DNA of 64,000 nucleotides. Origin: Oceanimonas doudoroffii. GTDB taxonomy: Bacteria; Pseudomonadota; Gammaproteobacteria; Enterobacterales; Aeromonadaceae. The translations under genes and the position numbers were made by a program. This document shows, one piece after another, positions 1 through 64,000 of the stretch. The notes beneath the pieces are model-generated. The model worked only from the letters and a program-made list of their open reading frames with translations. It made no database searches and was not told where the DNA came from. Location of the stretch: contig NZ_NBIM01000001.1 of assembly GCF_002242685.1 (NCBI RefSeq), positions 434,001 to 498,000 of the forward strand, read 5' to 3'. Positions within the stretch are counted from its first letter, which is position 1. Each line of letters starts with the position of its first letter.

Positions 1-1
1 G

Positions 2-421
2 CTGGGTATCCTTTTTCATACCATGTTTGGCGAAGGGGCCATATATTCCCTGTCCGGGCTGGCGTTTTCATTTTTACTGTTGTTCCCGTTTTTTATACTG
101 AGAGTCTTCGCCGGTGGTGATGTCAAACTAGGTATGGCCATTGCTACCTTTACCGGCTGGCAGCTATTCATTGAGTCCCTGCTTTATGGCCTGATGATTG
201 GCCTGCCTCTAGTGTTAATACTGGCCTGGCGTAGAGTCGGTTGGCAAGGATTTAAAACCAGTTTCAGTCGCTATATGTTGATCTTCGGCACCCGTCGTTA
301 CATGACCCCGGCAGAAAACGAGATGGCTGGATTAAAGGTGCCCTATGGTCCGGCGCTTGCCCTGGGGGCGGCCCTGGCGGTGATGCTGAACAAATACCAG
401 ATATTTACCTTGGTATCCTAG
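2..421 (+). CDS. tadV: Tad prepilin peptidase, C-terminal part (5' end outside window)
   Basis: Inner-membrane aspartic peptidase of the CpaA/TadV (type IV prepilin peptidase) family, which removes the leader of the Flp pilin and of the TadE/TadF pseudopilins. The reading frame is open from the first bases of the window, so the first ATG at 23 is probably internal and the N-terminus lies outside. The visible part has hydrophobic segments and the family's second catalytic motif GGDVK (about residues 31-35 counted from the ATG at 23). The first catalytic Asp would be upstream. It heads the Tad gene series in the same direction. The flp pilin gene is not visible and is presumably further upstream. 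Confidence 0.85.
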   Translation: MGILFHTMFGEGAIYSLSGLAFSFLLLFPFFILRVFAGGDVKLGMAIATFTGWQLFIESLLYGLMIGLPLVLILAWRRVGWQGFKTSFSRYMLIFGTRRYMTPAENEMAGLKVPYGPALALGAALAVMLNKYQIFTLVS

Positions 422-475
422 CTATCAGCTGATCAAAGTAAAACTTACAGCTTAAAAAAGAAGGAGGTAACAAGG

Positions 476-1711
476 ATGTACCTGCCTAAACCCAAAAAAC
501 TGGCCGAAACCGGCCTGACAAAGGAACTGTTGTTCCGATTGATACTGCGCCATTTGCAGGAGGAGGCCTCGCTGTCGCTGCCGGCTCTGGTCGATCGCCT
601 GTGCCTGCGGGGCAGCATCGTCGAGCCCCTGCTGCAGGAGCTGAAAACCCTACAACTGGTGGAGGTGCGCACCTCCGGCCGTATGGATGAGGCTATTCGT
701 TTTGCCCTGACCCAAAAAGGCCAGTATGAGGCTCAGGTGCTGAACGAACGTGACGGCTACATAGGTCCAGCCCCTATTCCACTGGTGGACTACAATCGTT
801 TGGTTCAGGCTCAGTCGCTGGGCGAGCATAGCATACGCCGGGAGCAGCTGGAGTTGGCCCTGGCCGATATGGTCATCAGCCCGGAGTTGGTCAATGTTTT
901 GGGACCGGCACTTAACTCACGTCGACCTCTGCTTATTTACGGTCATGCCGGCACCGGTAAAAGTTTTTTATGTCACCGCTTTAACAAGGTTTTTGATGAG
1001 CATATTTATGTGCCTCATGCCATCGCGGTGCAGAATACCATCATTCCGTTGTTCGACCCTATTTATCACTGGCGGGTGGTAGGTAATGATGACGACCTTG
1101 ATGCCCGCTATATTCCCTGCCATCGCCCACTCGTGATGGTGGGGGGCGAGCTCAAGCTCGATATGCTGGAAGTGCATTTCGACAGGCAGTCCCGTCAATA
1201 CAGTGCGCCACTGCAAATGAAGGCCAATAACGGTGTCCTCCTTATCGATGACCTGGGGCGCCAGGGCTTTTCTGCCGATGAGTTGTTTAACCGTTGGATT
1301 GTGCCGATGGAGGAAAGGCGGGACTTTCTGTCTTTGCCTAATGGTCTTCATTTTGACATTCCCTTTGAACAGATACTGGTGTTTTCCACCAATCTGGATC
1401 CGGAAAGTATTGCCGATGAAGCCTTTCTGCGCCGCTTGGGGTACAAGCTGCAGTTGCAGGCCATGCCGGAAGAACTTTACCGAAAAGTCTGGAACATGAA
1501 CCTGGAGAAATATCAGCTTTCTGCTACCGAAGCATTATTCCGCTTTATGGTGGACAAACTGCACAAAGGCAGTAACAAACCAATGATTGCCTGTTATCCA
1601 AGGGACATTCTGGGGATTGCTCGGGACATTATGCACTTTAACGGTCAGGCCGATGAACTACTGACCGAGGATATTTTAACCAAGGCCTGGCATATGTATT
1701 GTGTGCACTGA
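476..1711 (+). CDS. AAA-type ATPase of the Tad locus, function unassigned
   Basis: A 411-residue predicted ATPase. Walker A GHAGTGKS lies at residues 156-163, Walker B LLIDD at 255-259 and a sensor-like FSTNLDP near 303-309, resembling MoxR/dynein-related AAA ATPases. The N-terminal 100 residues look like a winged-helix region, with short helices and no membrane segment. A strong ribosome site (AAGGAGGT) sits just upstream of the ATG. It lies between tadV and rcpC, on their strand, so it probably serves pilus assembly or its control. It is not one of the core Tad ATPases TadA or TadZ, which are both present downstream. The substrate is unknown. Confidence 0.75.
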   Translation: MYLPKPKKLAETGLTKELLFRLILRHLQEEASLSLPALVDRLCLRGSIVEPLLQELKTLQLVEVRTSGRMDEAIRFALTQKGQYEAQVLNERDGYIGPAPIPLVDYNRLVQAQSLGEHSIRREQLELALADMVISPELVNVLGPALNSRRPLLIYGHAGTGKSFLCHRFNKVFDEHIYVPHAIAVQNTIIPLFDPIYHWRVVGNDDDLDARYIPCHRPLVMVGGELKLDMLEVHFDRQSRQYSAPLQMKANNGVLLIDDLGRQGFSADELFNRWIVPMEERRDFLSLPNGLHFDIPFEQILVFSTNLDPESIADEAFLRRLGYKLQLQAMPEELYRKVWNMNLEKYQLSATEALFRFMVDKLHKGSNKPMIACYPRDILGIARDIMHFNGQADELLTEDILTKAWHMYCVH

Positions 1712-1756
1712 CTATACTTCCAGCGCGGATTCATTCAGCTAACCAAGGATTCGGTT

Positions 1757-2551
1757 ATGAAAACACGTACTCTGCTATTGTTTGTTCTGTCCGTTGGCTT
1801 TGGGGTGGCGGCGGCCATCATGGCCAACAATTGGCTCAATCAGCAAAGCCGGGCGGCGCAGGCCAGGGCTGAAGGTGACACTACTCAGGTGGTTGTGGCG
1901 GCGGTAGACCTGGTGCCCGGTGCTCCCATTGAGCCCATTCATGTACAACTCAAAGACATCGACAGCCGTCTGGTTCCGCCTGGTGCGCTCACCAACCTGG
2001 AAGAAGTTAAAAACATGGTGGCCAAGAACAATCTCTACCGGGGCGATGTGCTGCGCCGGGAGCGGTTGGCGCCGGTGGGTGAGGGCAGCACCCTTTCCGT
2101 GTTGCTTGAGCCCGGTATGAGGGCGGTCACCGTGCGGGTGAACGATGTTATCGGCGTAGCCGGTTTCCTGCTGCCCGGCAACCGGGTCGATATTCTGTTT
2201 ACCGAAGGCAGCATGACCCGTACCGTGTTGAAAAACCTCAAAGTGCTGGCGGTAGATCAGACCCAGCATACCGATGAAAATCGCCCCAAACTGGTTCGCG
2301 CCGTCACCCTTGAAGTTGATCCCGAGCAGGCCGAACGACTGGTAAACGCCAGTTCCAATGGGCGAATTCAGCTGGCCCTGCGCAACCCCAATGATGCACA
2401 GGATCTGCAACTCGATACCGTGGCTGCCGTGGCCAGTGAACCACAGTCCGTGTCCGGGTCCGAACCGGCTCCCAGAGTGATACGGCCCCGTTCATCCACT
2501 GTTGATCTTATAAAAGGCACCAGCCAGCAGCAGGTGCCGGTAAAAAGCTGA
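1757..2551 (+). CDS. rcpC: Flp pilus assembly protein CpaB/RcpC
   Basis: Periplasmic Tad component of the CpaB/RcpC family, 264 residues, thought to support or gate the secretin channel. An N-terminal hydrophobic stretch (about residues 5-22) acts as signal or anchor. It is followed by an SAF-type domain (about 45-110), where VVVAAVDLVPGAPI is the typical entry. A second conserved block, RAVTVRVNDVIGVAGFLLPG, starts near residue 122. The C-terminal tail is polar and rich in Ser, Pro and Gln. It sits 45 bp after the ATPase gene and just before the secretin gene, the standard Tad order. Confidence 0.9.
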   Translation: MKTRTLLLFVLSVGFGVAAAIMANNWLNQQSRAAQARAEGDTTQVVVAAVDLVPGAPIEPIHVQLKDIDSRLVPPGALTNLEEVKNMVAKNNLYRGDVLRRERLAPVGEGSTLSVLLEPGMRAVTVRVNDVIGVAGFLLPGNRVDILFTEGSMTRTVLKNLKVLAVDQTQHTDENRPKLVRAVTLEVDPEQAERLVNASSNGRIQLALRNPNDAQDLQLDTVAAVASEPQSVSGSEPAPRVIRPRSSTVDLIKGTSQQQVPVKS

Positions 2552-2595
2552 CCATTAAACATATATTCTGACTTTTAGTGCACATGGAGGTGGCC

Positions 2596-4005
2596 ATGAG
2601 AGCCTTTTTGGGAAGCGTATTAGGGTTAACACTGCTGGTGGCTACCGGCCCGGTAATGGCCGGTGGCAGCATGAACGAGGCGGGTAACGAAATGCAGTTG
2701 CCCATTCATAAATCCCGCTCACTTATGCTCGACCGGCCCGCCAGCCGGGTGTCGGTGGGCAACCCGGCCATTGCCGATGTGTTGGTGCTGCAGGACAGGG
2801 AGCTTTACCTGGTGGGCAAGTCGCTCGGCCACACCAACCTGATGGTGTGGGACATGAACGACAACCTGATGCAGGTATACGACATTGAAGTAAGCCACGA
2901 TCTGCAGGGGCTGAAAGAGCGCCTGTACCGTTTTCTGCCCAACGAGCCCATTCAGGTGCACACCTCCCAGGGGCAGTTGGTGGTCAGCGGTGAGGTGTCC
3001 AACCTCGACCGGCTCAACGCCGCCTACGAGCTGACCCGGGGCTATGTGGTGGCTGCCGAGGGAGGCGTGGCCCGCTCCGAGGTGATGAACATGATGAGCG
3101 TGGGCGGTGGCCAGCAGGTGATGCTGGAAGTCACCGTGGCCGAGGTGGCCCGGGATACCTCCCGCAGTTGGGAATCGGCTTTTGAATTGTTGGAAAGCTC
3201 CGGTAACTGGGGCTTCTCGCTGTTGCGCGACAGCGTTGCTGATCTGGCCAGCTTTGGCACTAACACCGCCATCGGCAGTTTCTCCAGTGCCGATACCGTG
3301 TTTAATGTGGCGCTGGATCTGGCCAAGACTCGGGGTCTGGCCCGGGTGCTGGCCGAACCGCGCATTACCGCTATCAGTGGTCAGTCGGCCGAGTTTCTCT
3401 CCGGTGGTGAATACCCTGTGCCGGTGCCCACCGAAGACGGGGTGGCCGTGGAGTTCAAGGAGTTTGGGGTGGGACTCAAGTTCACGCCGGTGGTGCTGGG
3501 TAGCGGCAAGATTAATCTTAACCTGAACGTGAGTGTAAGCGAGCCGGTGGTGGCCAATTCCGCCAACGTACCGCTGTTTGGGGATATCACCGCCCTCAGC
3601 AAGCGCAGTGCCGGCACTACCGTTGAACTGGGGGATGGTCAGACCATCAGTATCGCCGGCCTGCTCAGTGAAAATAACCGGGAGCAGGTCAGTCAAATGC
3701 CTTTTGTGGGGGATATTCCGGTGCTGGGCAACCTCTTTACCAGCCGCAGCTTTGCCAAGGGGGAGTCCGAGCTGGTGATCATGGTCACCCCCCGCCTGGT
3801 GCGCCCCTTCAACAAAGAGCAGGTGACCCTGCCTACCGACGGGTTTATTGAGCCCAACGATCTCGAATTTTACCTGCTGGGTCGCATGTCGCACCGTTCC
3901 CGGGTAAATGACGGGGCTCCGACCACGGAGCAAACCGGCAATACCGGTGTTAACCCTGCCATGGGCGAGGGTGGCATGGAGCAGACCTATGGCCAGTCGC
4001 TGTAA
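2596..4005 (+). CDS. rcpA: Tad secretin CpaC/RcpA
   Basis: Outer-membrane secretin of the Tad machine, the ring through which the pilus emerges. I chose the ATG at 2596 because GGAGG ends 5 bases before it; the frame is open further up to a GTG at 2578. The protein of about 469 residues starts with a signal peptide ending near VMAGG. An N-terminal pilus/BON-like region contains LMLDRPASRVSVGNPAIADV. The type II/III secretin domain occupies roughly residues 230-420, with VAEPRITAISGQSA-like and PFVGDIPVLGNLF motifs typical of the family. It is followed at 4037 by a small lipoprotein gene. Confidence 0.93.
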   Translation: MRAFLGSVLGLTLLVATGPVMAGGSMNEAGNEMQLPIHKSRSLMLDRPASRVSVGNPAIADVLVLQDRELYLVGKSLGHTNLMVWDMNDNLMQVYDIEVSHDLQGLKERLYRFLPNEPIQVHTSQGQLVVSGEVSNLDRLNAAYELTRGYVVAAEGGVARSEVMNMMSVGGGQQVMLEVTVAEVARDTSRSWESAFELLESSGNWGFSLLRDSVADLASFGTNTAIGSFSSADTVFNVALDLAKTRGLARVLAEPRITAISGQSAEFLSGGEYPVPVPTEDGVAVEFKEFGVGLKFTPVVLGSGKINLNLNVSVSEPVVANSANVPLFGDITALSKRSAGTTVELGDGQTISIAGLLSENNREQVSQMPFVGDIPVLGNLFTSRSFAKGESELVIMVTPRLVRPFNKEQVTLPTDGFIEPNDLEFYLLGRMSHRSRVNDGAPTTEQTGNTGVNPAMGEGGMEQTYGQSL

Positions 4006-4036
4006 AACCACGAGCAGAGGAACAAGGAGAACCACC

Positions 4037-4306
4037 ATGAAACAGTTATTGCTTACCCTGCTGGCCGCCGGGGTGCTTACAGGCTGTGCCAGTGAACGTC
4101 ACTACGGGTTTGATATGGGCCAGGATATTAAGGAGCTCGATACCCTTCAGGTGCTGGATCCCGGCGCCGCTGCCCGTAACGACGGCAAATTGACCGCCCT
4201 TGCTCTAAATGGAGAGTATGGCGTGTCGTTGCATGATCAATATGTGAAAGGCGCCGAGGCCCCGGCCGAAGGCAAAACCCAGGTAACCCTGAACTTTGGT
4301 GATTAA
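4037..4306 (+). CDS. Small Tad-locus lipoprotein
   Basis: An 89-residue predicted lipoprotein. The signal peptide ends in the lipobox LTGC, with Cys17 as the lipidated residue. The rest is short and polar with no recognised domain. A longer open frame begins upstream inside rcpA, but the ATG at 4037 has the ribosome site AAGGAGA in front and gives a proper signal peptide. Its place between the secretin and TadG genes matches the small lipoproteins (RcpB/TadQ-like) that often partner secretins as pilotins in Tad loci. That role is inferred from position only. Confidence 0.75.
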   Translation: MKQLLLTLLAAGVLTGCASERHYGFDMGQDIKELDTLQVLDPGAAARNDGKLTALALNGEYGVSLHDQYVKGAEAPAEGKTQVTLNFGD

Positions 4307-4316
4307 GGAGTCATCC

Positions 4317-5639
4317 ATGAAAGCGCTGCCGACTCACAGAAAACAGAAAGGCGCCGTACTGGTTCTGGTGACGGTGGCGCTGTTCGTATTGCTCGGCTTT
4401 ACCGCCCTGGCTCTGGATGGGGGCTATTTATTACTTAATAAAACCCGGGTGCAGGATGCGGTGGACTCGGCCGCATTAAGTGGTGCCAAGACCTTGTCTA
4501 AAACGGCTGCCAATGGCAACACCCATGATGATGCTCGAGCAGCGGTCTATAACACATTGCAAACCATTTTTAATGGCGACGGTTTTAACCAGGTTGATAT
4601 CGATACCAACAATATTGCTGCGGTCACGACCATCGAGTTCTCTCATAAAGCAGTGCCCTTTGTTGTCACTAATGACAGTGTCGCCAGGTATATTCGCGTC
4701 CGGCTCAACACGGTTCCGGTTGAGCAGTTTTTATCGCAACTAATGGTTGATAATTGGCGAGTGGCATCTGCCGCCGTGGCAGGCCCTGAACAAGGTGGAA
4801 ATTCTGTAGAACAACAGGTGATTCCACTGCTGCTTTGCTCCAAGGATACGTCGGATGACCATCACGGTTTTACCCCATCCGATGATCTGACCCGTGGTGA
4901 TGTGATTGTTGTGAAAACCAACCACCATAAGAAGGCGCCGGTCGGACCGGGTAATTTTCTTGCCCTGTCTTTGGATCGCGATGGTGACGGTAGTCCGGAT
5001 ACTGGCGCCAATGACTTTGCCATGGCACTGTCCGGCGATCTCAATGTTAATTCTGTCATTGAGGCTGGAGATGTGCTGACAACAGAGCCAGGCAACATGG
5101 TTGGCAAGACCAGTGAGGGCTTGAATACCCGTTTTGGAAAAGACAAGCATGGTAATGATGTATCGGGGCCTTCTGCGGATCCAGGAGAGTCAGAAACCGG
5201 GGCTTATTATTCTGACTGCGCCATTCCTGATTTTTCCGGCCCGGTAACATTTAGTGATCTGGACTTTGGTGGTGATGTGGCTAACGGAGGAAACCTGGTT
5301 CTTCAGCAAGGGTCGGACAAATGGAGTGGGTTGCAGAGCTTTCCCGATTATTACAACGGTATTCACTCGAAAGCACCATCAACTACCCATTGTATTGACG
5401 AGCGGAGAATCGTGAAACTGCCGGTAGCAAACTGTGATGGGAATAGTACCGGAAGAAGCAATATTTCAGTGATGGATACCGTATGTATGTTCCTTAATCA
5501 GGAAGTGACAGGGCAAGGCAATAACCAATATATCGTGGCTGAAATGCTGGAAAGCTGCGACCTGGGTGGCGGCAGCGGTGGCAGCAATACGTCCGAAAGG
5601 CTGGTGCTCTACAAGGATTCAGCCAGTGGAGACTCATGA
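4317..5639 (+). CDS. tadG: TadG-like pilus assembly protein
   Basis: A 440-residue envelope protein with the TadG N-terminal signature: a short basic start, then KGAVLVLVTVALFVLLGFTA as a single membrane anchor, then ALDGGYLLLNKTRVQDAVDS, typical of TadG/TadE-like pseudopilins. The long C-terminal part is extracytoplasmic, rich in Asp, Gly and Asn, with several Cys that could form disulfides. I chose the ATG at 4317, 6 bases after AGGAG; an in-frame TTG exists at 4296. The gene overlaps tadE by 4 bases. Its base composition is lower in GC than that of the later window, a trait shared by several genes of this locus. Confidence 0.82.
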   Translation: MKALPTHRKQKGAVLVLVTVALFVLLGFTALALDGGYLLLNKTRVQDAVDSAALSGAKTLSKTAANGNTHDDARAAVYNTLQTIFNGDGFNQVDIDTNNIAAVTTIEFSHKAVPFVVTNDSVARYIRVRLNTVPVEQFLSQLMVDNWRVASAAVAGPEQGGNSVEQQVIPLLLCSKDTSDDHHGFTPSDDLTRGDVIVVKTNHHKKAPVGPGNFLALSLDRDGDGSPDTGANDFAMALSGDLNVNSVIEAGDVLTTEPGNMVGKTSEGLNTRFGKDKHGNDVSGPSADPGESETGAYYSDCAIPDFSGPVTFSDLDFGGDVANGGNLVLQQGSDKWSGLQSFPDYYNGIHSKAPSTTHCIDERRIVKLPVANCDGNSTGRSNISVMDTVCMFLNQEVTGQGNNQYIVAEMLESCDLGGGSGGSNTSERLVLYKDSASGDS

Positions 5640-6112
5640 TGAACAAACTACAACTGAACAAAAGTCAGAGTGGGCTGGCGGCCGTTGAGGCCACGCTGGT
5701 ATTGCCTTTATTGTTATTGCTGATGCTGGCCATTGGCGAATTCGGGCGACTGCTTTATCAATACAATACCTTGACCAGGGCTGTTCGGGCAGGGGCACAA
5801 ATTGAGGTGGATGCCAATAATATTTTTGATTCCTCGGCCAAAGCCAGCAGGGAGCAACGTATAACCAACCTGATTCTTTATGGAAATGTGACAGGAGGGA
5901 GTAACACCCTGCTGCCGGGCATGACGTCCGATGATATTGACTTCAACTATATGCAGAGCCCGGCAGGCAGTGGAGACTGGTATTACCAGGTTGATGTCAG
6001 CTATAACTGGCAACCCATGTTTGGTGCCAGCCTTGACACCTTTTTTGGCGATGTACTTTCCCTTTCCTTTCCTTTGAGCAGCAGTATAACCGTCAGGGAG
6101 CTGAGCCAATGA
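5636..6112 (+). CDS. tadE: TadE-like pseudopilin
   Basis: A 158-residue pseudopilin of the TadE family. After a short polar leader, GLAAVEATLVLPLLLLLMLA carries the Glu that is conserved five residues into the mature prepilin, followed by the hydrophobic helix and GEFGRLLYQYNTLTRAVRAG. TadV is expected to process it. The start overlaps the tadG stop, and the stop overlaps the next start in an ATGA arrangement, which implies translational coupling. A second in-frame ATG directly follows the first. Confidence 0.88.
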   Translation: MMNKLQLNKSQSGLAAVEATLVLPLLLLLMLAIGEFGRLLYQYNTLTRAVRAGAQIEVDANNIFDSSAKASREQRITNLILYGNVTGGSNTLLPGMTSDDIDFNYMQSPAGSGDWYYQVDVSYNWQPMFGASLDTFFGDVLSLSFPLSSSITVRELSQ

Positions 6113-6636
6113 AAACAAGGTTGCAACATTATTCAGACGGCTTCCGGCAACAAGGTACAACCACGGTCGAATTTGCCATTGTTGGTAGCCTGATATTTCT
6201 GGTGTTATTCGCCGTGCTGGAAGTTGGGCGGCTGATGTACACCTGGAACCTTCTTAATGAAGCCTCACGCAGGGCGGCCAGGCTGGCAACGGTGTGCAGA
6301 GTCCAGGAAGTGCAGAATAACACCGTGGCTAGTGCGGTGGCCAATCAGCTTGGTGGCGCCTTGCCGGGATTTACGGCCGGTAACCTTGTGTTCACCTACA
6401 TGGACAGAGACGGTGTGGTGTTGGCCGACCCGGCAGGGGCGGATGCCGATAAAACAACGGGCGGATTTATACGAGCAAGCATTGCCAACTATCGTTACGA
6501 GATGGTGTTGCCCCTGAACGTGGATTTGTCCCGGTTTGCTCCGGATTTCAGCTCGGTGCTGAGAGCTGAAAGCCTGGGTATAACACCGGATGGTAATGCA
6601 ATTTGTGATGCAACCGGGGGAGTGAGTTTGTTATGA
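6109..6636 (+). CDS. tadF: TadE/TadF-like pseudopilin
   Basis: A 175-residue second pseudopilin. TTVEFAIVGSLIFLVLFAVL shows the processed-pilin pattern (Glu at +5 and a hydrophobic helix), and VGRLMYTWNLLNEASRRAAR follows as in TadE. The C-terminal half has two Cys (in VCRVQ and AICDA) that may pair in the periplasm. Its start overlaps tadE by 4 bases and its end overlaps tadZ by 4 bases. The TadF label is based on order and similarity to TadE; the two paralogues are hard to tell apart by sequence alone. Confidence 0.8.
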   Translation: MKTRLQHYSDGFRQQGTTTVEFAIVGSLIFLVLFAVLEVGRLMYTWNLLNEASRRAARLATVCRVQEVQNNTVASAVANQLGGALPGFTAGNLVFTYMDRDGVVLADPAGADADKTTGGFIRASIANYRYEMVLPLNVDLSRFAPDFSSVLRAESLGITPDGNAICDATGGVSLL

Positions 6637-7841
6637 CAGACGCCAAAATAGTGGAGCTGGAACGAGAGGGCATGCAGACATTGCCGGCACTTTCCTGCCC
6701 GTTGCAGATGAACGTAATGGATCCGGACGAGCGGTTGTGGCCCTTACTCAAGGTAAAACTGCACAACAGCAGCCAGTTGCAGCTTAAAAAAATGAACGAG
6801 CAGGACTTTCTGCCCAAGGGGGAGCGCCAGGTACTGCTGTTGGTGGATCATCCCGTACTGGCGCCGGTTTACGATGAGCTGGAGCGCAAGGCCGGTGAAA
6901 GTCGCAGCCTTATTTTTATGGGTGATCCGGCCAACACCGCCTTGGTGCGCCGGGCCATGCGCATGGGCGCCGCCGACTTTTTGCCGCAGGAAAGCGATCC
7001 CATTGAGCTGTGGTCGGCCCTAGTGCGTATTTCCGCGAAGGTGTCCGCCAGCATCAGCCTGGCGCCGGTTACCGTGGTGGTAAACGGCAAGGGTGGCTCA
7101 GGCGCCAGTTTTGTATGCGCCAACCTGGGCCATGCCTTGCAGACCGAAGAGGAAAAAGTACTGCTGCTCGACGCCAGCCGCCATTACGGCTCCCTGGCCG
7201 ACTACCTCAACATTCGCGAAAAACAGGGCGGTTTGAATGAGGCCTTGCAGCGGGCCGGTGAAATGGATGCCATGGCGCTGGCGGGCATGGTCAGCAAGGC
7301 CCGGGTGGGCATGGACGTCATGCCCGCCTCGGTGTTGCCACTGCATGATGAAAATATCGTTAGCGCCCGTCAGTGCGCGCAATTGCTACATCTTGCGCGG
7401 GGACAATATCAGCGGATGGTGGTTGATATGTCACGCGGGCCCGAGGCCTGGAACCTGCCGCTGTTGGAAAGCGCCGAGCAGGTGGTGGTGGTCATGCAGC
7501 AAAGCCTGAGCGCCCTGCGCGAAACTATTTTCTTACTGCGGCAACTGCGCCATGAGCTGGGTATTGGCAAGGATCGCATTCTGCTGCTGGTGAATCGCTA
7601 CGACAAGAAAAAGGATGTGTCGTTGCAGGAAATAGAAAAGGCGACCGAAATTAAGCGAATCGCCACTCTGGTGAATGATTTCACCATGGCAGAAACCTGC
7701 ACCGACCTTGGACGGCTGGTCGCAGAGGAAAAACGCAATCACAAGCTGGTAGATGGCTTTAATCACCTATCCAATGCGCTACAACCCGGAGCTGAGCAAA
7801 GCGACAAGCCGGGCTTGCTTAAACGACTGTTCGGTAACTAA
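6633..7841 (+). CDS. tadZ: Tad localization ATPase-like protein CpaE/TadZ
   Basis: A 402-residue protein of the TadZ/CpaE family (MinD/ParA-like), which places the Tad complex in the cell. The N-terminal third looks like an atypical response-receiver fold (LLLVDHPVLAPVYDEL and GAADFLPQ). The ATPase-like domain begins near residue 145 with NGKGGSGAS. This is a deviant Walker A in which the final Lys-Thr is replaced by Ala-Ser, as in many TadZ proteins, so nucleotide hydrolysis may be weak or absent. The start overlaps the preceding pseudopilin gene, and tadA follows after 20 bases. Confidence 0.9.
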   Translation: MTDAKIVELEREGMQTLPALSCPLQMNVMDPDERLWPLLKVKLHNSSQLQLKKMNEQDFLPKGERQVLLLVDHPVLAPVYDELERKAGESRSLIFMGDPANTALVRRAMRMGAADFLPQESDPIELWSALVRISAKVSASISLAPVTVVVNGKGGSGASFVCANLGHALQTEEEKVLLLDASRHYGSLADYLNIREKQGGLNEALQRAGEMDAMALAGMVSKARVGMDVMPASVLPLHDENIVSARQCAQLLHLARGQYQRMVVDMSRGPEAWNLPLLESAEQVVVVMQQSLSALRETIFLLRQLRHELGIGKDRILLLVNRYDKKKDVSLQEIEKATEIKRIATLVNDFTMAETCTDLGRLVAEEKRNHKLVDGFNHLSNALQPGAEQSDKPGLLKRLFGN

Positions 7842-7861
7842 TCGAACAAAGGGGGTCACGG

Positions 7862-9169
7862 ATGAACCTTGAAGACTATATCCTCAGCCAGGAAGAAGAA
7901 GGACACAAACAGCGTTTGCACGGCAAGCTGATGGACATGCTTGATTTACCCATGCTGCAAACCATTTCCAGGGAGCAAGCGGCGGAGCAGATTGAGCGAT
8001 TGTGCCATCAGCTAATGCAGGACTCGCCGGTGCCGCTTTCGATGAACTCGCGCCAGAAAGTTGTGAGCCAAATTCTCGACGAGGTACTGGGGCTGGGCCC
8101 TTTGGAGCCGCTACTGGCCGATGTCGGCATTGCCGATATTATGGTAAACGGGGCCAAAAGCATTTACGTGGAGCGCCAGGGACGCATAGAGCGGGTGCCG
8201 CTGACCTTTCGGAACGACGAACACCTGATGGGAGTGATTGAACGTATTGTGTCCGGTGTGGGCCGGCGTATCGACGAGCTCTCGCCCATGGTTGACGCCC
8301 GGCTTAAAGACGGCTCTCGGGTCAACGCCATCATTCCACCGTTGGCGCTGAACGGACCCACCTTGTCCATTCGTCGCTTTACCGTGGAAAAACTGGCCAT
8401 TGATACCCTGATTGACTTTGGCACCATTACCCCGGCCATTGCCCAGGTGATGGAGGCAGTGGTCAAGGGCAAGCTTAATATACTGATCTCGGGGGGGACC
8501 GGCACCGGTAAGACCACCTTTCTTAATATTCTGTCGAGTTTTATTCCCTCCAATCAGCGGATTATCACGGTGGAAGACTCGGCAGAGCTGCAGTTGCAGC
8601 AGCCACATGTGGTGCAACTGGAAAGTCGGCCCGCCAACATTGAGGGACGGGGAGAAATCAACCTGCGCGAACTGGTGAAAAACACCTTGCGCATGCGGCC
8701 AGATCGGATTGTGGTGGGGGAGGTGCGTGGCGCCGAGGCGTTTGACATGCTTACCGCCATGAATACCGGCCACGAAGGCTCGTTGACCACAGTGCATGCC
8801 AATACCCCCCGCGATGCCCTGAGCCGCCTTGAAAATATGGTATCGATGACCGGCTTCGACATGCCGGTGAAAAACATTCGTACCCAGGTGGCCTCGGCAC
8901 TGGATCTGATTATTCAGCTTGAGCGTCAGGAAGACGGCAAGCGCCGCATGATCAGTATGCAGGAGGTGCACGGCATGGAAGGGGAAACCATCACCATGTC
9001 GGAAATCTTCACCTTTGAACGTACCGGTATCGATGCCGAGGGTAATGTGCAGGGACGTCACAAGGCGACCGGGGTGATGCCCAACTTTTACGATCGGTTG
9101 GCTCGCCGGGGCATGGTGCTGCCGCGCAGCTTGTTTGGCGATGATGACTTGCACAAGGGTATTTTTTGA
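7862..9169 (+). CDS. tadA: Tad secretion ATPase CpaF/TadA
   Basis: A 435-residue type II/IV secretion ATPase that powers pilus assembly at the cytoplasmic face. GGTGTGKTT (Walker A) lies around residue 210-218. A His-box region (EGSLTTVHANTPRDALSRLE) and VVGEVRGAEAFDML (Walker B/Asp box) follow. The N-terminal helical domain contains the family's IMVNGAKSIYVERQGRIE segment. The length is normal for CpaF. It is preceded by a GGGGGTCAC-type ribosome site and sits between tadZ and tadB, the usual order. Confidence 0.96.
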   Translation: MNLEDYILSQEEEGHKQRLHGKLMDMLDLPMLQTISREQAAEQIERLCHQLMQDSPVPLSMNSRQKVVSQILDEVLGLGPLEPLLADVGIADIMVNGAKSIYVERQGRIERVPLTFRNDEHLMGVIERIVSGVGRRIDELSPMVDARLKDGSRVNAIIPPLALNGPTLSIRRFTVEKLAIDTLIDFGTITPAIAQVMEAVVKGKLNILISGGTGTGKTTFLNILSSFIPSNQRIITVEDSAELQLQQPHVVQLESRPANIEGRGEINLRELVKNTLRMRPDRIVVGEVRGAEAFDMLTAMNTGHEGSLTTVHANTPRDALSRLENMVSMTGFDMPVKNIRTQVASALDLIIQLERQEDGKRRMISMQEVHGMEGETITMSEIFTFERTGIDAEGNVQGRHKATGVMPNFYDRLARRGMVLPRSLFGDDDLHKGIF

Positions 9170-9181
9170 CGGGAGGCGCTT

Positions 9182-10150
9182 ATGAATACGCTGATTTTTC
9201 TGGCGCTGGTGGCGCTGGCTGTGGTGTGCCTGAGTATGGCGCTGTTTGTGCCGATCAGCCAGCCCCGGCTTAAATACTCCACCATGCTCAAACGCCGGGT
9301 TCAGGCACTGGCGGATGAAAACCGCGAGCAGGCCCAGGCATCCATTTTTCGTACCAAAAAGCTGGATTCCTTGTCACCGGCCATGCGCCGTATAGAAACT
9401 CTGCCGGTGATGGAACGGGTGGCATTTTCCCTGGAGCTGGCTGGCTCCAGACTTTATGCCTACCAGTTGGTGTTGATGGTGGGCGTGATTACCCTGGTGC
9501 TGGTGGCAGGCTGCTGGCTGTGGTTGCACAATATCTGGCTGAGCCTCATTCTGCTGGCAGTACCTTCATTCATTGCCTGGTTCAAGCTAAAGCGTAACTA
9601 CCTGAACCGGCTGGCGTTGTACGAGCAGCAAATGCCGGAAGCGCTCGACATCATGAAACGGGGGTTGCAGGCGGGCTATTCCTTTGCCGATACCATCAAG
9701 CTGATCAGTGAGCAGATGCCCAATCCCATTGGTCGCGAATTTGCCCTGGTATTTGCCGATATCAACTATCGCAAGGACGTACGCAAGGCCATGACCGGCC
9801 TGCTGGAGCGAGTGCCGAGCATCTCCAATATGGCGTTGACCAGCGCCGTGCAGGTGCAGCGGGAAACCGGCGGTAACCTGGTGGAAAACATCGACAAGCT
9901 GGCGAAGATCATCCGTGATCGCTTCAAGTTCAATCGTCAGCTGCGCACACTGTCGGCGGAAGGACGCATGTCGGGCTGGGTACTGGTACTAACACCTTTT
10001 GTGCTGTTTGGGGTGATGTCCATTACCACGCCTAGTTACGCTCATGAATTGGTTACTACTCCTGAAGGCCATAAGTTGCTGTTGGCTGGGGCCGTGGCCA
10101 TGATGCTGGGTACCTGGTGGATTAGCAAAATCATCAAGATAGAGGTGTGA
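9182..10150 (+). CDS. tadB: Tad inner-membrane platform protein TadB
   Basis: A 322-residue GspF/TadB-family inner-membrane protein that, with TadC, forms the platform on which TadA works. There are membrane segments near the N-terminus, around residues 95-140 (LVLMVGVITLVLVAGCWLWL) and at the C-terminus. The cytoplasmic GspF domain lies around 155-280, with MPEALDIMKRGLQAGYSF and the RETGGNLVENIDKLAKIIRD segment. It is 12 bases after tadA and overlaps the region just before tadC. Confidence 0.94.
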   Translation: MNTLIFLALVALAVVCLSMALFVPISQPRLKYSTMLKRRVQALADENREQAQASIFRTKKLDSLSPAMRRIETLPVMERVAFSLELAGSRLYAYQLVLMVGVITLVLVAGCWLWLHNIWLSLILLAVPSFIAWFKLKRNYLNRLALYEQQMPEALDIMKRGLQAGYSFADTIKLISEQMPNPIGREFALVFADINYRKDVRKAMTGLLERVPSISNMALTSAVQVQRETGGNLVENIDKLAKIIRDRFKFNRQLRTLSAEGRMSGWVLVLTPFVLFGVMSITTPSYAHELVTTPEGHKLLLAGAVAMMLGTWWISKIIKIEV

Positions 10151-10152
10151 AT

Positions 10153-11097
10153 ATGGACACGCTCAATCAAATGCTGGGCCAGGTACTGGCCGATCCGCAA
10201 ATGCGCCAGTGGGTGTTGATTGGTGTGGTGGGCCTGAGTGCCATCACATTGTTCTGGGGAGTTACCCTGGTAGCCAGTGGGGTTACCAGCCCCTACCGTC
10301 GCCAGCTGAAGGAAATCCAGCGGGAAACGGGCGAAGACGAGCAATCGCTGGAGCAACGGCTGGTGCTTGCCAAAAAACACGGTAGTGGGTTTAACGGCCA
10401 TCGTATTCGTACCTTGCTGGTGCACGCGGGCTTCCAGAAAGGCTCGGCCTACAGCGTGTTTACCGGTATCCGCGTGATGCTGGTGGTGGTATCGCTATTG
10501 CTGGTCTTTGTGGCGCTTAACCTGCTGACCCAGAGGTCGCTGAATGTGATCCTGATGCTGCTGATAGGGGTGGGTTATGTGGCTTACATTCTGCCGGTGT
10601 TTGTGCTGGAGCGGCTGGCCAACAAGCGCATGACCCGCATGAAACTGGGCATGCCCGATGCGCTGGACTTGCTGGTGGTATGTACCGAGGCAGGACTTGG
10701 CTTTAAAGCGGCATTACAGCGGGTGGCCCAAGAAGTGAGCATGAGTCACGAGGAACTGGCCGAAGAGCTTAACCTGATATCCGCCAAGCTCAGGGCCGGG
10801 TTCAGTATGCAGCAGGCCTTTGACGAGTTTATTTTGCGTACCGGGTTGGAAGACTTTCGCAGTTTGAATGTGGCCATTAACCAGTGCATTCAGCTGGGTA
10901 CCAGCATCGCCGAGACCCTGCGGGTGTATGCCGATGAGTACCGTATCAAACGCAAGCAGGAGGCGGAAGAAATGGCGGCCAAGGTGGGTACCAAGATGAT
11001 TTTTCCGCTGGTGTTGTGCATATGGCCGTCATTTTTTATCGTGGCCATTGGTCCGGCGCTTATCAAGGTGTTCCGCGTATTCGGTAATAATATGTGA
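10153..11097 (+). CDS. tadC: Tad inner-membrane platform protein TadC
   Basis: A 314-residue TadC-family protein, paralogue and partner of TadB. The GspF domain is visible as MPDALDLLVVCTEAGLGFKA and SIAETLRVYADEYRIKRKQE, and the C-terminal membrane helix is MIFPLVLCIWPSFFIVAIGP. I chose the ATG at 10153, 6 bases after AGAGGTG. A GTG at 10147 overlapping the tadB stop is possible but would place the ribosome site too far inside. tadD follows after about 117 bp. Confidence 0.93.
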   Translation: MDTLNQMLGQVLADPQMRQWVLIGVVGLSAITLFWGVTLVASGVTSPYRRQLKEIQRETGEDEQSLEQRLVLAKKHGSGFNGHRIRTLLVHAGFQKGSAYSVFTGIRVMLVVVSLLLVFVALNLLTQRSLNVILMLLIGVGYVAYILPVFVLERLANKRMTRMKLGMPDALDLLVVCTEAGLGFKAALQRVAQEVSMSHEELAEELNLISAKLRAGFSMQQAFDEFILRTGLEDFRSLNVAINQCIQLGTSIAETLRVYADEYRIKRKQEAEEMAAKVGTKMIFPLVLCIWPSFFIVAIGPALIKVFRVFGNNM

Positions 11098-11214
11098 TAC
11101 CGCGCCCTCACTAAAGGAAGAAGCGGGGGTTAACACTGGCCCGAATGAAACACACCGGCTAGCATAAGAAAAACAACAAAACTTTGGCCATGGGACCGGC
11201 TTGAGGATAACAAC

Positions 11215-12162
11215 ATGAAACATACTGCACTGGCGCTGGTAATTATTCTGCTGTCCGGCTGCTCTGCCATGTCGGACTCTGACGGTAACGGTTTGCCCGC
11301 CATCAAAACACCGGGGGCAGGGGCTATTAAACCGACTAACGGCAAGGAAGCTCGTATGCTGATTGCCCAGTCTCAAACGTCGGGTGATCTGGACGCCATG
11401 ATCTATGCCTACATTCAGGCGCTGGCGTTTAATGAGTTCGACAAGGTTGACCTCTATATCAACATTGCCCGCCTTGAACACCAACGTAACAATAATGCCC
11501 GGGCAGAGCTGGCTTATCGCAACGCCCTTCGCGAGGATGCGAAACGCCTTGATGCCAAGGAAGGGTTGGCTTTACTGCTGATCGACATGAAGCGTCATCG
11601 GGAGGCTGAAACCCTGTTGCTGGAAGTGGTCAAGGCCGACCAGGCTCGGCTGGGGCAAGCTTCTACCGATGTCGATGAATGTGTCACCAATGCCGAGTCG
11701 CCCTGGCGCAGCTATAACGGCCTGGGACTGCTGGCCGATATACTTGAGCAGGGGCAGCAGGCCCGCAAACATTACCGCTGTGCCCTGCAAATTCAGCCTG
11801 GAATGGCCATGCTGCACACCAACCTGGGTTTTTCCCATTACCTGAATAGCGATTACCCTCAGGCGGAGCAGGCCTATACCCGAGCGGTAAATCAGGAGCC
11901 GGAGTATGAGCGAGCCTGGAGCAACCTGGGCCTGCTCTATTACCGATGGGGGCGACAGTCTGAGGCGCTGATGGCCTTGCGCAAGGTCATGACCCAGGCC
12001 GAGGCGCTTAACGATCTGGGCTATATCGCCATGATGGAAGGTGAATACGATATTGCCTCCAGCCTGTTTCAGCGTGCCATTGACGCCTCGCCTCGTTATT
12101 ATCCCAAGGCGGTAGATAACCTGAGCCAGGCGAAATCCATGCAGGCAGTCAGCAAACGTTAG
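11215..12162 (+). CDS. tadD: Tad TPR lipoprotein TadD
   Basis: A 315-residue lipoprotein with tetratricopeptide repeats. The signal peptide ends in LLSGC, a lipobox. TPR-like helices occupy most of the rest, for example RAELAYRNALREDAKRLDAK and the later run that includes HTNLGFSHYLNSDYPQAEQA. TadD proteins help to assemble or stabilise the secretin in the outer membrane. It is the last recognisable Tad gene. The 117-bp gap before it could hold a separate promoter, though I see no strong one. Confidence 0.87.
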   Translation: MKHTALALVIILLSGCSAMSDSDGNGLPAIKTPGAGAIKPTNGKEARMLIAQSQTSGDLDAMIYAYIQALAFNEFDKVDLYINIARLEHQRNNNARAELAYRNALREDAKRLDAKEGLALLLIDMKRHREAETLLLEVVKADQARLGQASTDVDECVTNAESPWRSYNGLGLLADILEQGQQARKHYRCALQIQPGMAMLHTNLGFSHYLNSDYPQAEQAYTRAVNQEPEYERAWSNLGLLYYRWGRQSEALMALRKVMTQAEALNDLGYIAMMEGEYDIASSLFQRAIDASPRYYPKAVDNLSQAKSMQAVSKR

Positions 12163-12169
12163 GATAGAC

Positions 12170-12811
12170 ATGCAGCTATACAGTTTTTACAACAGCTCCA
12201 CCTCTTACCGGGTGCGTATCGCCCTGGCGCTGAAGGGCCTGAGCGTGGATTACCAGGGAGTGAACCTGAGGGCAGGAGAGCAGCGGCAGAATGACTACCG
12301 GGCCCTTAACCCGGCCGCCGGCGTTCCGTTGCTGGTGGATGACGAGGGCAATGGCCTGGGCCAGTCCCTGGCTATTATCGACTATCTGGAGGCCTTGCAC
12401 CCCGAGCCGCCGTTACTACCCGCCGAGCCGCTGCTGCGGGCTCGTGCACTGGAGTTGGCCAACCTGATTGCCTGCGACATTCACCCGGTCAATAACTTGC
12501 GGGTGCGTAACTATCTGGCCAACGAGTTGAGCCTGAGTGAGGACCAGCAGGAGCGCTGGTACCGGCACTGGATCGCCGAGGGCCTGGCGGCCGCCGAAGC
12601 ATTGCTGGTGCGCCACGGCTTTGGCGATTATTGTTTTGGCGATGCGCCCACGGTGGCGGATTGTTGCTTGGTGCCTCAGGTGGCCAATGGTATTCGCATG
12701 AACTGCGATTTGACGCCCTATTCAAGGGTGATGGCGGTGTATCAGCACTGCCAGCGGCAGCCCGCTTTTCAGCAGGCGGCACCTGACCAGCAGCCGGATT
12801 TTGCCTCCTAG
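12170..12811 (+). CDS. maiA: Maleylacetoacetate isomerase (zeta-class glutathione transferase)
   Basis: A 213-residue zeta-class GST that isomerises 4-maleylacetoacetate to fumarylacetoacetate with glutathione in tyrosine or gentisate breakdown. The SSTSYRVRIAL motif near residue 10 carries the catalytic Ser/Cys region of this class. NPAAGVPLL and GQSLAIIDYLE form the glutathione site, and the C-terminal helical domain includes CDIHPVNNLRV. It starts only 8 bases after tadD but is functionally unrelated to the pilus, and no other gene of the aromatic pathway lies beside it. It is followed by a strong bidirectional terminator. Confidence 0.9.
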   Translation: MQLYSFYNSSTSYRVRIALALKGLSVDYQGVNLRAGEQRQNDYRALNPAAGVPLLVDDEGNGLGQSLAIIDYLEALHPEPPLLPAEPLLRARALELANLIACDIHPVNNLRVRNYLANELSLSEDQQERWYRHWIAEGLAAAEALLVRHGFGDYCFGDAPTVADCCLVPQVANGIRMNCDLTPYSRVMAVYQHCQRQPAFQQAAPDQQPDFAS

Positions 12812-12867
12812 GCCCGGTCGTTGCTTATTCGGCCTCGGCGCCCATCAGAACGTATATTCAAGGCCAC

Positions 12868-12910
12868 AAAAAGGGGGCGTCATGTAAATATAATGACGCC
12901 CCCCCTTTTT
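12868..12910. terminator. Bidirectional rho-independent terminator between maiA and bioA
   Basis: A long inverted repeat: AAAAAGGGGGCGTCAT at 12868-12883, a short AT-rich loop, then ATGACG followed by a C run and TTTTT ending at 12910. An A run on one side and a T run on the other make it usable from both strands. It separates the convergent maiA (plus) and bioA (minus) genes. Confidence 0.9.
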
Positions 12911-12918
12911 ACTTTTAC

Positions 12919-14187
12919 TTACGCCGCTTCGCACACCGTCAGCATGGCCGCGGTGAGTTGGCTGAGCTCCTCAGGCGCCATGACATAGGGCGGCATGATG
13001 TAAAACAGTTTGCCAAAGGGGCGAATCCACACGCCCAGCTCCACCAGCCGCTTTTGCACTTCGGCCACGTTCAACGGTTCATGCAATTCAATTACGCCAA
13101 TGCTGCCCAGTACCCGCACATCGGCCACCGAATCTAGCCTCAGCGCCGGGGCCAGTTCTCGTCGCATTTGTGCTTCCAGGGCGGCAATACGCTGCTGCCA
13201 GGGAGAGTCCAGCAACAGCTTGAGGCTGGCCAGCGCCACGGCACAGGCCAGCGGGTTGGCCATAAAGGTGGGGCCGTGCATCAGCACGCCGGCGGGGCCG
13301 TTGCAGATGGTCTCGGCCACGGCCTGAGTGGTAATGGTGGCGGCCATGGTCATGTAACCGCCGGTGAGTGCCTTGCCGATGCAGATGATGTCCGGCGAAA
13401 TGCCGGCCCAGTCGCAGGCGAACAGCTTGCCGGTGCGGCCAAAGCCGGTGGCGATTTCGTCGGCGATCAGCAGCACGTCATAGCGGTTGCACAGCTCGCG
13501 AGCACCCTTCAGGTAGTCCGGGTGGTAAAAACGCATGCCACCGGCCCCCTGAACCACCGGCTCCAGGATCAGCGCCGCCAGTTCGTGATGGTGCTGTTCA
13601 AACATACTTTCCAGCGCCTGTAAGTCGCTTGAGTCAAACTCGCCGTCAAAACGGCTTTGCGGCGTGGGCACGAAAATGTGTTCGGGCAGAAAGCCCTTGT
13701 ACAGGCTGTGCATGCCACTGTTGGGGTCACACACGCTCATGGCGCCAAAGGTGTCGCCATGGTAGCCCCGACTGAGTGAGGCGAAGCGGGTTTTTGGCGT
13801 GCCCCGGCCGTGCCAGTACTGAATCGCCATTTTCAGCGCCACTTCCACCGATACCGAGCCCGAGTCGGCCAGAAAGAAGCGATCCAGGCCGGTGGGCAGC
13901 ACCCCGGCCAGGGCCTTGCACAATTCAATGGCCGGATCATGGGTCAGGCCGCCAAACATCACATGAGACATTTTGCCTAGTTGGGCGGTGGCGGCGGTGT
14001 TCAGCTCGGGCACGTTGTAGCCGTGCAGACAGGCCCACCAGGACGACATGCCGTCCACCAGCCGGCGACCGTCCTTCAGCTGCAGATGCACGCCGCTGGC
14101 ACTTTCCACTTCATAGCAGGGCAGGGGACGCGTCAGGGAGGTGTAGGGATGCCACAGATGGTGCAGGTCAAAGTCTTGGTTGGTCAT
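12919..14187 (-). CDS. bioA: Adenosylmethionine-8-amino-7-oxononanoate aminotransferase
   Basis: A 422-residue class III aminotransferase that converts 8-amino-7-oxononanoate (KAPA) to 7,8-diaminononanoate (DAPA) with S-adenosylmethionine as amino donor. Seen in the sequence: [11 protein letters not shown] near residue 49, [12 protein letters not shown] near 141, [11 protein letters not shown] near 243, and the PLP lysine in GKALTGGYM (Lys272). All are hallmarks of BioA. It is transcribed away from bioBFCD across a 110-bp shared control region, the arrangement known from E. coli. Confidence 0.97.
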
Positions 14188-14297
14188 AAAATGGTCAAAT
14201 GTAAACTGCGCTATGGGTTTGTGATTGACAGGCTAACACCGGCCCTTACACTAGCCAAGCGAAACACTTTTATAAACACCAAGCAAAAGGCCTCAGC
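14188..14297. promoter_or_regulatory. bioA/bioB divergent control region
   Basis: The intergenic region between divergent biotin genes. On the plus strand TTGACA at 14225-14230 and TACACT at 14247-14252, 16 bases apart, make a credible sigma-70 promoter for bioB. An imperfect dyad (GTAAAC near 14201 and GTTTGT near 14217) overlaps its upstream edge and could be an operator. It does not match the usual BirA half-sites and spacing well, so BirA control is likely from the gene set but not shown by the sequence. Confidence 0.45.
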
Positions 14298-15329
14298 ATG
14301 AGCCGTACACTCTGGACCCGCGAGCAAGTACTCGAACTGTTTGACCGCCCCTTTTTCGACCTGCTGTTTGAAGCACAGCAGGTGCACAGGGCCAACTTCG
14401 ATCCCAACGAAGTGCAGGTAAGCACCCTGCTTTCCATCAAGACCGGCGCCTGCCCGGAAGACTGCAAATACTGCCCGCAGAGCGCCCGTTACAACACCGG
14501 CCTGGAAACCGAGCGACTGATGGAAATGGAAAAGGTGCTGGAGCGGGCCCGTGAGGCCAAGGTAAACGGCTCCAGCCGCTTCTGCATGGGCGCGGCCTGG
14601 CGCAACCCCAAAGAGCGCGACATGCCCTACCTGGTGAAAATGGTGCAGGAAGTGAAGGCCATGGGGCTGGAAACCTGCATGACGCTGGGCATGCTGAACG
14701 CCGATCAGGCCGGCCGGCTGGCCGACGCCGGGCTCGATTATTACAACCACAACCTCGATACCAGCCCCGAGTTCTACGGCGACATCATTACCACCCGCAC
14801 CTACGCCGACCGGCTGAACACCCTGGAGAACGTGCGCGAAGCGGGCATGAAGGTGTGCTCCGGCGGCATTGTGGGCCTGGGTGAAAGTCCGGAAGACCGC
14901 GCCGGCTTGCTGCTGGCCCTGGCCAACCTGCCCCGCCAGCCCGAAAGCGTTCCCATCAACATGCTGGTCAAGGTCAAGGGAACGCCCCTGGAAAACCAGG
15001 AAGATCTCGACGACTTCGACTTTATTCGTACCATTGCCGTGGCCCGCATTCTGATGCCCCAGAGCCATGTGCGACTCTCAGCCGGCCGGGAAAAGATGAA
15101 CGATCAAATGCAGGCCCTGTGTTTTATGGCCGGCGCCAACTCCATCTTTTACGGCTGCAAGCTGCTCACGACCCCCAACCCCGATGAAAACAGCGATATG
15201 CAGTTGTTCAAGCGGCTGGGCATTCGTCCCAGCGGCGTTAGCCAAAAGCCCGACGAAATGGCGGAAATCGAGCTGCACGAGCAAATTGCCGAGCAAAATG
15301 CGCCCAAGCCACTGTATTACGAAGCGTAA
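14298..15329 (+). CDS. bioB: Biotin synthase
   Basis: A 343-residue radical-SAM enzyme that inserts sulfur into dethiobiotin. The radical-SAM cluster cysteines are in CPEDCKYC at Cys52, Cys56 and Cys59. Cysteines for the second cluster are visible in [19 protein letters not shown] and [14 protein letters not shown], and the Arg in VRLSAGRE is the usual ligand. Length and motifs are normal for BioB. It is the first gene of a bioB-bioF-bioC-bioD series, with 119 bp containing an inverted-repeat element before bioF. Confidence 0.98.
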
Positions 15330-15340
15330 AACCCAGCGGC

Positions 15341-15418
15341 AAGCTGTCAGCCAGACTGAGTAGGTTGTGAATGAGCGTAGCGAATTCCAGCCTACCCGAT
15401 ACGGATTGCTGACAGCTT
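15341..15418. repeat. Intergenic inverted-repeat (REP-like) element
   Basis: Between bioB and bioF, an 11-bp perfect inverted repeat (AAGCTGTCAGC at 15341-15351, GCTGACAGCTT at 15408-15418) encloses a second, weaker dyad that begins GTAGG near 15360 and ends CCTAC at 15391-15395, with GAGCGTAGCGAATTCC inside. The architecture resembles short REP/MITE-like intergenic repeats. No coding sequence is present. Confidence 0.6.
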
Positions 15419-15448
15419 ACGGCTTATCGCTTACAGCTGAGATTTTCA

Positions 15449-16585
15449 ATGCCTTTTAATTTGTCACTTGCCGAGCGCGAAGGCGCCGGGCTGAAACGCA
15501 CCCTGCCGGTGATTGAGCGGGTGGATGGTCGCCGGCTTTACGTTGACGGTGAGCAGTACCTCAACTTTGCCGGTAATGACTACCTGGGCCTGAGCCGGGC
15601 CCCCGAGTTGCTGGCCGCCGCCGAGCAGGCGGCACGGCACTATGGCGTGGGCGCCGTGGCCTCGCCCCTGGTGGTGGGCCATCAGGCCATTCACCGGGAG
15701 CTGGAAGCCGAGCTGTGCGACTGGCTGGGGCTGGAAGCGGTGATGCTGTTCAGCTCCGGTTTCTCCGCTAATCAGGCGGTTATCAAGGCATTGCTCGGCA
15801 AGGAACACTCCCTGTGGCAGGACAGGCTTAATCACGCCTCGTTGCAGGAAGCCGGGCTGCTCAGCCCGGCGCGCATGGTGCGCTTTGGCCATAACGACAT
15901 GAACGCGCTGGAAGCTAAACTCAAGCCCGCCGCGGGGCTGATTGTGTCGGAAGGGGTGTTCAGCATGGACGGCGACACCGCGCCCTGGCCCGAACTGGTA
16001 CGCCTGGCCAGGGTCAGCAACAACTGGCTGATGATAGACGACGCCCACGGCTTGGGTGTGCTGGGCCGCGAGGGCAGGGGCACGCTGAATGAACAGGGCC
16101 TTGCCCCGAACAGCGTGAACATTTTTATGGGCACCTTTGGCAAGGCGCTGGGAGTCAGCGGCGCCTTTGTCGGCGGTAGCCGGGCACTGGTGGAATATCT
16201 GCACAACTTCGGCCGCAGCTACATCTACAGCACCCATTTGCCGCCTCCCCAGGCTGCCGCCGTGCTGGCCGGTGTGCGCCTGGTGCGCCAGGCCGACGAC
16301 AGGCGGGCACACCTGCGCGATCTGGTGGCCCGGTTTCGTGCCGGGGTGGCCGGGTTACCGCTGCAGCTGTTGCCCTCGGCCACCGCCATTCAGCCCTTGG
16401 TGGTGGGGGAAGAAACCGCCACCCTCAAGCTGGCCGACGCCCTTAAACAACAGGGCCTGTGGACCGGCGCCATTCGCCCGCCCACCGTGCCCAAAGGATC
16501 GGCCCGGCTACGCATTACCCTGAGTGCCGCCCACACTCGGGCAGACGTACAACGGCTGATCGATGCTCTGCACAGTGCCTTGTAG
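15449..16585 (+). CDS. bioF: 8-amino-7-oxononanoate synthase
   Basis: A 378-residue PLP enzyme that condenses pimeloyl-ACP with alanine to give KAPA. The motifs are those of the alpha-oxoamine synthase family: NDYLGLS near residue 44, GVGAVASPLVVGHQ-like segment near 65, DDAHGLGVLG near 195, and the PLP lysine in GTFGKALGVSG (Lys232). It is encoded between bioB and bioC. A 7-bp GC-rich hairpin (CCCGGCT/AGCCGGG, 16587-16602) lies just after the stop, without a T tract, so it may modulate rather than end transcription. Confidence 0.97.
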   Translation: MPFNLSLAEREGAGLKRTLPVIERVDGRRLYVDGEQYLNFAGNDYLGLSRAPELLAAAEQAARHYGVGAVASPLVVGHQAIHRELEAELCDWLGLEAVMLFSSGFSANQAVIKALLGKEHSLWQDRLNHASLQEAGLLSPARMVRFGHNDMNALEAKLKPAAGLIVSEGVFSMDGDTAPWPELVRLARVSNNWLMIDDAHGLGVLGREGRGTLNEQGLAPNSVNIFMGTFGKALGVSGAFVGGSRALVEYLHNFGRSYIYSTHLPPPQAAAVLAGVRLVRQADDRRAHLRDLVARFRAGVAGLPLQLLPSATAIQPLVVGEETATLKLADALKQQGLWTGAIRPPTVPKGSARLRITLSAAHTRADVQRLIDALHSAL

Positions 16586-16671
16586 TCCCGGCTTTAGCCG
16601 GGCAAACCGGCGATGCCGTTGTCCCAATAAACCGGGGCCTGAACAACGCCGCCTATTTACTGGAGAACCCC

Positions 16672-17427
16672 ATGCAACGGGTCGATAAACACAGAGTGGC
16701 CCGCGCCTTCAGCCGCGCGGCCACCAGCTACGACCGCCATAATGCCCTGCAGCGTCGCAGCGGTGAGGCGCTGCTGGCGCATCTGCCGGCACGGGCTCAC
16801 ACCGGGCTCGATCTGGGCTGTGGCAGCGGCTGGTTTGCCCCGATGCTGAAACAGCGGGCACAGCGGCTACTGGCGCTGGATCTGTCACCGGCCATGCTGC
16901 AGCAGGCCGCCACCCGGGCCGACATTATTCCCCTCTGTGCCGACATGGACGCGCCGCCCGTGGCCGAGGCCAGCCTCGATTTTATTTTCGCCAACCTGTG
17001 CATGCAGTGGAGCAACGATACCGCCGCCTGGCTCAGGGGCTGGAGCAAGCGACTCAAACCCGGCGGTGTCATGGTGTTTTCCACGCTGCTGCACGGCAGC
17101 CTTGACGAGCTGGCTCAAAGCTGGCGAACCCTGGACGATCACGCCCATATCAACCGCTTTATATCTGAGCCGGACTTGCGTGAGCTTATGGCCGCCACCG
17201 GCCGGCCATGGCGGCTGCACACCGCCACCGAACAACTGTATTACCCCGAGCTGAAAGGCCTGTTGCTGGATCTCAAGGGTATTGGCGCCAATCAGGTTAA
17301 CGGCAGCCGTCGACCCGGCCTGCTGGGCAAGGCGGCCTGGCAACGGCTGAATCTCATCTATCCTAAAAACCAACAGGGCCACTGCGTGGCCACCTACCGG
17401 CTGGCATATGGAGTAATTTATGGCTAA
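16672..17427 (+). CDS. bioC: Malonyl-ACP O-methyltransferase
   Basis: A 251-residue SAM-dependent methyltransferase that methylates malonyl-ACP to start pimeloyl-ACP synthesis. Motif I GLDLGCGSGWFAPML lies near residue 44, and FIFANLCMQW and LKPGGVMVFSTL follow as motifs II and III. The open frame extends upstream into the bioF end, but ATG 16672 has GGAG 6 bases before it and gives the usual BioC start (KHRVARAFSRAATSYD). It overlaps bioD by 8 bases, implying coupled translation. Confidence 0.95.
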   Translation: MQRVDKHRVARAFSRAATSYDRHNALQRRSGEALLAHLPARAHTGLDLGCGSGWFAPMLKQRAQRLLALDLSPAMLQQAATRADIIPLCADMDAPPVAEASLDFIFANLCMQWSNDTAAWLRGWSKRLKPGGVMVFSTLLHGSLDELAQSWRTLDDHAHINRFISEPDLRELMAATGRPWRLHTATEQLYYPELKGLLLDLKGIGANQVNGSRRPGLLGKAAWQRLNLIYPKNQQGHCVATYRLAYGVIYG

Positions 17428-18103
17428 GACCTTTTTTGTTACCGGCACCGATACCGAAGTGGGTAAAACCTTTGTCACCCGCGCGCTGATGCGCGCCGCC
17501 AAGGAAGCGGGCAAGCAGGTGCTGGGTTACAAGCCGGTGGCTTCGGGCTGCGAGCTGATAGACGGCAGCCTCAAGAACGAAGACGCCCTGACCCTGCAGG
17601 CCGAGTCCAGCATCAAGTTGCCCTATGCCATGCACAACCCCTTTGCCTTTGCCCCGGCCATTGCTCCGCACATTGCCGCCGAGCAGGCGGGCGAGGTCAT
17701 CGCGCTGCCCCGCATTGCCGAGGGCCTGACCCGGCTCAGGGAAACCACCGCCGACTGGATTTTTGCCGAAGGCGCCGGCGGTTGGCGGCTGCCCCTGGGC
17801 CAGGGACACTTTCTCTCCGACTGGGTCAAAAAGGAGCACCTGCCGGTGATCCTGGTGGTGGGGGCACGCCTGGGCTGCATTAACCATGCGCTGCTCAGCC
17901 TGGAAGCCATCCGTCACGACGGCCTGGTGGTGGCCGGCTGGGTACTGAATCGGGTAGATGCCCACATGAGCCACTATGAAGAAAACGCCGCTACCCTCAA
18001 GCAACTGATTTCCGCGCCCTTTTTGGGGGAAATGCCCAGGCTCACCGAAGACGAGGCCGAAACCGCCGAAGGCTTTATTGATCTGGCGCCCTTGCTTAAA
18101 TAA
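17420..18103 (+). CDS. bioD: Dethiobiotin synthetase
   Basis: A 227-residue P-loop enzyme that closes the ureido ring of DAPA using ATP and CO2. FFVTGTDTEVGKTFVTRAL at the N-terminus holds the P-loop; YKPVASGCE and EGAGGWRLPL are the DAPA and magnesium-binding segments; the C-terminal SAPFLGEMP element is typical. It ends the biotin series. No gene for the BioH esterase is seen in this window. Confidence 0.97.
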   Translation: MAKTFFVTGTDTEVGKTFVTRALMRAAKEAGKQVLGYKPVASGCELIDGSLKNEDALTLQAESSIKLPYAMHNPFAFAPAIAPHIAAEQAGEVIALPRIAEGLTRLRETTADWIFAEGAGGWRLPLGQGHFLSDWVKKEHLPVILVVGARLGCINHALLSLEAIRHDGLVVAGWVLNRVDAHMSHYEENAATLKQLISAPFLGEMPRLTEDEAETAEGFIDLAPLLK

Positions 18104-18117
18104 TTCATCCCGATCAT

Positions 18118-18143
18118 CTTGAAATTCCTGTAACCGGACATAT
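18118..18143 (+). promoter_or_regulatory. Possible heat-shock (sigma-32) promoter of htpX
   Basis: CTTGAAA at 18118-18124 is an exact sigma-32 -35 element. A partial -10 (GGACATAT, 18136-18143) follows after 11 bases, a little shorter than the usual 13-15. The element overlaps a near-palindrome (GACATATTATGTC). HtpX is heat-shock controlled in E. coli, which makes the reading plausible but unproven. Confidence 0.4.
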
Positions 18144-18176
18144 TATGTCTGGAGTTCCCTGATGTAAGGAAAGGTT

Positions 18177-19052
18177 ATGAAACGCATACTGTTGTTTATT
18201 GCCACCAACCTGGCCGTGGTGCTGGTGCTTGGCGTGGTGCTGAACATCCTGTTTTCGGTGCTGGGCATCAACCGTAGCAGCGTGGGCGGCCTGCTGATTT
18301 TCTGTGCCGTATTTGGTTTTGGCGGCGCCACCATCTCCCTGTTTATCTCCAAGTGGATGGCCAAGCGCAGCTATGGCGTGCAGGTGATTGAACAACCCCG
18401 CAATGAGATGGAACACTGGCTGTTGACCACGGTGCAGCGTCAGGCCCAGCAGGCCGGCATTGGCATGCCGGAGGTGGGCATTTACGACTCGCCCGACATG
18501 AACGCCTTTGCCACCGGTGCCAGCCGCAACAATTCGCTGGTGGCGGTGTCTACCGGCCTGATGTACAGCATGAGCCGTGACGAGGCCGAAGCCGTACTGG
18601 CCCACGAGGTCAGCCACGTGGCCAACGGTGACATGGTCACCCTGACCCTGATTCAGGGGGTGGTAAACACCTTTGTGATGTTCTTTGCCCGCATTGTGGC
18701 CAACGTGATTAGCGGCTTCTTCAGCAACAACGAGGAAGAAGAAGGCGGCGGCATGGGCGGCATTGCCTACTTTGTGACCGTGATGGTGCTGGAGCTGCTG
18801 TTCGGCATTCTGGCCTCCATCATCGTGATGTGGTTCAGCCGCCAGCGTGAATACCGCGCCGACGAAGGCGGTGCCCGCCTGGCCGGCCGTGACAAAATGG
18901 TGGCCGCCCTCGAGCGCCTGCGCCACGGCCATGAATCCCAGTTGGAAGGCTCCCTGGCGGCCTTTGGCATCAATGGCAAGAACCACAACGAGCTGTTTAT
19001 GAGCCACCCGCCCCTGGAAAAACGGATTCAGGCCCTGCGTGAGCTGCGCTGA
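18177..19052 (+). CDS. htpX: Membrane metalloprotease HtpX
   Basis: A 291-residue M48B zinc protease of the inner membrane that helps to degrade damaged membrane proteins. There are two N-terminal membrane helices (about residues 4-27 and 35-57). The zinc site is HEVSH (His143 and His147), with the Glu ligand expected in [14 protein letters not shown]. Two more hydrophobic helices flank a Gly/Glu-rich loop ([12 protein letters not shown]). The length equals E. coli HtpX. It stands alone, followed by a strong terminator. Confidence 0.97.
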
Positions 19053-19089
19053 TTTATTGCAATAACCCTGTAGTTTGGTCTCTTTTTCA

Positions 19090-19112
19090 CCCCGGCTTGC
19101 CGGGGTTTTTTT
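19090..19112 (+). terminator. Rho-independent terminator after htpX
   Basis: Stem CCCCGGC/GCCGGGG (19090-19096 and 19099-19105) with a two-base loop, followed by seven T residues. It lies 37 bases after the htpX stop. Confidence 0.9.
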
Positions 19113-19270
19113 ATGCAAAATTTGAAATTGCCGAACTTTATTTCCCCCTGGAAGGCCTCACTTTCGTAGCTGGCCCGCTGCTGCGCACAATGCGGCACAA
19201 GCCCGGTTTGGTATCTTGTCGCATCGGGATCGGTGCCGGGGGTGAAGAGGCGATGAAGGGGGAAATGTGC

Positions 19271-19996
19271 ATGGCAATGATTGATGAAAACCGACGCATT
19301 CAGGCAGTTGAGCGCGCCATGGCCGTGCTGGAAGCCATTTCGGCGGCAGGAGGCGAAGCCCGTTTGGTCGACCTGGCCGAGCGGCTCGGCCTGAACAAGA
19401 GCACCCTGCATGGCCTGCTCAATACCCTGGCCGCGATGGGTTATGTATCCCGGCACGGCACCCGCTACGCCCTGGGGCTGAGGCTGCGCGACATTGCCCA
19501 GCCCCTGGCCGATGCCGATGCGGCGTTGCGCTCGGCCTTTGCGCCCGCCCTGCAGGAGCTGGCCAGGGGAAGCAACGAGACCTGCTACCTGGCGGTTCCC
19601 TGCGGAACACGTGAATACCTCTACATTGACGCCGTGGAAGGGAATGGCAGCCTGCGGCTGGCCAGCCCGCGTGGCCGCCGGGAAGGCCTGACCACCTCGG
19701 CCATTGGCAAGGTCTTTCTGGCCCATGATCCGCAACTGGCGCGCAGCCTGCGACGTGCGGGCATGCTGCCGGCGGCACTGGAGCAGGAGTTGCAGCACAT
19801 CGGTGAAACCGGCTATGCGCTGGATCTGGAGGAAGCCGAGCCGGGCCTGAATTGCCTGGCACTTCCCCTGCGGCAGCAGGGGCGGGTGGTGGCCGCCCTG
19901 GGGCTGGCTGGCCCAGCCCAGCGCTTGCGCCCGGCCACCATGCGTAAGCTGGTTATGGCCTTTATGCGTGATTTGTTTGGCATGCTCAAACTTTAG
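19271..19996 (+). CDS. IclR-family transcriptional regulator
   Basis: About 241 residues. The N-terminal winged HTH reads AVERAMAVLEAI, then LVDLAERLGLNKSTLHGLLN, the IclR recognition pattern. The C-terminal IclR effector domain includes NETCYLAVPCGTREYLYIDA and LTTSAIGKVFLA. I prefer the ATG at 19271 because a G-rich ribosome site (AAGGGGG) lies 8 bases before it; in-frame ATGs at 19253 and 19265 have it too close. It stands just before a GlcG-like gene and an exporter gene on the same strand, so it may control them. The effector is unknown. Confidence 0.85.
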   Translation: MAMIDENRRIQAVERAMAVLEAISAAGGEARLVDLAERLGLNKSTLHGLLNTLAAMGYVSRHGTRYALGLRLRDIAQPLADADAALRSAFAPALQELARGSNETCYLAVPCGTREYLYIDAVEGNGSLRLASPRGRREGLTTSAIGKVFLAHDPQLARSLRRAGMLPAALEQELQHIGETGYALDLEEAEPGLNCLALPLRQQGRVVAALGLAGPAQRLRPATMRKLVMAFMRDLFGMLKL

Positions 19997-20079
19997 CTGT
20001 CGATCCGTCTTTGCATCTTCTCGCCGGGCGTTGTCCTGAAGATCATGGCAGCCTCTGTGTACCGATAGGAGTGTTTACC

Positions 20080-20484
20080 ATGTCTTCCACTTTGAATGAA
20101 TCTACCGTACAGGCCGTCATTGAGCGTGCCCGGGCTCTTGCGCACAAACAGCATTTTGCCATCAACATAGCCGTGGTTGACCAGGCCGGTTTGCTGCGCG
20201 GTTTTCTCGGCATGGACGATGCGGTGCCCGGAGCCATTGATGTTGCGATTAAAAAGGCCCGCACGGCGGCGCTGTTTCGTACCGACAGCCTGGAGCTGGG
20301 GGCCGCGGCGCAGCCGGGCGGCGCCATTTATACGCTTGAAGCAACCAATGGAGGTCTGATCAGCTTTGGCGGTGGTGTCGTGCTGCACGATACACAGGGC
20401 CGGGCGGTGGGCGCCGTGGGCGTCGCCGGCGCAACGGTCGATGCCGATCAGAGCATTGCCGTGCATGCGGCGGGGCGTGCATGA
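20080..20484 (+). CDS. GlcG/HbpS-family protein
   Basis: A 134-residue protein of the GlcG/HbpS (DUF336) family. AINIAVVDQAGLLRGFLGMD near residue 26 and KKARTAALFRT near 64 are typical, as is the C-terminal AVGAVGVAGATVDADQSIA. Members bind haem or small ligands, or sit in glycolate/diol operons without a defined catalytic role. The ATG at 20080 has AGGAG 8 bases upstream. The stop overlaps the start of the MFS gene (ATGA), so the two are probably co-translated. Confidence 0.8.
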   Translation: MSSTLNESTVQAVIERARALAHKQHFAINIAVVDQAGLLRGFLGMDDAVPGAIDVAIKKARTAALFRTDSLELGAAAQPGGAIYTLEATNGGLISFGGGVVLHDTQGRAVGAVGVAGATVDADQSIAVHAAGRA

Positions 20485-21728
20485 CCCAGGCCTATCGAAC
20501 GCATCCAGGTGTCTGGGCACTGGCACTGATGGCCTTTGCCATTGGTGTGGCCGAGTTCATCGTGGTGGGTGTGCTGCCGGCCATTGCGGCCGATCTCGAT
20601 GTGTCACTGGCGCGTGCCGGCGGGCTGGTGGGGCTGTATGCGCTGGCGCTGGCGATAGGTACCCCCCTTGTGGTGCTGGCGTTGGCACGGCTGCCCCGCA
20701 AACCGCTGCTGCTGGCGCTGGTAACGGTATTCTTGCTGGGTAACCTGCTGGCGGCCATGTCCACCAGCTATCCCATGTTATTGGCCGGCCGAGTCATCAC
20801 CGCCGTGGCACACGGCAGCTTTTTTGCCATCGGTGCCACCGTGGCGGCGCGTCTGGCGCCTGCGGGACAGGCCAGTCGCGCCATTGCCGTGATGTTTGCC
20901 GGGCTGACCCTGGCGATGGTGATCGGCGTGCCCCTGGGCAGCCTGCTGGGCAATGCCCTGGGCTGGCGACTGCCATTTTTTGCCGTGGCCGTATTGGCGA
21001 TGGTGGCCTTGATTGGCACGGCACGCTGGGTGCCGGCGTTACCCACTCAGGCGGCCGGTTCGGTGGCTGGCCAGCTTACGGCGCTGACCAGCCCGCCCAT
21101 ACTGGCAATGATGGGGGTGACCGTACTGGGCTTTGGTGCCAGCTTTGCCGCCTTTATTTTTGTTACGCCGATACTGACCGACGTCACCGGTTTCTCTTCC
21201 CGGACGGCCAGTTTGTTGCTGGTGGTATTTGGGCTCGCCACCCTGGTGGGTAACCTGGCGGGAGGGCGCTGGGCGGCCAGGCTGGGCTGGGCGGTAGCCC
21301 TGCGTTACATGCTGGCGGCGCTGGTGTTGGTGCTGGTGGCGCTGACCCTGTCGATGTCCTGGAAGCTGGTGATGGTTCCGCTGTTGTTCCTTTGGGGCGT
21401 ACTGGCTTTTGGCATGTCGCCGGGCTTTCAGGCCGGCATGCTGGAAACGGCGGCGCGATGGACCCCCGGTGCGATGGACTTCACCTCGGCATTGAATATT
21501 TCGGCGTTCAACCTGGGCATTACCCTGGGTGAGGTGCTGGGCAGTGGCCTGGTTGCCCGGTCACAGATGGCCATGACGCCCCTGGCCGGCGTGGCCTTGG
21601 TGTTGCTGGCACAACTGCCCCTGCTCTGGCTGGCACGCAAAAAACTCACCGCCCGCGATGCAGCCGGTTCGGCAATAATCGGGATGAAACTGGGAATCGC
21701 TCTCAGGATTAAGTTTAGTCCTTGGTAA
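20481..21728 (+). CDS. MFS transporter of the AraJ-like efflux family
   Basis: A 415-residue major facilitator protein with about 12 hydrophobic helices. The first helix contains MAFAIGVAEFIVVGVLPAIA, which is characteristic of the sugar-efflux/AraJ-like drug:H+ antiporter group, and motif C-like GVPLGSLLGNALGWR follows the central region. The last 20 residues after the final helix (KKLTARDAAGSAI onward) run into a non-conserved tail. Translation is coupled to the GlcG-like gene upstream. The substrate cannot be named. Confidence 0.85.
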   Translation: MTQAYRTHPGVWALALMAFAIGVAEFIVVGVLPAIAADLDVSLARAGGLVGLYALALAIGTPLVVLALARLPRKPLLLALVTVFLLGNLLAAMSTSYPMLLAGRVITAVAHGSFFAIGATVAARLAPAGQASRAIAVMFAGLTLAMVIGVPLGSLLGNALGWRLPFFAVAVLAMVALIGTARWVPALPTQAAGSVAGQLTALTSPPILAMMGVTVLGFGASFAAFIFVTPILTDVTGFSSRTASLLLVVFGLATLVGNLAGGRWAARLGWAVALRYMLAALVLVLVALTLSMSWKLVMVPLLFLWGVLAFGMSPGFQAGMLETAARWTPGAMDFTSALNISAFNLGITLGEVLGSGLVARSQMAMTPLAGVALVLLAQLPLLWLARKKLTARDAAGSAIIGMKLGIALRIKFSPW

Positions 21729-21733
21729 TAATA

Positions 21734-21764
21734 AGAGCGTCGCCTCAGGGCCGGCGCTCTTTTT
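21734..21764 (+). terminator. Rho-independent terminator after the MFS gene
   Basis: Stem AGAGCG/CGCTCT extended by a G-T wobble and two pairs, a loop of about nine bases, and a T run ending at 21764. It starts 5 bases after the MFS stop. Confidence 0.85.
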
Positions 21765-21794
21765 CGTGTATCTTCCATTATTTAATGTTATCTC

Positions 21795-21823
21795 TTGTCA
21801 TTCACTCTGCCAGCGCTTTTAAT
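21795..21823 (+). promoter_or_regulatory. Sigma-70 promoter of the WYL regulator gene
   Basis: TTGTCA (21795-21800), 17 bases, then TTTAAT (21818-21823): five of six matches at each box. The predicted start is near 21830, leaving about a 20-base leader before the ATG at 21851. Confidence 0.6.
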
Positions 21824-21850
21824 GAGTAAAAAATAAAAAGCACGGACGCC

Positions 21851-22687
21851 ATGATAAAACTCGAATTACACCGCAGGTATTGGTTAATTGAGCTAATAAA
21901 CTATTGGGAAGGCCGGCTGACTACCGGTCATTTACGGCAATTTTTTGGCATCAGCCGGCAGCAAGCCAGCAAAGACATTAATCAATATCAGCAGGAGCAT
22001 GCCGGCAACCTGATCTATTGCAGCACCCGAAAGGGCTATCTGCCCACCGAACATTTCAACCCTGCCCACATTTCTGGCGACGTGGCCGAATATCTCAACT
22101 GGATGACCGGTCAGAGCGCCCACGCCATGCCTGTTGACCCAGGTTATCGGCTGGACCATGCTATTCTGCGGCCACCGGCCAGAAGCGTGTCTGCTCAGAT
22201 AATCAGGCCAATAGTACATGCTCTGCGCCACCATGAGCGGCTGGAAGTGGACTATGGCGCGGTGAGCAGCACTGACCGCGACGGCCGCATCATTGTGCCG
22301 GTGCGCTTTGTAAACACCGGCAGCCGCTGGCACCTGCGCGCCTGGTGCGAAAAAGCACAAAACTACCGCGATTTTGTGCTCAGCCGCTTTCACGGCACGC
22401 CAATACAGGAAGGCAAATTGCTGGCGCCGCTGCCGCCCGACACTCGCTGGAACACGCATATCACCCTCAGCATCACCCCCGACCCCCGCTTAAGCCCCGA
22501 ACAACAGCAGGCCCTGATACGGGACTACGCCATGGAAAACGGGCAGCTTCGGCTGCATATCCGTGTTGCCCTGGCCGGCTATTTGCTCAAAGAAATGCAG
22601 ATAAACACCAAAATGCTCGATGGTAACCCTGCAGCCCAGCAGCTGATCCTGGCCAACCAGGATGAGGTAAAGGAGTGGTTGTTCTAG
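21851..22687 (+). CDS. WYL-domain transcriptional regulator beside the cas genes
   Basis: A 278-residue regulator. The N-terminal winged HTH reads LTTGHLRQFFGISRQQASKD; a WYL domain follows (LEVDYGAVSSTDRDGRIIVP, then SRWHLRAWCEKAQNYRDFVL, where WHL replaces WYL), then a C-terminal dimer/WCX-like part. The architecture matches the BrxR/CapW group of repressors found next to phage-defence loci. It has its own promoter and lies 96 bases before cas3 on the same strand. Control of cas3 or of the whole locus is an inference from position. WYL domains usually sense nucleic acid or small-molecule ligands. Confidence 0.8.
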   Translation: MIKLELHRRYWLIELINYWEGRLTTGHLRQFFGISRQQASKDINQYQQEHAGNLIYCSTRKGYLPTEHFNPAHISGDVAEYLNWMTGQSAHAMPVDPGYRLDHAILRPPARSVSAQIIRPIVHALRHHERLEVDYGAVSSTDRDGRIIVPVRFVNTGSRWHLRAWCEKAQNYRDFVLSRFHGTPIQEGKLLAPLPPDTRWNTHITLSITPDPRLSPEQQQALIRDYAMENGQLRLHIRVALAGYLLKEMQINTKMLDGNPAAQQLILANQDEVKEWLF

Positions 22688-22717
22688 CGGATCTGTAAAG
22701 TGACGCGACATGTGTAT

Positions 22718-22746
22718 TTGAACAGGGTTGGCTGGAAGAGTGGAAT
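22718..22746 (+). promoter_or_regulatory. Candidate cas3 promoter
   Basis: TTGAAC (22718-22723), 17 bases, then TGGAAT (22741-22746), four of six matches at each box. It lies between the WYL gene and cas3 and would start transcription near 22753. This is only a moderate match. Confidence 0.4.
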
Positions 22747-22783
22747 GCACCAAAGTAAGCACTGTCAACAAAAGGAACACAGA

Positions 22784-25504
22784 ATGAATGCCAGTTATTT
22801 TCTGTATTGGGGTAAGGCCAGTAAGGATGAAAAAGAGTCCAGAGCAGACTATCACTTGTTGCCTTATCACTGCCTAGACGTGGCAGCGGTGGGCTGGTGG
22901 TTGCTGGATGAACACAATCCCTTGAGCAGAAGTCTGGCTGCATTCCTCAATATTTACCCTGCGCAGCTGAGGTTACTGTTTACCTTTTTTCTCATGCTGC
23001 ACGATCTTGGCAAGTTTGCATCGGCATTTCAGAATCTGGCAGAATTTCCAGATTCTCCGCTGATTAACTATCGACCAAGGTTTAGCTATGACAGCCGTCA
23101 GGCCCGCCACGACAGACTGGGTTACTTTTTTTGGTTACAGGCCAGAAGAAGCAGGTATTTGTCAGGGGCTGAGCTTGGGCTTAAACAGACGGATCTTGCT
23201 CAAGTCAGTCCGGCTTTAGATAGTCTGGATGCCATGTTCGATGTGGTGTTTGGCCATCATGGCTATCCCATTAATCGGAGCACCCAACCGGGGGCGATGA
23301 AAGACTACTGTCATAAGTCAGATATCAGTGCTGCCTGTGATTTTATTCGAGATTGTGCGGCACTTTTACAAGTTGAGTGGCCGGAGCAGAAAATGGCCGA
23401 CAAAGAGTGGCTGGCACGCTTTCGGCAGGTGAGCTGGCACTTATCCGGCTTGGCTATTTTAAGTGACTGGATTGGCTCCGACACAACTTATTTCGAGTAT
23501 AGAACCGGTGGCTACACGCTCGATGAATATTGGCCGCTGGCGAAGAACAAGGCCCGGAAAGCACTCTCGGCAACAGAGCTGAACCAGCCCGTTAGTGTAC
23601 AGCCGTTTACCTCCATCCAGTCACACTTTGGCTTTGAACCAACCCCCTTACAGGCATGGGCGGAGTCAGTGCCTTTGGCTACTGGCCCCCAGTTGTTCAT
23701 TCTTGAAGACGTGACTGGCGCTGGAAAAACAGAGGCGGCACTGGCGCTGACCCACCGGTTGTTACAGCAAGGTGAAGCCGATGGTTTTTATTTTGGCTTG
23801 CCCACTATGGCGACTTCCAATGCTATGTTCTCCCGCGTGGCGGATCACTATCTGCAGATGTTATCGGTTCAAGGCAGCCGCCCCAGCATAGTGCTGGCCC
23901 ACGGTGCCAGAGAAATGAACGAACAATTTCAGGAGGCCTTGCTCCCTGCTGATAAAGCCGGAACTCCTTATGCACAAGGCGACGATACCGCCAGTCTGTA
24001 TTGCAATCAGTGGTTGGCAGATTCCCGTAAGAAAGCGCTGCTGTCAGCGGTGGGTGTAGGCACCATCGATCAGGCATTAATGGCGGTGTTGCCACGCAAG
24101 CACCAGCCGCTACGACTGCTTGGCCTGCACCGGAAAGTGCTGATTTTTGATGAGGTGCATGCGGCCGATGCCTTCATGTTTGAATTGCTGGATGACTTGT
24201 TACAGGTCCATTTGCGCCAGGGTGGCAGCGTTATTTTGCTGACTGCGACGTTGGCACAGCAACAACGGGAACGATTGTGCTGGATCTGGCAACAGGCTGG
24301 AGGGATTGCTCCTTTGCAGTTGCCGGAAAAAGATGATTTTCCCCTGGCGACACACATTAGCTTTGAGCAAGGTCTTAAAGAAACACCGGTTGCCAGCAGG
24401 AAGTCGGTTAGCCGGGAGCTGAATGTTGCGTTTGTGCATAGCGAACAAGCCTGTGTCGAAAAAATCCTGAATGCTCACAAAAATGACCAGTGTGTGGTGT
24501 GGATCCGCAACTCGGTGGACGATGCCATCCGTGCCTATCAAATGCTCGCTGAGCAACTTGGGTCTGATAAAACGCTGACACTGTTTCACAGCCGCTTTGC
24601 CTTGAAAGATCGTAAGGCAATAGAAAACAAGGTGCTGGCTATCTTCGGCAAGCAGGGGGGCAAGGATGACCGGCAGGGTCAAATTCTGATTGCTACACAG
24701 GTTTTCCAGGAAAGCCTCGATGCAGATGCCGACCTGATGATCTCTGATCTCTGCCCCATTGACGATCTTATTCAGCGTGCTGGCCGGCTTCATCGTCACA
24801 TTCGGGACAAATGGGGTAACCGTTCAGATAGGACGCAGGATGAGCGCTCGTCTCCATTTTTGCTGGTTCATGCTCCCGAGTGGCAGGAGCAACCGAATGC
24901 TGACTGGCTGCTCAATCATTTGCCTAATACCGAGCATGTTTATCGCTCTCCCGGCAGGCTGTGGCTGGGCATGCAGATATTGCTCAAGCAGGGAGCAATC
25001 CGCATGCCGGGTGAGGCAAGGAAATTAATAGAAGCGGTTTATGACAAAACTGCGTTTGATCGCATGCCACCAGCGCTGCAGCAGAAGGAAGATCTGTATT
25101 TTGGTGAAGTCCGTGGTCAGGCCGCTCGGGCCAAGAGTCAGTTAATTGAGTGGGGCAAGGGCTACAACCAGAGCAGTGCCCAGGCCTGGCACGACGACAA
25201 CATTGAGATCAGCACGCGTTTTTCGGACAGAGAAACCGTTCAGGTGCTGGTATTCAGGCTCGATTCTCATGGCCGGCTTCAGTTGTGGGCAGAAAGTGAG
25301 CCTTATGCCTTGCAGAACAGTGTGGTGAAGCTTGCCAAGCATCGCTTCGCCGACAAACTGGCGGCCTTGCCCGGCGAGTTTTCCGCAGACTTTGAGAAGC
25401 TTACACAGCGCTATCCCCAGGCAAAATTTCTGCAGCCCTGGTTGCCTGATAGCGATCAAGGCTTTGGATACTGTGCTCAGCTGGGAGTGGTAGAGAAGGA
25501 GTAA
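22784..25504 (+). CDS. cas3: Type I-E helicase-nuclease Cas3
   Basis: About 906 residues, counted from the ATG at 22784, which has AAGGA 7 bases upstream; the frame extends to 22700 but without a ribosome site. The N-terminal HD nuclease has His29, then HDLGKF (His73-Asp74) and a later GHHGYP. The helicase has Walker A TGAGKT near residues 311-316, DEVH at 456-459, then TATL and a C-terminal QRAGRLHRH motif VI. Cas3 is recruited by Cascade bound to a target and degrades the DNA. The stop codon lies inside a degenerate CRISPR repeat on the other strand. Confidence 0.96.
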   Translation: MNASYFLYWGKASKDEKESRADYHLLPYHCLDVAAVGWWLLDEHNPLSRSLAAFLNIYPAQLRLLFTFFLMLHDLGKFASAFQNLAEFPDSPLINYRPRFSYDSRQARHDRLGYFFWLQARRSRYLSGAELGLKQTDLAQVSPALDSLDAMFDVVFGHHGYPINRSTQPGAMKDYCHKSDISAACDFIRDCAALLQVEWPEQKMADKEWLARFRQVSWHLSGLAILSDWIGSDTTYFEYRTGGYTLDEYWPLAKNKARKALSATELNQPVSVQPFTSIQSHFGFEPTPLQAWAESVPLATGPQLFILEDVTGAGKTEAALALTHRLLQQGEADGFYFGLPTMATSNAMFSRVADHYLQMLSVQGSRPSIVLAHGAREMNEQFQEALLPADKAGTPYAQGDDTASLYCNQWLADSRKKALLSAVGVGTIDQALMAVLPRKHQPLRLLGLHRKVLIFDEVHAADAFMFELLDDLLQVHLRQGGSVILLTATLAQQQRERLCWIWQQAGGIAPLQLPEKDDFPLATHISFEQGLKETPVASRKSVSRELNVAFVHSEQACVEKILNAHKNDQCVVWIRNSVDDAIRAYQMLAEQLGSDKTLTLFHSRFALKDRKAIENKVLAIFGKQGGKDDRQGQILIATQVFQESLDADADLMISDLCPIDDLIQRAGRLHRHIRDKWGNRSDRTQDERSSPFLLVHAPEWQEQPNADWLLNHLPNTEHVYRSPGRLWLGMQILLKQGAIRMPGEARKLIEAVYDKTAFDRMPPALQQKEDLYFGEVRGQAARAKSQLIEWGKGYNQSSAQAWHDDNIEISTRFSDRETVQVLVFRLDSHGRLQLWAESEPYALQNSVVKLAKHRFADKLAALPGEFSADFEKLTQRYPQAKFLQPWLPDSDQGFGYCAQLGVVEKE

Positions 25505-25527
25505 ATCCCCGCCGAAGCGGGGAACGT
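25499..25527 (-). repeat. Degenerate CRISPR repeat, 3' of the pseudo-spacer, overlapping the cas3 stop
   Basis: Matches 20 of 29 positions of the array repeat. The stem is identical to the array stem (TCCCCGC/GCGGGGA), the loop on the minus strand is TTCG instead of AGGC, and the handle side, which here faces no spacer, has decayed. The cas3 TAA (25502-25504) lies within it. Confidence 0.8.
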
Positions 25528-25559
25528 TATTGCTAAACAAAGCTAGCCCCATTTCAAAC

Positions 25560-25588
25560 GGGTTTATCTCCGACATCTCGGAGAACAA
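25560..25588 (-). repeat. Degenerate CRISPR repeat, 5' of the pseudo-spacer
   Basis: Matches 18 of 29 positions of the array repeat in register. The stem differs from the array consensus at three pairs: outer C-G is replaced by T-A with both bases changed, and the innermost pair is also replaced (A-T for C-G), so all seven pairs remain. The handle side (plus strand GGGTTTAT at 25560-25567) is kept except for one base. Confidence 0.8.
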
Positions 25589-25662
25589 CGAGAGACTACG
25601 TGAAGTGATACGTGATATCTAGAGAGTTATTGTGGACGCAAAGGTGTCTAGATGTCTGGATG

Positions 25663-25697
25663 TCTGAGATTTTATATTTAGCACCATTACAAACCTT
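25663..25697 (-). promoter_or_regulatory. Cascade target site (pseudo-protospacer plus AAG PAM) at the cse1 promoter
   Basis: Read on the minus strand, AAG (25697-25695) is followed by GTTTGTAATGGTGCTA (25694-25679). Against the pseudo-spacer start GTTTGAAATGGGGCTA, positions 1-5, 7-11 and 13-16 match and only 6 and 12 differ; beyond 16 the match is lost. In type I-E Cascade every sixth guide base is flipped out and unpaired, so the seed would be fully paired. A short match with a good PAM fits binding without DNA destruction. Confidence 0.75.
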
Positions 25698-25715
25698 TCT
25701 TACTTGTTCTATGCT
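25687..25715 (+). promoter_or_regulatory. Candidate cse1 operon promoter
   Basis: TTACAA (25687-25692), 17 bases, TATGCT (25710-25715), three and four of six consensus matches. The -35 lies inside the pseudo-protospacer, so Cascade bound there would hide it. It would start RNA near 25722, about 80 bases before the cse1 ATG, with a small hairpin (CCCTT/AAGGG near 25737-25749) in the leader. Confidence 0.45.
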
Positions 25716-25804
25716 GTGTTTGTGCTCTACTGAATCCCTTGCAAAAGGGGAAGTATCTCGGAAAGCTAAAGGTTTTTTGTACTTTTATTTTGGGGAGTTA
25801 AAGG

Positions 25805-27397
25805 ATGAATCTGCTTACCTCTCATTGGCTTAGCTACCGGTTCAGGGATGGCAGTGAGCAGCAGTTACCGCTGACCGCCATTGCCAATCCGGATGTGGTG
25901 GACTTTGCACTGCCAAGGGCCGACTTCCATGGTGCCGCTTACCAGTTTGCCATTGGCTTGTTGCAGACGGTGATGGCCCCACAGGACAAATATGACTGGC
26001 ACGAACGCTATCTGACTCCGCCCGATGAGTCTGCGCTGGCAGCGGCGTTCACCAAGGTGGAGCATGCTTTTGAGCTGGACGGAGACGGTCCGCACTTTAT
26101 GCAGGATCTGGATCCGCTGGATGCCGCCAGTCCTGTTCCGGTTTCCGGCCTGTTGATAGAAGCACCGGGGGGTAACACGCTAAAGCTGAATACCGATCAT
26201 TTTATTAAACGTGGCATTGCGGAAACATTGTCACCGGAAATGGCGGCACTGGCGCTGTTTACCCTACAAATCAATGCGCCAGCGGGTGGCCAGGGACACA
26301 GAACCGGCCTGCGAGGAGGCGGTCCGCTGACCACCCTGGTGCTGCCCCATGAAGAAGACGCCAGCTTGTGGCAAAAGCTATGGCTGAATGTACAGAGCCG
26401 GGAGTCCTGGACGTATAAAGACCCCGATTATCACAGTGCAGAGCTGTTCCCTTGGCTGGGGAAAACCCGCATCAGCAAAAACAAGGGCAGTGACATCTAT
26501 GCACACGATGTGCATCCGCTTGCTATGTTCTGGGCCATGCCGCGGCGGATCCGGCTGCTGTTCGAACAGCAGGAAGGCATTTGCCAATTGAGTCTTAAAG
26601 CGTGCTCCACTGTTTGCCGGCAATACCGTACCAGCAATTACGGTAATAACTATGTGGGCACCTGGCTACATCCGCTGACCCATTACCGCTCCAACCCCAA
26701 AAAGCCGGATGAAGATTATTTATCCACCAAAGGGCAACCCGGCGGAATTCAGTATAAGCAGTGGCACAGCCTCAGCTTTGTGGATGCTGCGGAAGGCAGT
26801 CATCCAGCCCAAGTGATACAGGACTTTCTTCTTCACAAGTCTGAATATTTTTATTTTGACTGGGGGGAAGCCCCCAGATTGTGGGCCTTTGGATTCGATA
26901 TGGACAATATGAAGGCCAGAGGCTGGTACAACAGTGAATTTCCGCTGATCCGGTTAAATCCTGATCTCAGGGACGAGTTGCTTAACGAAATCAAATCCAT
27001 GCAAAGTCTGGCGCAAGAGGTGCTGTGGCACTGTCGGACCCAGATCAAGGCAGCCTGGTTTGATAAACCGGCCGATGCCAAGGGCGATACCAGCCATATC
27101 GACTTACAGTTTTGGCAGCGCACACAGAATGATTTTTTCCAGATGGTGGCAGCGCTGCTGAATGCACCGGATGGCCGGTTAACACCGGAAGCTGCCGCGC
27201 GCTGGCTGTGGGCATTGTCCCGTCATGCCAAAACACTGTTTGACGATTTGGCACTGTCCAATCTGTATCCCGACCGGGAAATGTATAAAAAAATCCGCGC
27301 TCGCCGTCAGCTTACAGGTTGGTTGGCAGGCAGCAAACGTATTCGGCAATTCAGTCAGGATTACCGACTCGATACCTTAACCGAGGAGCTGGCGTGA
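25805..27397 (+). CDS. cse1: Cascade large subunit Cse1 (Cas8e)
   Basis: A 530-residue large subunit of type I-E Cascade, which reads the PAM and recruits Cas3. The start MNLLTSHWLSYRFRDG and the block ALPRADFHGAAYQFAIGLLQ are typical of Cse1/CasA. The mid-region LRGGGPLTTLVLP and the C-terminal four-helix bundle (about residues 380-510) follow. GGGGAG lies before the ATG. It opens the cse1-cse2-cas7-cas5-cas6e-cas1-cas2 operon. The 300-bp gap upstream holds the antisense repeat-derived RNA and the promoter described separately. Confidence 0.94.
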   Translation: MNLLTSHWLSYRFRDGSEQQLPLTAIANPDVVDFALPRADFHGAAYQFAIGLLQTVMAPQDKYDWHERYLTPPDESALAAAFTKVEHAFELDGDGPHFMQDLDPLDAASPVPVSGLLIEAPGGNTLKLNTDHFIKRGIAETLSPEMAALALFTLQINAPAGGQGHRTGLRGGGPLTTLVLPHEEDASLWQKLWLNVQSRESWTYKDPDYHSAELFPWLGKTRISKNKGSDIYAHDVHPLAMFWAMPRRIRLLFEQQEGICQLSLKACSTVCRQYRTSNYGNNYVGTWLHPLTHYRSNPKKPDEDYLSTKGQPGGIQYKQWHSLSFVDAAEGSHPAQVIQDFLLHKSEYFYFDWGEAPRLWAFGFDMDNMKARGWYNSEFPLIRLNPDLRDELLNEIKSMQSLAQEVLWHCRTQIKAAWFDKPADAKGDTSHIDLQFWQRTQNDFFQMVAALLNAPDGRLTPEAAARWLWALSRHAKTLFDDLALSNLYPDREMYKKIRARRQLTGWLAGSKRIRQFSQDYRLDTLTEELA

Positions 27398-28008
27398 TGA
27401 CAGACACAGAGCAAGCCGTAACACCCAAAGCACTCTTTGCCGGCGAGAGCGCATTAATGCGCTGGTGGCAAGCCATGATGTTGACCGAGCAGGAACTGGC
27501 AGCATTGAACATTCGGCCCGCGCCCACGGTTTATCGTGCCGAGCTGAAACGGGCAGGGACACCGGACGCAGCCTTGATGACCCAGGGGTTCAGAGCCTTG
27601 TGGCTGGCGCTGCCGGTTTCCGCCCGGGAGCACAAACCCTGGAGCATGCTGGCATGGGCTGCTTTGGCGGGCGTGCTGAGTCATGTAAAGCAGCAGGATG
27701 ACAGCAGAAGTTTTGCGGCGTCACTGGGCAAAATTAATCCCGATATCGACAAACCCAAAGTCAGTGAATTGCGCTTTCAGCAATTGCAGGGGGCGAGAAC
27801 CCCGGAGGATTTTTACCGTCGCCTGCACCGGTTGATTAAGCAGGTAAACGGTAAAACCCATGTACCTTCTCTGGCCAGAGGCATACTCGACTGGTTTGAT
27901 GAACATCATGGCCAGCAGGCACTGCGGCCCGATAAGAAAATCGCCGTACGCTGGGCAATGGACTACTACCAGGCCGCCGAATCGGCGCTGGTAAAAAACA
28001 AGGATTAA
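27397..28008 (+). CDS. cse2: Cascade small subunit Cse2
   Basis: A 203-residue all-helical small subunit that stabilises the target and non-target strands (two copies per Cascade). Its start overlaps the cse1 stop by one base (TGATG), with GAGGAG 8 bases upstream. Segments LMTQGFRALWLALPVSAREH and SELRFQQLQGARTPEDFYRR match Cse2/CasB. It is longer than the roughly 160-residue E. coli protein, mainly by an N-terminal extension. Confidence 0.9.
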   Translation: MTDTEQAVTPKALFAGESALMRWWQAMMLTEQELAALNIRPAPTVYRAELKRAGTPDAALMTQGFRALWLALPVSAREHKPWSMLAWAALAGVLSHVKQQDDSRSFAASLGKINPDIDKPKVSELRFQQLQGARTPEDFYRRLHRLIKQVNGKTHVPSLARGILDWFDEHHGQQALRPDKKIAVRWAMDYYQAAESALVKNKD

Positions 28009-28022
28009 ACAAGGAGATTATG

Positions 28023-29057
28023 ATGAGCAAATTTATCCAACTGCACCTGCTGACGTCTTACGCCCCCTCAAACCTGAACCGTGACGATCTGGGTCGACCG
28101 AAAACCGCCCGAATGGGTGGAACGGAGCGTTTAAGGGTTAGCTCGCAGAGCCTCAAGCGTCATTGGCGCACTTCCGATGTCTTTGAGCAGGCGCTGGGTA
28201 AGCACATTGGTACTCGTACCAAACGGCTGGGCGTGGAAGTATTTAATCAGCTGTGTGAGCTGGGCATATCTGAAAAACAGGCCAAAACCTGGGCGGTTGC
28301 CATTGCAGGAGTGTTTGGTAAAGGAAAGAAAGACGGCCTGGAAATTGAGCAGCTTGCCCACATCAGTCCGGAAGAGCTGGCAGCGGTAGATACATTGGTG
28401 AAAACTCTGGCCGCAGAAAACCGGGCTCCGGAGCAAGCTGAGCTTGACCTTCTCCGTCGCAATGCCTCTGCGGCTGATATTGCCATGTTCGGCCGCATGT
28501 TGGCGTCATCCCCAGAGTTTAATTGTGAAGCCGCTTGCCAGGTGGCTCATGCTATCAGCGTGCATGGCGTTGCAGTAGAAGAAGATTATTTTACCGCCGT
28601 GGATGACCTTAACCGGGGTGACTCGGATCTTGGAGCTGCTCATATTGGCGAGGCAGCTTTTTCTGCCGCGTTGTTTTATAGCTACATCTGCATCGACAAA
28701 GAGCTGCTTGTCAGCAACTTGGATGGGGATGTTGAACTCGCTAACAAGGCAATTACAGCATTGGTAGAAGCTGCGGTGAAGGTGTCTCCAAAAGGCAAGC
28801 AGAACAGTTTTGCTTCCCGTGCTTATGCCTCTTATGTGCTGGCCGAAAAAGGTGATCAGCAGCCTCGTTCTCTGTCGGTCGCCTTTCTGAAGCCCATTAT
28901 CGGGGAAAACCAGGCGGAAGACGCGGTTCAGGCACTGCAGCGTCAGGTTGAAAATTTTGACAAGGTGTATGGAGCCTGTGCCGATGACCGCTACTCCGTT
29001 AATGCCCTGGAAGGTGAAGGCAGCTTTGAGCAGTTAAAAGCATTTGCCGCAGATTAA
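28023..29057 (+). CDS. cas7: Cascade backbone subunit Cas7 (Cse4/CasC)
   Basis: About 344 residues of the Cas7e backbone, six copies of which hold the crRNA and impose the every-sixth-base kinks in the guide. The conserved start FIQLHLLTSYAPSNLNRDDL and RLRVSSQSLKRHWRTSD are diagnostic, as is the C-terminal SVAFLKPIIGENQAEDAVQA. ATG 28023 is 6 bases from AAGGAG; an ATG at 28020 precedes it directly. It is 11-14 bases after cse2. Confidence 0.94.
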   Translation: MSKFIQLHLLTSYAPSNLNRDDLGRPKTARMGGTERLRVSSQSLKRHWRTSDVFEQALGKHIGTRTKRLGVEVFNQLCELGISEKQAKTWAVAIAGVFGKGKKDGLEIEQLAHISPEELAAVDTLVKTLAAENRAPEQAELDLLRRNASAADIAMFGRMLASSPEFNCEAACQVAHAISVHGVAVEEDYFTAVDDLNRGDSDLGAAHIGEAAFSAALFYSYICIDKELLVSNLDGDVELANKAITALVEAAVKVSPKGKQNSFASRAYASYVLAEKGDQQPRSLSVAFLKPIIGENQAEDAVQALQRQVENFDKVYGACADDRYSVNALEGEGSFEQLKAFAAD

Positions 29058-29066
29058 GGAGGCATT

Positions 29067-29801
29067 ATGCAATATCTGGTTTTTCGGCTTTATGGTCCCA
29101 TGGCCAGCTGGGGAGAAGCCGCAGTGGGTGGAGACAGGCCTTCGGGCCTGACTCCCAGTCGCTCTGCGGTGCTGGGGTTGCTTGGTGCCGCGCTGGGTAT
29201 TAAACGAGACGACGTGAGCCGGCTTGATGCTCTTCGGGCTGAGGTGGGGATCGCCGTTAAGGCTTATTCCTGCGGCAGCCTGATGCGGGACTATCATACC
29301 GCTCAGGTACCTTCACAGGACAGAAAGCGCACATTTTACAGCCGGAAAGATGAGCTGAGCGTTGAGAAAGAGAAGCTGAATACGGTCTTGTCCAGCCGTG
29401 ATTACCGCAGTGACGGATATTGGGTAGTGGCAGTTTGGTTATGGCAGGAAAGTGAGTTCACGCTTGATATGCTGGAAGCTGCATTAAAAAAACCGGCATT
29501 TACGCCGTATCTTGGGCGAAAAGCCTGCCCGCTGGCCGTTCCGGTCACTCCGCGATTAGTGGCGTTTGAGTTAAAAGAAGCGCTCGATACGTCATTCCCG
29601 CCGATTTTATTCAGCCATGAGCAGGACCGGCGCTGGCTTGGCCTGGGTAACACCGTCACTTATCTGTGGCAGGGAACAGCCGATGACTTGGGTGAATATG
29701 AAGGTGTGCAGAGCTGTCAAGTATGGGATGAGCCGATAAGCAGAGAGCCTTGGCAGTTTTCGGCACGGCAGGTGCATCAGCTGACTCTGGTGGAGGAATA
29801 A
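29067..29801 (+). CDS. cas5: Cascade subunit Cas5 (CasD)
   Basis: A 244-residue Cas5e that caps the 5' handle of the crRNA. The N-terminal YLVFRLYGPMASWGEAAVGG with TPSRSAVLGLLGAALGIKRD is the family's signature, and MRDYHTAQVPSQDRKRTFYS follows. AAGGAGG is the ribosome site. The gene is 9 bases after cas7. Confidence 0.94.
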   Translation: MQYLVFRLYGPMASWGEAAVGGDRPSGLTPSRSAVLGLLGAALGIKRDDVSRLDALRAEVGIAVKAYSCGSLMRDYHTAQVPSQDRKRTFYSRKDELSVEKEKLNTVLSSRDYRSDGYWVVAVWLWQESEFTLDMLEAALKKPAFTPYLGRKACPLAVPVTPRLVAFELKEALDTSFPPILFSHEQDRRWLGLGNTVTYLWQGTADDLGEYEGVQSCQVWDEPISREPWQFSARQVHQLTLVEE

Positions 29802-29802
29802 C

Positions 29803-30624
29803 ATGTATTTATCCCGCGTAACTTTGGCAGATGCACCATCGGCCAGAGCCGAGTTGATTAAATCCATGCACAAAGGGGTGTATGGCTATCACCAGTTGCT
29901 GTGGCGGCTTTTCACTCAGCAAAGTGAGCGAAGCTTTTTATTTCGTCACGAGCAGAGTGATGGTCGTCTGGTACCTCAGGGAGAGCCTGTTTTTTATGTG
30001 CTTTCCCGCGAGCAGCCTGATAATGCCGAGCAGCTGTTTCAGGTGGAAAGCAGGCCATTTTTACCTCAGCTAAAGTCAGGAGATCAACTTGGCTTTCAGG
30101 TCAGGGTAAACCCAACGGTGTGCCGTAATGGAAAGCGGCATGATGTTTTGATGGATGCCCAGCAGAAATGGCTGTATCAGGAAGCACAGTCGCTGGCGTT
30201 GCCCACTGAGGGTACCAAAAAAAATCTGAAGCACCGGTTGCTGGATATGGCGACAGATGAAGATATTCAGCGCTGGAATACAGTGATTGAAAACGGTCGC
30301 TATTGTGACGAGCTGGAAGCAAGATTGGGCAGAAGCTCAGCGCTTGAACTGGCATTAAAAACCATATCCGAGCGGGCTTTACTGACCTGGTGGAAACAGC
30401 GTAGTCAACAAATTGGTATCCAGTGCTCTGATGATGCCGTGCAAGCCGATGGATATTTGCAGCACCATATCAAGGGAAAAGGTACTGGTGCCATGTTCAG
30501 CTCAATTAACCTCAGCGGTTCTCTTATCGTTGATAAACCGGAAACCTTTATTGAGAGTCTTGCGAGGGGAGTCGGAAGGTCCAAGGCCTTTGGCTGTGGC
30601 CTGATGTTAATTCGAAGGATTTGA
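29803..30624 (+). CDS. cas6e: crRNA endonuclease Cas6e (CasE)
   Basis: A 273-residue Cas6e that cuts the repeat RNA at the base of its hairpin and stays on the 3' stem-loop. The N-terminal ferredoxin-like start MYLSRVTLADAPSARAEL is followed by MHKGVYGYHQLLWRLF with the His/Tyr cluster (His23, Tyr27, His30) expected at the active site. The glycine-rich GVGRSKAFGCGLMLI loop is at the C-terminus. It starts 1 base after the cas5 stop. The same enzyme is expected to process the repeat-derived RNA at 25499-25588. Confidence 0.94.
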   Translation: MYLSRVTLADAPSARAELIKSMHKGVYGYHQLLWRLFTQQSERSFLFRHEQSDGRLVPQGEPVFYVLSREQPDNAEQLFQVESRPFLPQLKSGDQLGFQVRVNPTVCRNGKRHDVLMDAQQKWLYQEAQSLALPTEGTKKNLKHRLLDMATDEDIQRWNTVIENGRYCDELEARLGRSSALELALKTISERALLTWWKQRSQQIGIQCSDDAVQADGYLQHHIKGKGTGAMFSSINLSGSLIVDKPETFIESLARGVGRSKAFGCGLMLIRRI

Positions 30625-30651
30625 TTCGCGGCACTTTCAGGGAGTTGATGC

Positions 30652-31865
<1,214 letters not shown>

Positions 31866-31949
31866 GTTATGGATCTTTAAAAACATGGAATAGTTGGTGG
31901 CTTTTTCATGCCTGGAAAAAGTCATCTAAATCAGTAATATACGTTTAGT
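31866..31949 (+). promoter_or_regulatory. CRISPR leader
   Basis: 84 bp between the cas2 stop and the first repeat. It ends in GTTTAG two bases before the repeat's first base, as the E. coli I-E leader does. AATCAGTAATATA at 31930-31942 is one mismatch from the IHF consensus, at the right distance for spacer integration. An inverted repeat CTTTTTC/GAAAAAG (31901-31907 and 31915-31921) lies upstream. It places the newest spacers at the cas2 side. Confidence 0.65.
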
Positions 31950-34900
31950 CCGTTCCCCGCAGGCGCGGGGATAAACCGCCGGTCAGCCCTCCAGTCTGCT
32001 GGGGCACGGCCCGTTCCCCGCAGGCGCGGGGATAAACCGGCCAAAGCCATCTCCGACATTGCCGGATCCAGCCGTTCCCCGCAGGCGCGGGGATAAACCG
32101 GTGAACCGCTGGTATATTGGGTGTCCTGATAACCGTTCCCCGCAGGCGCGGGGATAAACCGGAAGGGGTGAGCGACCTTATGTTGCCAGTTAGCCGTTCC
32201 CCGCAGGCGCGGGGATAAACCGGCTGAAGTCAAAGAAGCCCCGCCTGCCAATAGCCGTTCCCCGCAGGCGCGGGGATAAACCGGGGCTGAGCCTGACAGG
32301 TATTTAATCAAAGCTCCGTTCCCCGCAGGCGCGGGGATAAACCGTTATTGGCTACCGCTTCCCTCATCCTGGCGTCCCGTTCCCCGCAGGCGCGGGGATA
32401 AACCGTGGAAGGCCTCGGGCCAGAAGTTAGACCAAGACCGTTCCCCGCAGGCGCGGGGATAAACCGGCGGTGCGCATCCAGAAAGACGGGCGCCAGGTCC
32501 GTTCCCCGCAGGCGCGGGGATAAACCGTTTGCTGATTCTGTCAGGTGGGATTCCATTACCCGTTCCCCGCAGGCGCGGGGATAAACCGAAACCCTCCCGT
32601 GTAGGACGAACCAATACCCACCGTTCCCCGCAGGCGCGGGGATAAACCGACGAGATTGCGAATTACAACCAGCCCTCAGCACCGTTCCCCGCAGGCGCGG
32701 GGATAAACCGGCCGTGCGCTTTGGCGACGGCTACGAGCAACGCCGTTCCCCGCAGGCGCGGGGATAAACCGGTCTTCAACTCAAAAAATACGCGCAGAGT
32801 TAACCGTTCCCCGCAGGCGCGGGGATAAACCGGCCCGGGGCCAGATATCCAGGGTGACGGTGTGCCGTTCCCCGCAGGCGCGGGGATAAACCGGTGGTGG
32901 GTTTACCGGTGATGCTGGCCCAGGTCCGTTCCCCGCAGGCGCGGGGATAAACCGCAATCTCACTCATTTCAAAACACGCGATAAGTCCGTTCCCCGCAGG
33001 CGCGGGGATAAACCGGCGGTTACCTGATGGTGCTGGGGGGTAATCAGCCGTTCCCCGCAGGCGCGGGGATAAACCGCATCTTGCTTGGCGTACTGCCGGT
33101 GGTGACGTCCGTTCCCCGCAGGCGCGGGGATAAACCGCAACTGAATGTGATGTGTGTCACATTTTTTTCCCGTTCCCCGCAGGCGCGGGGATAAACCGTC
33201 CGAAATTTGACGAGGATTCATTTCCCAAAACCGTTCCCCGCAGGCGCGGGGATAAACCGGGGTGGCGGTACATTAGGGAGCGAAACCGGATCCGTTCCCC
33301 GCAGGCGCGGGGATAAACCGAGAGGGTGTGCGACGGTGTACACTCGGATTTTCCGTTCCCCGCAGGCGCGGGGATAAACCGGATTACGATTATGTCACTT
33401 TCAATTCTGCGTACCGTTCCCCGCAGGCGCGGGGATAAACCGTAAACGGCGTCATTCCATAATCCCCTCAAGCCCCGTTCCCCGCAGGCGCGGGGATAAA
33501 CCGAAAACAACGAAGCCATGCTGGAAATCAACGGCCCGTTCCCCGCAGGCGCGGGGATAAACCGCGCAGCGACCTGATCGCCGGCCTGTTTGTGGACCGT
33601 TCCCCGCAGGCGCGGGGATAAACCGGCAATGCCCAGCGCGCGGGCCTTGTCATTGGGCCGTTCCCCGCAGGCGCGGGGATAAACCGTACACCAGCGGTGG
33701 CCTCGGGGCGCTGGCCCACCGTTCCCCGCAGGCGCGGGGATAAACCGACGTCAACATCACCGGCAAGACCACCAGCATTCCGTTCCCCGCAGGCGCGGGG
33801 ATAAACCGGCCAGGCCCACGACGGCATTGACTTTGTACCCCCGTTCCCCGCAGGCGCGGGGATAAACCGTATGGATTAGATGGATCAGGCCAGAATTAAA
33901 CCCGTTCCCCGCAGGCGCGGGGATAAACCGACCTTCGAAAAAATCCTTATTTAATTGAGCGTCCGTTCCCCGCAGGCGCGGGGATAAACCGCGCGAACAG
34001 GAAGAGCGGGAGCGTCGCATTGCCCGTTCCCCGCAGGCGCGGGGATAAACCGCCTCCACCCTGCCTGCAACCCCATTTCCAGCCCCGTTCCCCGCAGGCG
34101 CGGGGATAAACCGGCGCGGCGGTAATGCTCGGCGGCCTGTTCTAGCCGTTCCCCGCAGGCGCGGGGATAAACCGCGATAAATCCCCATCCCCTCGGGCTC
34201 CCATTCCCCGTTCCCCGCAGGCGCGGGGATAAACCGGCGTATGAATCACGCATGACTGACCATGCCTTCCGTTCCCCGCAGGCGCGGGGATAAACCGTCG
34301 GCATAACCCTGGCCGGCGTCGTCGCCGCCACCGTTCCCCGCAGGCGCGGGGATAAACCGTTACTGCCGGTGTCGCCACCGCTGGTGCTCTGCCGTTCCCC
34401 GCAGGCGCGGGGATAAACCGTTAACCGAACAGGCTAAAAACACGCTAAATAGCCGTTCCCCGCAGGCGCGGGGATAAACCGACGTCCCGGAAAAGGTGGT
34501 GGGACTGGCGAAGCCGTTCCCCGCAGGCGCGGGGATAAACCGCGCGATATAAAGAGAGGGTGTGCGACGGTGTACCGTTCCCCGCAGGCGCGGGGATAAA
34601 CCGCGTTCGATGCAATGGCGCGGGACCGTTCGGGGCCGTTCCCCGCAGGCGCGGGGATAAACCGTTGCTGCACAGATTCCTCAGTGGCGTGGCGCCCCCG
34701 TTCCCCGCAGGCGCGGGGATAAACCGCGTCGGCGACATGGAAGCCAAGGGGATATTGACCGTTCCCCGCAGGCGCGGGGATAAACCGATTAAGGAATTCC
34801 CTGGCACCATAGATCCGGTCCGTTCCCCGCAGGCGCGGGGATAAACCGGTGATCGGCTGCAGGCAATCAATGGGGAGCTGCCGTTCCCCGCAGGCGCGGG

Positions 34901-37900
34901 GATAAACCGAATTCCATGCTTGTTATAGTAAGGAGGCGACACCGTTCCCCGCAGGCGCGGGGATAAACCGCGCGCCCGTGAACGGGCCGCCGCCGAGGGC
35001 ACCCGTTCCCCGCAGGCGCGGGGATAAACCGCTTTTTGTCAATATTGATAAAGTCGGTTTGTACCGTTCCCCGCAGGCGCGGGGATAAACCGAAAACCGA
35101 CTCTCTCAGCCACACTCGCATATTCCGTTCCCCGCAGGCGCGGGGATAAACCGGGGTCGTCGCGGAACAGAGCACGATATTGAAACCGTTCCCCGCAGGC
35201 GCGGGGATAAACCGAAACAGGCGGTCAATTATGAGCGCAACCCAAACCGTTCCCCGCAGGCGCGGGGATAAACCGGCGAACAGCGGATCCGCGGAGCAGG
35301 TGCGGGACCGTTCCCCGCAGGCGCGGGGATAAACCGGCCGATTTCTGGCGGCACTGGCAGGAGTGCTTCCGTTCCCCGCAGGCGCGGGGATAAACCGTCG
35401 ATATCTTCCCATGCAAGGGCGGTCACCTCCCGTTCCCCGCAGGCGCGGGGATAAACCGTTTACCCTGGTGGAAGTGCCGGCCGAGCAGGTCCGTTCCCCG
35501 CAGGCGCGGGGATAAACCGCACGAAAACCCCCAAGAAGTTTTGGACCGACACCGTTCCCCGCAGGCGCGGGGATAAACCGTCCTGGTAATACCCCTTGGC
35601 GGTGGCGGCAAACCGTTCCCCGCAGGCGCGGGGATAAACCGCCATGCTTTACACGCTCTTGCTCGGAGCGTAGCCGTTCCCCGCAGGCGCGGGGATAAAC
35701 CGGGGTGGAGCAGCCAAGTTTTACGAGACCAGAGGCCGTTCCCCGCAGGCGCGGGGATAAACCGCTGCAGTTCCTGCCCGAGTATCAGGGCTATGTCCGT
35801 TCCCCGCAGGCGCGGGGATAAACCGTCGGGCCAGATCACCATGACTTCGCGGTCGCCCCGTTCCCCGCAGGCGCGGGGATAAACCGGCTGTAGTTGCGAC
35901 CAAAGCTAGCCTGAAAGACCGTTCCCCGCAGGCGCGGGGATAAACCGGTGGCATTCGTGGTGGAGTCTATGGTGCTTTACCGTTCCCCGCAGGCGCGGGG
36001 ATAAACCGTAAGCGGGACACCTCAGCCACTTTGGCTGCTTCCGTTCCCCGCAGGCGCGGGGATAAACCGGCTTGCTAAGGAATTAGCCAAACGGGGGAAA
36101 GCCGTTCCCCGCAGGCGCGGGGATAAACCGGTTAATAGCTCCATTTCCTGAACCTGTGGAAACCGTTCCCCGCAGGCGCGGGGATAAACCGCCTTTTCAA
36201 GTGCCCGATCTTTTGCCTAACTCCCGTTCCCCGCAGGCGCGGGGATAAACCGATTGCCGTGGATATGGTGGGTCGAGTGTTCAACCGTTCCCCGCAGGCG
36301 CGGGGATAAACCGTTCGGCGGTCTGGCTCTGTCGCCTGACTTGCACCGTTCCCCGCAGGCGCGGGGATAAACCGTCGGTGCAGTCGTCCCGTTCGGCCAT
36401 GATCTCCCGTTCCCCGCAGGCGCGGGGATAAACCGGTTATTGAAGAAGTGCAGCCCCGCGACTTTAACCGTTCCCCGCAGGCGCGGGGATAAACCGTAGA
36501 CCGGGTGCGGGTAACCATTGGAGTGCCTCCGTTCCCCGCAGGCGCGGGGATAAACCGGGTGTCGAGAATGCTGCCGCCGGCCTGTGCCGCCGTTCCCCGC
36601 AGGCGCGGGGATAAACCGCTAAAAACACGCTAAATAGATTCAACGTTCATCCGTTCCCCGCAGGCGCGGGGATAAACCGGCACTTCACTCGATACGACAA
36701 TACCGTTAACACCGTTCCCCGCAGGCGCGGGGATAAACCGCCACTATCAGACCGGCCAGTATCAGACCGGCGCCGTTCCCCGCAGGCGCGGGGATAAACC
36801 GCGAGACACGGTTACTTGTCATTCAGTCGGTAACCGTTCCCCGCAGGCGCGGGGATAAACCGTTCCCGCCGTATCTGGCCGTGGTCGTAAGTCCCCGTTC
36901 CCCGCAGGCGCGGGGATAAAGATTCTGATGCGGAGGCCATTAGCGAGTCACAGCCCCGTTCCCCGCAGGCGCGGGGATAAACCGCGGCATACGGTCGTGG
37001 TACTGAGCGCATACCTCCGTTCCCCGCAGGCGCGGGGATAAACCGTTTTTGAGCAACACTAGCTGCCGATTCATTAACCGTTCCCCGCAGGCGCGGGGAT
37101 AAACCGGTTGAATTTGAGGTGATCGCATAATGGCTAACCCGTTCCCCGCAGGCGCGGGGATAAACCGCCGGCGATCTGGTTTCCACCAGCCAGCTGGGCC
37201 CGTTCCCCGCAGGCGCGGGGATAAACCGATTGTTGGGCCGACATGCTGCGGGTCAACGAGCCGTTCCCCGCAGGCGCGGGGATAAACCGGCCGAATTCGC
37301 CCAGGGTGTACTGATCCGGGCCCGTTCCCCGCAGGCGCGGGGATAAACCGCATAACCAGGGCGGATCGGATCGCGGTCGTACCCGTTCCCCGCAGGCGCG
37401 GGGATAAACCGTTTTCATTGGTCGATCCTCGTTTAATTAACATCCGTTCCCCGCAGGCGGGGGGATAAACCGTTCAGGGGATTGTGATGGACCGAATAGA
37501 TGGGCCGTTCCCCGCAGGCGCGGGGATAAACCTCATTATGGCAAATGTCGGACATATCACAAAACCCGTTCCCCGCAGGCGCGGGGATAAACCGCGAGCA
37601 ACAGCTATAACCACATGACCCTGCGGCCGTTCCCCGCAGGCGCGGGGATAAACCGGAGCTGGGTCGTTCGCTCGGGTCAACCAGGGCCCGTTCCCCGCAG
37701 GCGCGGGGATAAACCGCTCACCCTTATCGAAGTCGATATCTTCCCATGCCCGTTCCCCGCAGGCGCGGGGATAAACCGTTGACCTATCCCAATAGTGCCG
37801 TGGTGGGGCTCCGTTCCCCGCAGGCGCGGGGATAAACCGTGCTGGAAAAACCTGATGTTGTAATGGTTGGTCCGTTCCCCGCAGGCGCGGGGATAAACCG

Positions 37901-38313
37901 AATCATTGGCCACGTTATCGGCAATGATGCCGCCGTTCCCCGCAGGCGCGGGGATAAACCGGGGATCAGCCCACCCGTCAGGTTGCTGGCATGACCGTTC
38001 CTCGCAGGCGCGGGGATAAACCGTGCCTGTTTGACGCATAGCACCCCTGGCCATGCCGTTCCCCGCAGGCGCGGGGATAAACCGAGGCCATGGTTGACGT
38101 GCTGAACTACGTGGCACCGTTCCCCGCAGGCGCGGGGATAAACCGAACGCTTCATCAATGGAATACACCTCCACCGCCCGTTCCCCGCAGGCGCGGGGAT
38201 AAACCGCTGGGGTAATCCATGACCATTATCGACGACATCCGTTCCCCGCAGACGCGGGGATAAACCGCCGTCTATGTTCTTGGCGATGTATTTGGCGATC
38301 CGTTCCCCGCAGG
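31950..38313 (+). CRISPR. Type I-E CRISPR array, 104 full repeats and a truncated terminal repeat
   Basis: A 29-bp repeat (31950-31978 is the first copy) recurs with a 61-bp period. Its stem is TCCCCGC/GCGGGGA with loop AGGC and its 3' end ATAAACCG is the E. coli-type crRNA handle, so the array is transcribed on the plus strand from the leader. By tracking every repeat start I count 104 full repeats, 104 spacers (98 of 32 and 6 of 33 nt) and a last copy cut to 14 bases (38300-38313). Variant repeats lie mainly far from the leader: starts 36895 (ATAAAGAT end), 37444, 37505, 37995 and 38239. Long open frames across this stretch are repeat artefacts, not genes. Confidence 0.99.
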
Positions 38314-38530
38314 TATGGGCTACCGCTAGTCGAGATTCCGGGTGGACCCACAGCTGCATGTGTGGGGGAAGGTAAAGCAAAATAATTTAGCTTAATCGGC
38401 ATATATCATGGGTATAAGATATAAAAATATTTGTACCACATGCGAAGTTTGGTGTTGATTCAGAATTTACTTTCTTTATTTCCCTCATGTCTCAGTTGTT
38501 ATACTCCTGCTCTTCCTCGAGGCTCAGCCC
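38314..38530. other. AT-rich spacer after the array
   Basis: 217 bp without a gene, clearly richer in A and T than its surroundings, between the truncated last repeat and the next gene. It contains a run of short AT steps around 38400-38440 and a possible -10 (TATACT, 38500-38505) for the gene at 38531, with no good -35. No repeat or cas remnant is seen. Confidence 0.5.
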
Positions 38531-38851
38531 ATGAACTGCTACTTTCCCGCCATTGCTCACTGCTCCGATACCCATGATTTTATTCACATTGCGGACGAAG
38601 GGGAGCTCGATGAACATCACTGGCATGCCGGTGACCGGCTGATTGACGGCACCGGCCGAGTGCACGTTTTGTCGCAGGGCGAAGGTGAAGGGCTGTACTG
38701 GCGGCCGCTGCCAGGGCTAGTATGCCTGCCGGAACTCAACGCCAGCCTGCGCCACTTTGCCGCCGGGCTGGGTATTTGCTGCATTCCCAAACTGACGGTG
38801 CGCTCCGCCGAAGAGGCTGTGGCGCTGATCGCCTGGTTGGAAATGCAATAA
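38531..38851 (+). CDS. Conserved hypothetical protein (DUF4144-like)
   Basis: A 106-residue acidic protein without a signal peptide or membrane helix. The middle part [20 protein letters not shown] and the C-terminal [15 protein letters not shown] resemble small proteins annotated as DUF4144 in Vibrio and Aeromonas relatives. I recognise the general family only from memory and the assignment is tentative. It is 20 bases before the RlpA-like gene and could be co-transcribed with it. Confidence 0.6.
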
Positions 38852-38870
38852 TCAACGTGGCGGAGTGGTC

Positions 38871-39266
38871 ATGAGTGCATTATTGCGCTATTGCTGTTTT
38901 TTTGTCTTGTTTGGGCTATCGGCCTGTGGCTCGCGGCCCGATGTGAGTGTGCCGGCACCGGAGCGGGAGACGGTGTTTCTGAACGAGGGGCAGGCGTCTT
39001 ATTACGGCGCGCGGCATCACGGCCGGAAAACCGCCAGTGGCGAGCGTTTTAACAAGAACGCCCTGACCGCCGCCCACAAAACCCTGCCGTTCGGCTCCAA
39101 GGTGCGGGTCACCAACCTGCGCAACCAGCGCTCCGTGGTGGTGCGCATCAATGATCGCGGGCCTTATGCCAAGCGCCGGGTGATCGATCTGTCCGAGCAG
39201 GCGGCCCGGGAGATTGGCATGATCAGATCCGGCGTGGCGCCGGTTCGGCTGGAGCTGCTGAAATAA
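38871..39266 (+). CDS. Short RlpA-like lipoprotein
   Basis: A 131-residue lipoprotein with lipobox LSAC after the signal peptide and one double-psi beta-barrel domain. [20 protein letters not shown] and [19 protein letters not shown] are the RlpA signatures, the latter with the Asp implicated in lytic transglycosylase activity on naked glycans. It lacks the C-terminal SPOR domain of full RlpA. I chose ATG 38871, just after GGAG; a GTG at 38865 is possible. It converges with and overlaps cobC by 44 bp. Confidence 0.85.
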
Positions 39267-39792
39267 CCACCCGCTGCCGGTAGCGCACCGCCGGTGGCCA
39301 GTCTTCGGCCTGAGTGGGCATGCCCCGGCCAGAGGCCAGCAGGCGCGCCGCGTTAATCCAGCCGGCGTGCCCCACCGCCAGCACCGGCTCCTCGGGCAGG
39401 GCGTTAAGCCACCTGTTTATCCGGGCAAAGAACGCCCGCAGGCTTTCGCCGCCGCCCGGGGCATAGCCGGTAAAGTCGGCGCACCAGGCGTCCATTTCTT
39501 CCCGGTCTATGCTTGCCCAGGGGCGACCGTCCCAGTGGCCAAAATCCATCTCCTGCAATTCGGCCACCACGCGCCATTGCCAGCCCCGTTCCGCCAGCAG
39601 CCGGCCCACTTCGGCCGAGCGCTGCAGCGGGCTGGTGTGAATGACCTTTGGCAGCCGATGGCAACGGGCAAAGCCCTGAATCTGGTTGGCCAGCCGGCGC
39701 AGTTTGCGTGCATCCACCGGGGCATCGGTACGGCCCAGGCAAATGCCCTGCACCTTTATCGGTTTGGGATGGCGCCAGATGTAAAGGCTCAT
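39223..39792 (-). CDS. cobC: Histidine phosphatase, probable alpha-ribazole phosphatase
   Basis: A 189-residue phosphoglycerate-mutase-like phosphatase. The phosphohistidine motif is RHP (residues 7-9) instead of the usual [17 protein letters not shown] and the second His in [13 protein letters not shown] are typical of CobC. CobC removes phosphate from alpha-ribazole phosphate in the lower-ligand arm of B12 synthesis. It overlaps the cobS stop/start by 4 bases, and its 3' end overlaps the RlpA-like gene on the other strand. The assignment rests on the family plus the cobS-cobT neighbourhood. Confidence 0.85.
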
Positions 39793-40553
39793 AACCGGGC
39801 CGCCAGCCCGGCATAAATGGCAATTTCTGCCAGCTGCTGGGTGGCGCCCAGGCCGTCACCGGTATACCCCCCCAGCCGGCGCTTCAGCAGCCGGTACATA
39901 TGCCAGCTGGCCAGCCCCGCCAGCACCACGGCAAGCAGCCAGTGTCCGGGGCTGAACAGCGGCCACAGCAGCGCCACCGCTGGCAGCAACCACAGGCCGG
40001 CCAGCCACCACTGGCGGTGAGTAAGGCGCTGGGCCATGGGCTTGGCCTTGGCGTGTTCAATATCGCCGCCATAGGGCAGCAGGGCGATCAGGCTGATGCA
40101 GGCCAGCCGCGAGCCACCGTGGGCCAGCACCAGCGCCGCCATGGCCGCCGCTGTGTCCAGGCTGGCCAGCAGGGAAATTTTCAGCAGCAGCGCCAGCGCC
40201 AGTCCCAGGGTGCCAAAGGTGCCCAGGCGTGAGTCTTTCATGATGGTCAGCGCCCGTTCTCTGCTCATGCCGCCGCCCAGGCCGTCACAGGTGTCGGCCA
40301 GGCCGTCTTCATGAAAGGCGCCAGTAATGTAAACGCCCAGCATTGTGGCCAGCACTGCCGCCGTCAGCGGACCAAAGGCGAGTTCACCCAGGCCAAAGGC
40401 AAGGGCGCACAGGCCACCCACCAGCAGCCCCACCGCGGGAAAGTGGCGGCTGCTCTGATGCAGCCAGTCCGGATCAAAGTGGCGCAGCGCTGGCAACGGC
40501 AAGCGGGTCAGAAACTGGGTGGCCACCAGCAGCAGGGTCAGCTCGTGCTTCAT
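39789..40553 (-). CDS. cobS: Adenosylcobinamide-GDP ribazoletransferase (cobalamin synthase)
   Basis: A 254-residue integral membrane enzyme that joins alpha-ribazole (phosphate) to adenosylcobinamide-GDP. The N-terminal ATQFLTRLPLPALRHFD and the motif GAFHEDGLADTCDGLGGG, with its Asp/Glu metal ligands, are diagnostic of CobS/CobV. Several hydrophobic helices follow. Translation appears coupled to cobT upstream and cobC downstream by 4-base overlaps. Confidence 0.96.
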   Translation of the reverse strand: MKHELTLLLVATQFLTRLPLPALRHFDPDWLHQSSRHFPAVGLLVGGLCALAFGLGELAFGPLTAAVLATMLGVYITGAFHEDGLADTCDGLGGGMSRERALTIMKDSRLGTFGTLGLALALLLKISLLASLDTAAAMAALVLAHGGSRLACISLIALLPYGGDIEHAKAKPMAQRLTHRQWWLAGLWLLPAVALLWPLFSPGHWLLAVVLAGLASWHMYRLLKRRLGGYTGDGLGATQQLAEIAIYAGLAARL

Positions 40554-41602
40554 GCGCTGGCTCCGCTGACGCCGGCGTCGGCGAAGCTGGCCATCTCGCT
40601 GATGAAGGCGCAGGCCGACTGCAACAGCGGATAGGCCAGGGCCGCACCGCTGCCTTCACCCAGGCGCAGGTTCAGATCGAGCAGGGGGGCGGCGTCGAGC
40701 AGCCGCAGCAGGTGGCGGTGGCCGGGCTCGGCCGAGGCATGGCCAAACACCCCATACTCCCGAGTGCCCGGCGCCAGCCGCTCCGCCACCAGCAGGGCCA
40801 CGCCGGCAATAAAGCCGTCCATCAGCAGAATGCGCCGTTCGCTGGCTCCCTGTATCAGGGCGCCGGCCATCATGGCAATTTCCAGCCCGCCCAGTGCCGC
40901 CAGGACGTCGAGCGGCGTTTGTGCATCGGCGTGGCGAGCCAGCACCGCCTGCAGCACGTGCGTCTTATGACTCAGGCCGTTGTCATCCAGCCCGGTGCCG
41001 CGGCCGGTGCACTCGGCCACCGGCAGTTCACCCAGCCGGGCCAGCAGCAGGCTGGCGGCGGAGGTGTTGCCAATGCCCATTTCCCCCAGCAGCAGCAGGT
41101 TGCCGGGCAATTCACGTACCAGCGCCATGCCCGCCTGCAGCGCTTGCTGGCATTCGGCCGGGGTCATGGCCGGCTCATGCAGGGCGTTGCGGGTACCCTT
41201 GCGCACCTTGCGGTCAATCAGGCTGGGGTGCGGGGTAAAATCGGCGTTCACGCCGGCGTCCACTACCCGCAGCGACAGGTTATGCTGGCGGGCAAACACA
41301 TTGATGGCGGCGCCGCCTTGCAGAAAGTTGTGCACCATCTGGGGCGTGACTTCGGCGGGAAAGGCCGACACTCCTTCCGCCACCAGGCCGTGATCGGCGG
41401 CAAATACCAGCACCTGAGGCTGGCTGATGCACGGCGCAGCGCTTTGCAGCATCAGCCCCAGCTGCACGGCAAGGGTTTCCAGTGTGCCCAGTGCGCCGGG
41501 GGGTTTGGTTTTATTGTCCACCCGGTGTTGCAACTGCCGTTCAAGTTTGGGGTTGGCCAGGGGCGCAATGGCGGGCACTATTAAGCGGTTAATGGGTTGC
41601 AT
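40550..41602 (-). CDS. cobT: Nicotinate-nucleotide-dimethylbenzimidazole phosphoribosyltransferase
   Basis: A 350-residue CobT that activates dimethylbenzimidazole to alpha-ribazole phosphate. The conserved stretches are DNKTKPPGALGTLETLAVQL near residue 30, VFAADHGLVAEGVSAFP near 86, LGEMGIGNTSAASLL near 172, and the catalytic Glu region in GHASAEPGHRHLL near 315. It is first of the cobT-cobS-cobC minus-strand set. No cobU (adenosylcobinamide kinase) lies next to it, unlike in E. coli. Confidence 0.96.
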   Translation of the reverse strand: MQPINRLIVPAIAPLANPKLERQLQHRVDNKTKPPGALGTLETLAVQLGLMLQSAAPCISQPQVLVFAADHGLVAEGVSAFPAEVTPQMVHNFLQGGAAINVFARQHNLSLRVVDAGVNADFTPHPSLIDRKVRKGTRNALHEPAMTPAECQQALQAGMALVRELPGNLLLLGEMGIGNTSAASLLLARLGELPVAECTGRGTGLDDNGLSHKTHVLQAVLARHADAQTPLDVLAALGGLEIAMMAGALIQGASERRILLMDGFIAGVALLVAERLAPGTREYGVFGHASAEPGHRHLLRLLDAAPLLDLNLRLGEGSGAALAYPLLQSACAFISEMASFADAGVSGASA

Positions 41603-41682
41603 GGCGGTGAGGGCTGAAAAATCAAGGACTCACATGCTATCAGACTGTATGGTTATTGCTGAATTTTTTACCGTGAGGTGGC

Positions 41683-42708
41683 ATGGACTCAGTTTCTCAA
41701 CTGGCATTGGGGGCCGCCGTAGGGGTGGCGGTGATGGGGCGGCGGGTCGGCATTGTCAGGGCGGCGCTGGCCGGTGCCGTGTTTGGCACCCTGCCGGATC
41801 TGGATGTGATCATCGACTATGGCGATCCGATCAGCAACATGACCAAACACAGGGGGGCCAGTCATGGCCTGCTTTATCTCACGCTGTTTGCTCCTCTGTT
41901 TGGCTGGCTGCTGGGGCGGCAGGCGCACTGGCGCCGCTGGACACTGGCCATCTGGTTGATTTTCATGACCCATGTGGGCATCGATTTCATGACCATCTAC
42001 GGCACCCAGCTGGGCCAGCCCCTCACCGAATACCCCTTTGGGGTGGGCAGTGTGTTTATTATCGATCCGCTCTATACCCTGCCGTTGCTGATGGGACTTT
42101 GGCTGGCGCTGTGGCGACGGGGTGAGCGCGGCATCAGGGCCAACCGGCTGGGGTTGTGGGTGAGTACCCTGTATCTGGGCTGGAGTCTGGTAGCCCAGTG
42201 GCAGGTGGGACTGCGCGCGGAGCAGTTGCTGGTGCAGCAGGGCATTCACGCCGAGCGGTTGCTGGTGACCCCGGCGCCCCTCAATACCCTGTTATGGCGG
42301 GTGCTGGCGATCACGCCGAACGGCTATGTGGAAGGGCATGTGTCGCTGCTGGATCGGGAGCCCACACCCTTCACGCGGCACGACGGCGGCCGTGCGCTGT
42401 ACCGGCAATGGCAGGATCACCCTCATGTAGCGCGCATGGCCTGGTTTACCAAGGGGTTTTTCAGGATGCGCGAGCAAGGTAGTGAACTGGTGATAACCGA
42501 CCTGCGCATGGGCCAGGAGCCGGGCTATGTGTTCAACTTTGTGGTGGCGAAACGAGATGGGCAAGGCGAGTGGCAGCCCCTGGCGGTGCCGCGTCAGTTC
42601 AGTGAAGGCCATAACCCGGCGCAGTTTGGCTGGTTGTGGCGTCGCACTCTGGGCCAGCCGGTGATGCCACCGAACACGCCTTCGGGGGCGGCCGGCGGCA
42701 AGTCCTAA
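41683..42708 (+). CDS. Membrane-bound metal-dependent hydrolase, YdjM-like
   Basis: A 341-residue inner-membrane protein of the DUF457/YdjM family. LPDLDVIIDYG and KHRGASHGLLYL carry the Asp and His residues taken as a metal site. Four to five helices follow up to about residue 190, and a soluble C-terminal domain takes the rest. YdjM in E. coli is LexA-controlled, but I see no clear LexA box here. The substrate is unknown. It is divergent from cobT over an 80-bp gap. Confidence 0.8.
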   Translation: MDSVSQLALGAAVGVAVMGRRVGIVRAALAGAVFGTLPDLDVIIDYGDPISNMTKHRGASHGLLYLTLFAPLFGWLLGRQAHWRRWTLAIWLIFMTHVGIDFMTIYGTQLGQPLTEYPFGVGSVFIIDPLYTLPLLMGLWLALWRRGERGIRANRLGLWVSTLYLGWSLVAQWQVGLRAEQLLVQQGIHAERLLVTPAPLNTLLWRVLAITPNGYVEGHVSLLDREPTPFTRHDGGRALYRQWQDHPHVARMAWFTKGFFRMREQGSELVITDLRMGQEPGYVFNFVVAKRDGQGEWQPLAVPRQFSEGHNPAQFGWLWRRTLGQPVMPPNTPSGAAGGKS

Positions 42709-42763
42709 ACATTTACGCCTTATACGCTTTACGTTTTACATCTAACCTCTGGCGTGTCAGCTA

Positions 42764-45700
42764 TCACCCATCCTCCCGCACCGGCTCGGGCCGGGCGGCA
42801 AACTGCTGCTGGCAACGGCTGTGGCCGCCGGGTTGCAGGTAGGGGCGCAGCAGCGGCTCCATGCCTTTCAGCACCTGCACCGGCAGCGCCGAGGTAAAGC
42901 TGAAATGGTCAGACTGCTCGCCGGGCACATAGGCGGTGAGGGTGCCAAAGTGTCGCTCACCCAGAAAGAACACAAAGGTGGCGGTGCGGTTGCGGGCCTG
43001 CGATTTGATCACATGACCGTAACGGGTCACGGTTTCAATACGGTTGTCGCCGGTGCCGGTTTTGCCCCCCAGCACCAGGGGGGTGCCGTCGGGCAGGGCA
43101 AAGCTGCCCTGCAGCCGGCGGGCGGTGCCGCCATCCACCACCTGTGACAGGGCTTCCCGCAGGGCCGCCGCCACCTCCTTCTCCATCACTCGCTGGGCCC
43201 GGCTGGCATTGCGCCCCAGGCGCACCTCATAGGGAGTCTGGCTGGCAAAGTGCAGTTGATCGATACGTACCACCGGCAGGCGGACTCCCTCGTTGAGAAT
43301 AATGCCCACCAGCTCGGCCAGGGCGGCGGGCTGATCGCCCGAGCTGCCGATGGCGGTGGCCAGCGACGGCACCAGGTGGCCAAAGGGAAAGCCCAGTTGC
43401 TGCCAGCGCTGGTGCAGATCCGAGAACGCCTCCACTTCCAGCATGATGCGCAGCCGGTTGTCCCGAGCGCTGCGGTGGCGGGTTTTGAACAACCAGCCAT
43501 ACACTTCCTGGCGTTCGGCGGTGCTGGCATCGGCCACCTCGCCAAAACTGGCCTCGGGATGTTGGCGCAGGTAACCCAGCAGCCACAGTTCCAGCGGATG
43601 TACCCGCGCAATATAACCCTGATCTGGCAGGCTCCAGGCCCCCGGACCGTGCTGGTCATAAAGCGAGGCGATACGCTTGTTGCTCAGGCCACCGTCCAGA
43701 AACAGCCGGGTACGCAAAAACCGCGCAAACTCGTCGAGGCTGGCCTCGGGCAGCAGATAGCGGTGCGCCGCCGCCAGCCGGCTGCGCATCGGGCGCAGGC
43801 CGTCAAAGAAGGTGTTCAGCCGCGCTTCGTTGCTCATGCCCTGATACTTGCGCCAGAACCGCAGTAAAAATACGCGGCCTTCCCGGTCGGCAAAGCGGCT
43901 CAGATATTCCCGGCGGCGCGGGTCGTTGTCGTCGGCCAGCAGTTGAGCCCGGTTTTCGTTCTGGTAAATGCTGTAGCGCACCAGATCCTGCATCAGGCGA
44001 ATAAAGGGCAGATTGATCGACTCCCGCAATGCCTCGGTGAGGGTGGGGCGACGGCCGTTGTCTTCCTTGCGAAAGTTGGCAAAGGTGTGCAGGCCGCTGC
44101 CGGTATAAAAGCGCTCATGGGGGCTGGCGGAATAGCGCCGATCCAGCGCCGCCCGCAACATGGTGGCCAGGCTGCGGTCCGGGCTCAGCATCAGGTGGTC
44201 AATGGCCCAGCGGCTCAGGGGATCGTTGCGCTCCGGGGTGAGCTGGCGCAACGCCTCGAGGGACATGCCGCTGTAGCGGTTGTGCAGTTCGGCCACCACC
44301 TCCAGGTAGGTGGCCAGTACCCGCAGCTTGGCGGTGGAGCCAAGCTCCAGCTTGCTGCTTTCGTTAATGTCAAAGGGCTGGCCGGTGTTGTCGGTCTGCA
44401 CCCGCACGTCAAAACTGTTGGTGTTGCGTTCAAACAGGGTAAAGCTGTAGCGCACCTCGGCGGTTTTCTCCGGTGACAGCAAGCGTTCGCCAAACAGCCC
44501 GATTTCCTGCGCAAAGGCCGGATCCGCCAGCCGCTCCAGATAGGTGGTCACCTGCCGCTGCAGCTCGGCATTCAGGGTGGTGCTGGCCTGCAGGTCGAGC
44601 CGGTCCAGCTCATACAGGCTGACTCCCAGCAGGCCGGCCAGCCGGCCTCGGGACACGTGCAGCAGCTTGCTGCTCTCCACTCGCTGCAGCACAGGATCGG
44701 TGCCGAAATGGCGGAACTGCAGCCGTTGCGCCAGGGCTGCGTCGCGCAGGGCCGGGCTCAACAGGCCGGCCCCGGCCTGCAGCCGCAGGTGGCTGTCGGT
44801 CAGGGTCTCCAGCTGCTCACGGCCAGCGAACAGATACCAGGACGGCCGGCGCTGGGCAATCATCAGCGCCATAACCTGTCGCAGCGCCAGCCCCTGTTCG
44901 GCCAGGGGCTGGCCGCTGTTCAGGGCGGGGTCAAGCAGGAGGTTGACCCGCTCGGGATCGGCGCCAAACCAGATCCACAGGCCGTCGTTCAGGCCATGCA
45001 CCTCGCCGTGGCCGGGGGCGGCGGCCAGGGGCACCGAGTTCAGGTAGGAAAGCGCCACCTGCTGGCGGGCGGTCAGGGTGTGCGGGCCCTGCTGATAGGC
45101 GCGCACGCTGGCGGAGATCATCTGCCGCAGCTTTTCGCCGGCCGACGGGGTCATGCCGCCGGGGGAGTGGCGGAATTTCTCAATCTGGGTGGCCAGGGTG
45201 CTACCTCCCGCGGAGTCGTCCTGCAGCTCCAGGGCGCGGCCCACCTGAGACAGCGCGGCCTTGGCGAAGCGCGGCCAGTCCACCGCCGGGTTGGCCAGGG
45301 GCTGTTCGGTGCTGAGCAGATCCCGGTTTTCGATAAACAGCAAGGTGGCAACCACCAGCGGCGGAATGTCGGCAAAGTTGCCGTAGTGACGACGGGGGTA
45401 GCGGTAGTCATAAATGGGCTCGGCGCGGCAGTCGCTCAGCAGCAGTCCGGCCTGGGTCTTTTCGGCGTAGGGCACAAAAAAGCCGTGCCGGCTGTAGTTG
45501 ACAAGGGCATGGGAGAACTGCACCTGCTGTTCAATCACGAAGTGATTCTGCTGCAGCCGGGTCAGTAATTCCGGCAGCCGAGTGTAGCCCAGGCGCTGAT
45601 CAAAGGGACCATGGAAGGGAAAGTGCATGGCGGCGCTGGGGCCGGGCTCAAGCCGGTAGGTAAGGGTGGCGGCATAGCGGGACAGCTCCCGCGACTGCAG

Positions 45701-45868
45701 TCGCGAGGTGCGCATTTCGTAAATCAGGGCGGCCAGAGCCACCGCCATGACCAGCCCCAGTAGCAGCCACAACAGCCAGCGCCAGCGACTGCCCCGGCGA
45801 CGAGGCCGGGGCAACAGCAGATCGGCCGGCAGGCCGTGGTCAATGTGTTCGGAGTCCATCGCGCCCAT
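42764..45868 (-). CDS. Class A penicillin-binding protein (GT51 plus transpeptidase), large variant
   Basis: A 1034-residue bifunctional peptidoglycan synthase. There is a single membrane anchor at residues 31-50, then a GT51 domain with the catalytic Glu in ENRDLL near 180 and GGSTLATQIEKFRHS near 220. The transpeptidase domain has STAK near 508, a SIN triad near 615 and KTGTGD near 935. All catalytic motifs are present. It is longer than PBP1A/1B and carries an extra region of roughly 350 residues between the SxN and KTG motifs (about 615-935). It resembles a PBP type seen in Vibrio and Aeromonas relatives rather than E. coli PBP1a/b/c. It stands alone. Confidence 0.85.
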   Translation of the reverse strand: MGAMDSEHIDHGLPADLLLPRPRRRGSRWRWLLWLLLGLVMAVALAALIYEMRTSRLQSRELSRYAATLTYRLEPGPSAAMHFPFHGPFDQRLGYTRLPELLTRLQQNHFVIEQQVQFSHALVNYSRHGFFVPYAEKTQAGLLLSDCRAEPIYDYRYPRRHYGNFADIPPLVVATLLFIENRDLLSTEQPLANPAVDWPRFAKAALSQVGRALELQDDSAGGSTLATQIEKFRHSPGGMTPSAGEKLRQMISASVRAYQQGPHTLTARQQVALSYLNSVPLAAAPGHGEVHGLNDGLWIWFGADPERVNLLLDPALNSGQPLAEQGLALRQVMALMIAQRRPSWYLFAGREQLETLTDSHLRLQAGAGLLSPALRDAALAQRLQFRHFGTDPVLQRVESSKLLHVSRGRLAGLLGVSLYELDRLDLQASTTLNAELQRQVTTYLERLADPAFAQEIGLFGERLLSPEKTAEVRYSFTLFERNTNSFDVRVQTDNTGQPFDINESSKLELGSTAKLRVLATYLEVVAELHNRYSGMSLEALRQLTPERNDPLSRWAIDHLMLSPDRSLATMLRAALDRRYSASPHERFYTGSGLHTFANFRKEDNGRRPTLTEALRESINLPFIRLMQDLVRYSIYQNENRAQLLADDNDPRRREYLSRFADREGRVFLLRFWRKYQGMSNEARLNTFFDGLRPMRSRLAAAHRYLLPEASLDEFARFLRTRLFLDGGLSNKRIASLYDQHGPGAWSLPDQGYIARVHPLELWLLGYLRQHPEASFGEVADASTAERQEVYGWLFKTRHRSARDNRLRIMLEVEAFSDLHQRWQQLGFPFGHLVPSLATAIGSSGDQPAALAELVGIILNEGVRLPVVRIDQLHFASQTPYEVRLGRNASRAQRVMEKEVAAALREALSQVVDGGTARRLQGSFALPDGTPLVLGGKTGTGDNRIETVTRYGHVIKSQARNRTATFVFFLGERHFGTLTAYVPGEQSDHFSFTSALPVQVLKGMEPLLRPYLQPGGHSRCQQQFAARPEPVREDG

Positions 45869-46087
45869 AAAAACACCCTCTTGGCCTCTTTCTTGTGGTG
45901 AGGCTCCTGTTGTTAACAGTTTAGCTTTTCACCGGTGCCTCATGGGGCCGGCATAAAAATAAACTCTTTGGCTGTACCAAAAACGGACAGTGGCACCCAT
46001 CCTGGGCGCAAGGGGGTTTTCATCCGGTTTCAATCGGTTAGCATATTGGCTAATAAGAGAAACAACAATCCGGCGGAGGCACGGCGC

Positions 46088-46660
46088 ATGTATCGGGTTT
46101 GGCTGTGGGCGACGCTGTGGTGGTTGCCGGCATGTTTGGCGCAAGGCGCTCAGCAGGCGGTGTTTGCCGGTGGCAGTTTCTGGGTGATGGAGGCCCTGTT
46201 CAGCGACCGCCCCGGCATTGAGCGGGTCGAAACCGGCTGGATGCAGTCCGGGCCGGGCACGGCGCGGCGGCAGGTGGTGCGGGTGCACTACAACGATGCC
46301 ATGCTCACCTATGGTGATCTGCTCACCCTCTACTGGCAGGCGGTGGATATACACGACGGTGAAGGGCAATATTGCGACCGGGGCAGGGAATTTACCCCGG
46401 CGCTCTACGTGCGTAATGCCCTGCAGCTGAAATGGGCCCGGCAAAGCCGTGCCCGGCTGGCCCTGACCGGCGAACGCACACCGGCGGTGCGCATTCTGCC
46501 CTCGGCGGAATTTGAGCCGGCGGCCTCACGGCATCAGGATTACCAGGCCCGGCATCCGCTGCTCTATTTTGCCTACCGGCGCATGTGCGGTTATCCCGAC
46601 GGCGGCGCGTTCAGCCTGCAACCGTTGTTAACCGGCCGGTCTCCCGCCAGTGGGCAATAG
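46088..46660 (+). CDS. MsrA-like periplasmic protein lacking the catalytic cysteine
   Basis: A 190-residue protein with a signal peptide (cleavage near LAQGA) and the fold motifs of methionine sulfoxide reductase A. The active-site motif, normally GGCFW, reads GGSFW: the nucleophile Cys is Ser. The following Glu (VMEALF) and DIHDGEGQYCDRGREFTPAL are kept. As the nucleophile is essential in known MsrA, reductase activity is doubtful. ATG 46088 has GGAGG 8 bases upstream. It lies in the place msrA has beside tamA in E. coli and converges with mobB, overlapping it by 50 bp. Confidence 0.85.
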   Translation: MYRVWLWATLWWLPACLAQGAQQAVFAGGSFWVMEALFSDRPGIERVETGWMQSGPGTARRQVVRVHYNDAMLTYGDLLTLYWQAVDIHDGEGQYCDRGREFTPALYVRNALQLKWARQSRARLALTGERTPAVRILPSAEFEPAASRHQDYQARHPLLYFAYRRMCGYPDGGAFSLQPLLTGRSPASGQ

Positions 46661-47153
46661 CATCGGCAATGTCCTCGGGGCGGTTCAGATCCAGCAGCGG
46701 CACCGGCGCCGCCAGGCTGGCGTCATCGGTGGCGACCGCCAGCATGTGTGTATCATGCAGGCACAACAGCGGCCGGCCATGGGCGGGGCGGTGCACCTCC
46801 AGCTTGGGCAGGGGCTGATCGCGAAAGCCTTCCACCAGCACCAGATCGAGGGCCTGCGTGTTCAGCAGCGCCAGCGAGGCCCGCAAATCGGGCTCGTGAG
46901 GCGAGTCATGCTCCAGGGTCACAATGCTGCGCCGAGGGCCGGCGAGCACGGTCTGCGTCGCGCCGGCGTGACGCAGCTCATAACTGTCCTTGCCGGGGGT
47001 GTCCTGCTCCACGTCATGGTGGGTATGCTTGATCACACCCAGGCGCAAGCCGCGCCGGCGCAGCAGGGGAATAAGGGCGCGCAGCAGGGTGGTTTTGCCG
47101 CTGCCGCTGAAGCCGGCCACGCCCAGCAGGGCGCAGCAAGAGGAATCGACCAT
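46611..47153 (-). CDS. mobB: Molybdopterin-guanine dinucleotide biosynthesis protein MobB
   Basis: A 180-residue GTP-binding protein that assists MobA in attaching GMP to molybdopterin. Walker A GFSGSGKTTLL (about residues 14-24) and IKHTHHDVEQDTPGKDSYEL and ALDLVLVEGFRDQPLPKLEV are diagnostic. I chose the ATG at 47153, which is preceded by GGAGAT; an open frame extends upstream without support. No mobA is adjacent. Its stop end overlaps the msrA-like gene. Confidence 0.93.
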   Translation of the reverse strand: MVDSSCCALLGVAGFSGSGKTTLLRALIPLLRRRGLRLGVIKHTHHDVEQDTPGKDSYELRHAGATQTVLAGPRRSIVTLEHDSPHEPDLRASLALLNTQALDLVLVEGFRDQPLPKLEVHRPAHGRPLLCLHDTHMLAVATDDASLAAPVPLLDLNRPEDIADAIAHWRETGRLTTVAG

Positions 47154-47280
47154 GGTGATCTCCTTTTGCGGAAAAACCGCAGTGTGCCACGGCGAGCGCC
47201 CGCTGCCGATGGCGCCGCGCAAAAAACGGTGCGGCCGGCACGGCGGACGCAAGGCAACCTTTTCAACAGCGAGTAGCATC

Positions 47281-48996
47281 ATGAGCAAGAGAATCTGTAG
47301 TGTCGTGGCGTTGATGCTGTTCAGCCTGAGTGTGCAGGCGGAAGACATCAGCCTGCAGCTGAGCGGGCTCGACGGTGAGCTCGAAGACAACACGCAAATC
47401 TATCTGGATCAGCTGCCTGCCATCGAGGTGGAACAACTGCCCCGGTTTCGCAAACAAATCATTTCGGCGGTGACCGACAGCCTGCAGGCGCTGGGCTATT
47501 ACAACCCGCAAATCGAGGTGACCCAGGACGAGGACGATTCCACCGAGGTCAGGGTACAGGTTACGCCGGGCGAGCCGGTGCGCATTCGTACCCTGGATCT
47601 GACGCTGTCGGGTGACGCCACCGCCGACCCTGCCTTTACCGAGCTGCAAACCAACTTTGGCATTCGTGAAGGCGAGGTGCTGCACCACGATGACTACGAA
47701 AAGGCCAAGGCCAGCCTGCTCAGCCTGGCGCTGCGGCGGGGCTATTTCGACGCCGGTTACGACAAGAGTCAGGTGCGGGTGCACCCCTGGGAAAAGGCCG
47801 CCGACGTCGAGCTGAACTTCAGCTCGGGTCCGCGCTATCGTTTTGGCGAGCTCAGGGTTGACTCGGATCGGCCGGTGGACCGGCTGCTGAACCCGCTGGT
47901 GGACATCAAGCCCGGCGATCCCTACCAGGCCGGCAAACTGGCGGAGCTGAGCCGTTCGCTGTCCTCCACCCGCTATTTCAAGCAGGTGGAGGTGCTGCCC
48001 CAGGTGGCGGAAGCCGACGACCAGCAACGGGTACCGCTGTCGGTGGTGCTGCGGGCCCGGGCCGACAACGAAGTGGAGCTGGGTGTGGGGGTGTCCACCG
48101 ACGAAGGTCCGCGGGTCTCGGTCAACTGGGACAAGCCCTGGATCAACAGCCTGGGCCACAGTCTGACCACCAGCCTAAAGGTATCGGCCCCGTCCCAGGA
48201 CGTGACCCTGGTTTACAAAATACCTCGCGGCCATCCACTGGAAGAGTATTACACCATACAGGGCGGTTATCAGCGGCTGGATCAGGACGACACCGAGAGT
48301 GATCGTCTGGTGGCCGGTGTGCACCGCTGGAAGGTGCAGGACAACGGCTGGACGCGGGATGTATTCCTGCGCAGCGAATACGAGTCCTATACCCAGGGCG
48401 AGCAGGAAGACGACAGCTTCCTGCTGATCCCGGGGCTCAGTTACAGCCGCACCCGCGTGCGCGGCGGCCTGGACCCGCACTGGGGTGATGCACAGAACGT
48501 CAGCCTGGAGTTGTCGGAGCCCTGGTGGGGCTCCACCACCCGCTTTGTGCGGCTGTGGGGGCGCAGCAAGTGGCTGCGCACCCTGGCCGAGGATCACCGG
48601 TTGCTGGCCCGGGCCGAGCAGGGCGCGGTATGGGTGGATGACGTGGAAGATCTGCCGCCCTCGCTGCGTTTCTTTACCGGTGGTGACACCACGGTGCGCG
48701 GCTACAGCTATCAGTCCATTACACCGCTGGATGAAAACGGCGACCGTCTGGGCGCCAAGTTTGCCACTGCCCTCAGCCTGGAATACGACTACCGCTTTGC
48801 CCCCAAATGGCGGGTGGCCACCTTTGTGGACGGCGGTACCGCCACCAATGATTACCAGGACGACTGGAAACTGGGCACCGGCCTGGGTCTGCGCTGGCTG
48901 ACGCCGGTGGGTCCGGTGCGCCTTGATCTGGCCTTTGCGGTGAGCGAAGAAGACACCCCCTGGCGCCTGCACTTTACCCTTGGACCCGAGTTATGA
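47281..48996 (+). CDS. tamA: Translocation and assembly module outer-membrane protein TamA
   Basis: A 571-residue Omp85-family protein. The signal peptide ends at SVQA-ED. Three POTRA domains follow (to about residue 255), with RIRTLDLTLSGDATADPAFT in the first half, then the 16-strand barrel with the VRGYSY motif (variant of VRGY) near 478 and an aromatic C-terminal strand ending LHFTLGPEL. It works with TamB in moving lipids or autotransporters to the outer membrane. Its stop overlaps the tamB start by 4 bases. Confidence 0.95.
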   Translation: MSKRICSVVALMLFSLSVQAEDISLQLSGLDGELEDNTQIYLDQLPAIEVEQLPRFRKQIISAVTDSLQALGYYNPQIEVTQDEDDSTEVRVQVTPGEPVRIRTLDLTLSGDATADPAFTELQTNFGIREGEVLHHDDYEKAKASLLSLALRRGYFDAGYDKSQVRVHPWEKAADVELNFSSGPRYRFGELRVDSDRPVDRLLNPLVDIKPGDPYQAGKLAELSRSLSSTRYFKQVEVLPQVAEADDQQRVPLSVVLRARADNEVELGVGVSTDEGPRVSVNWDKPWINSLGHSLTTSLKVSAPSQDVTLVYKIPRGHPLEEYYTIQGGYQRLDQDDTESDRLVAGVHRWKVQDNGWTRDVFLRSEYESYTQGEQEDDSFLLIPGLSYSRTRVRGGLDPHWGDAQNVSLELSEPWWGSTTRFVRLWGRSKWLRTLAEDHRLLARAEQGAVWVDDVEDLPPSLRFFTGGDTTVRGYSYQSITPLDENGDRLGAKFATALSLEYDYRFAPKWRVATFVDGGTATNDYQDDWKLGTGLGLRWLTPVGPVRLDLAFAVSEEDTPWRLHFTLGPEL

Positions 48997-51900
48997 TGCG
49001 AATGAAACGGCTGCTGTTGGCCATCCTGATCGGCCTGTGCCTGTTGCTCATGGTGCTGGCCACCCTGCTGCTGACCCACACCGGCAACCAGTGGCTGTGG
49101 GGCCTGGCCAAGCGGCAGGTGCCGGGGCTGGAAGGCAACCTGGTGTCGGGGCAGTTGCTGAGTGGCTGGACCTTTTCGGAGCTGGTCTACGAGCAGGACT
49201 CGCTCGCCTTTCGCGCCAACTCGGTCAGCCTGGACTGGCAGCTGGGCAAGCTGGTGGATGGTCGCTTCTGGTTGCGCCGGCTGGACGCCGCCGACATTGA
49301 TGTGGAGATTCGCACCCTGCCCGAGGAGCAGGCACCAAAGGAAGAAAGCGAACCGCTCACCAGCCTGAGTCCGCCGTTACTGATTGATCTGGACGACATT
49401 CGTGCCGATCGGGTCAGCATCACCCTGCCCGGTCAGCGCATTGCCTGGCAACGCCTGCAGGTGGCCGCCCACTGGAATGACGACGGCATGGTGATCACCG
49501 GTCCGCAAATGAGTGGCCTGGTGATTGAACTGGAGCCGACCGAGGCCCCGGTTGTGGCGCCTGAGCCCGCGACTGAACCGCAGGCCATTACCCTTCCCGA
49601 CATCGTGCTGCCGTTCCCCCTCAAGCTGGAGCAACTGGAGCTGACCGACAGCAAGCTGGTGCAAAGCGGCCAGTCTCAGGATCTGCATCGCCTGGCGGTG
49701 GCGCTGGCAGGCGAGGGCAGCCGAGTGCGCATTGACCGGCTGGAGCTGGCCCATGAACTGGCCGACGCCCATCTGAGCGGTGAGGTAACTCTGACCGGTG
49801 ACTATCCGCTCAGTGCCGAGCTGGGTGCCACCCTGCATGAAGGCCTGATGGAGGGGCAGCTCAAGGGCCAGCAGCTGGCCCTTGAGCTGAATAACAGCCT
49901 GGCCAGCCTGGCCGCCGAGCTGCGGCTCAAGGGCCCGGTCACGGCCCGGGCGGACATCAAGACGCAACCGCTCCTTCCCGAGTTACCCCTTGAGGTGGCG
50001 CTCAGCTGGAAAAAGCTGGGCTGGCCGCTGCGGGAGCCCCAGTGGACCCTGACCCAGGGTAAACTCAACCTCACCGGCGCGCTGCGTGACTATCGTCTGA
50101 CCCTCAATACCGAGGCCGGCGGACCCGAGTTGCCGCCGGTGGGCATTGAGCTGGCGGCCAGCGGCAATCTGGAACAGGCCCGCATCGAGCCCCTGACCCT
50201 GGTGTTGCCTCAGGGCGAAACTCAACTCACCGGTGATATCGGCTGGGCCGACGGCGTGCGCTGGCAGGGCGAGTTGACCCTGAACGAAGTGGATCCCGGT
50301 GCCTTTGCCGAAGGCTTTGAGGGCCGCCTCAATGGCCGTATCGACAGCCGCTTTACCCTGAACGGTAACCAGTGGCGGCTGGAGGCCGGCCCCGAGGTCA
50401 AGGGTGTGCTGCGCAACCATCCGTTGTCGCTGACCGGCCAAATACGACTTGACCAGGATCTGGCCGGGCAGGTGGAGGATCTGGTGCTGACCAACGGCAA
50501 CAATCGCTTGGCGGTGTCGGGGCGCATTGATGATCGCTGGGATCTCAATGGCCGGCTGACGGCACCGGATCTGGCGGTCTACGCCCCCGGCCTGTATGGG
50601 GACATTGCCGGCAACTTTGATGTGAGCGGGCCGCGGGCGGCCCCGGCGGTGCGGGCCAGCCTGGCCGGCGAGCGCGCCGGCTTCAACGACACTCAGGCCC
50701 GTGGCCTGAAGCTGAACACCAGGCTGACCCTGGGCGAGGCCCCCGCCGGCGAGCTGAGCCTGACCGTGGTCCGGCTGAATGCCGGCGGGCTGCGCTTTGA
50801 CGATCTGGCGCTCAACGCCGACGGCGACAAGGATGCCCACCGCCTGACCCTGACCGCCGATGGCGATCCCCTGGCGCTGGATCTGGCGCTGACCGGCGCC
50901 ATGGGCAAGGACGGCTGGCGCGGCCGGCTGCAGCGGGGTGAGCTGAATACGCCGCTGGAAGCCTGGCAATTGCAGGAGCCGGTAGCCCTGGCCTGGCGTC
51001 AGCCCGAGGGCGTGTTTACCGCCGCCGCCCATTGCTGGCGTTCCAACGGCGCCGCCGTGTGCCTGGATGAGATCAGCGCCAGTGGCGAACGTGGCCGGGC
51101 CGGGCTCGATATTCGCGACTTCAACCTGGCCCGGCTCAAGCCGTTTCTGCCGGAAGACTTTGCCTGGGAGGCGGTGCTGGACGGCCGCCTGGATGCCAGC
51201 TGGAAACAGGGCGAGGCCCCCAGGGTCAATGCCCGCATCGGCACCACGCCGGGCACCTTTGTCAGCGGCGACACTCGGCTGGGCTATGACCGGCTGCGGT
51301 TGCAGAGCGAGGTGGTCAATAATCGCCTGGTGGCGGAGCTGGAATTCGACTCTCAGCCCCTGGGCCGGCTGCGGCTGGATACCCGGGTGAGCGATCTGGC
51401 CGGCCGGCGGGCCCTGGGCGGCGAGCTGTCCATCGTTGGTCTGCGCCTCGACTGGCTGGCACCGCTGCTGCCCGAGGTCGCCCGGCTGCAGGGCACCCTG
51501 GCCGGACAGGCCCGCCTGGACGGCACCCTGGCCAAGCCGCTGATGTATGGCGACATTACCCTGAGCGGTGGTGAGGTGGACACCAGCGCCGACATGGTGA
51601 AGGTGCGGGATCTCACCACCCGGCTGGCGGTGCAGGGTAACCGCGCCACCATAGATGGCAGCCTGCGGGTGGGTGACGGCCCGCTCAATATCAGCGGCGA
51701 GCTGGACTGGAGCCAGCTGCCGGTAAGCGGCGAAGTCAGGCTCAAGGGCAGCGAGCTGGAAGCCAGTTACCCCGGCCTCGGTCGGGTCAGGGTCAACCCG
51801 GGTCTGCAGATTTCCCTGGGCGAGCAGGCGCGGGTGCGGGGGGAGATTCTGATCCCCTGGGCACGCATTGAGGTGCAGGAGCTGCCCGAAAGCGCGGTGA

Positions 51901-52685
51901 AGAAGTCCTCCGACGTGGTCATTATTCAGCCGTCCGGCATGGTGCCGGAAACCCGCACCGCCCTGCCCATGGACATTCGCGTACGGGTGCGGCTGGCGGA
52001 AGACGTGCGGCTCAAGGCGTTTGGCCTGAACACTCGGCTGGAAGGACAGTTGCGCATTGTGCAGCCACCGGGACGCAGCATGCGTGCCAATGGTGAAATC
52101 CGCCTGGTGGACGGCCGCTTCAAGGCCTATGGCCAGAACCTGCTGATCCGCGAGGGCAGCATACTGTTCAGCGGCCCGCTGGATCAGCCCAACCTGAATG
52201 TGGAAGCCATTCGCAATCCTTCTGCCATGGCCGACAGCAGCATTACCGTCGGGGTGCGGGTCTCGGGCAGCGCCGCCCAGCCCGAGCTTGAGGTGTTCTC
52301 CGAGCCGGGCATGCCTCAGGCCGAGCAGCTGTCCTGGCTGTTGCGTGGCCGGGGCCTGGAAGGCGGCGACGGCACCGATGGCAACGCCCTGGTGCAGTCC
52401 ATGCTGCTGGGCGCCGGTGTGGGCAAGGTGGGCGGCCTGGTGTCCGGTGTGGGCGAAGCCCTGGGTTTTCAGGACGTGGTGCTCGACACCAGTGGCTCGG
52501 GGGAAAGCACCGCGGTTAACATCAGTGCCTATGTGCTGCCCGGGCTGCAGATTGGTTACGGCGTGGGCGTGTTTTCTTCCATCGGCGAGCTGCGCCTGCG
52601 TTACGAGCTGTTGCCCCGGCTCTACCTGCAGGCCACCAGTGGCCTGAGCCAGGCCATCGATCTGTTCTACAAGTTCGAGTTCTAA
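48993..52685 (+). CDS. tamB: Translocation and assembly module protein TamB
   Basis: A 1230-residue AsmA-like protein. A signal anchor spans residues 5-29, and most of the length is a beta-rich lipid-groove region built of repeating strands. The C-terminal TamB (DUF490) domain contains NLNVEAIRNPSAMADSSITV, AEQLSWLLRGRGLEGGDG and ends in YLQATSGLSQAIDLFYKFEF. The size is typical. It spans the periplasm as partner of TamA. A terminator follows. Confidence 0.95.
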   Translation: MMRMKRLLLAILIGLCLLLMVLATLLLTHTGNQWLWGLAKRQVPGLEGNLVSGQLLSGWTFSELVYEQDSLAFRANSVSLDWQLGKLVDGRFWLRRLDAADIDVEIRTLPEEQAPKEESEPLTSLSPPLLIDLDDIRADRVSITLPGQRIAWQRLQVAAHWNDDGMVITGPQMSGLVIELEPTEAPVVAPEPATEPQAITLPDIVLPFPLKLEQLELTDSKLVQSGQSQDLHRLAVALAGEGSRVRIDRLELAHELADAHLSGEVTLTGDYPLSAELGATLHEGLMEGQLKGQQLALELNNSLASLAAELRLKGPVTARADIKTQPLLPELPLEVALSWKKLGWPLREPQWTLTQGKLNLTGALRDYRLTLNTEAGGPELPPVGIELAASGNLEQARIEPLTLVLPQGETQLTGDIGWADGVRWQGELTLNEVDPGAFAEGFEGRLNGRIDSRFTLNGNQWRLEAGPEVKGVLRNHPLSLTGQIRLDQDLAGQVEDLVLTNGNNRLAVSGRIDDRWDLNGRLTAPDLAVYAPGLYGDIAGNFDVSGPRAAPAVRASLAGERAGFNDTQARGLKLNTRLTLGEAPAGELSLTVVRLNAGGLRFDDLALNADGDKDAHRLTLTADGDPLALDLALTGAMGKDGWRGRLQRGELNTPLEAWQLQEPVALAWRQPEGVFTAAAHCWRSNGAAVCLDEISASGERGRAGLDIRDFNLARLKPFLPEDFAWEAVLDGRLDASWKQGEAPRVNARIGTTPGTFVSGDTRLGYDRLRLQSEVVNNRLVAELEFDSQPLGRLRLDTRVSDLAGRRALGGELSIVGLRLDWLAPLLPEVARLQGTLAGQARLDGTLAKPLMYGDITLSGGEVDTSADMVKVRDLTTRLAVQGNRATIDGSLRVGDGPLNISGELDWSQLPVSGEVRLKGSELEASYPGLGRVRVNPGLQISLGEQARVRGEILIPWARIEVQELPESAVKKSSDVVIIQPSGMVPETRTALPMDIRVRVRLAEDVRLKAFGLNTRLEGQLRIVQPPGRSMRANGEIRLVDGRFKAYGQNLLIREGSILFSGPLDQPNLNVEAIRNPSAMADSSITVGVRVSGSAAQPELEVFSEPGMPQAEQLSWLLRGRGLEGGDGTDGNALVQSMLLGAGVGKVGGLVSGVGEALGFQDVVLDTSGSGESTAVNISAYVLPGLQIGYGVGVFSSIGELRLRYELLPRLYLQATSGLSQAIDLFYKFEF

Positions 52686-52691
52686 GCTCAA

Positions 52692-52732
52692 GGGGCGGAG
52701 TCCATGCTTTAACAGGACTTCGCTCCCTTTTT
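52692..52732 (+). terminator. Rho-independent terminator after tamB
   Basis: GGGGCGGAGTCC (52692-52703) pairs, with one bulge and mismatch, to GGACTTCGCTCCC (52715-52727), followed by five T residues. Confidence 0.75.
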
Positions 52733-52856
52733 GGCCGTGTTGTCCGTCGCGGCGAATTTTGCCCGCAGGCCGCACTCGTCCTCATGCTTTTTTACCCGGC
52801 CTTGGGTAAAGTAGGGGTTCTGTTACCGCCAAACGGCCCGCGAGTATTTACCCATC

Positions 52857-54671
52857 ATGATGTCCGTGCAACTGCTGAAACAGGAGCGTCTGGCCCGCAC
52901 CATGCTGGTGTGTGTGGCGGTCTACGCCCTGTTTGGCATGCATCTTTACCTTCCGCACCTGTTTGGCACCGGCCTGCAGCTGCCGTTCAATATCATCGGC
53001 TGGCTGTTTGTCGGGCTGATGACCACCCTGGGACTGTGGCACTGGCATCGCCGGCGGCTGCTGACCAGCCGTTTCTGGCTGGGGCTGGTGGCCGCCAGCG
53101 TGCTGCTGTGGCTGCCGTTTTTCTACTGGCACAACAACTCGGTGGCCGGTCAGGCCCTGCCGCGCATGCTGGGGCTGGCCGGTGGCCTGCTGTTCTACCT
53201 GGCCCTGCAGCAATGCCGGTTCAGCGATAGGGGCCGGCGCTATCTGCTTTACTGCCTGCTGCTGGCGGTGAGCGTGGAGATGCTGCTGGGGCTGGCCCAG
53301 TTCTTTGTGCTGGAGCCGGGCAATGTGTTTGGCTACAACACTCAGGTGCGTTCCCCTTACGGCATTTTTCAGCACCGCAACGTGATGGCGAGCTTTGTGG
53401 CCACCGGCATGGTGCTGGCGGTGTATTTGTGGCTGAACGAGGCCAAGTCGCCCTGGCGACCCTTTTTGCTACGCTCATGCTGGTTTGCCGCCGTGCTTGG
53501 CGCCGGTGCCATGCTGGTGGTGCTGTTGCAGTCCCGTGCCGGGCAGTTGGGCCTGCTGCTGGGGTTGCTGATGCTGCTGCCGCTGCTGTGGCAAACCCTG
53601 GCCAAAAACCGATCCAAGCGCTTGCTGGCCAGCCTGGTACTGATCCCCCTGGGGGTGGTCACCGGGGTGTTCGGGCTGGATGTATTTGACATGAGCAAGC
53701 GCAGCCTCGACATCTATACCCAGGCCGATGGCCGCTTCGACATCTATGCCCATGGCCTGCGCATGTGGCTGGAAAAGCCCTGGACCGGTTACGGCTATGG
53801 CAGTTTTGAGTCGGCCTTTTACCGCACCTACGCCCTGTGGCGGGAGCAGACCCCCGGTGCCCAGCCGCTGTTCACGGAAATGGGCCACCCCCATAACGAG
53901 TTTCTTTATTGGGCCATCGAAGGCGGTCTGGCGCCGCTGATGGGGCTGGTGCTGATGGTGTGGCTGGTGCTTAGGCTGTTGCATCAGGTGCCGCTGACCC
54001 GGGCCATGGCCTGGGCCGGCATACTGATGCCGGTGTTTGTGCACAGCCAGACCGAATTTCCGGTCTATCATTCGCTGCCGCACTGGTTCATGGTACTGAC
54101 GCTGCTGTTTGTGATTGACGCCGAGCACGGCCGTCGCGTGCTGTTGCCGGCGCCACCGTCCTGGAGCCGCTGGCCGGTGCGGGCCTGGGGCCTGGGGATG
54201 GTGCTGTTTATGGCCACCGGCCTGGTGGCCAGCCAGCAGATCACCGCCTTTGCCCGCCAGAGCGAGCGCAGCGGTGATCTGCAACGCGTGCTGAATCCGC
54301 TGATCTGGCACGATCGCGCCGCCTTTTACCGTCATCACAGCCAGCTGGAAGCGGCCCTGCTGAGGGGCGACAACGCCGCACTGCTGGATTATGTGAGCTG
54401 GGCGCGGCGGTTTTTACAGCACACCCCAAGGGCGGGCATTTATTACAACGCCTATCTGGCACTGGTGCGGGCCAATGAGGAAGCTCGGGCAGAGGCGTTG
54501 CTGGCGGAAGCCCGGCGGCTTTATCCGAACGTGGTGCTGCTGCGCAAGGCCAGCATAGGCCGGGCGCTCAACCACCTGGCGCAGCTGGATGACAGCATGA
54601 GCGCCGGCCGGCTCAACAACTTTGTTCCCCTGTATGACAATTTGCGCCCCGCCATTGGTGGGGCTTATTGA
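52857..54671 (+). CDS. PglL-type O-oligosaccharyltransferase / O-antigen ligase family protein
   Basis: A 604-residue polytopic membrane protein with about 12 helices. The family block GIFQHRNVMASFVATGMVLA (near residue 170) and the large periplasmic loop motif MGHPHNEFLYWAIEGGLAPL (near 340) with its His are found in PglL/WaaL-type Wzy_C proteins, and the C-terminal region after 440 fits the Wzy_C_2 extension of PglL. Such enzymes transfer lipid-linked glycans to pilins or other proteins. The chosen ATG is directly followed by another ATG. The glycan and acceptor cannot be named; the Tad pilins are only a guess. Confidence 0.85.
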   Translation: MMSVQLLKQERLARTMLVCVAVYALFGMHLYLPHLFGTGLQLPFNIIGWLFVGLMTTLGLWHWHRRRLLTSRFWLGLVAASVLLWLPFFYWHNNSVAGQALPRMLGLAGGLLFYLALQQCRFSDRGRRYLLYCLLLAVSVEMLLGLAQFFVLEPGNVFGYNTQVRSPYGIFQHRNVMASFVATGMVLAVYLWLNEAKSPWRPFLLRSCWFAAVLGAGAMLVVLLQSRAGQLGLLLGLLMLLPLLWQTLAKNRSKRLLASLVLIPLGVVTGVFGLDVFDMSKRSLDIYTQADGRFDIYAHGLRMWLEKPWTGYGYGSFESAFYRTYALWREQTPGAQPLFTEMGHPHNEFLYWAIEGGLAPLMGLVLMVWLVLRLLHQVPLTRAMAWAGILMPVFVHSQTEFPVYHSLPHWFMVLTLLFVIDAEHGRRVLLPAPPSWSRWPVRAWGLGMVLFMATGLVASQQITAFARQSERSGDLQRVLNPLIWHDRAAFYRHHSQLEAALLRGDNAALLDYVSWARRFLQHTPRAGIYYNAYLALVRANEEARAEALLAEARRLYPNVVLLRKASIGRALNHLAQLDDSMSAGRLNNFVPLYDNLRPAIGGAY

Positions 54672-54779
54672 GACCTGGTGTTGCCGTGGGCGTGGTGGCG
54701 GCGGAAGTGGTTACCTTCGCCTTGGCAAAGGGCCAAGGCGAGGCCGGTGGTAATGGCCCCGCCCGTACCTGCTCGAGGG

Positions 54780-55172
54780 TCAGCCCCGGGCGGGAGCCAG
54801 CTCAAGGCCGGTGAGGGCGGCGCCGTCCTGCAGTGAGGAGACGGTAATGTCCTGCTGGGTCCAGTCTACCTGCTTGCCGGTGGCGGCATACAGGGCCTGA
54901 TTGATGTTGTCGGGGGTTAGCTCAGGGTGGTGTTCGGCACGGCCGCCGGGCAGATAGATGGTGCCGTTGGAGAAGTCCACCGCAAAGGCGATCACCCCGG
55001 GCACCAGGAAAAACAACAGACCCACGCCGTTGGCAATGGCCACCACGGGGTCGATGCGGCCGCTGCGCTGGCCCTTGCGCTCGGGGTAAAACACGGTGCC
55101 GCAGGCGGCAAGCTGAGTGGTCATCACGCCGGCCAGCGCCAGCGCCAGGGTCTTTTGTCTGATCCTCGCCAT
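54780..55172 (-). CDS. Hypothetical lipoprotein
   Basis: A 130-residue predicted lipoprotein. The signal peptide ends in LAAC. YPERKGQRSGRIDPVVAIAN is followed by a hydrophobic helix (GVGLLFFLVPGVIAFAVDF), then FSNGTIYLPGG. This pattern is common to small proteins of unknown function in gammaproteobacteria. It lies alone between the ligase gene and the tRNA. Confidence 0.75.
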   Translation of the reverse strand: MARIRQKTLALALAGVMTTQLAACGTVFYPERKGQRSGRIDPVVAIANGVGLLFFLVPGVIAFAVDFSNGTIYLPGGRAEHHPELTPDNINQALYAATGKQVDWTQQDITVSSLQDGAALTGLELAPARG

Positions 55173-55362
55173 GATATGCCTCGTTTAAAGAAAACAACGC
55201 CCTGAGTGTATAGGATATTGGTGTGGCTTGAATCCATTCCTGCAAGGCAACGGACAAAGGCTGGCGAATGAATTCGGACTTGAGCGGCTAACGCCGAAAA
55301 GCAAAAAAGCATGGACGGGCTTTGGGCATGGCTCCCAAAGAAAGTAACAAGGCGTTAAATGC

Positions 55363-55395
55363 AAAAAGCCCACCGCAATATGCGGTGGGCTTTTT
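55363..55395. terminator. Strong bidirectional terminator downstream of tRNA-Pro
   Basis: A near-perfect palindrome: AAAAAGCCCACCGCA (55363-55377), loop ATA, TGCGGTGGGCTTTTT (55381-55395). It lies 10 bases beyond the 3' end of the minus-strand tRNA and can act on either strand. Confidence 0.9.
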
Positions 55396-55405
55396 GAGGA
55401 TGATT

Positions 55406-55482
55406 TGGTCGGCGTGAGAGGATTTGAACCTCCGACCCCTGACACCCCATGACAGTGCGCTACCAGGCTGCGCTACACGCCG
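55406..55482 (-). tRNA. proL: tRNA-Pro(GGG)
   Basis: 77 bases read on the minus strand, with CCA encoded at the 3' end (plus-strand TGG at 55406-55408). Acceptor stem CGGCGTG/CACGCCG, D arm AGCGCAGCCTGGTAGCGC, T arm GGAGGTTCGAATCCTC. The anticodon loop is ATGGGGT, so the anticodon is GGG. The anticodon stem has the same T-T mismatch as E. coli proL. Confidence 0.95.
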
Positions 55483-55509
55483 AGAACGTCATTCGTGATG
55501 ACGGGGCGC

Positions 55510-55538
55510 ATAATAGAAAAGCCGGCCGGTGCTGTCAA
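55510..55538 (-). promoter_or_regulatory. Promoter of tRNA-Pro
   Basis: Minus strand: TTGACA (plus-strand TGTCAA at 55533-55538), 17 bases, TATTAT (plus ATAATA at 55510-55515). A G/C-rich discriminator (GCGCCCC) follows, as in stringently controlled stable-RNA promoters. Confidence 0.8.
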
Positions 55539-55645
55539 CACCGCAAATACCCAGTCGGGTTCAATCGCCGCTATTTTGTTCAGTCGAGGTTGTGGCGGCC
55601 ATCGCGGTCGATGCCGATGAGGTTTTGCGATCAAGGGCTTACCCA

Positions 55646-55673
55646 TTCACTTGGCGGCCCGGCAAGCTATAAT
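55646..55673 (+). promoter_or_regulatory. Promoter of hinT
   Basis: TTCACT (55646-55651), 16 bases, and a perfect TATAAT (55668-55673), about 50 bases before the hinT ATG. Likely drives hinT-lpoB-thiK-nagZ. The stretch 55483-55645 otherwise holds only the divergent tRNA promoter. Confidence 0.65.
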
Positions 55674-55721
55674 AGCCGCGCCTGCCCATGCCGGCAGAGG
55701 ATTCTTACAAGGAGACAGGTT

Positions 55722-56072
55722 ATGGCAGAAGAGACCATTTTCAGCAAAATCATTCGCAAGGAAATTCCCGCCGACATCCTGTACCAGGACGAACTGGTCA
55801 CCGCCTTTCGTGACATTTCCCCCAAGGCGCCCACCCATATTCTGATCATTCCCAATGTGGTCATTCCCACCGTCAACGAGGTGGAGGCCGAACACGAACA
55901 GGCACTGGGCCGGCTGTTTACCGTGGCCCGCAAGCTGGCCGCCGAGGCGGGCATTGCCGAAGACGGCTACCGCCTGATGGTGAACTGCAACCGCCATGGC
56001 GGTCAGGAGGTGTATCACATTCACATGCACCTGCTGGGCGGCCGTCCGCTGGGCCCCATGCTGGCGCAATAA
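55722..56072 (+). CDS. hinT: HIT-family purine nucleoside phosphoramidase
   Basis: A 116-residue HIT protein that hydrolyses adenosine 5'-phosphoramidates. The histidine triad [11 protein letters not shown] has His99, His101 and His103. The N-terminal [20 protein letters not shown] is typical of HinT. ATG 55722 has AAGGAGAC upstream; the longer open frame before it has no start support. It heads the hinT-lpoB-thiK-nagZ-ndh order shared with E. coli. Confidence 0.96.
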
Positions 56073-56081
56073 GGAGCCGTG

Positions 56082-56684
56082 ATGACACCGTTTCGCATTG
56101 CCACCCTGGCCTCGGCGGCGCTGGCGCTGAGCGCCTGTACCCTGCCCAATCCCTATTCGTCCCAACCGGCCCCGGTGACGCCGGTCACCCCGGAGCCGCA
56201 ACCGCCCATGCTGCCGGCCCCCGCGCCTCAGCCTCCGGTGATTGAGCTGCCCGAGGCGCCGCCCGCGCCGCTGCCGGAAGCCAACAATGCCAGTATGGAA
56301 CGCCTGGCCGACAGCCTGGCCGCCCGGCTCGCTGCCAGCGCCGTTATCAATGAGGTCAGCGGCCCGGTGTTGCTGGACGACATTCGCAACCAGGCCGGCA
56401 GTCCGGTGGACACGCGCGGCCTGACCGAGCGGCTGCAGGCCCGGCTCAGCGGTTCGCTCAATTTTGTCAGCGGGCCCGAGGTGAACAGCCTGCGCCAGCA
56501 GCTGGCGTTTCAGAGTGGCCGGGCCGACATGGCCTCGCTGGTGCGCCTGGGCAAGCAGAGCGGGGCCGATTATCTGTTGTCCGGCAGCCTGCACCGGGCC
56601 GGCGGCGGCTTCAGCCTGCGCGCCCAGCTGATGGAGCTGGCCAGCGGCGAAGTGCTGTGGTCCGACAGCGTCAGTGGACGCTGA
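56082..56684 (+). CDS. lpoB: Penicillin-binding protein activator LpoB
   Basis: A 200-residue outer-membrane lipoprotein that activates PBP1b from outside the cell wall. Lipobox LSAC; a Pro-rich linker (about residues 26-65) that spans the periplasm; then the folded domain with VLLDDIRNQAGSPVDTRGLT and SGADYLLSGSLHRAGGGFSL. ATG 56082 is 5 bases after AAGGAG; a GTG at 56079 is too close. It overlaps thiK by 11 bases. Confidence 0.9.
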   Translation: MTPFRIATLASAALALSACTLPNPYSSQPAPVTPVTPEPQPPMLPAPAPQPPVIELPEAPPAPLPEANNASMERLADSLAARLAASAVINEVSGPVLLDDIRNQAGSPVDTRGLTERLQARLSGSLNFVSGPEVNSLRQQLAFQSGRADMASLVRLGKQSGADYLLSGSLHRAGGGFSLRAQLMELASGEVLWSDSVSGR

Positions 56685-57483
56685 CGTCCTCCACCATTTG
56701 CCACCCTGGTTGCACGGCAGCCTGACGCCCCTGAGCGGCGGGCTGACCAACCGCAGCTACCGGCTGACGACGGGGCAGGGGCGTTACTGGCTGCGATGGG
56801 GGTGTCCGCACCCGCAGGAGCTGGGTATTGACCGTCGCCATGAACGCATTGCCCATCAAGCGGCGGCCGAGGCCGGCCTGGCCCCGGCCATGCGCTATTG
56901 TGACCCGAAGCGGGGCATCCTGGTGCTGGACTGGCTCGACGAGCCGGACTGGCGGCAACGGCCGGGAACGCTGGCCAGCCTGATGCCCAGGGTGGCGCGG
57001 CTGCACCAACTGGTTCCGGCGGGCCTGCCGGTGCTCAATTTGTTCGAACAGGCACGGCATTACCGCAGGCAACTGAGCGCAGCGCCATCCTGGCTGGCTC
57101 CCCTGCTGGCCCATTTTGATAACCCTGCGCTTTCCCCGGGCTTTGTGCCCGCCCTGTGCCATTGTGACCTGACCGCCGGCAACCTCATCGGCGCACGGCC
57201 CTGGCTGGTGGACTGGGAGTACGCCTGCCTGGCGGATCCGGCCTTTGAGCTGGCGGTGATCGCCGACGACAGGGGCCTGAATGAAGAAGGCTGCACCGAG
57301 CTGCTGGCCCGGTATCGGGCCGCCGGCGGTGATATGACGATGGCCCGGTTGCGCGCCCGTGTGCCCTGGGTGCAGCTGCTTACCCTGCTGTGGGCGCTGG
57401 TGCAGCATCAGCACAGCGGCGGGGCGGAATATCAGGTGTGGCTGGAACGGGCCCGGGCGCGGTTGCTTCTCTCCCTGGGGTAA
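56674..57483 (+). CDS. thiK: Phosphotransferase, probable thiamine kinase
   Basis: A 269-residue aminoglycoside-phosphotransferase-fold kinase. PLSGGLTNRSYRLT near residue 20 is the nucleotide loop, CHCDLTAGNLIG near 168 is the catalytic loop (Asp), and LVDWEYACLADPAFELAVI near 185 is the metal-binding DxE/DWEY block. The place between lpoB and nagZ is that of thiK (ycfN) in E. coli, which supports thiamine kinase rather than another APH-type enzyme. The start codon is GTG at 56674 inside lpoB. Confidence 0.8.
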   Translation: MDADVLHHLPPWLHGSLTPLSGGLTNRSYRLTTGQGRYWLRWGCPHPQELGIDRRHERIAHQAAAEAGLAPAMRYCDPKRGILVLDWLDEPDWRQRPGTLASLMPRVARLHQLVPAGLPVLNLFEQARHYRRQLSAAPSWLAPLLAHFDNPALSPGFVPALCHCDLTAGNLIGARPWLVDWEYACLADPAFELAVIADDRGLNEEGCTELLARYRAAGGDMTMARLRARVPWVQLLTLLWALVQHQHSGGAEYQVWLERARARLLLSLG

Positions 57484-57550
57484 CCGTTCAGGTCTTCTTC
57501 ACATGACTTTCACAATATCAACACGGCCGCATGGCGGCCCCGGAGCAAAC

Positions 57551-58561
57551 ATGGGTCCCTTTATTCTCGATGTACACGGCTGTGAGCTCGATGCGGAAGA
57601 GCGCGAGCTGCTGGCGCACCCGACGGTGGGCGGGGTGATATTTTTCGGCAGAAATTATCATGATCGCGACCAGCTCACCGCCCTGGTGCGCAGCATTCGA
57701 GCGGTTAAACCCGGCCTGCTGCTTACCGTGGATCACGAAGGCGGCCGGGTGCAGCGCTTTCGCAACGGGTTTTTCCCGCTGCCGGCGCCGGGCAAACTGG
57801 CCGCGCTGAATCACCCCGAACGGCACGGCCTGTTGGCGGACGCCGGCTGGCTGATGGCCGCCGAATTGCTGGCCCACGACATTGATCTCAGCTTTGCCCC
57901 CGTGCTCGATCTGGAGCGGGGCAGCGAAGTCATTGGCGATCGCAGCTTTGGTACCGATCCGCAGCCCGTCATCGATCACGCCGGCGCCTTTATTACCGGC
58001 ATGAAGGACGCCGGCATGGCGGCGGTGGCCAAGCATTTTCCCGGGCACGGCAGCGTGCGCGCCGACTCCCACAAGGAGAGCCCGGTGGACGAGCGCCCGC
58101 TTTCCGAGATTGAGCGGGCCGATTTGGTGCCGTTCAAGGCGTTGATCGCACAGGGCGCCATTCAGGGCGTGATGCCCGCCCATGTGATTTACAACAAGGT
58201 GGACGAACGACCGGCGGGCTTTTCCGAATTCTGGCTGAAGGAGGTGCTGCGCCGCCGCTTGGGCTTTGACGGCCTTATCTTCAGTGACGATCTCACCATG
58301 GAGGGGGCCGCCGTGGCCGGCGGCTATGCCGAGCGCGCGCGCCAGGCCCTGGCGGCGGGCTGTGATCTGTTGCTGGCCTGTAACCACCGGGCCGGGGCGG
58401 TAAGCATTATCGACAGCCTGCCTCACGATCTGCAGCGCGACCTGTCACCATTGCGTAAAAAGGACAATGCCGGCCCGGCACACCTGTATGGCAGCCGCCG
58501 CTGGCGCGAAGCTGCCGACCGGTTACTGCGCCTGGGTGTCGAGCACGGCTGGAATGATTAA
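57551..58561 (+). CDS. nagZ: Beta-N-acetylhexosaminidase NagZ
   Basis: A 336-residue cytoplasmic GH3 enzyme that removes GlcNAc from anhydro-muropeptides in cell-wall recycling. VGGVIFFGRNYHDRDQLTAL, LTVDHEGGRVQRF, the Asp-His dyad region KHFPGHGSVRADSH (Lys161-His162) and the catalytic Asp in FSDDLTMEGA are all present. I chose ATG 57551; the frame is open far upstream into thiK without a start signal. It is 67 bases after thiK. Confidence 0.96.
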   Translation: MGPFILDVHGCELDAEERELLAHPTVGGVIFFGRNYHDRDQLTALVRSIRAVKPGLLLTVDHEGGRVQRFRNGFFPLPAPGKLAALNHPERHGLLADAGWLMAAELLAHDIDLSFAPVLDLERGSEVIGDRSFGTDPQPVIDHAGAFITGMKDAGMAAVAKHFPGHGSVRADSHKESPVDERPLSEIERADLVPFKALIAQGAIQGVMPAHVIYNKVDERPAGFSEFWLKEVLRRRLGFDGLIFSDDLTMEGAAVAGGYAERARQALAAGCDLLLACNHRAGAVSIIDSLPHDLQRDLSPLRKKDNAGPAHLYGSRRWREAADRLLRLGVEHGWND

Positions 58562-58712
58562 GCCGACAGTTATTTTTATGTAAAAATAAAGTTGTGGAAT
58601 TACTTGCAACTTTTACAATGGATGCCGCCTCCACCGAGGCGGCAACACAAGAATCTGCCGCTATGGACCGGCCATAGCCGCAGGTTTTTTCATTCTTAAC
58701 GAGGTTAGAACA

Positions 58713-60005
58713 ATGACACGCATCATCGTGGTCGGCGGTGGCGCCGGCGGTCTTGAGCTGGCAACCAAACTGGGTCGACAGCTGGGGCGCAAGGGCAAGG
58801 CCGAAGTGATTTTGGTGGATCGCAACCGAACCCACCTGTGGAAACCACTGCTGCACGAAGTGGCCACCGGCGCCATGGACACCGGCATCGACGGCCTGAG
58901 CTATCGCTCTCAGGCGCACAACCACGGCTTCAGCTTTCACCTGGGCACCCTGATTGACATCGACCGTGACAACAAGCAGATCAAACTGGCGCCGCTGGCC
59001 GATGACAACGGCAAGCAGGTGGTGGGCGAGCGCAGCCTGAGTTACGACATTCTGGTGATGGCCATTGGCTCGGTATCGAACGATTTCGGTACGCGAGGCG
59101 TACGCGACCACTGCATTTTCCTCGACAGCCCCCAGCAGGCCGAACGCTTTCACGACGAGATGATGAACCGCTTTCTGCAATACGCCGAGAGCGATACCGT
59201 GGACGAAAAGGTGGACATCGCCATTGTGGGGGGCGGCGCCACCGGCGTGGAGCTCTCCGCCGAGCTGTATAACGCCGTGGAGCACCTGGGCGCCTACGGC
59301 TTCAGGAAACTGACCCGCGACTGCCTGCGTCTGACCCTGGTGGAAGCCGGTCCGCGCATTCTGCCGGCCCTGCCCGAGCGTATTTCCGCCATGGCGCACA
59401 AGGAGCTGCGCGAGCTGGGGGTGGATGTGCGGGTGGGCACCATGGTGGTGGAAGCCACCGCCGAAGGCCTGAAAACCAAGGATGACGAGCTGATCCCCGC
59501 CAACCTCATGGTGTGGGCCGCCGGCATCAAGGCGCCCGACTTTATGAAAGACATTGCCGGGCTCGAGACCAACCGCATCAACCAGCTGGCGGTCAGGGAC
59601 ACCCTGCAGACCACCCGCGACGACAGCATTTTCGTGATCGGCGATTGCGCCTATTGCCTGCAGGGCGACGGCAAGGCGGTGCCGCCCCGGGCCCAATCGG
59701 CCCACCAAATGGCCAGCCTGGCCTATGACAACATTATTGCCAGCCTCAATGGCAAGGCGCTCAAGCCCTATGTGTACAAGGATCACGGCTCCCTGGTAAA
59801 CCTGAGCCGCTACAGTACCGTAGGCTCCCTGATGGGCAACCTGATGCGTGGCTCCATGATGGTGGAAGGCCGCATCGCCCGTACCGTGTATGTGTCGTTG
59901 TATCGCATGCACCAGGTGGCGCTGCACGGCTATACCCGCACCGGCCTGATGATGCTGGTGGGTCGCATTAACCGCTTTTTGCGCCCGCGACTGAAACTGC
60001 ACTGA
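58713..60005 (+). CDS. ndh: Type II NADH:quinone oxidoreductase
   Basis: A 430-residue single-subunit NADH dehydrogenase on the inner face of the membrane. The FAD dinucleotide fold is [16 protein letters not shown] at the N-terminus, the NADH fold is [17 protein letters not shown] near residue 170, and [11 protein letters not shown] near 307 and [10 protein letters not shown] follow. The C-terminal amphipathic part probably binds the membrane. There is 151 bp before it with room for its own promoter. In E. coli ndh follows nagZ-ycfP; ycfP is absent here. Confidence 0.96.
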
Positions 60006-60316
60006 GCCATGCCGGGGTTCGCCGTGTGCATTTTGACCTGTCGTCACGCCCACCGCGGCATACGCCGAGGGCAGGTTGAAATGAGCCGGCGAGCCCCACC
60101 GGCCCGCGGTCAGGCTCGCGCTGCAGGGCACCCTGAGGACACGGAAATCGGTAAGGGTGTGCGTAAATATTCCGGATTTTGTTATTTTTATGGTGGCTGA
60201 CACTGTCTTAAGATCGAACAGCCAAATTAAATTTTAACAAAAATGTAATTTTTGCTGTAAAGCTTCACTCGACTCCTTGTATAGTGGCGATTCATCACAT
60301 AACAAGGAGTGACTTG
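60006..60316. other. Intergenic region between ndh and the racemase gene
   Basis: 311 bp without a supported gene. The first half is GC-rich and holds a 63-codon open frame with no ribosome site, which I do not accept. The second half (60180-60290) is AT-rich and holds a -10-like TATAGT at 60280-60285 about 37 bases before the racemase ATG, without a clear -35. AAGGAG at 60304-60309 is the ribosome site of the next gene. Confidence 0.5.
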
Positions 60317-61549
60317 ATGAAAACAACCCCCACCGTGCTGGCTCTCACCCTGGCCGCCTGTCTCAGCCATACCGCCAGTGCCGCTCCCGAGTTGCCGGTG
60401 TCCGGTCTGAATACCAGCCATGCCATTCAGCAGACCACCAATGCCTGGATTGAGGTGGATCAGGCCGCGTTTGAGCACAATATTCGTACCCTGCAAACCC
60501 TGCTCAACGGTGAATCGCAAATTTGCGCCATCATGAAGGCCGATGCCTACGGCCACGGCATTGCCAACCTGATGCCCTCCGTCATTGCCGCCGGCATTCC
60601 CTGCGTGGGCATCACCAGCAATGAAGAGGCCCGAGTGGTGCGGGAAAGCGGCTATGAAGGGCGCATTCTGCGAGTGCGCAGCGGCACGCCGGCGGAGGTG
60701 CGCGACGGTCTGCAATATGACATGGAAGAGCTCTTTGGCGATGTGTCGTCGGCCCGGGAAGCGGCCGAGCTGGCCAGTGCCGCGGGCAAGACCCTGCGCT
60801 ATCACCTGGGGTTGAACGCCGGTGGCATGAGTCGTAATGGCCTGGAGCTGGCCACCGAGGCCGGCAAGCAGGAGGCGCTGGATCTGCTGGCGGTACCCGA
60901 TCTCGAGCTGGTGGGCATCATGACCCATTTTCAGTATGAAGAGGCCGACTTCGTGCGCGCCGGCCTGGCCAAATTCAACGAGCAGGCGGCCTGGCTGATT
61001 GAACACGGCGAGCTGGATCGCAGCAAGCTCACCCTGCATGCCGCCAACTCCTTTACCACCCTGGAAGTGCCGGAAGCCCGGCTCGACATGGTGCGCCCGG
61101 GTGGCATCATCTACGGCGACACCCTGCCCAGCTACACCGAATACAAAAAGGTGATGTCGTTCAAGACCCGGGTGGCTTCGGTGAATGATTATCCGGCGGG
61201 CAGCAAGGTCGGCTATGACGGCACCCTTACCCTGGAGCGCGACTCCCTGCTGGCCAACCTGCCCATGGGCTATTCCGATGGCTATCGCCGCGTGTTTACC
61301 AACAACGCCTATGTGGTGGTGAACGGCCATCGTGCCCCTGTGGTGGGCAAGGTGTCGATGAACACCACCATGATCGACGTGACCGACATTCCCGGTGTCA
61401 AACCCGGCGATGAAGTGGTGCTGTTCGGCAAGCAGGGCGAGGCGGAAGTGACTCAGTCCGAGCTGGAAGACGCCAATGGCGCCCTGCTGGCGGATCTCTA
61501 TACCGTCTGGGGCAACTCCAACCCCAAGATCCTCAAGCCCGTGCAGTAA
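60317..61549 (+). CDS. bsr: Periplasmic broad-specificity amino acid racemase (Bsr-type, alanine racemase family)
   Basis: A 410-residue fold-III PLP racemase with a signal peptide (cleavage near ASAAPE). The PLP lysine is in MKADAYGHG (Lys74). The second catalytic Tyr is expected in the KVGYDGTLTL block, and KVSMNTTMIDVT and GDEVVLFGKQG are the alanine-racemase family C-terminal motifs. The signal peptide and the YDGT segment match the BsrV/broad-specificity group of Vibrio and Aeromonas, which make non-canonical D-amino acids in the periplasm, rather than cytoplasmic Alr. AAGGAG is 7 bases before ATG 60317. Confidence 0.9.
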   Translation: MKTTPTVLALTLAACLSHTASAAPELPVSGLNTSHAIQQTTNAWIEVDQAAFEHNIRTLQTLLNGESQICAIMKADAYGHGIANLMPSVIAAGIPCVGITSNEEARVVRESGYEGRILRVRSGTPAEVRDGLQYDMEELFGDVSSAREAAELASAAGKTLRYHLGLNAGGMSRNGLELATEAGKQEALDLLAVPDLELVGIMTHFQYEEADFVRAGLAKFNEQAAWLIEHGELDRSKLTLHAANSFTTLEVPEARLDMVRPGGIIYGDTLPSYTEYKKVMSFKTRVASVNDYPAGSKVGYDGTLTLERDSLLANLPMGYSDGYRRVFTNNAYVVVNGHRAPVVGKVSMNTTMIDVTDIPGVKPGDEVVLFGKQGEAEVTQSELEDANGALLADLYTVWGNSNPKILKPVQ

Positions 61550-61656
61550 TCGGTCATATCATGCCGGCCGTGAGGCCGGCATCGCGCTTCACACCTTAAG
61601 TGCCACTCCCATTCGTGCTAAGGTGCTCGCCAGTTTCAAACCAGCCCGTTCCAGCC

Positions 61657-63210
61657 ATGCCCAGATCCCAACCCCCGGCTCTCACCCTGATGGTGCAGGG
61701 CACCGCCTCCGATGCCGGCAAAACCACCCTGGTGGCCGGACTGTGCCGCGTATTTGCCCGACGCGGCCTGCGTGTGGCGCCGTTCAAGCCCCAGAACATG
61801 GCGTTGAACAGCGCCGTTACTCAGGACGGCGGGGAAATTGGCCGGGCCCAGGCATTGCAGGCGGTGGCCTGCGGCGTGCCGGCCCATAGCGATTTCAACC
61901 CGGTACTGCTCAAGCCCCAGAGCGATACCAGTGCCCAGGTGGTCGTGCAGGGCAGGGCACTGTCGGTGGTGGAAGCGAAAGACTTTTTCGGCCCCGGCGC
62001 CCGTCACTACAAACAAAAGGTCATGACGGCGGTGCTCGACTCCTTTGAGCGGCTGCGGGCCGGCTACCAGCGGGTACTGGTGGAAGGCGCGGGCAGCCCG
62101 GCGGAGATTAACCTGCGCGACAACGACATTGCCAACATGGGCTTTGCCGAGGCTGCCGACTGCCCGGTGATCCTGGTGGCCGACATCGACAAGGGGGGCG
62201 TGTTTGCCCAGCTTTACGGCACCCTGATGCTGCTGAGCGAGGCGGAGCGGGCGCGAGTCAAGGGGCTGGTGATCAACCGGTTTCGCGGCGATATTCGCCT
62301 GCTGGAAAGTGGCCTGACCATGATCGAGGAGCTCACCAACAAGCCGGTGCTGGGCGTGGTGCCTTATCTCGACAACCTGGTGCTGGACGCCGAAGACGCC
62401 ATTGTCCGGCACGCCTCGGCCGGCGGCGATGAGCGGCCGCTCAAGGTGCTGGCGCTGGTGACCCCGCGCATCAGCAATCACACCGATCTTGACGCCCTGC
62501 GCCTGCACCCGCGGGTTGAGCTTACCCTGGTGCACGCCGGTTCAAAACCGGCACAGTGCCCACCGGCGGATCTGGTGATTTTGCCCGGCAGCAAGGCGGT
62601 GCGCGACGATCTGGCCACGCTGCTGGCCAATGGCTGGAAGTCGTGGCTGGATCGTCACCTGCGCTTCGGCGGCAAACTCATCGGCATCTGTGGCGGCTAC
62701 CAGATGCTGGGAGAACGGATTGACGATCCGCTCGGGCTGGAAAGTGCCGCCGGCAGCAGCGCCGGCCTGGGCTACTTGCCCATGACCACGCGGCTCGAGG
62801 CCGGCAAGCAGCTGCGCAACGTGACCGGCACCCTGCACCTTGAAGGCGAGTCCTGCGCCGTGCACGGCTACGAAATTCACTGTGGCCGAAGCGAGGCACA
62901 GGCTGCGCACCGGGCGCCGTTCACCCTGATCGCCGAGGGTGACTCGCCCCGGCCGGATGGCATGATCTGTGCCGATAACCAGATTCTCGGCACCTACCTG
63001 CACGGCCTGTTTGACGGCGTGGAGGCCTGCAATCAGCTGCTGGCCTGGGCCGGCTTGAATCACAGTCGGCAGGCGGTGGCGCTGGAAACCGAGCGCGAAG
63101 CCAGCCTCAACCGGCTGGCCGATACCCTTGAGCAGCACCTCAACCTGAACTTACTTGAACAACTGATGCAACCGACGACGCAACAAGGAAACGATCATGA
63201 GCAACCATGA
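61657..63210 (+). CDS. cobQ: Cobyric acid synthase
   Basis: A 517-residue glutamine-dependent amidase that makes cobyric acid from adenosylcobyrinate diamide. P-loop-like [20 protein letters not shown] at the N-terminus and [13 protein letters not shown] follow the DTBS/CobQ pattern. The amidotransferase domain has [11 protein letters not shown] with the nucleophile Cys345 and the His in [13 protein letters not shown] 61657 gives the standard start; a GTG 57 bases upstream is possible. No strong ribosome site is seen. It overlaps cobO by 14 bases. Confidence 0.95.
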
Positions 63211-63817
63211 CCAGGAACGCGAGCAGATAAAGGCCGAACGCCATCAGCAGCGCCAGCAGAAGGTAAAGGAAGCGGTAGACGCCAAGGTGGCTGCCGCCAC
63301 CGAGGAGCGCGGTGTACTCATGGTGATCACCGGCAACGGCAAGGGCAAGAGCACCGCCGGCTTTGGCACGGTCACCCGGGCCGTGGGGCATGGCAAAAAG
63401 GCCGCCGTGGTGCAGTTTATCAAGGGCGGCTGGGACTGCGGCGAGCGCAACCTGCTGCAACAGGTGGGCGTGCCCTTTGTGGTGATGAACACGGGATTTA
63501 CCTGGGAAACCCAGAACCGGGAAAAAGACATGGCCGCCTGCGAGCAGACTTGGCTGCCGGCGGAAAAAATGCTGGCCGACCCCAGCATCGATCTGGTGTT
63601 GCTCGACGAGCTCACCTACATGGTGGCCTATCACTATCTGGATCTGGAGCGGGTGCTGACCGCCCTGAAAAACCGCCCGGCCCACCAGCATGTGGTGATC
63701 ACCGGTCGCGGCTGCCACCGCGCCATTATTGAACTGGCCGACACCGTAAGTGAAGTGCAGTCGGTTAAGCACGCCTTTGAAGCCGGCGTAAAGGCCCAGG
63801 CAGGATTCGATTACTGA
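63197..63817 (+). CDS. cobO: Cob(I)yrinic acid a,c-diamide adenosyltransferase
   Basis: A 206-residue CobA/CobO/BtuR-type adenosyltransferase that puts the 5'-deoxyadenosyl group on cobalt. The P-loop GNGKGKST is at residues 46-53, and [34 protein letters not shown] and [20 protein letters not shown] follow. The N-terminal basic helix (about 1-35) is usual. The ribosome site AAGGAAA lies in the end of cobQ, so the two are coupled. Confidence 0.96.
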
Positions 63818-63846
63818 GCTTTACCCTCGCACCTTAACGTGCCGGA

Positions 63847-64000
63847 TTATTGCTCCTTGGCAATAAGTCGCGCCATGGCGCTGAAATTAAGGGCGATGGG
63901 CGATGCACCGGCACGCATGGTAGCGACTCCCAGCGCCACGGTCGGCGTCAGTGTGTCGATGCGGCGAAACACCACGCCCTGCACCTGAAGCTGGCGTGTG
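63847..64000 (-). CDS. C-terminal fragment of a LysR-type regulator (5' part outside window)
   Basis: An open minus-strand frame enters from the right edge and stops at 63847-63849; about 50 residues are visible, including VVFRRIDTLTPTVALGVATM. The phrase VxFRxI and the closing helix (ALNFSAMARLIAKEQ) resemble the end of a LysR effector domain. The identification rests on this short tail only. It converges with cobO. Confidence 0.5.
   Translation of the reverse strand, partial: TRQLQVQGVVFRRIDTLTPTVALGVATMRAGASPIALNFSAMARLIAKEQ

Follow-up and report, generated by a model that had tools for sequence, protein, structure and literature searches.

Does the 300-nt gap that separates cas3 (stop codon at 25502-25504) from cse1 (start at 25805) in Oceanimonas doudoroffii encode a small RNA through which Cascade regulates its own synthesis? 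An initial annotation of the locus, made from the letters alone, had proposed such a loop, in which a crRNA-like RNA directs Cascade to the cse1 promoter with mismatches only at positions 6 and 12 of the guide. We re-examined that proposal within the window, by which we mean the whole 64,000-nt stretch of DNA analysed, and among relatives carrying cse1. Our main conclusion, which from the sequence we consider highly probable, is that a mini-CRISPR in this gap encodes a predicted CreR, through which Cascade would repress the Cascade-cas1-cas2 operon without cutting by Cas3.

The cas3-cse1 gap and its mini-CRISPR

The window carries a complete type I-E set (cas3, cse1, cse2, cas7, cas5e, cas6e, cas1e and cas2e), with every gene call above the cut-off for one or more NCBIfam models. 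Past cse1 the genes run in the order cse2, cas7, cas5e, cas6e, cas1e, cas2e and end at 31865; the main CRISPR array beyond them (Table 1) contains 105 repeat copies when identities of at least 70% are admitted. By cse1, the nearest named loci are those of O. marisflavi (95%), O. baumannii (94%) and an Oceanisphaera isolate (93%). The type strain, O. doudoroffii ATCC 27123T, came from seawater according to the accessible text of its report (PMC5589545). Just before cas3 and in the same direction lies a gene for a WYL-domain protein (21851-22687), a possible regulator.

Table 1. Features in and around the cas3-cse1 gap of the window, in order of position
Feature	Position	Strand	Remarks
cas3	22784..25504	+	HD and helicase domains; upstream of target; start codon picked manually
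Second mini-CRISPR repeat	25498..25527	-	hairpin CCCCGC-TTCG-GCGGGG (25507-25522) and degenerate handle
Mini-CRISPR spacer (32 nt)	25528..25559	-	guide of the predicted CreR RNA; first 16 bases at 25544-25559
First mini-CRISPR repeat	25560..25588	-	degenerate; hairpin CTCCGA-GATG-TCGGAG and 8-nt handle ATAAACCC
TCTAGATAT box	25615..25623	-	candidate part of mini-CRISPR promoter (prediction); kept in the window, L002 and L015
Target (protospacer seed) GTTTGTAATGGTGCTA	25679..25694	-	read directly and found by scan; upstream of cse1
Candidate cse1 promoter B	25687..25715	+	prediction, score 5.7; TTACAA (25687-25692), 17 nt, TATGCT (25710-25715); proposed in the initial annotation
Target PAM AAG	25695..25697	-	CTT on plus strand; read directly and found by scan
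Candidate cse1 promoter A	25704..25731	+	prediction, score 4.7; TTGTTC (25704-25709), 16 nt, TCTACT (25726-25731), preceded by TG
cse1	25805..27397	+	first gene past target
Main CRISPR array	31950..38205	+	100 exact copies of 28-nt repeat core, mostly 61-nt period

On its minus strand, the gap holds a mini-CRISPR of two repeats, both of which retain the hairpin geometry of the array repeat, and the degenerate end of the second overlaps the cas3 stop codon in antisense. Its guide, read from the first base at 25559 down the minus strand, is GTTTGAAATGGGGCTAGCTTTGTTTAGCAATA. The folding energy of the 99-nt unit is -38.2 kcal/mol, where its shuffles average -26.1 (z -3.4), and the TCTAGATAT box stands upstream of it. 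A search of the window for the same pattern outside the array returned this mini-CRISPR and one further candidate on the plus strand at 49581, with a hairpin, an CTGAACCG handle and TTCCCC downstream, which may be a chance occurrence. Rfam models at gathering scores recovered one tRNA and nothing else. We also observed a terminator-like hairpin on the plus strand at 25642-25665, directly before the target (1 found, 0.3 expected from shuffles).

Guide and target

The spacer starts with GTTTGAAATGGGGCTA and faces AAG-GTTTGTAATGGTGCTA, 111 nt upstream of cse1. Fourteen of the first 16 guide bases pair with this target, and the mismatches fall at positions 6 and 12 only, so that the pair described in the initial annotation is confirmed both by direct reading and by our scan. 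The accompanying claim that pairing stops after the start of the guide also held: matches in the window are scattered past base 16, and over positions 18-32, pooled across the 32 guide families described below, 124 of 480 bases match, which is about chance. AAG together with the ten seed positions (1-5 and 7-11) would be expected 1.4e-5 times per 300-bp gap of the same composition, both strands counted, and 5e-8 times when positions 13-16 are added. Within the whole assembly of 3,832,938 bases, AAGGTTTGNAATGG (AAG and the ten seed bases) has a single copy, and its reversed control has none.

Guide families among relatives

Loci with cse1 were given L numbers; 63 came from a genome collection and the others from searching whole genomes with the Cse1 family. 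Seventeen were excluded before the scan, three as belonging to the same genome (L001, L070 and L078) and 14 for a short region or partial gene match; L108, L129 and L170 were dropped as duplicates, and L140 was kept despite a failed reading-frame check. The final scan covered 169 regions upstream of cse1, the window included. It sought a hairpin with a handle-like octamer, a second hairpin at repeat distance, and then the best target bearing a PAM of AAG, ATG, AGG or GAG no more than 1.5 kb upstream of cse1. A candidate unit was present in 65 regions, and 48 of these had a target matching at least 12 of 16 guide bases. The other 17 stayed outside the per-position counts, among them L045, L060, L138 and L168, which fall below the threshold although their seeds are in fair agreement with the pattern. 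Sixteen of the 48 accepted pairs were set aside as belonging to a family already represented (no more than 4 differences in 12), leaving 32 guide families, which are not fully independent in that several share one genus. When guides were matched to the regions of other families, 12 or more of 16 bases agreed in 1.0% of pairings and 13 in 0.2%; the first figure is somewhat too low per region, because the best candidate unit was kept for each.

The families adhere closely to a single pattern. The PAM is AAG in 31 and ATG in one, and 307 of 320 seed cells are matched: 32, 31, 32, 32 and 30 of 32 families at positions 1-5, and 32, 31, 27, 29 and 31 at positions 7-11. Positions 6 and 12 match in 7 and 9 families, about the chance value of 8, and both are mismatched in 17. 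Positions 13-17 match in 30, 29, 24, 22 and 17 families, so that pairing fades after about 17. The 13 mismatched seed cells are spread over 11 families, one or two in each, mostly at 9 and 10. Because all 16 positions are weighted alike, the threshold of 12 cannot by itself single out 6 and 12; that these two lie at chance while the other seed positions are held is what the structure of Cascade predicts, since every sixth base is flipped out of the pairing. An apparent avoidance of matches at position 6 in an early set (2 of 25) disappeared in the larger one (7 of 32). Stem pairs numbered 153 of 192, against 129.7 when the arms were dealt anew, a count that is partly circular because detection itself demanded a stem.

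The same counts bear on the reading in which the unit is a non-functional leftover of a decayed array whose spacer was derived by accident from the host. Degeneracy of both repeats would suit such a leftover, and a spacer acquired from the host's own gap would match it too. However, decay should strike all positions equally, whereas 6 and 12 vary freely in 32 families that conserve the ten seed positions, positions 18-32 are at chance while the seed is held, and the hairpins are retained. We therefore regard a decayed leftover as very unlikely, and favor a maintained CreR guide.

Presence of the pair follows the gap: it was found in 47 of 97 regions whose gap is at least 100 nt (or undefined) versus 1 of 72 with smaller gaps, and in the remaining 50 gapped regions the scan gave no accepted pair. 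At four loci of close relatives (L004, L005, L006 and L072) cas3 abuts cse1 directly and no mini-CRISPR was accepted upstream of cse1. The mini-CRISPR thus appears dispensable, because the gapless close relatives (L004-L006) run the operon without one. At L044, outside the accepted set, two tandem target-like copies (AAG-TCTGTTAATTCAA) can be seen by eye before a mini-CRISPR with a related guide.

Covariation of guide and target

The initial annotation had proposed that in relatives positions 6 and 12 should vary freely while the rest of guide and target co-vary. The conservation of ten seed positions across 32 families, with 6 and 12 at chance, agrees with this expectation, and several related loci change guide and target in concert. 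Between the window and Zobellella iuensis (L015) both are changed at position 10; concordant changes occur at 1, 3 and 9 between L131/L136 and L143, and at 1, 3 and 7 between L130 and L133. L131 and L143 may not share one site, because their targets lie 424 and 176 nt from cse1, respectively. The free positions behave in the complementary manner: the first 16 guide bases of the window and O. marisflavi (L002) are identical and their targets differ at 6 only, and the targets of L147 and L149 differ from that of L150 at 12 only, with the guide differing at 16. There are counter-cases. The targets of L003 and L009 are unlike at 9 despite guides that are identical over the first 16 bases, the mismatches of L015 are at 14 and 16 rather than at 6 and 12, and L133 has one at 11. 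One further comparison, L026 with L031, was dropped as a case of covariation: agreement at 7, 8 and 14 is offset by a discrepancy at 10, and the two targets are on opposite strands.

Candidate cse1 promoters

Because a consensus promoter scan of 25450-25900 found none, our statements on the promoter rest on a weight matrix and on comparison of loci. The matrix suggests two candidates (Table 1). Candidate A puts the PAM some 7 nt upstream of the -35 box, and under candidate B the seed covers that box. A TGTG-box held in register in five of seven aligned loci (the window, L015, L003, L009 and L069) favors A, judging from the alignment; the space of only 56 nt between target and cse1 in L002 leaves little room for A and would suit B. 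The earlier statement that the site overlaps the -35 of cse1 is accordingly true for candidate B, which is itself only one of two weak predictions.

Promoter-like sequence nevertheless appears to accompany the target across loci. In the 26 families whose target is on the strand opposite cse1, the best promoter-like pair of boxes whose -35 starts 0-14 nt past the start of the PAM complement scores 7.33 on average, versus means of 1.6-3.7 in eight other 15-nt bins around the site. A peak of -35 consensus at the PAM itself was discounted, the PAM complement CTT supplying two of the six -35 bases. Because CTT feeds the -35 consensus in this way, other CTT sites served as the control: 234 of them in the same regions gave a mean of 2.44, and at 15 of the 26 loci fewer than 10% of these controls score as high as the target site. 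By eye, the highest-scoring -35 boxes close to the site tend to begin either 0-4 or 9-14 nt past the PAM complement, offsets that are perhaps one helical turn apart.

Position relative to the promoter also bears on whether Cascade at this site might activate the cse1 promoter, or serve a divergent promoter of the mini-CRISPR, instead of repressing. The site does lie between two divergent predicted promoters, and with candidate A the protospacer would be upstream of the -35, where activators bind too; with candidate B, on the other hand, the seed covers the -35, and the published CreR is a repressor, as far as the available review text describes it. We find activation the least credible of the alternatives weighed here. 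For repression by a CreR, the reading we prefer, bound Cascade would plausibly hinder polymerase with either candidate.

Comparison with CreR, CreA and CrePA

CreRs are described, in the portions of three papers accessible to us (PMC13131331, PMC12948488, PMC12737573), as autorepressing types I-B, I-E and V-A through partial complementarity to a promoter, and as responding to crRNA load and to anti-CRISPRs. The locus resembles them in its predicted crRNA-like RNA from a mini-CRISPR, its partial complementarity to a putative cas promoter, the predicted autorepression of Cascade and the absence of a toxin gene, there being no open reading frame of at least 28 codons between target and cse1 in the window. 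The mini-CRISPR with its degenerate repeats adjoins the cas genes, relatives keep guide and target together, and the guide matches its target site, whose status as a promoter is predicted. Among the features compared, with CreR represented by the available parts of reviews, we noted no difference. The locus is a further case of the already published CreR-type circuit.

The resemblance to CreA is also close. Mutation of a type I-B CreA showed that positions 1-5 and 7-11 are needed and 6 and 12 are not (PMC8501985), and the first of its repeats is the more diverged (PMC9458426), as stated in the accessible text of each. The window shares two degenerate repeats, the first more diverged, and a seed of 1-5 and 7-11 to which 6 and 12 are neutral; its PAM is AAG, that of haloarchaeal type I-B CreA TTC. 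It differs, on the same partial sources, in its target: CreA silences a toxin RNA, whereas the target here precedes cse1 and pairing extends over 13-16. An addiction pair of the CreTA type, with a toxin RNA or peptide driven by the targeted promoter and the guide RNA as antitoxin, would account for the degenerate repeats and the pairing through a seed, both as in CreA, and several relatives have small open reading frames between target and cse1. In the window, however, just 111 nt separate target and cse1, which is the next gene, and no open reading frame of at least 28 codons starts and ends between them, leaving no toxin gene or RNA discernible at that length under the targeted promoter. The odds of such a pair are slim, and we rank it below the decayed leftover.

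With CrePA, as presented in the available part of PMC12737573, the proposed CreR would have in common a repression guided by Cascade that anti-CRISPRs would lift. In CrePA the targeted promoter drives a protein toxin, typically with KilA-N, and in this the window differs, having no KilA-N or other toxin gene in its gap. A literature search, to which subscription journals contributed little, yielded no paper that deals with this locus or with small membrane reading frames under a CreR promoter.

Proposed control loop

We infer the production of the RNA, its use by Cascade for binding and the resulting repression. In the loop that we propose, a crRNA-like RNA would be made from the minus strand and its hairpins cut by Cas6e; Cascade would load the RNA and bind the AAG site through the seed, and in this position, over the -35 or immediately before it, would block RNA polymerase. 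Pairing that ends after about 16 bases would be too short to license Cas3. When Cascade is scarce, occupied by crRNAs of the array, lacking a subunit or blocked by an anti-CRISPR, the site would be freed and the operon made again; release by anti-CRISPRs at this locus is suggested by analogy with the published systems.

These steps are consistent with what the accessible text of a study of E. coli Cascade (PMC5904413) reports: AAG and a short seed match are enough for binding, every sixth base is flipped out, interference and priming demand extensive pairing, and Cascade placed at promoters is known to repress. Because a seed suffices for binding and interference needs extensive pairing, the complex should repress without calling Cas3. 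The same text notes that off-target sites bound through the seed only, few of them at promoters, had no measurable effect on nearby transcription. Autorepression of Cascade as first proposed thus gains support from the seed pattern, the covariation and, by analogy, the likeness to CreR. Because cas3 lies before the target site, it would be outside this repression.

If the loop works as predicted, this Oceanimonas host would sense a shortage or blockade of Cascade by RNA-guided derepression. Moreover, natural guide-target pairs reveal the targeting rule of the CRISPR system itself (a PAM, a seed, sixth bases left unpaired and a longer stretch of pairing for Cas3), and therefore provide a purely genomic test for CreR-like function. 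The 48 collected pairs are material on the origin and turnover of such guides.

Small reading frames and spacer classes

The small membrane-like reading frames at several loci suggest an additional output of the circuit, possibly newer than the CreR circuit itself. In 7 of the 32 families (L022, L024, L025, L033, L075, L109 and L175) an open reading frame with a strongly hydrophobic stretch lies between target and cse1, when frames of 25-75 codons are considered; shuffles gave 1.0 (sd 0.9) and the reverse strand 0. These seven are 36-67 codons long, and in five of them (L022, L024, L025, L033 and L109) the ATG stands 47-61 nt past the PAM, as would be expected of the first gene of an operon. 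The window has no small membrane-like frame between target and cse1. Pfam returned nothing for nine small peptides, five of them products of the membrane-like frames, and protein searches with two small peptides found one near-identical sequence for the first and none for the second.

These frames permit a broader reading, which we put forward as a possibility on the doubtful side. CreR control may be the usual arrangement in type I-E operons with a real cse1 promoter, with guides refitted often, and in about one fifth of families the same Cascade-silenced promoter may drive a tiny single-helix membrane peptide, encoded first, before cse1, a fusion of CreR and CreTA. If this were true, fresh Cas proteins and a guard peptide acting on the membrane would be released together once Cascade is lost.

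A different small frame, basic and with a common IFRRF...KAWPI motif, lies between target and cse1 at L009, L065 and L011; it has no match in Pfam, and its hosts are Oceanimonas baumannii and Bowmanella dokdonensis.

Counted from the guide start, the second hairpin begins at 24-27 bases in 15 families and at 36-37 in another 15, with 2 unclear, in a final scan that admitted only certain spacings; a scan with unrestricted spacing found offsets of 22-24 and 34-35, a single case at 28, and two weak matches at 43 and 44. Mini-CRISPR spacers thus seem to fall into two classes, one of full length, to which the window belongs, and one about 12 nt shorter. A spacer shorter by about 12 would fit two fewer Cas7 units. 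According to the accessible text of PMC10989794, a type I-B spacer cut to 24 gives repression without interference.
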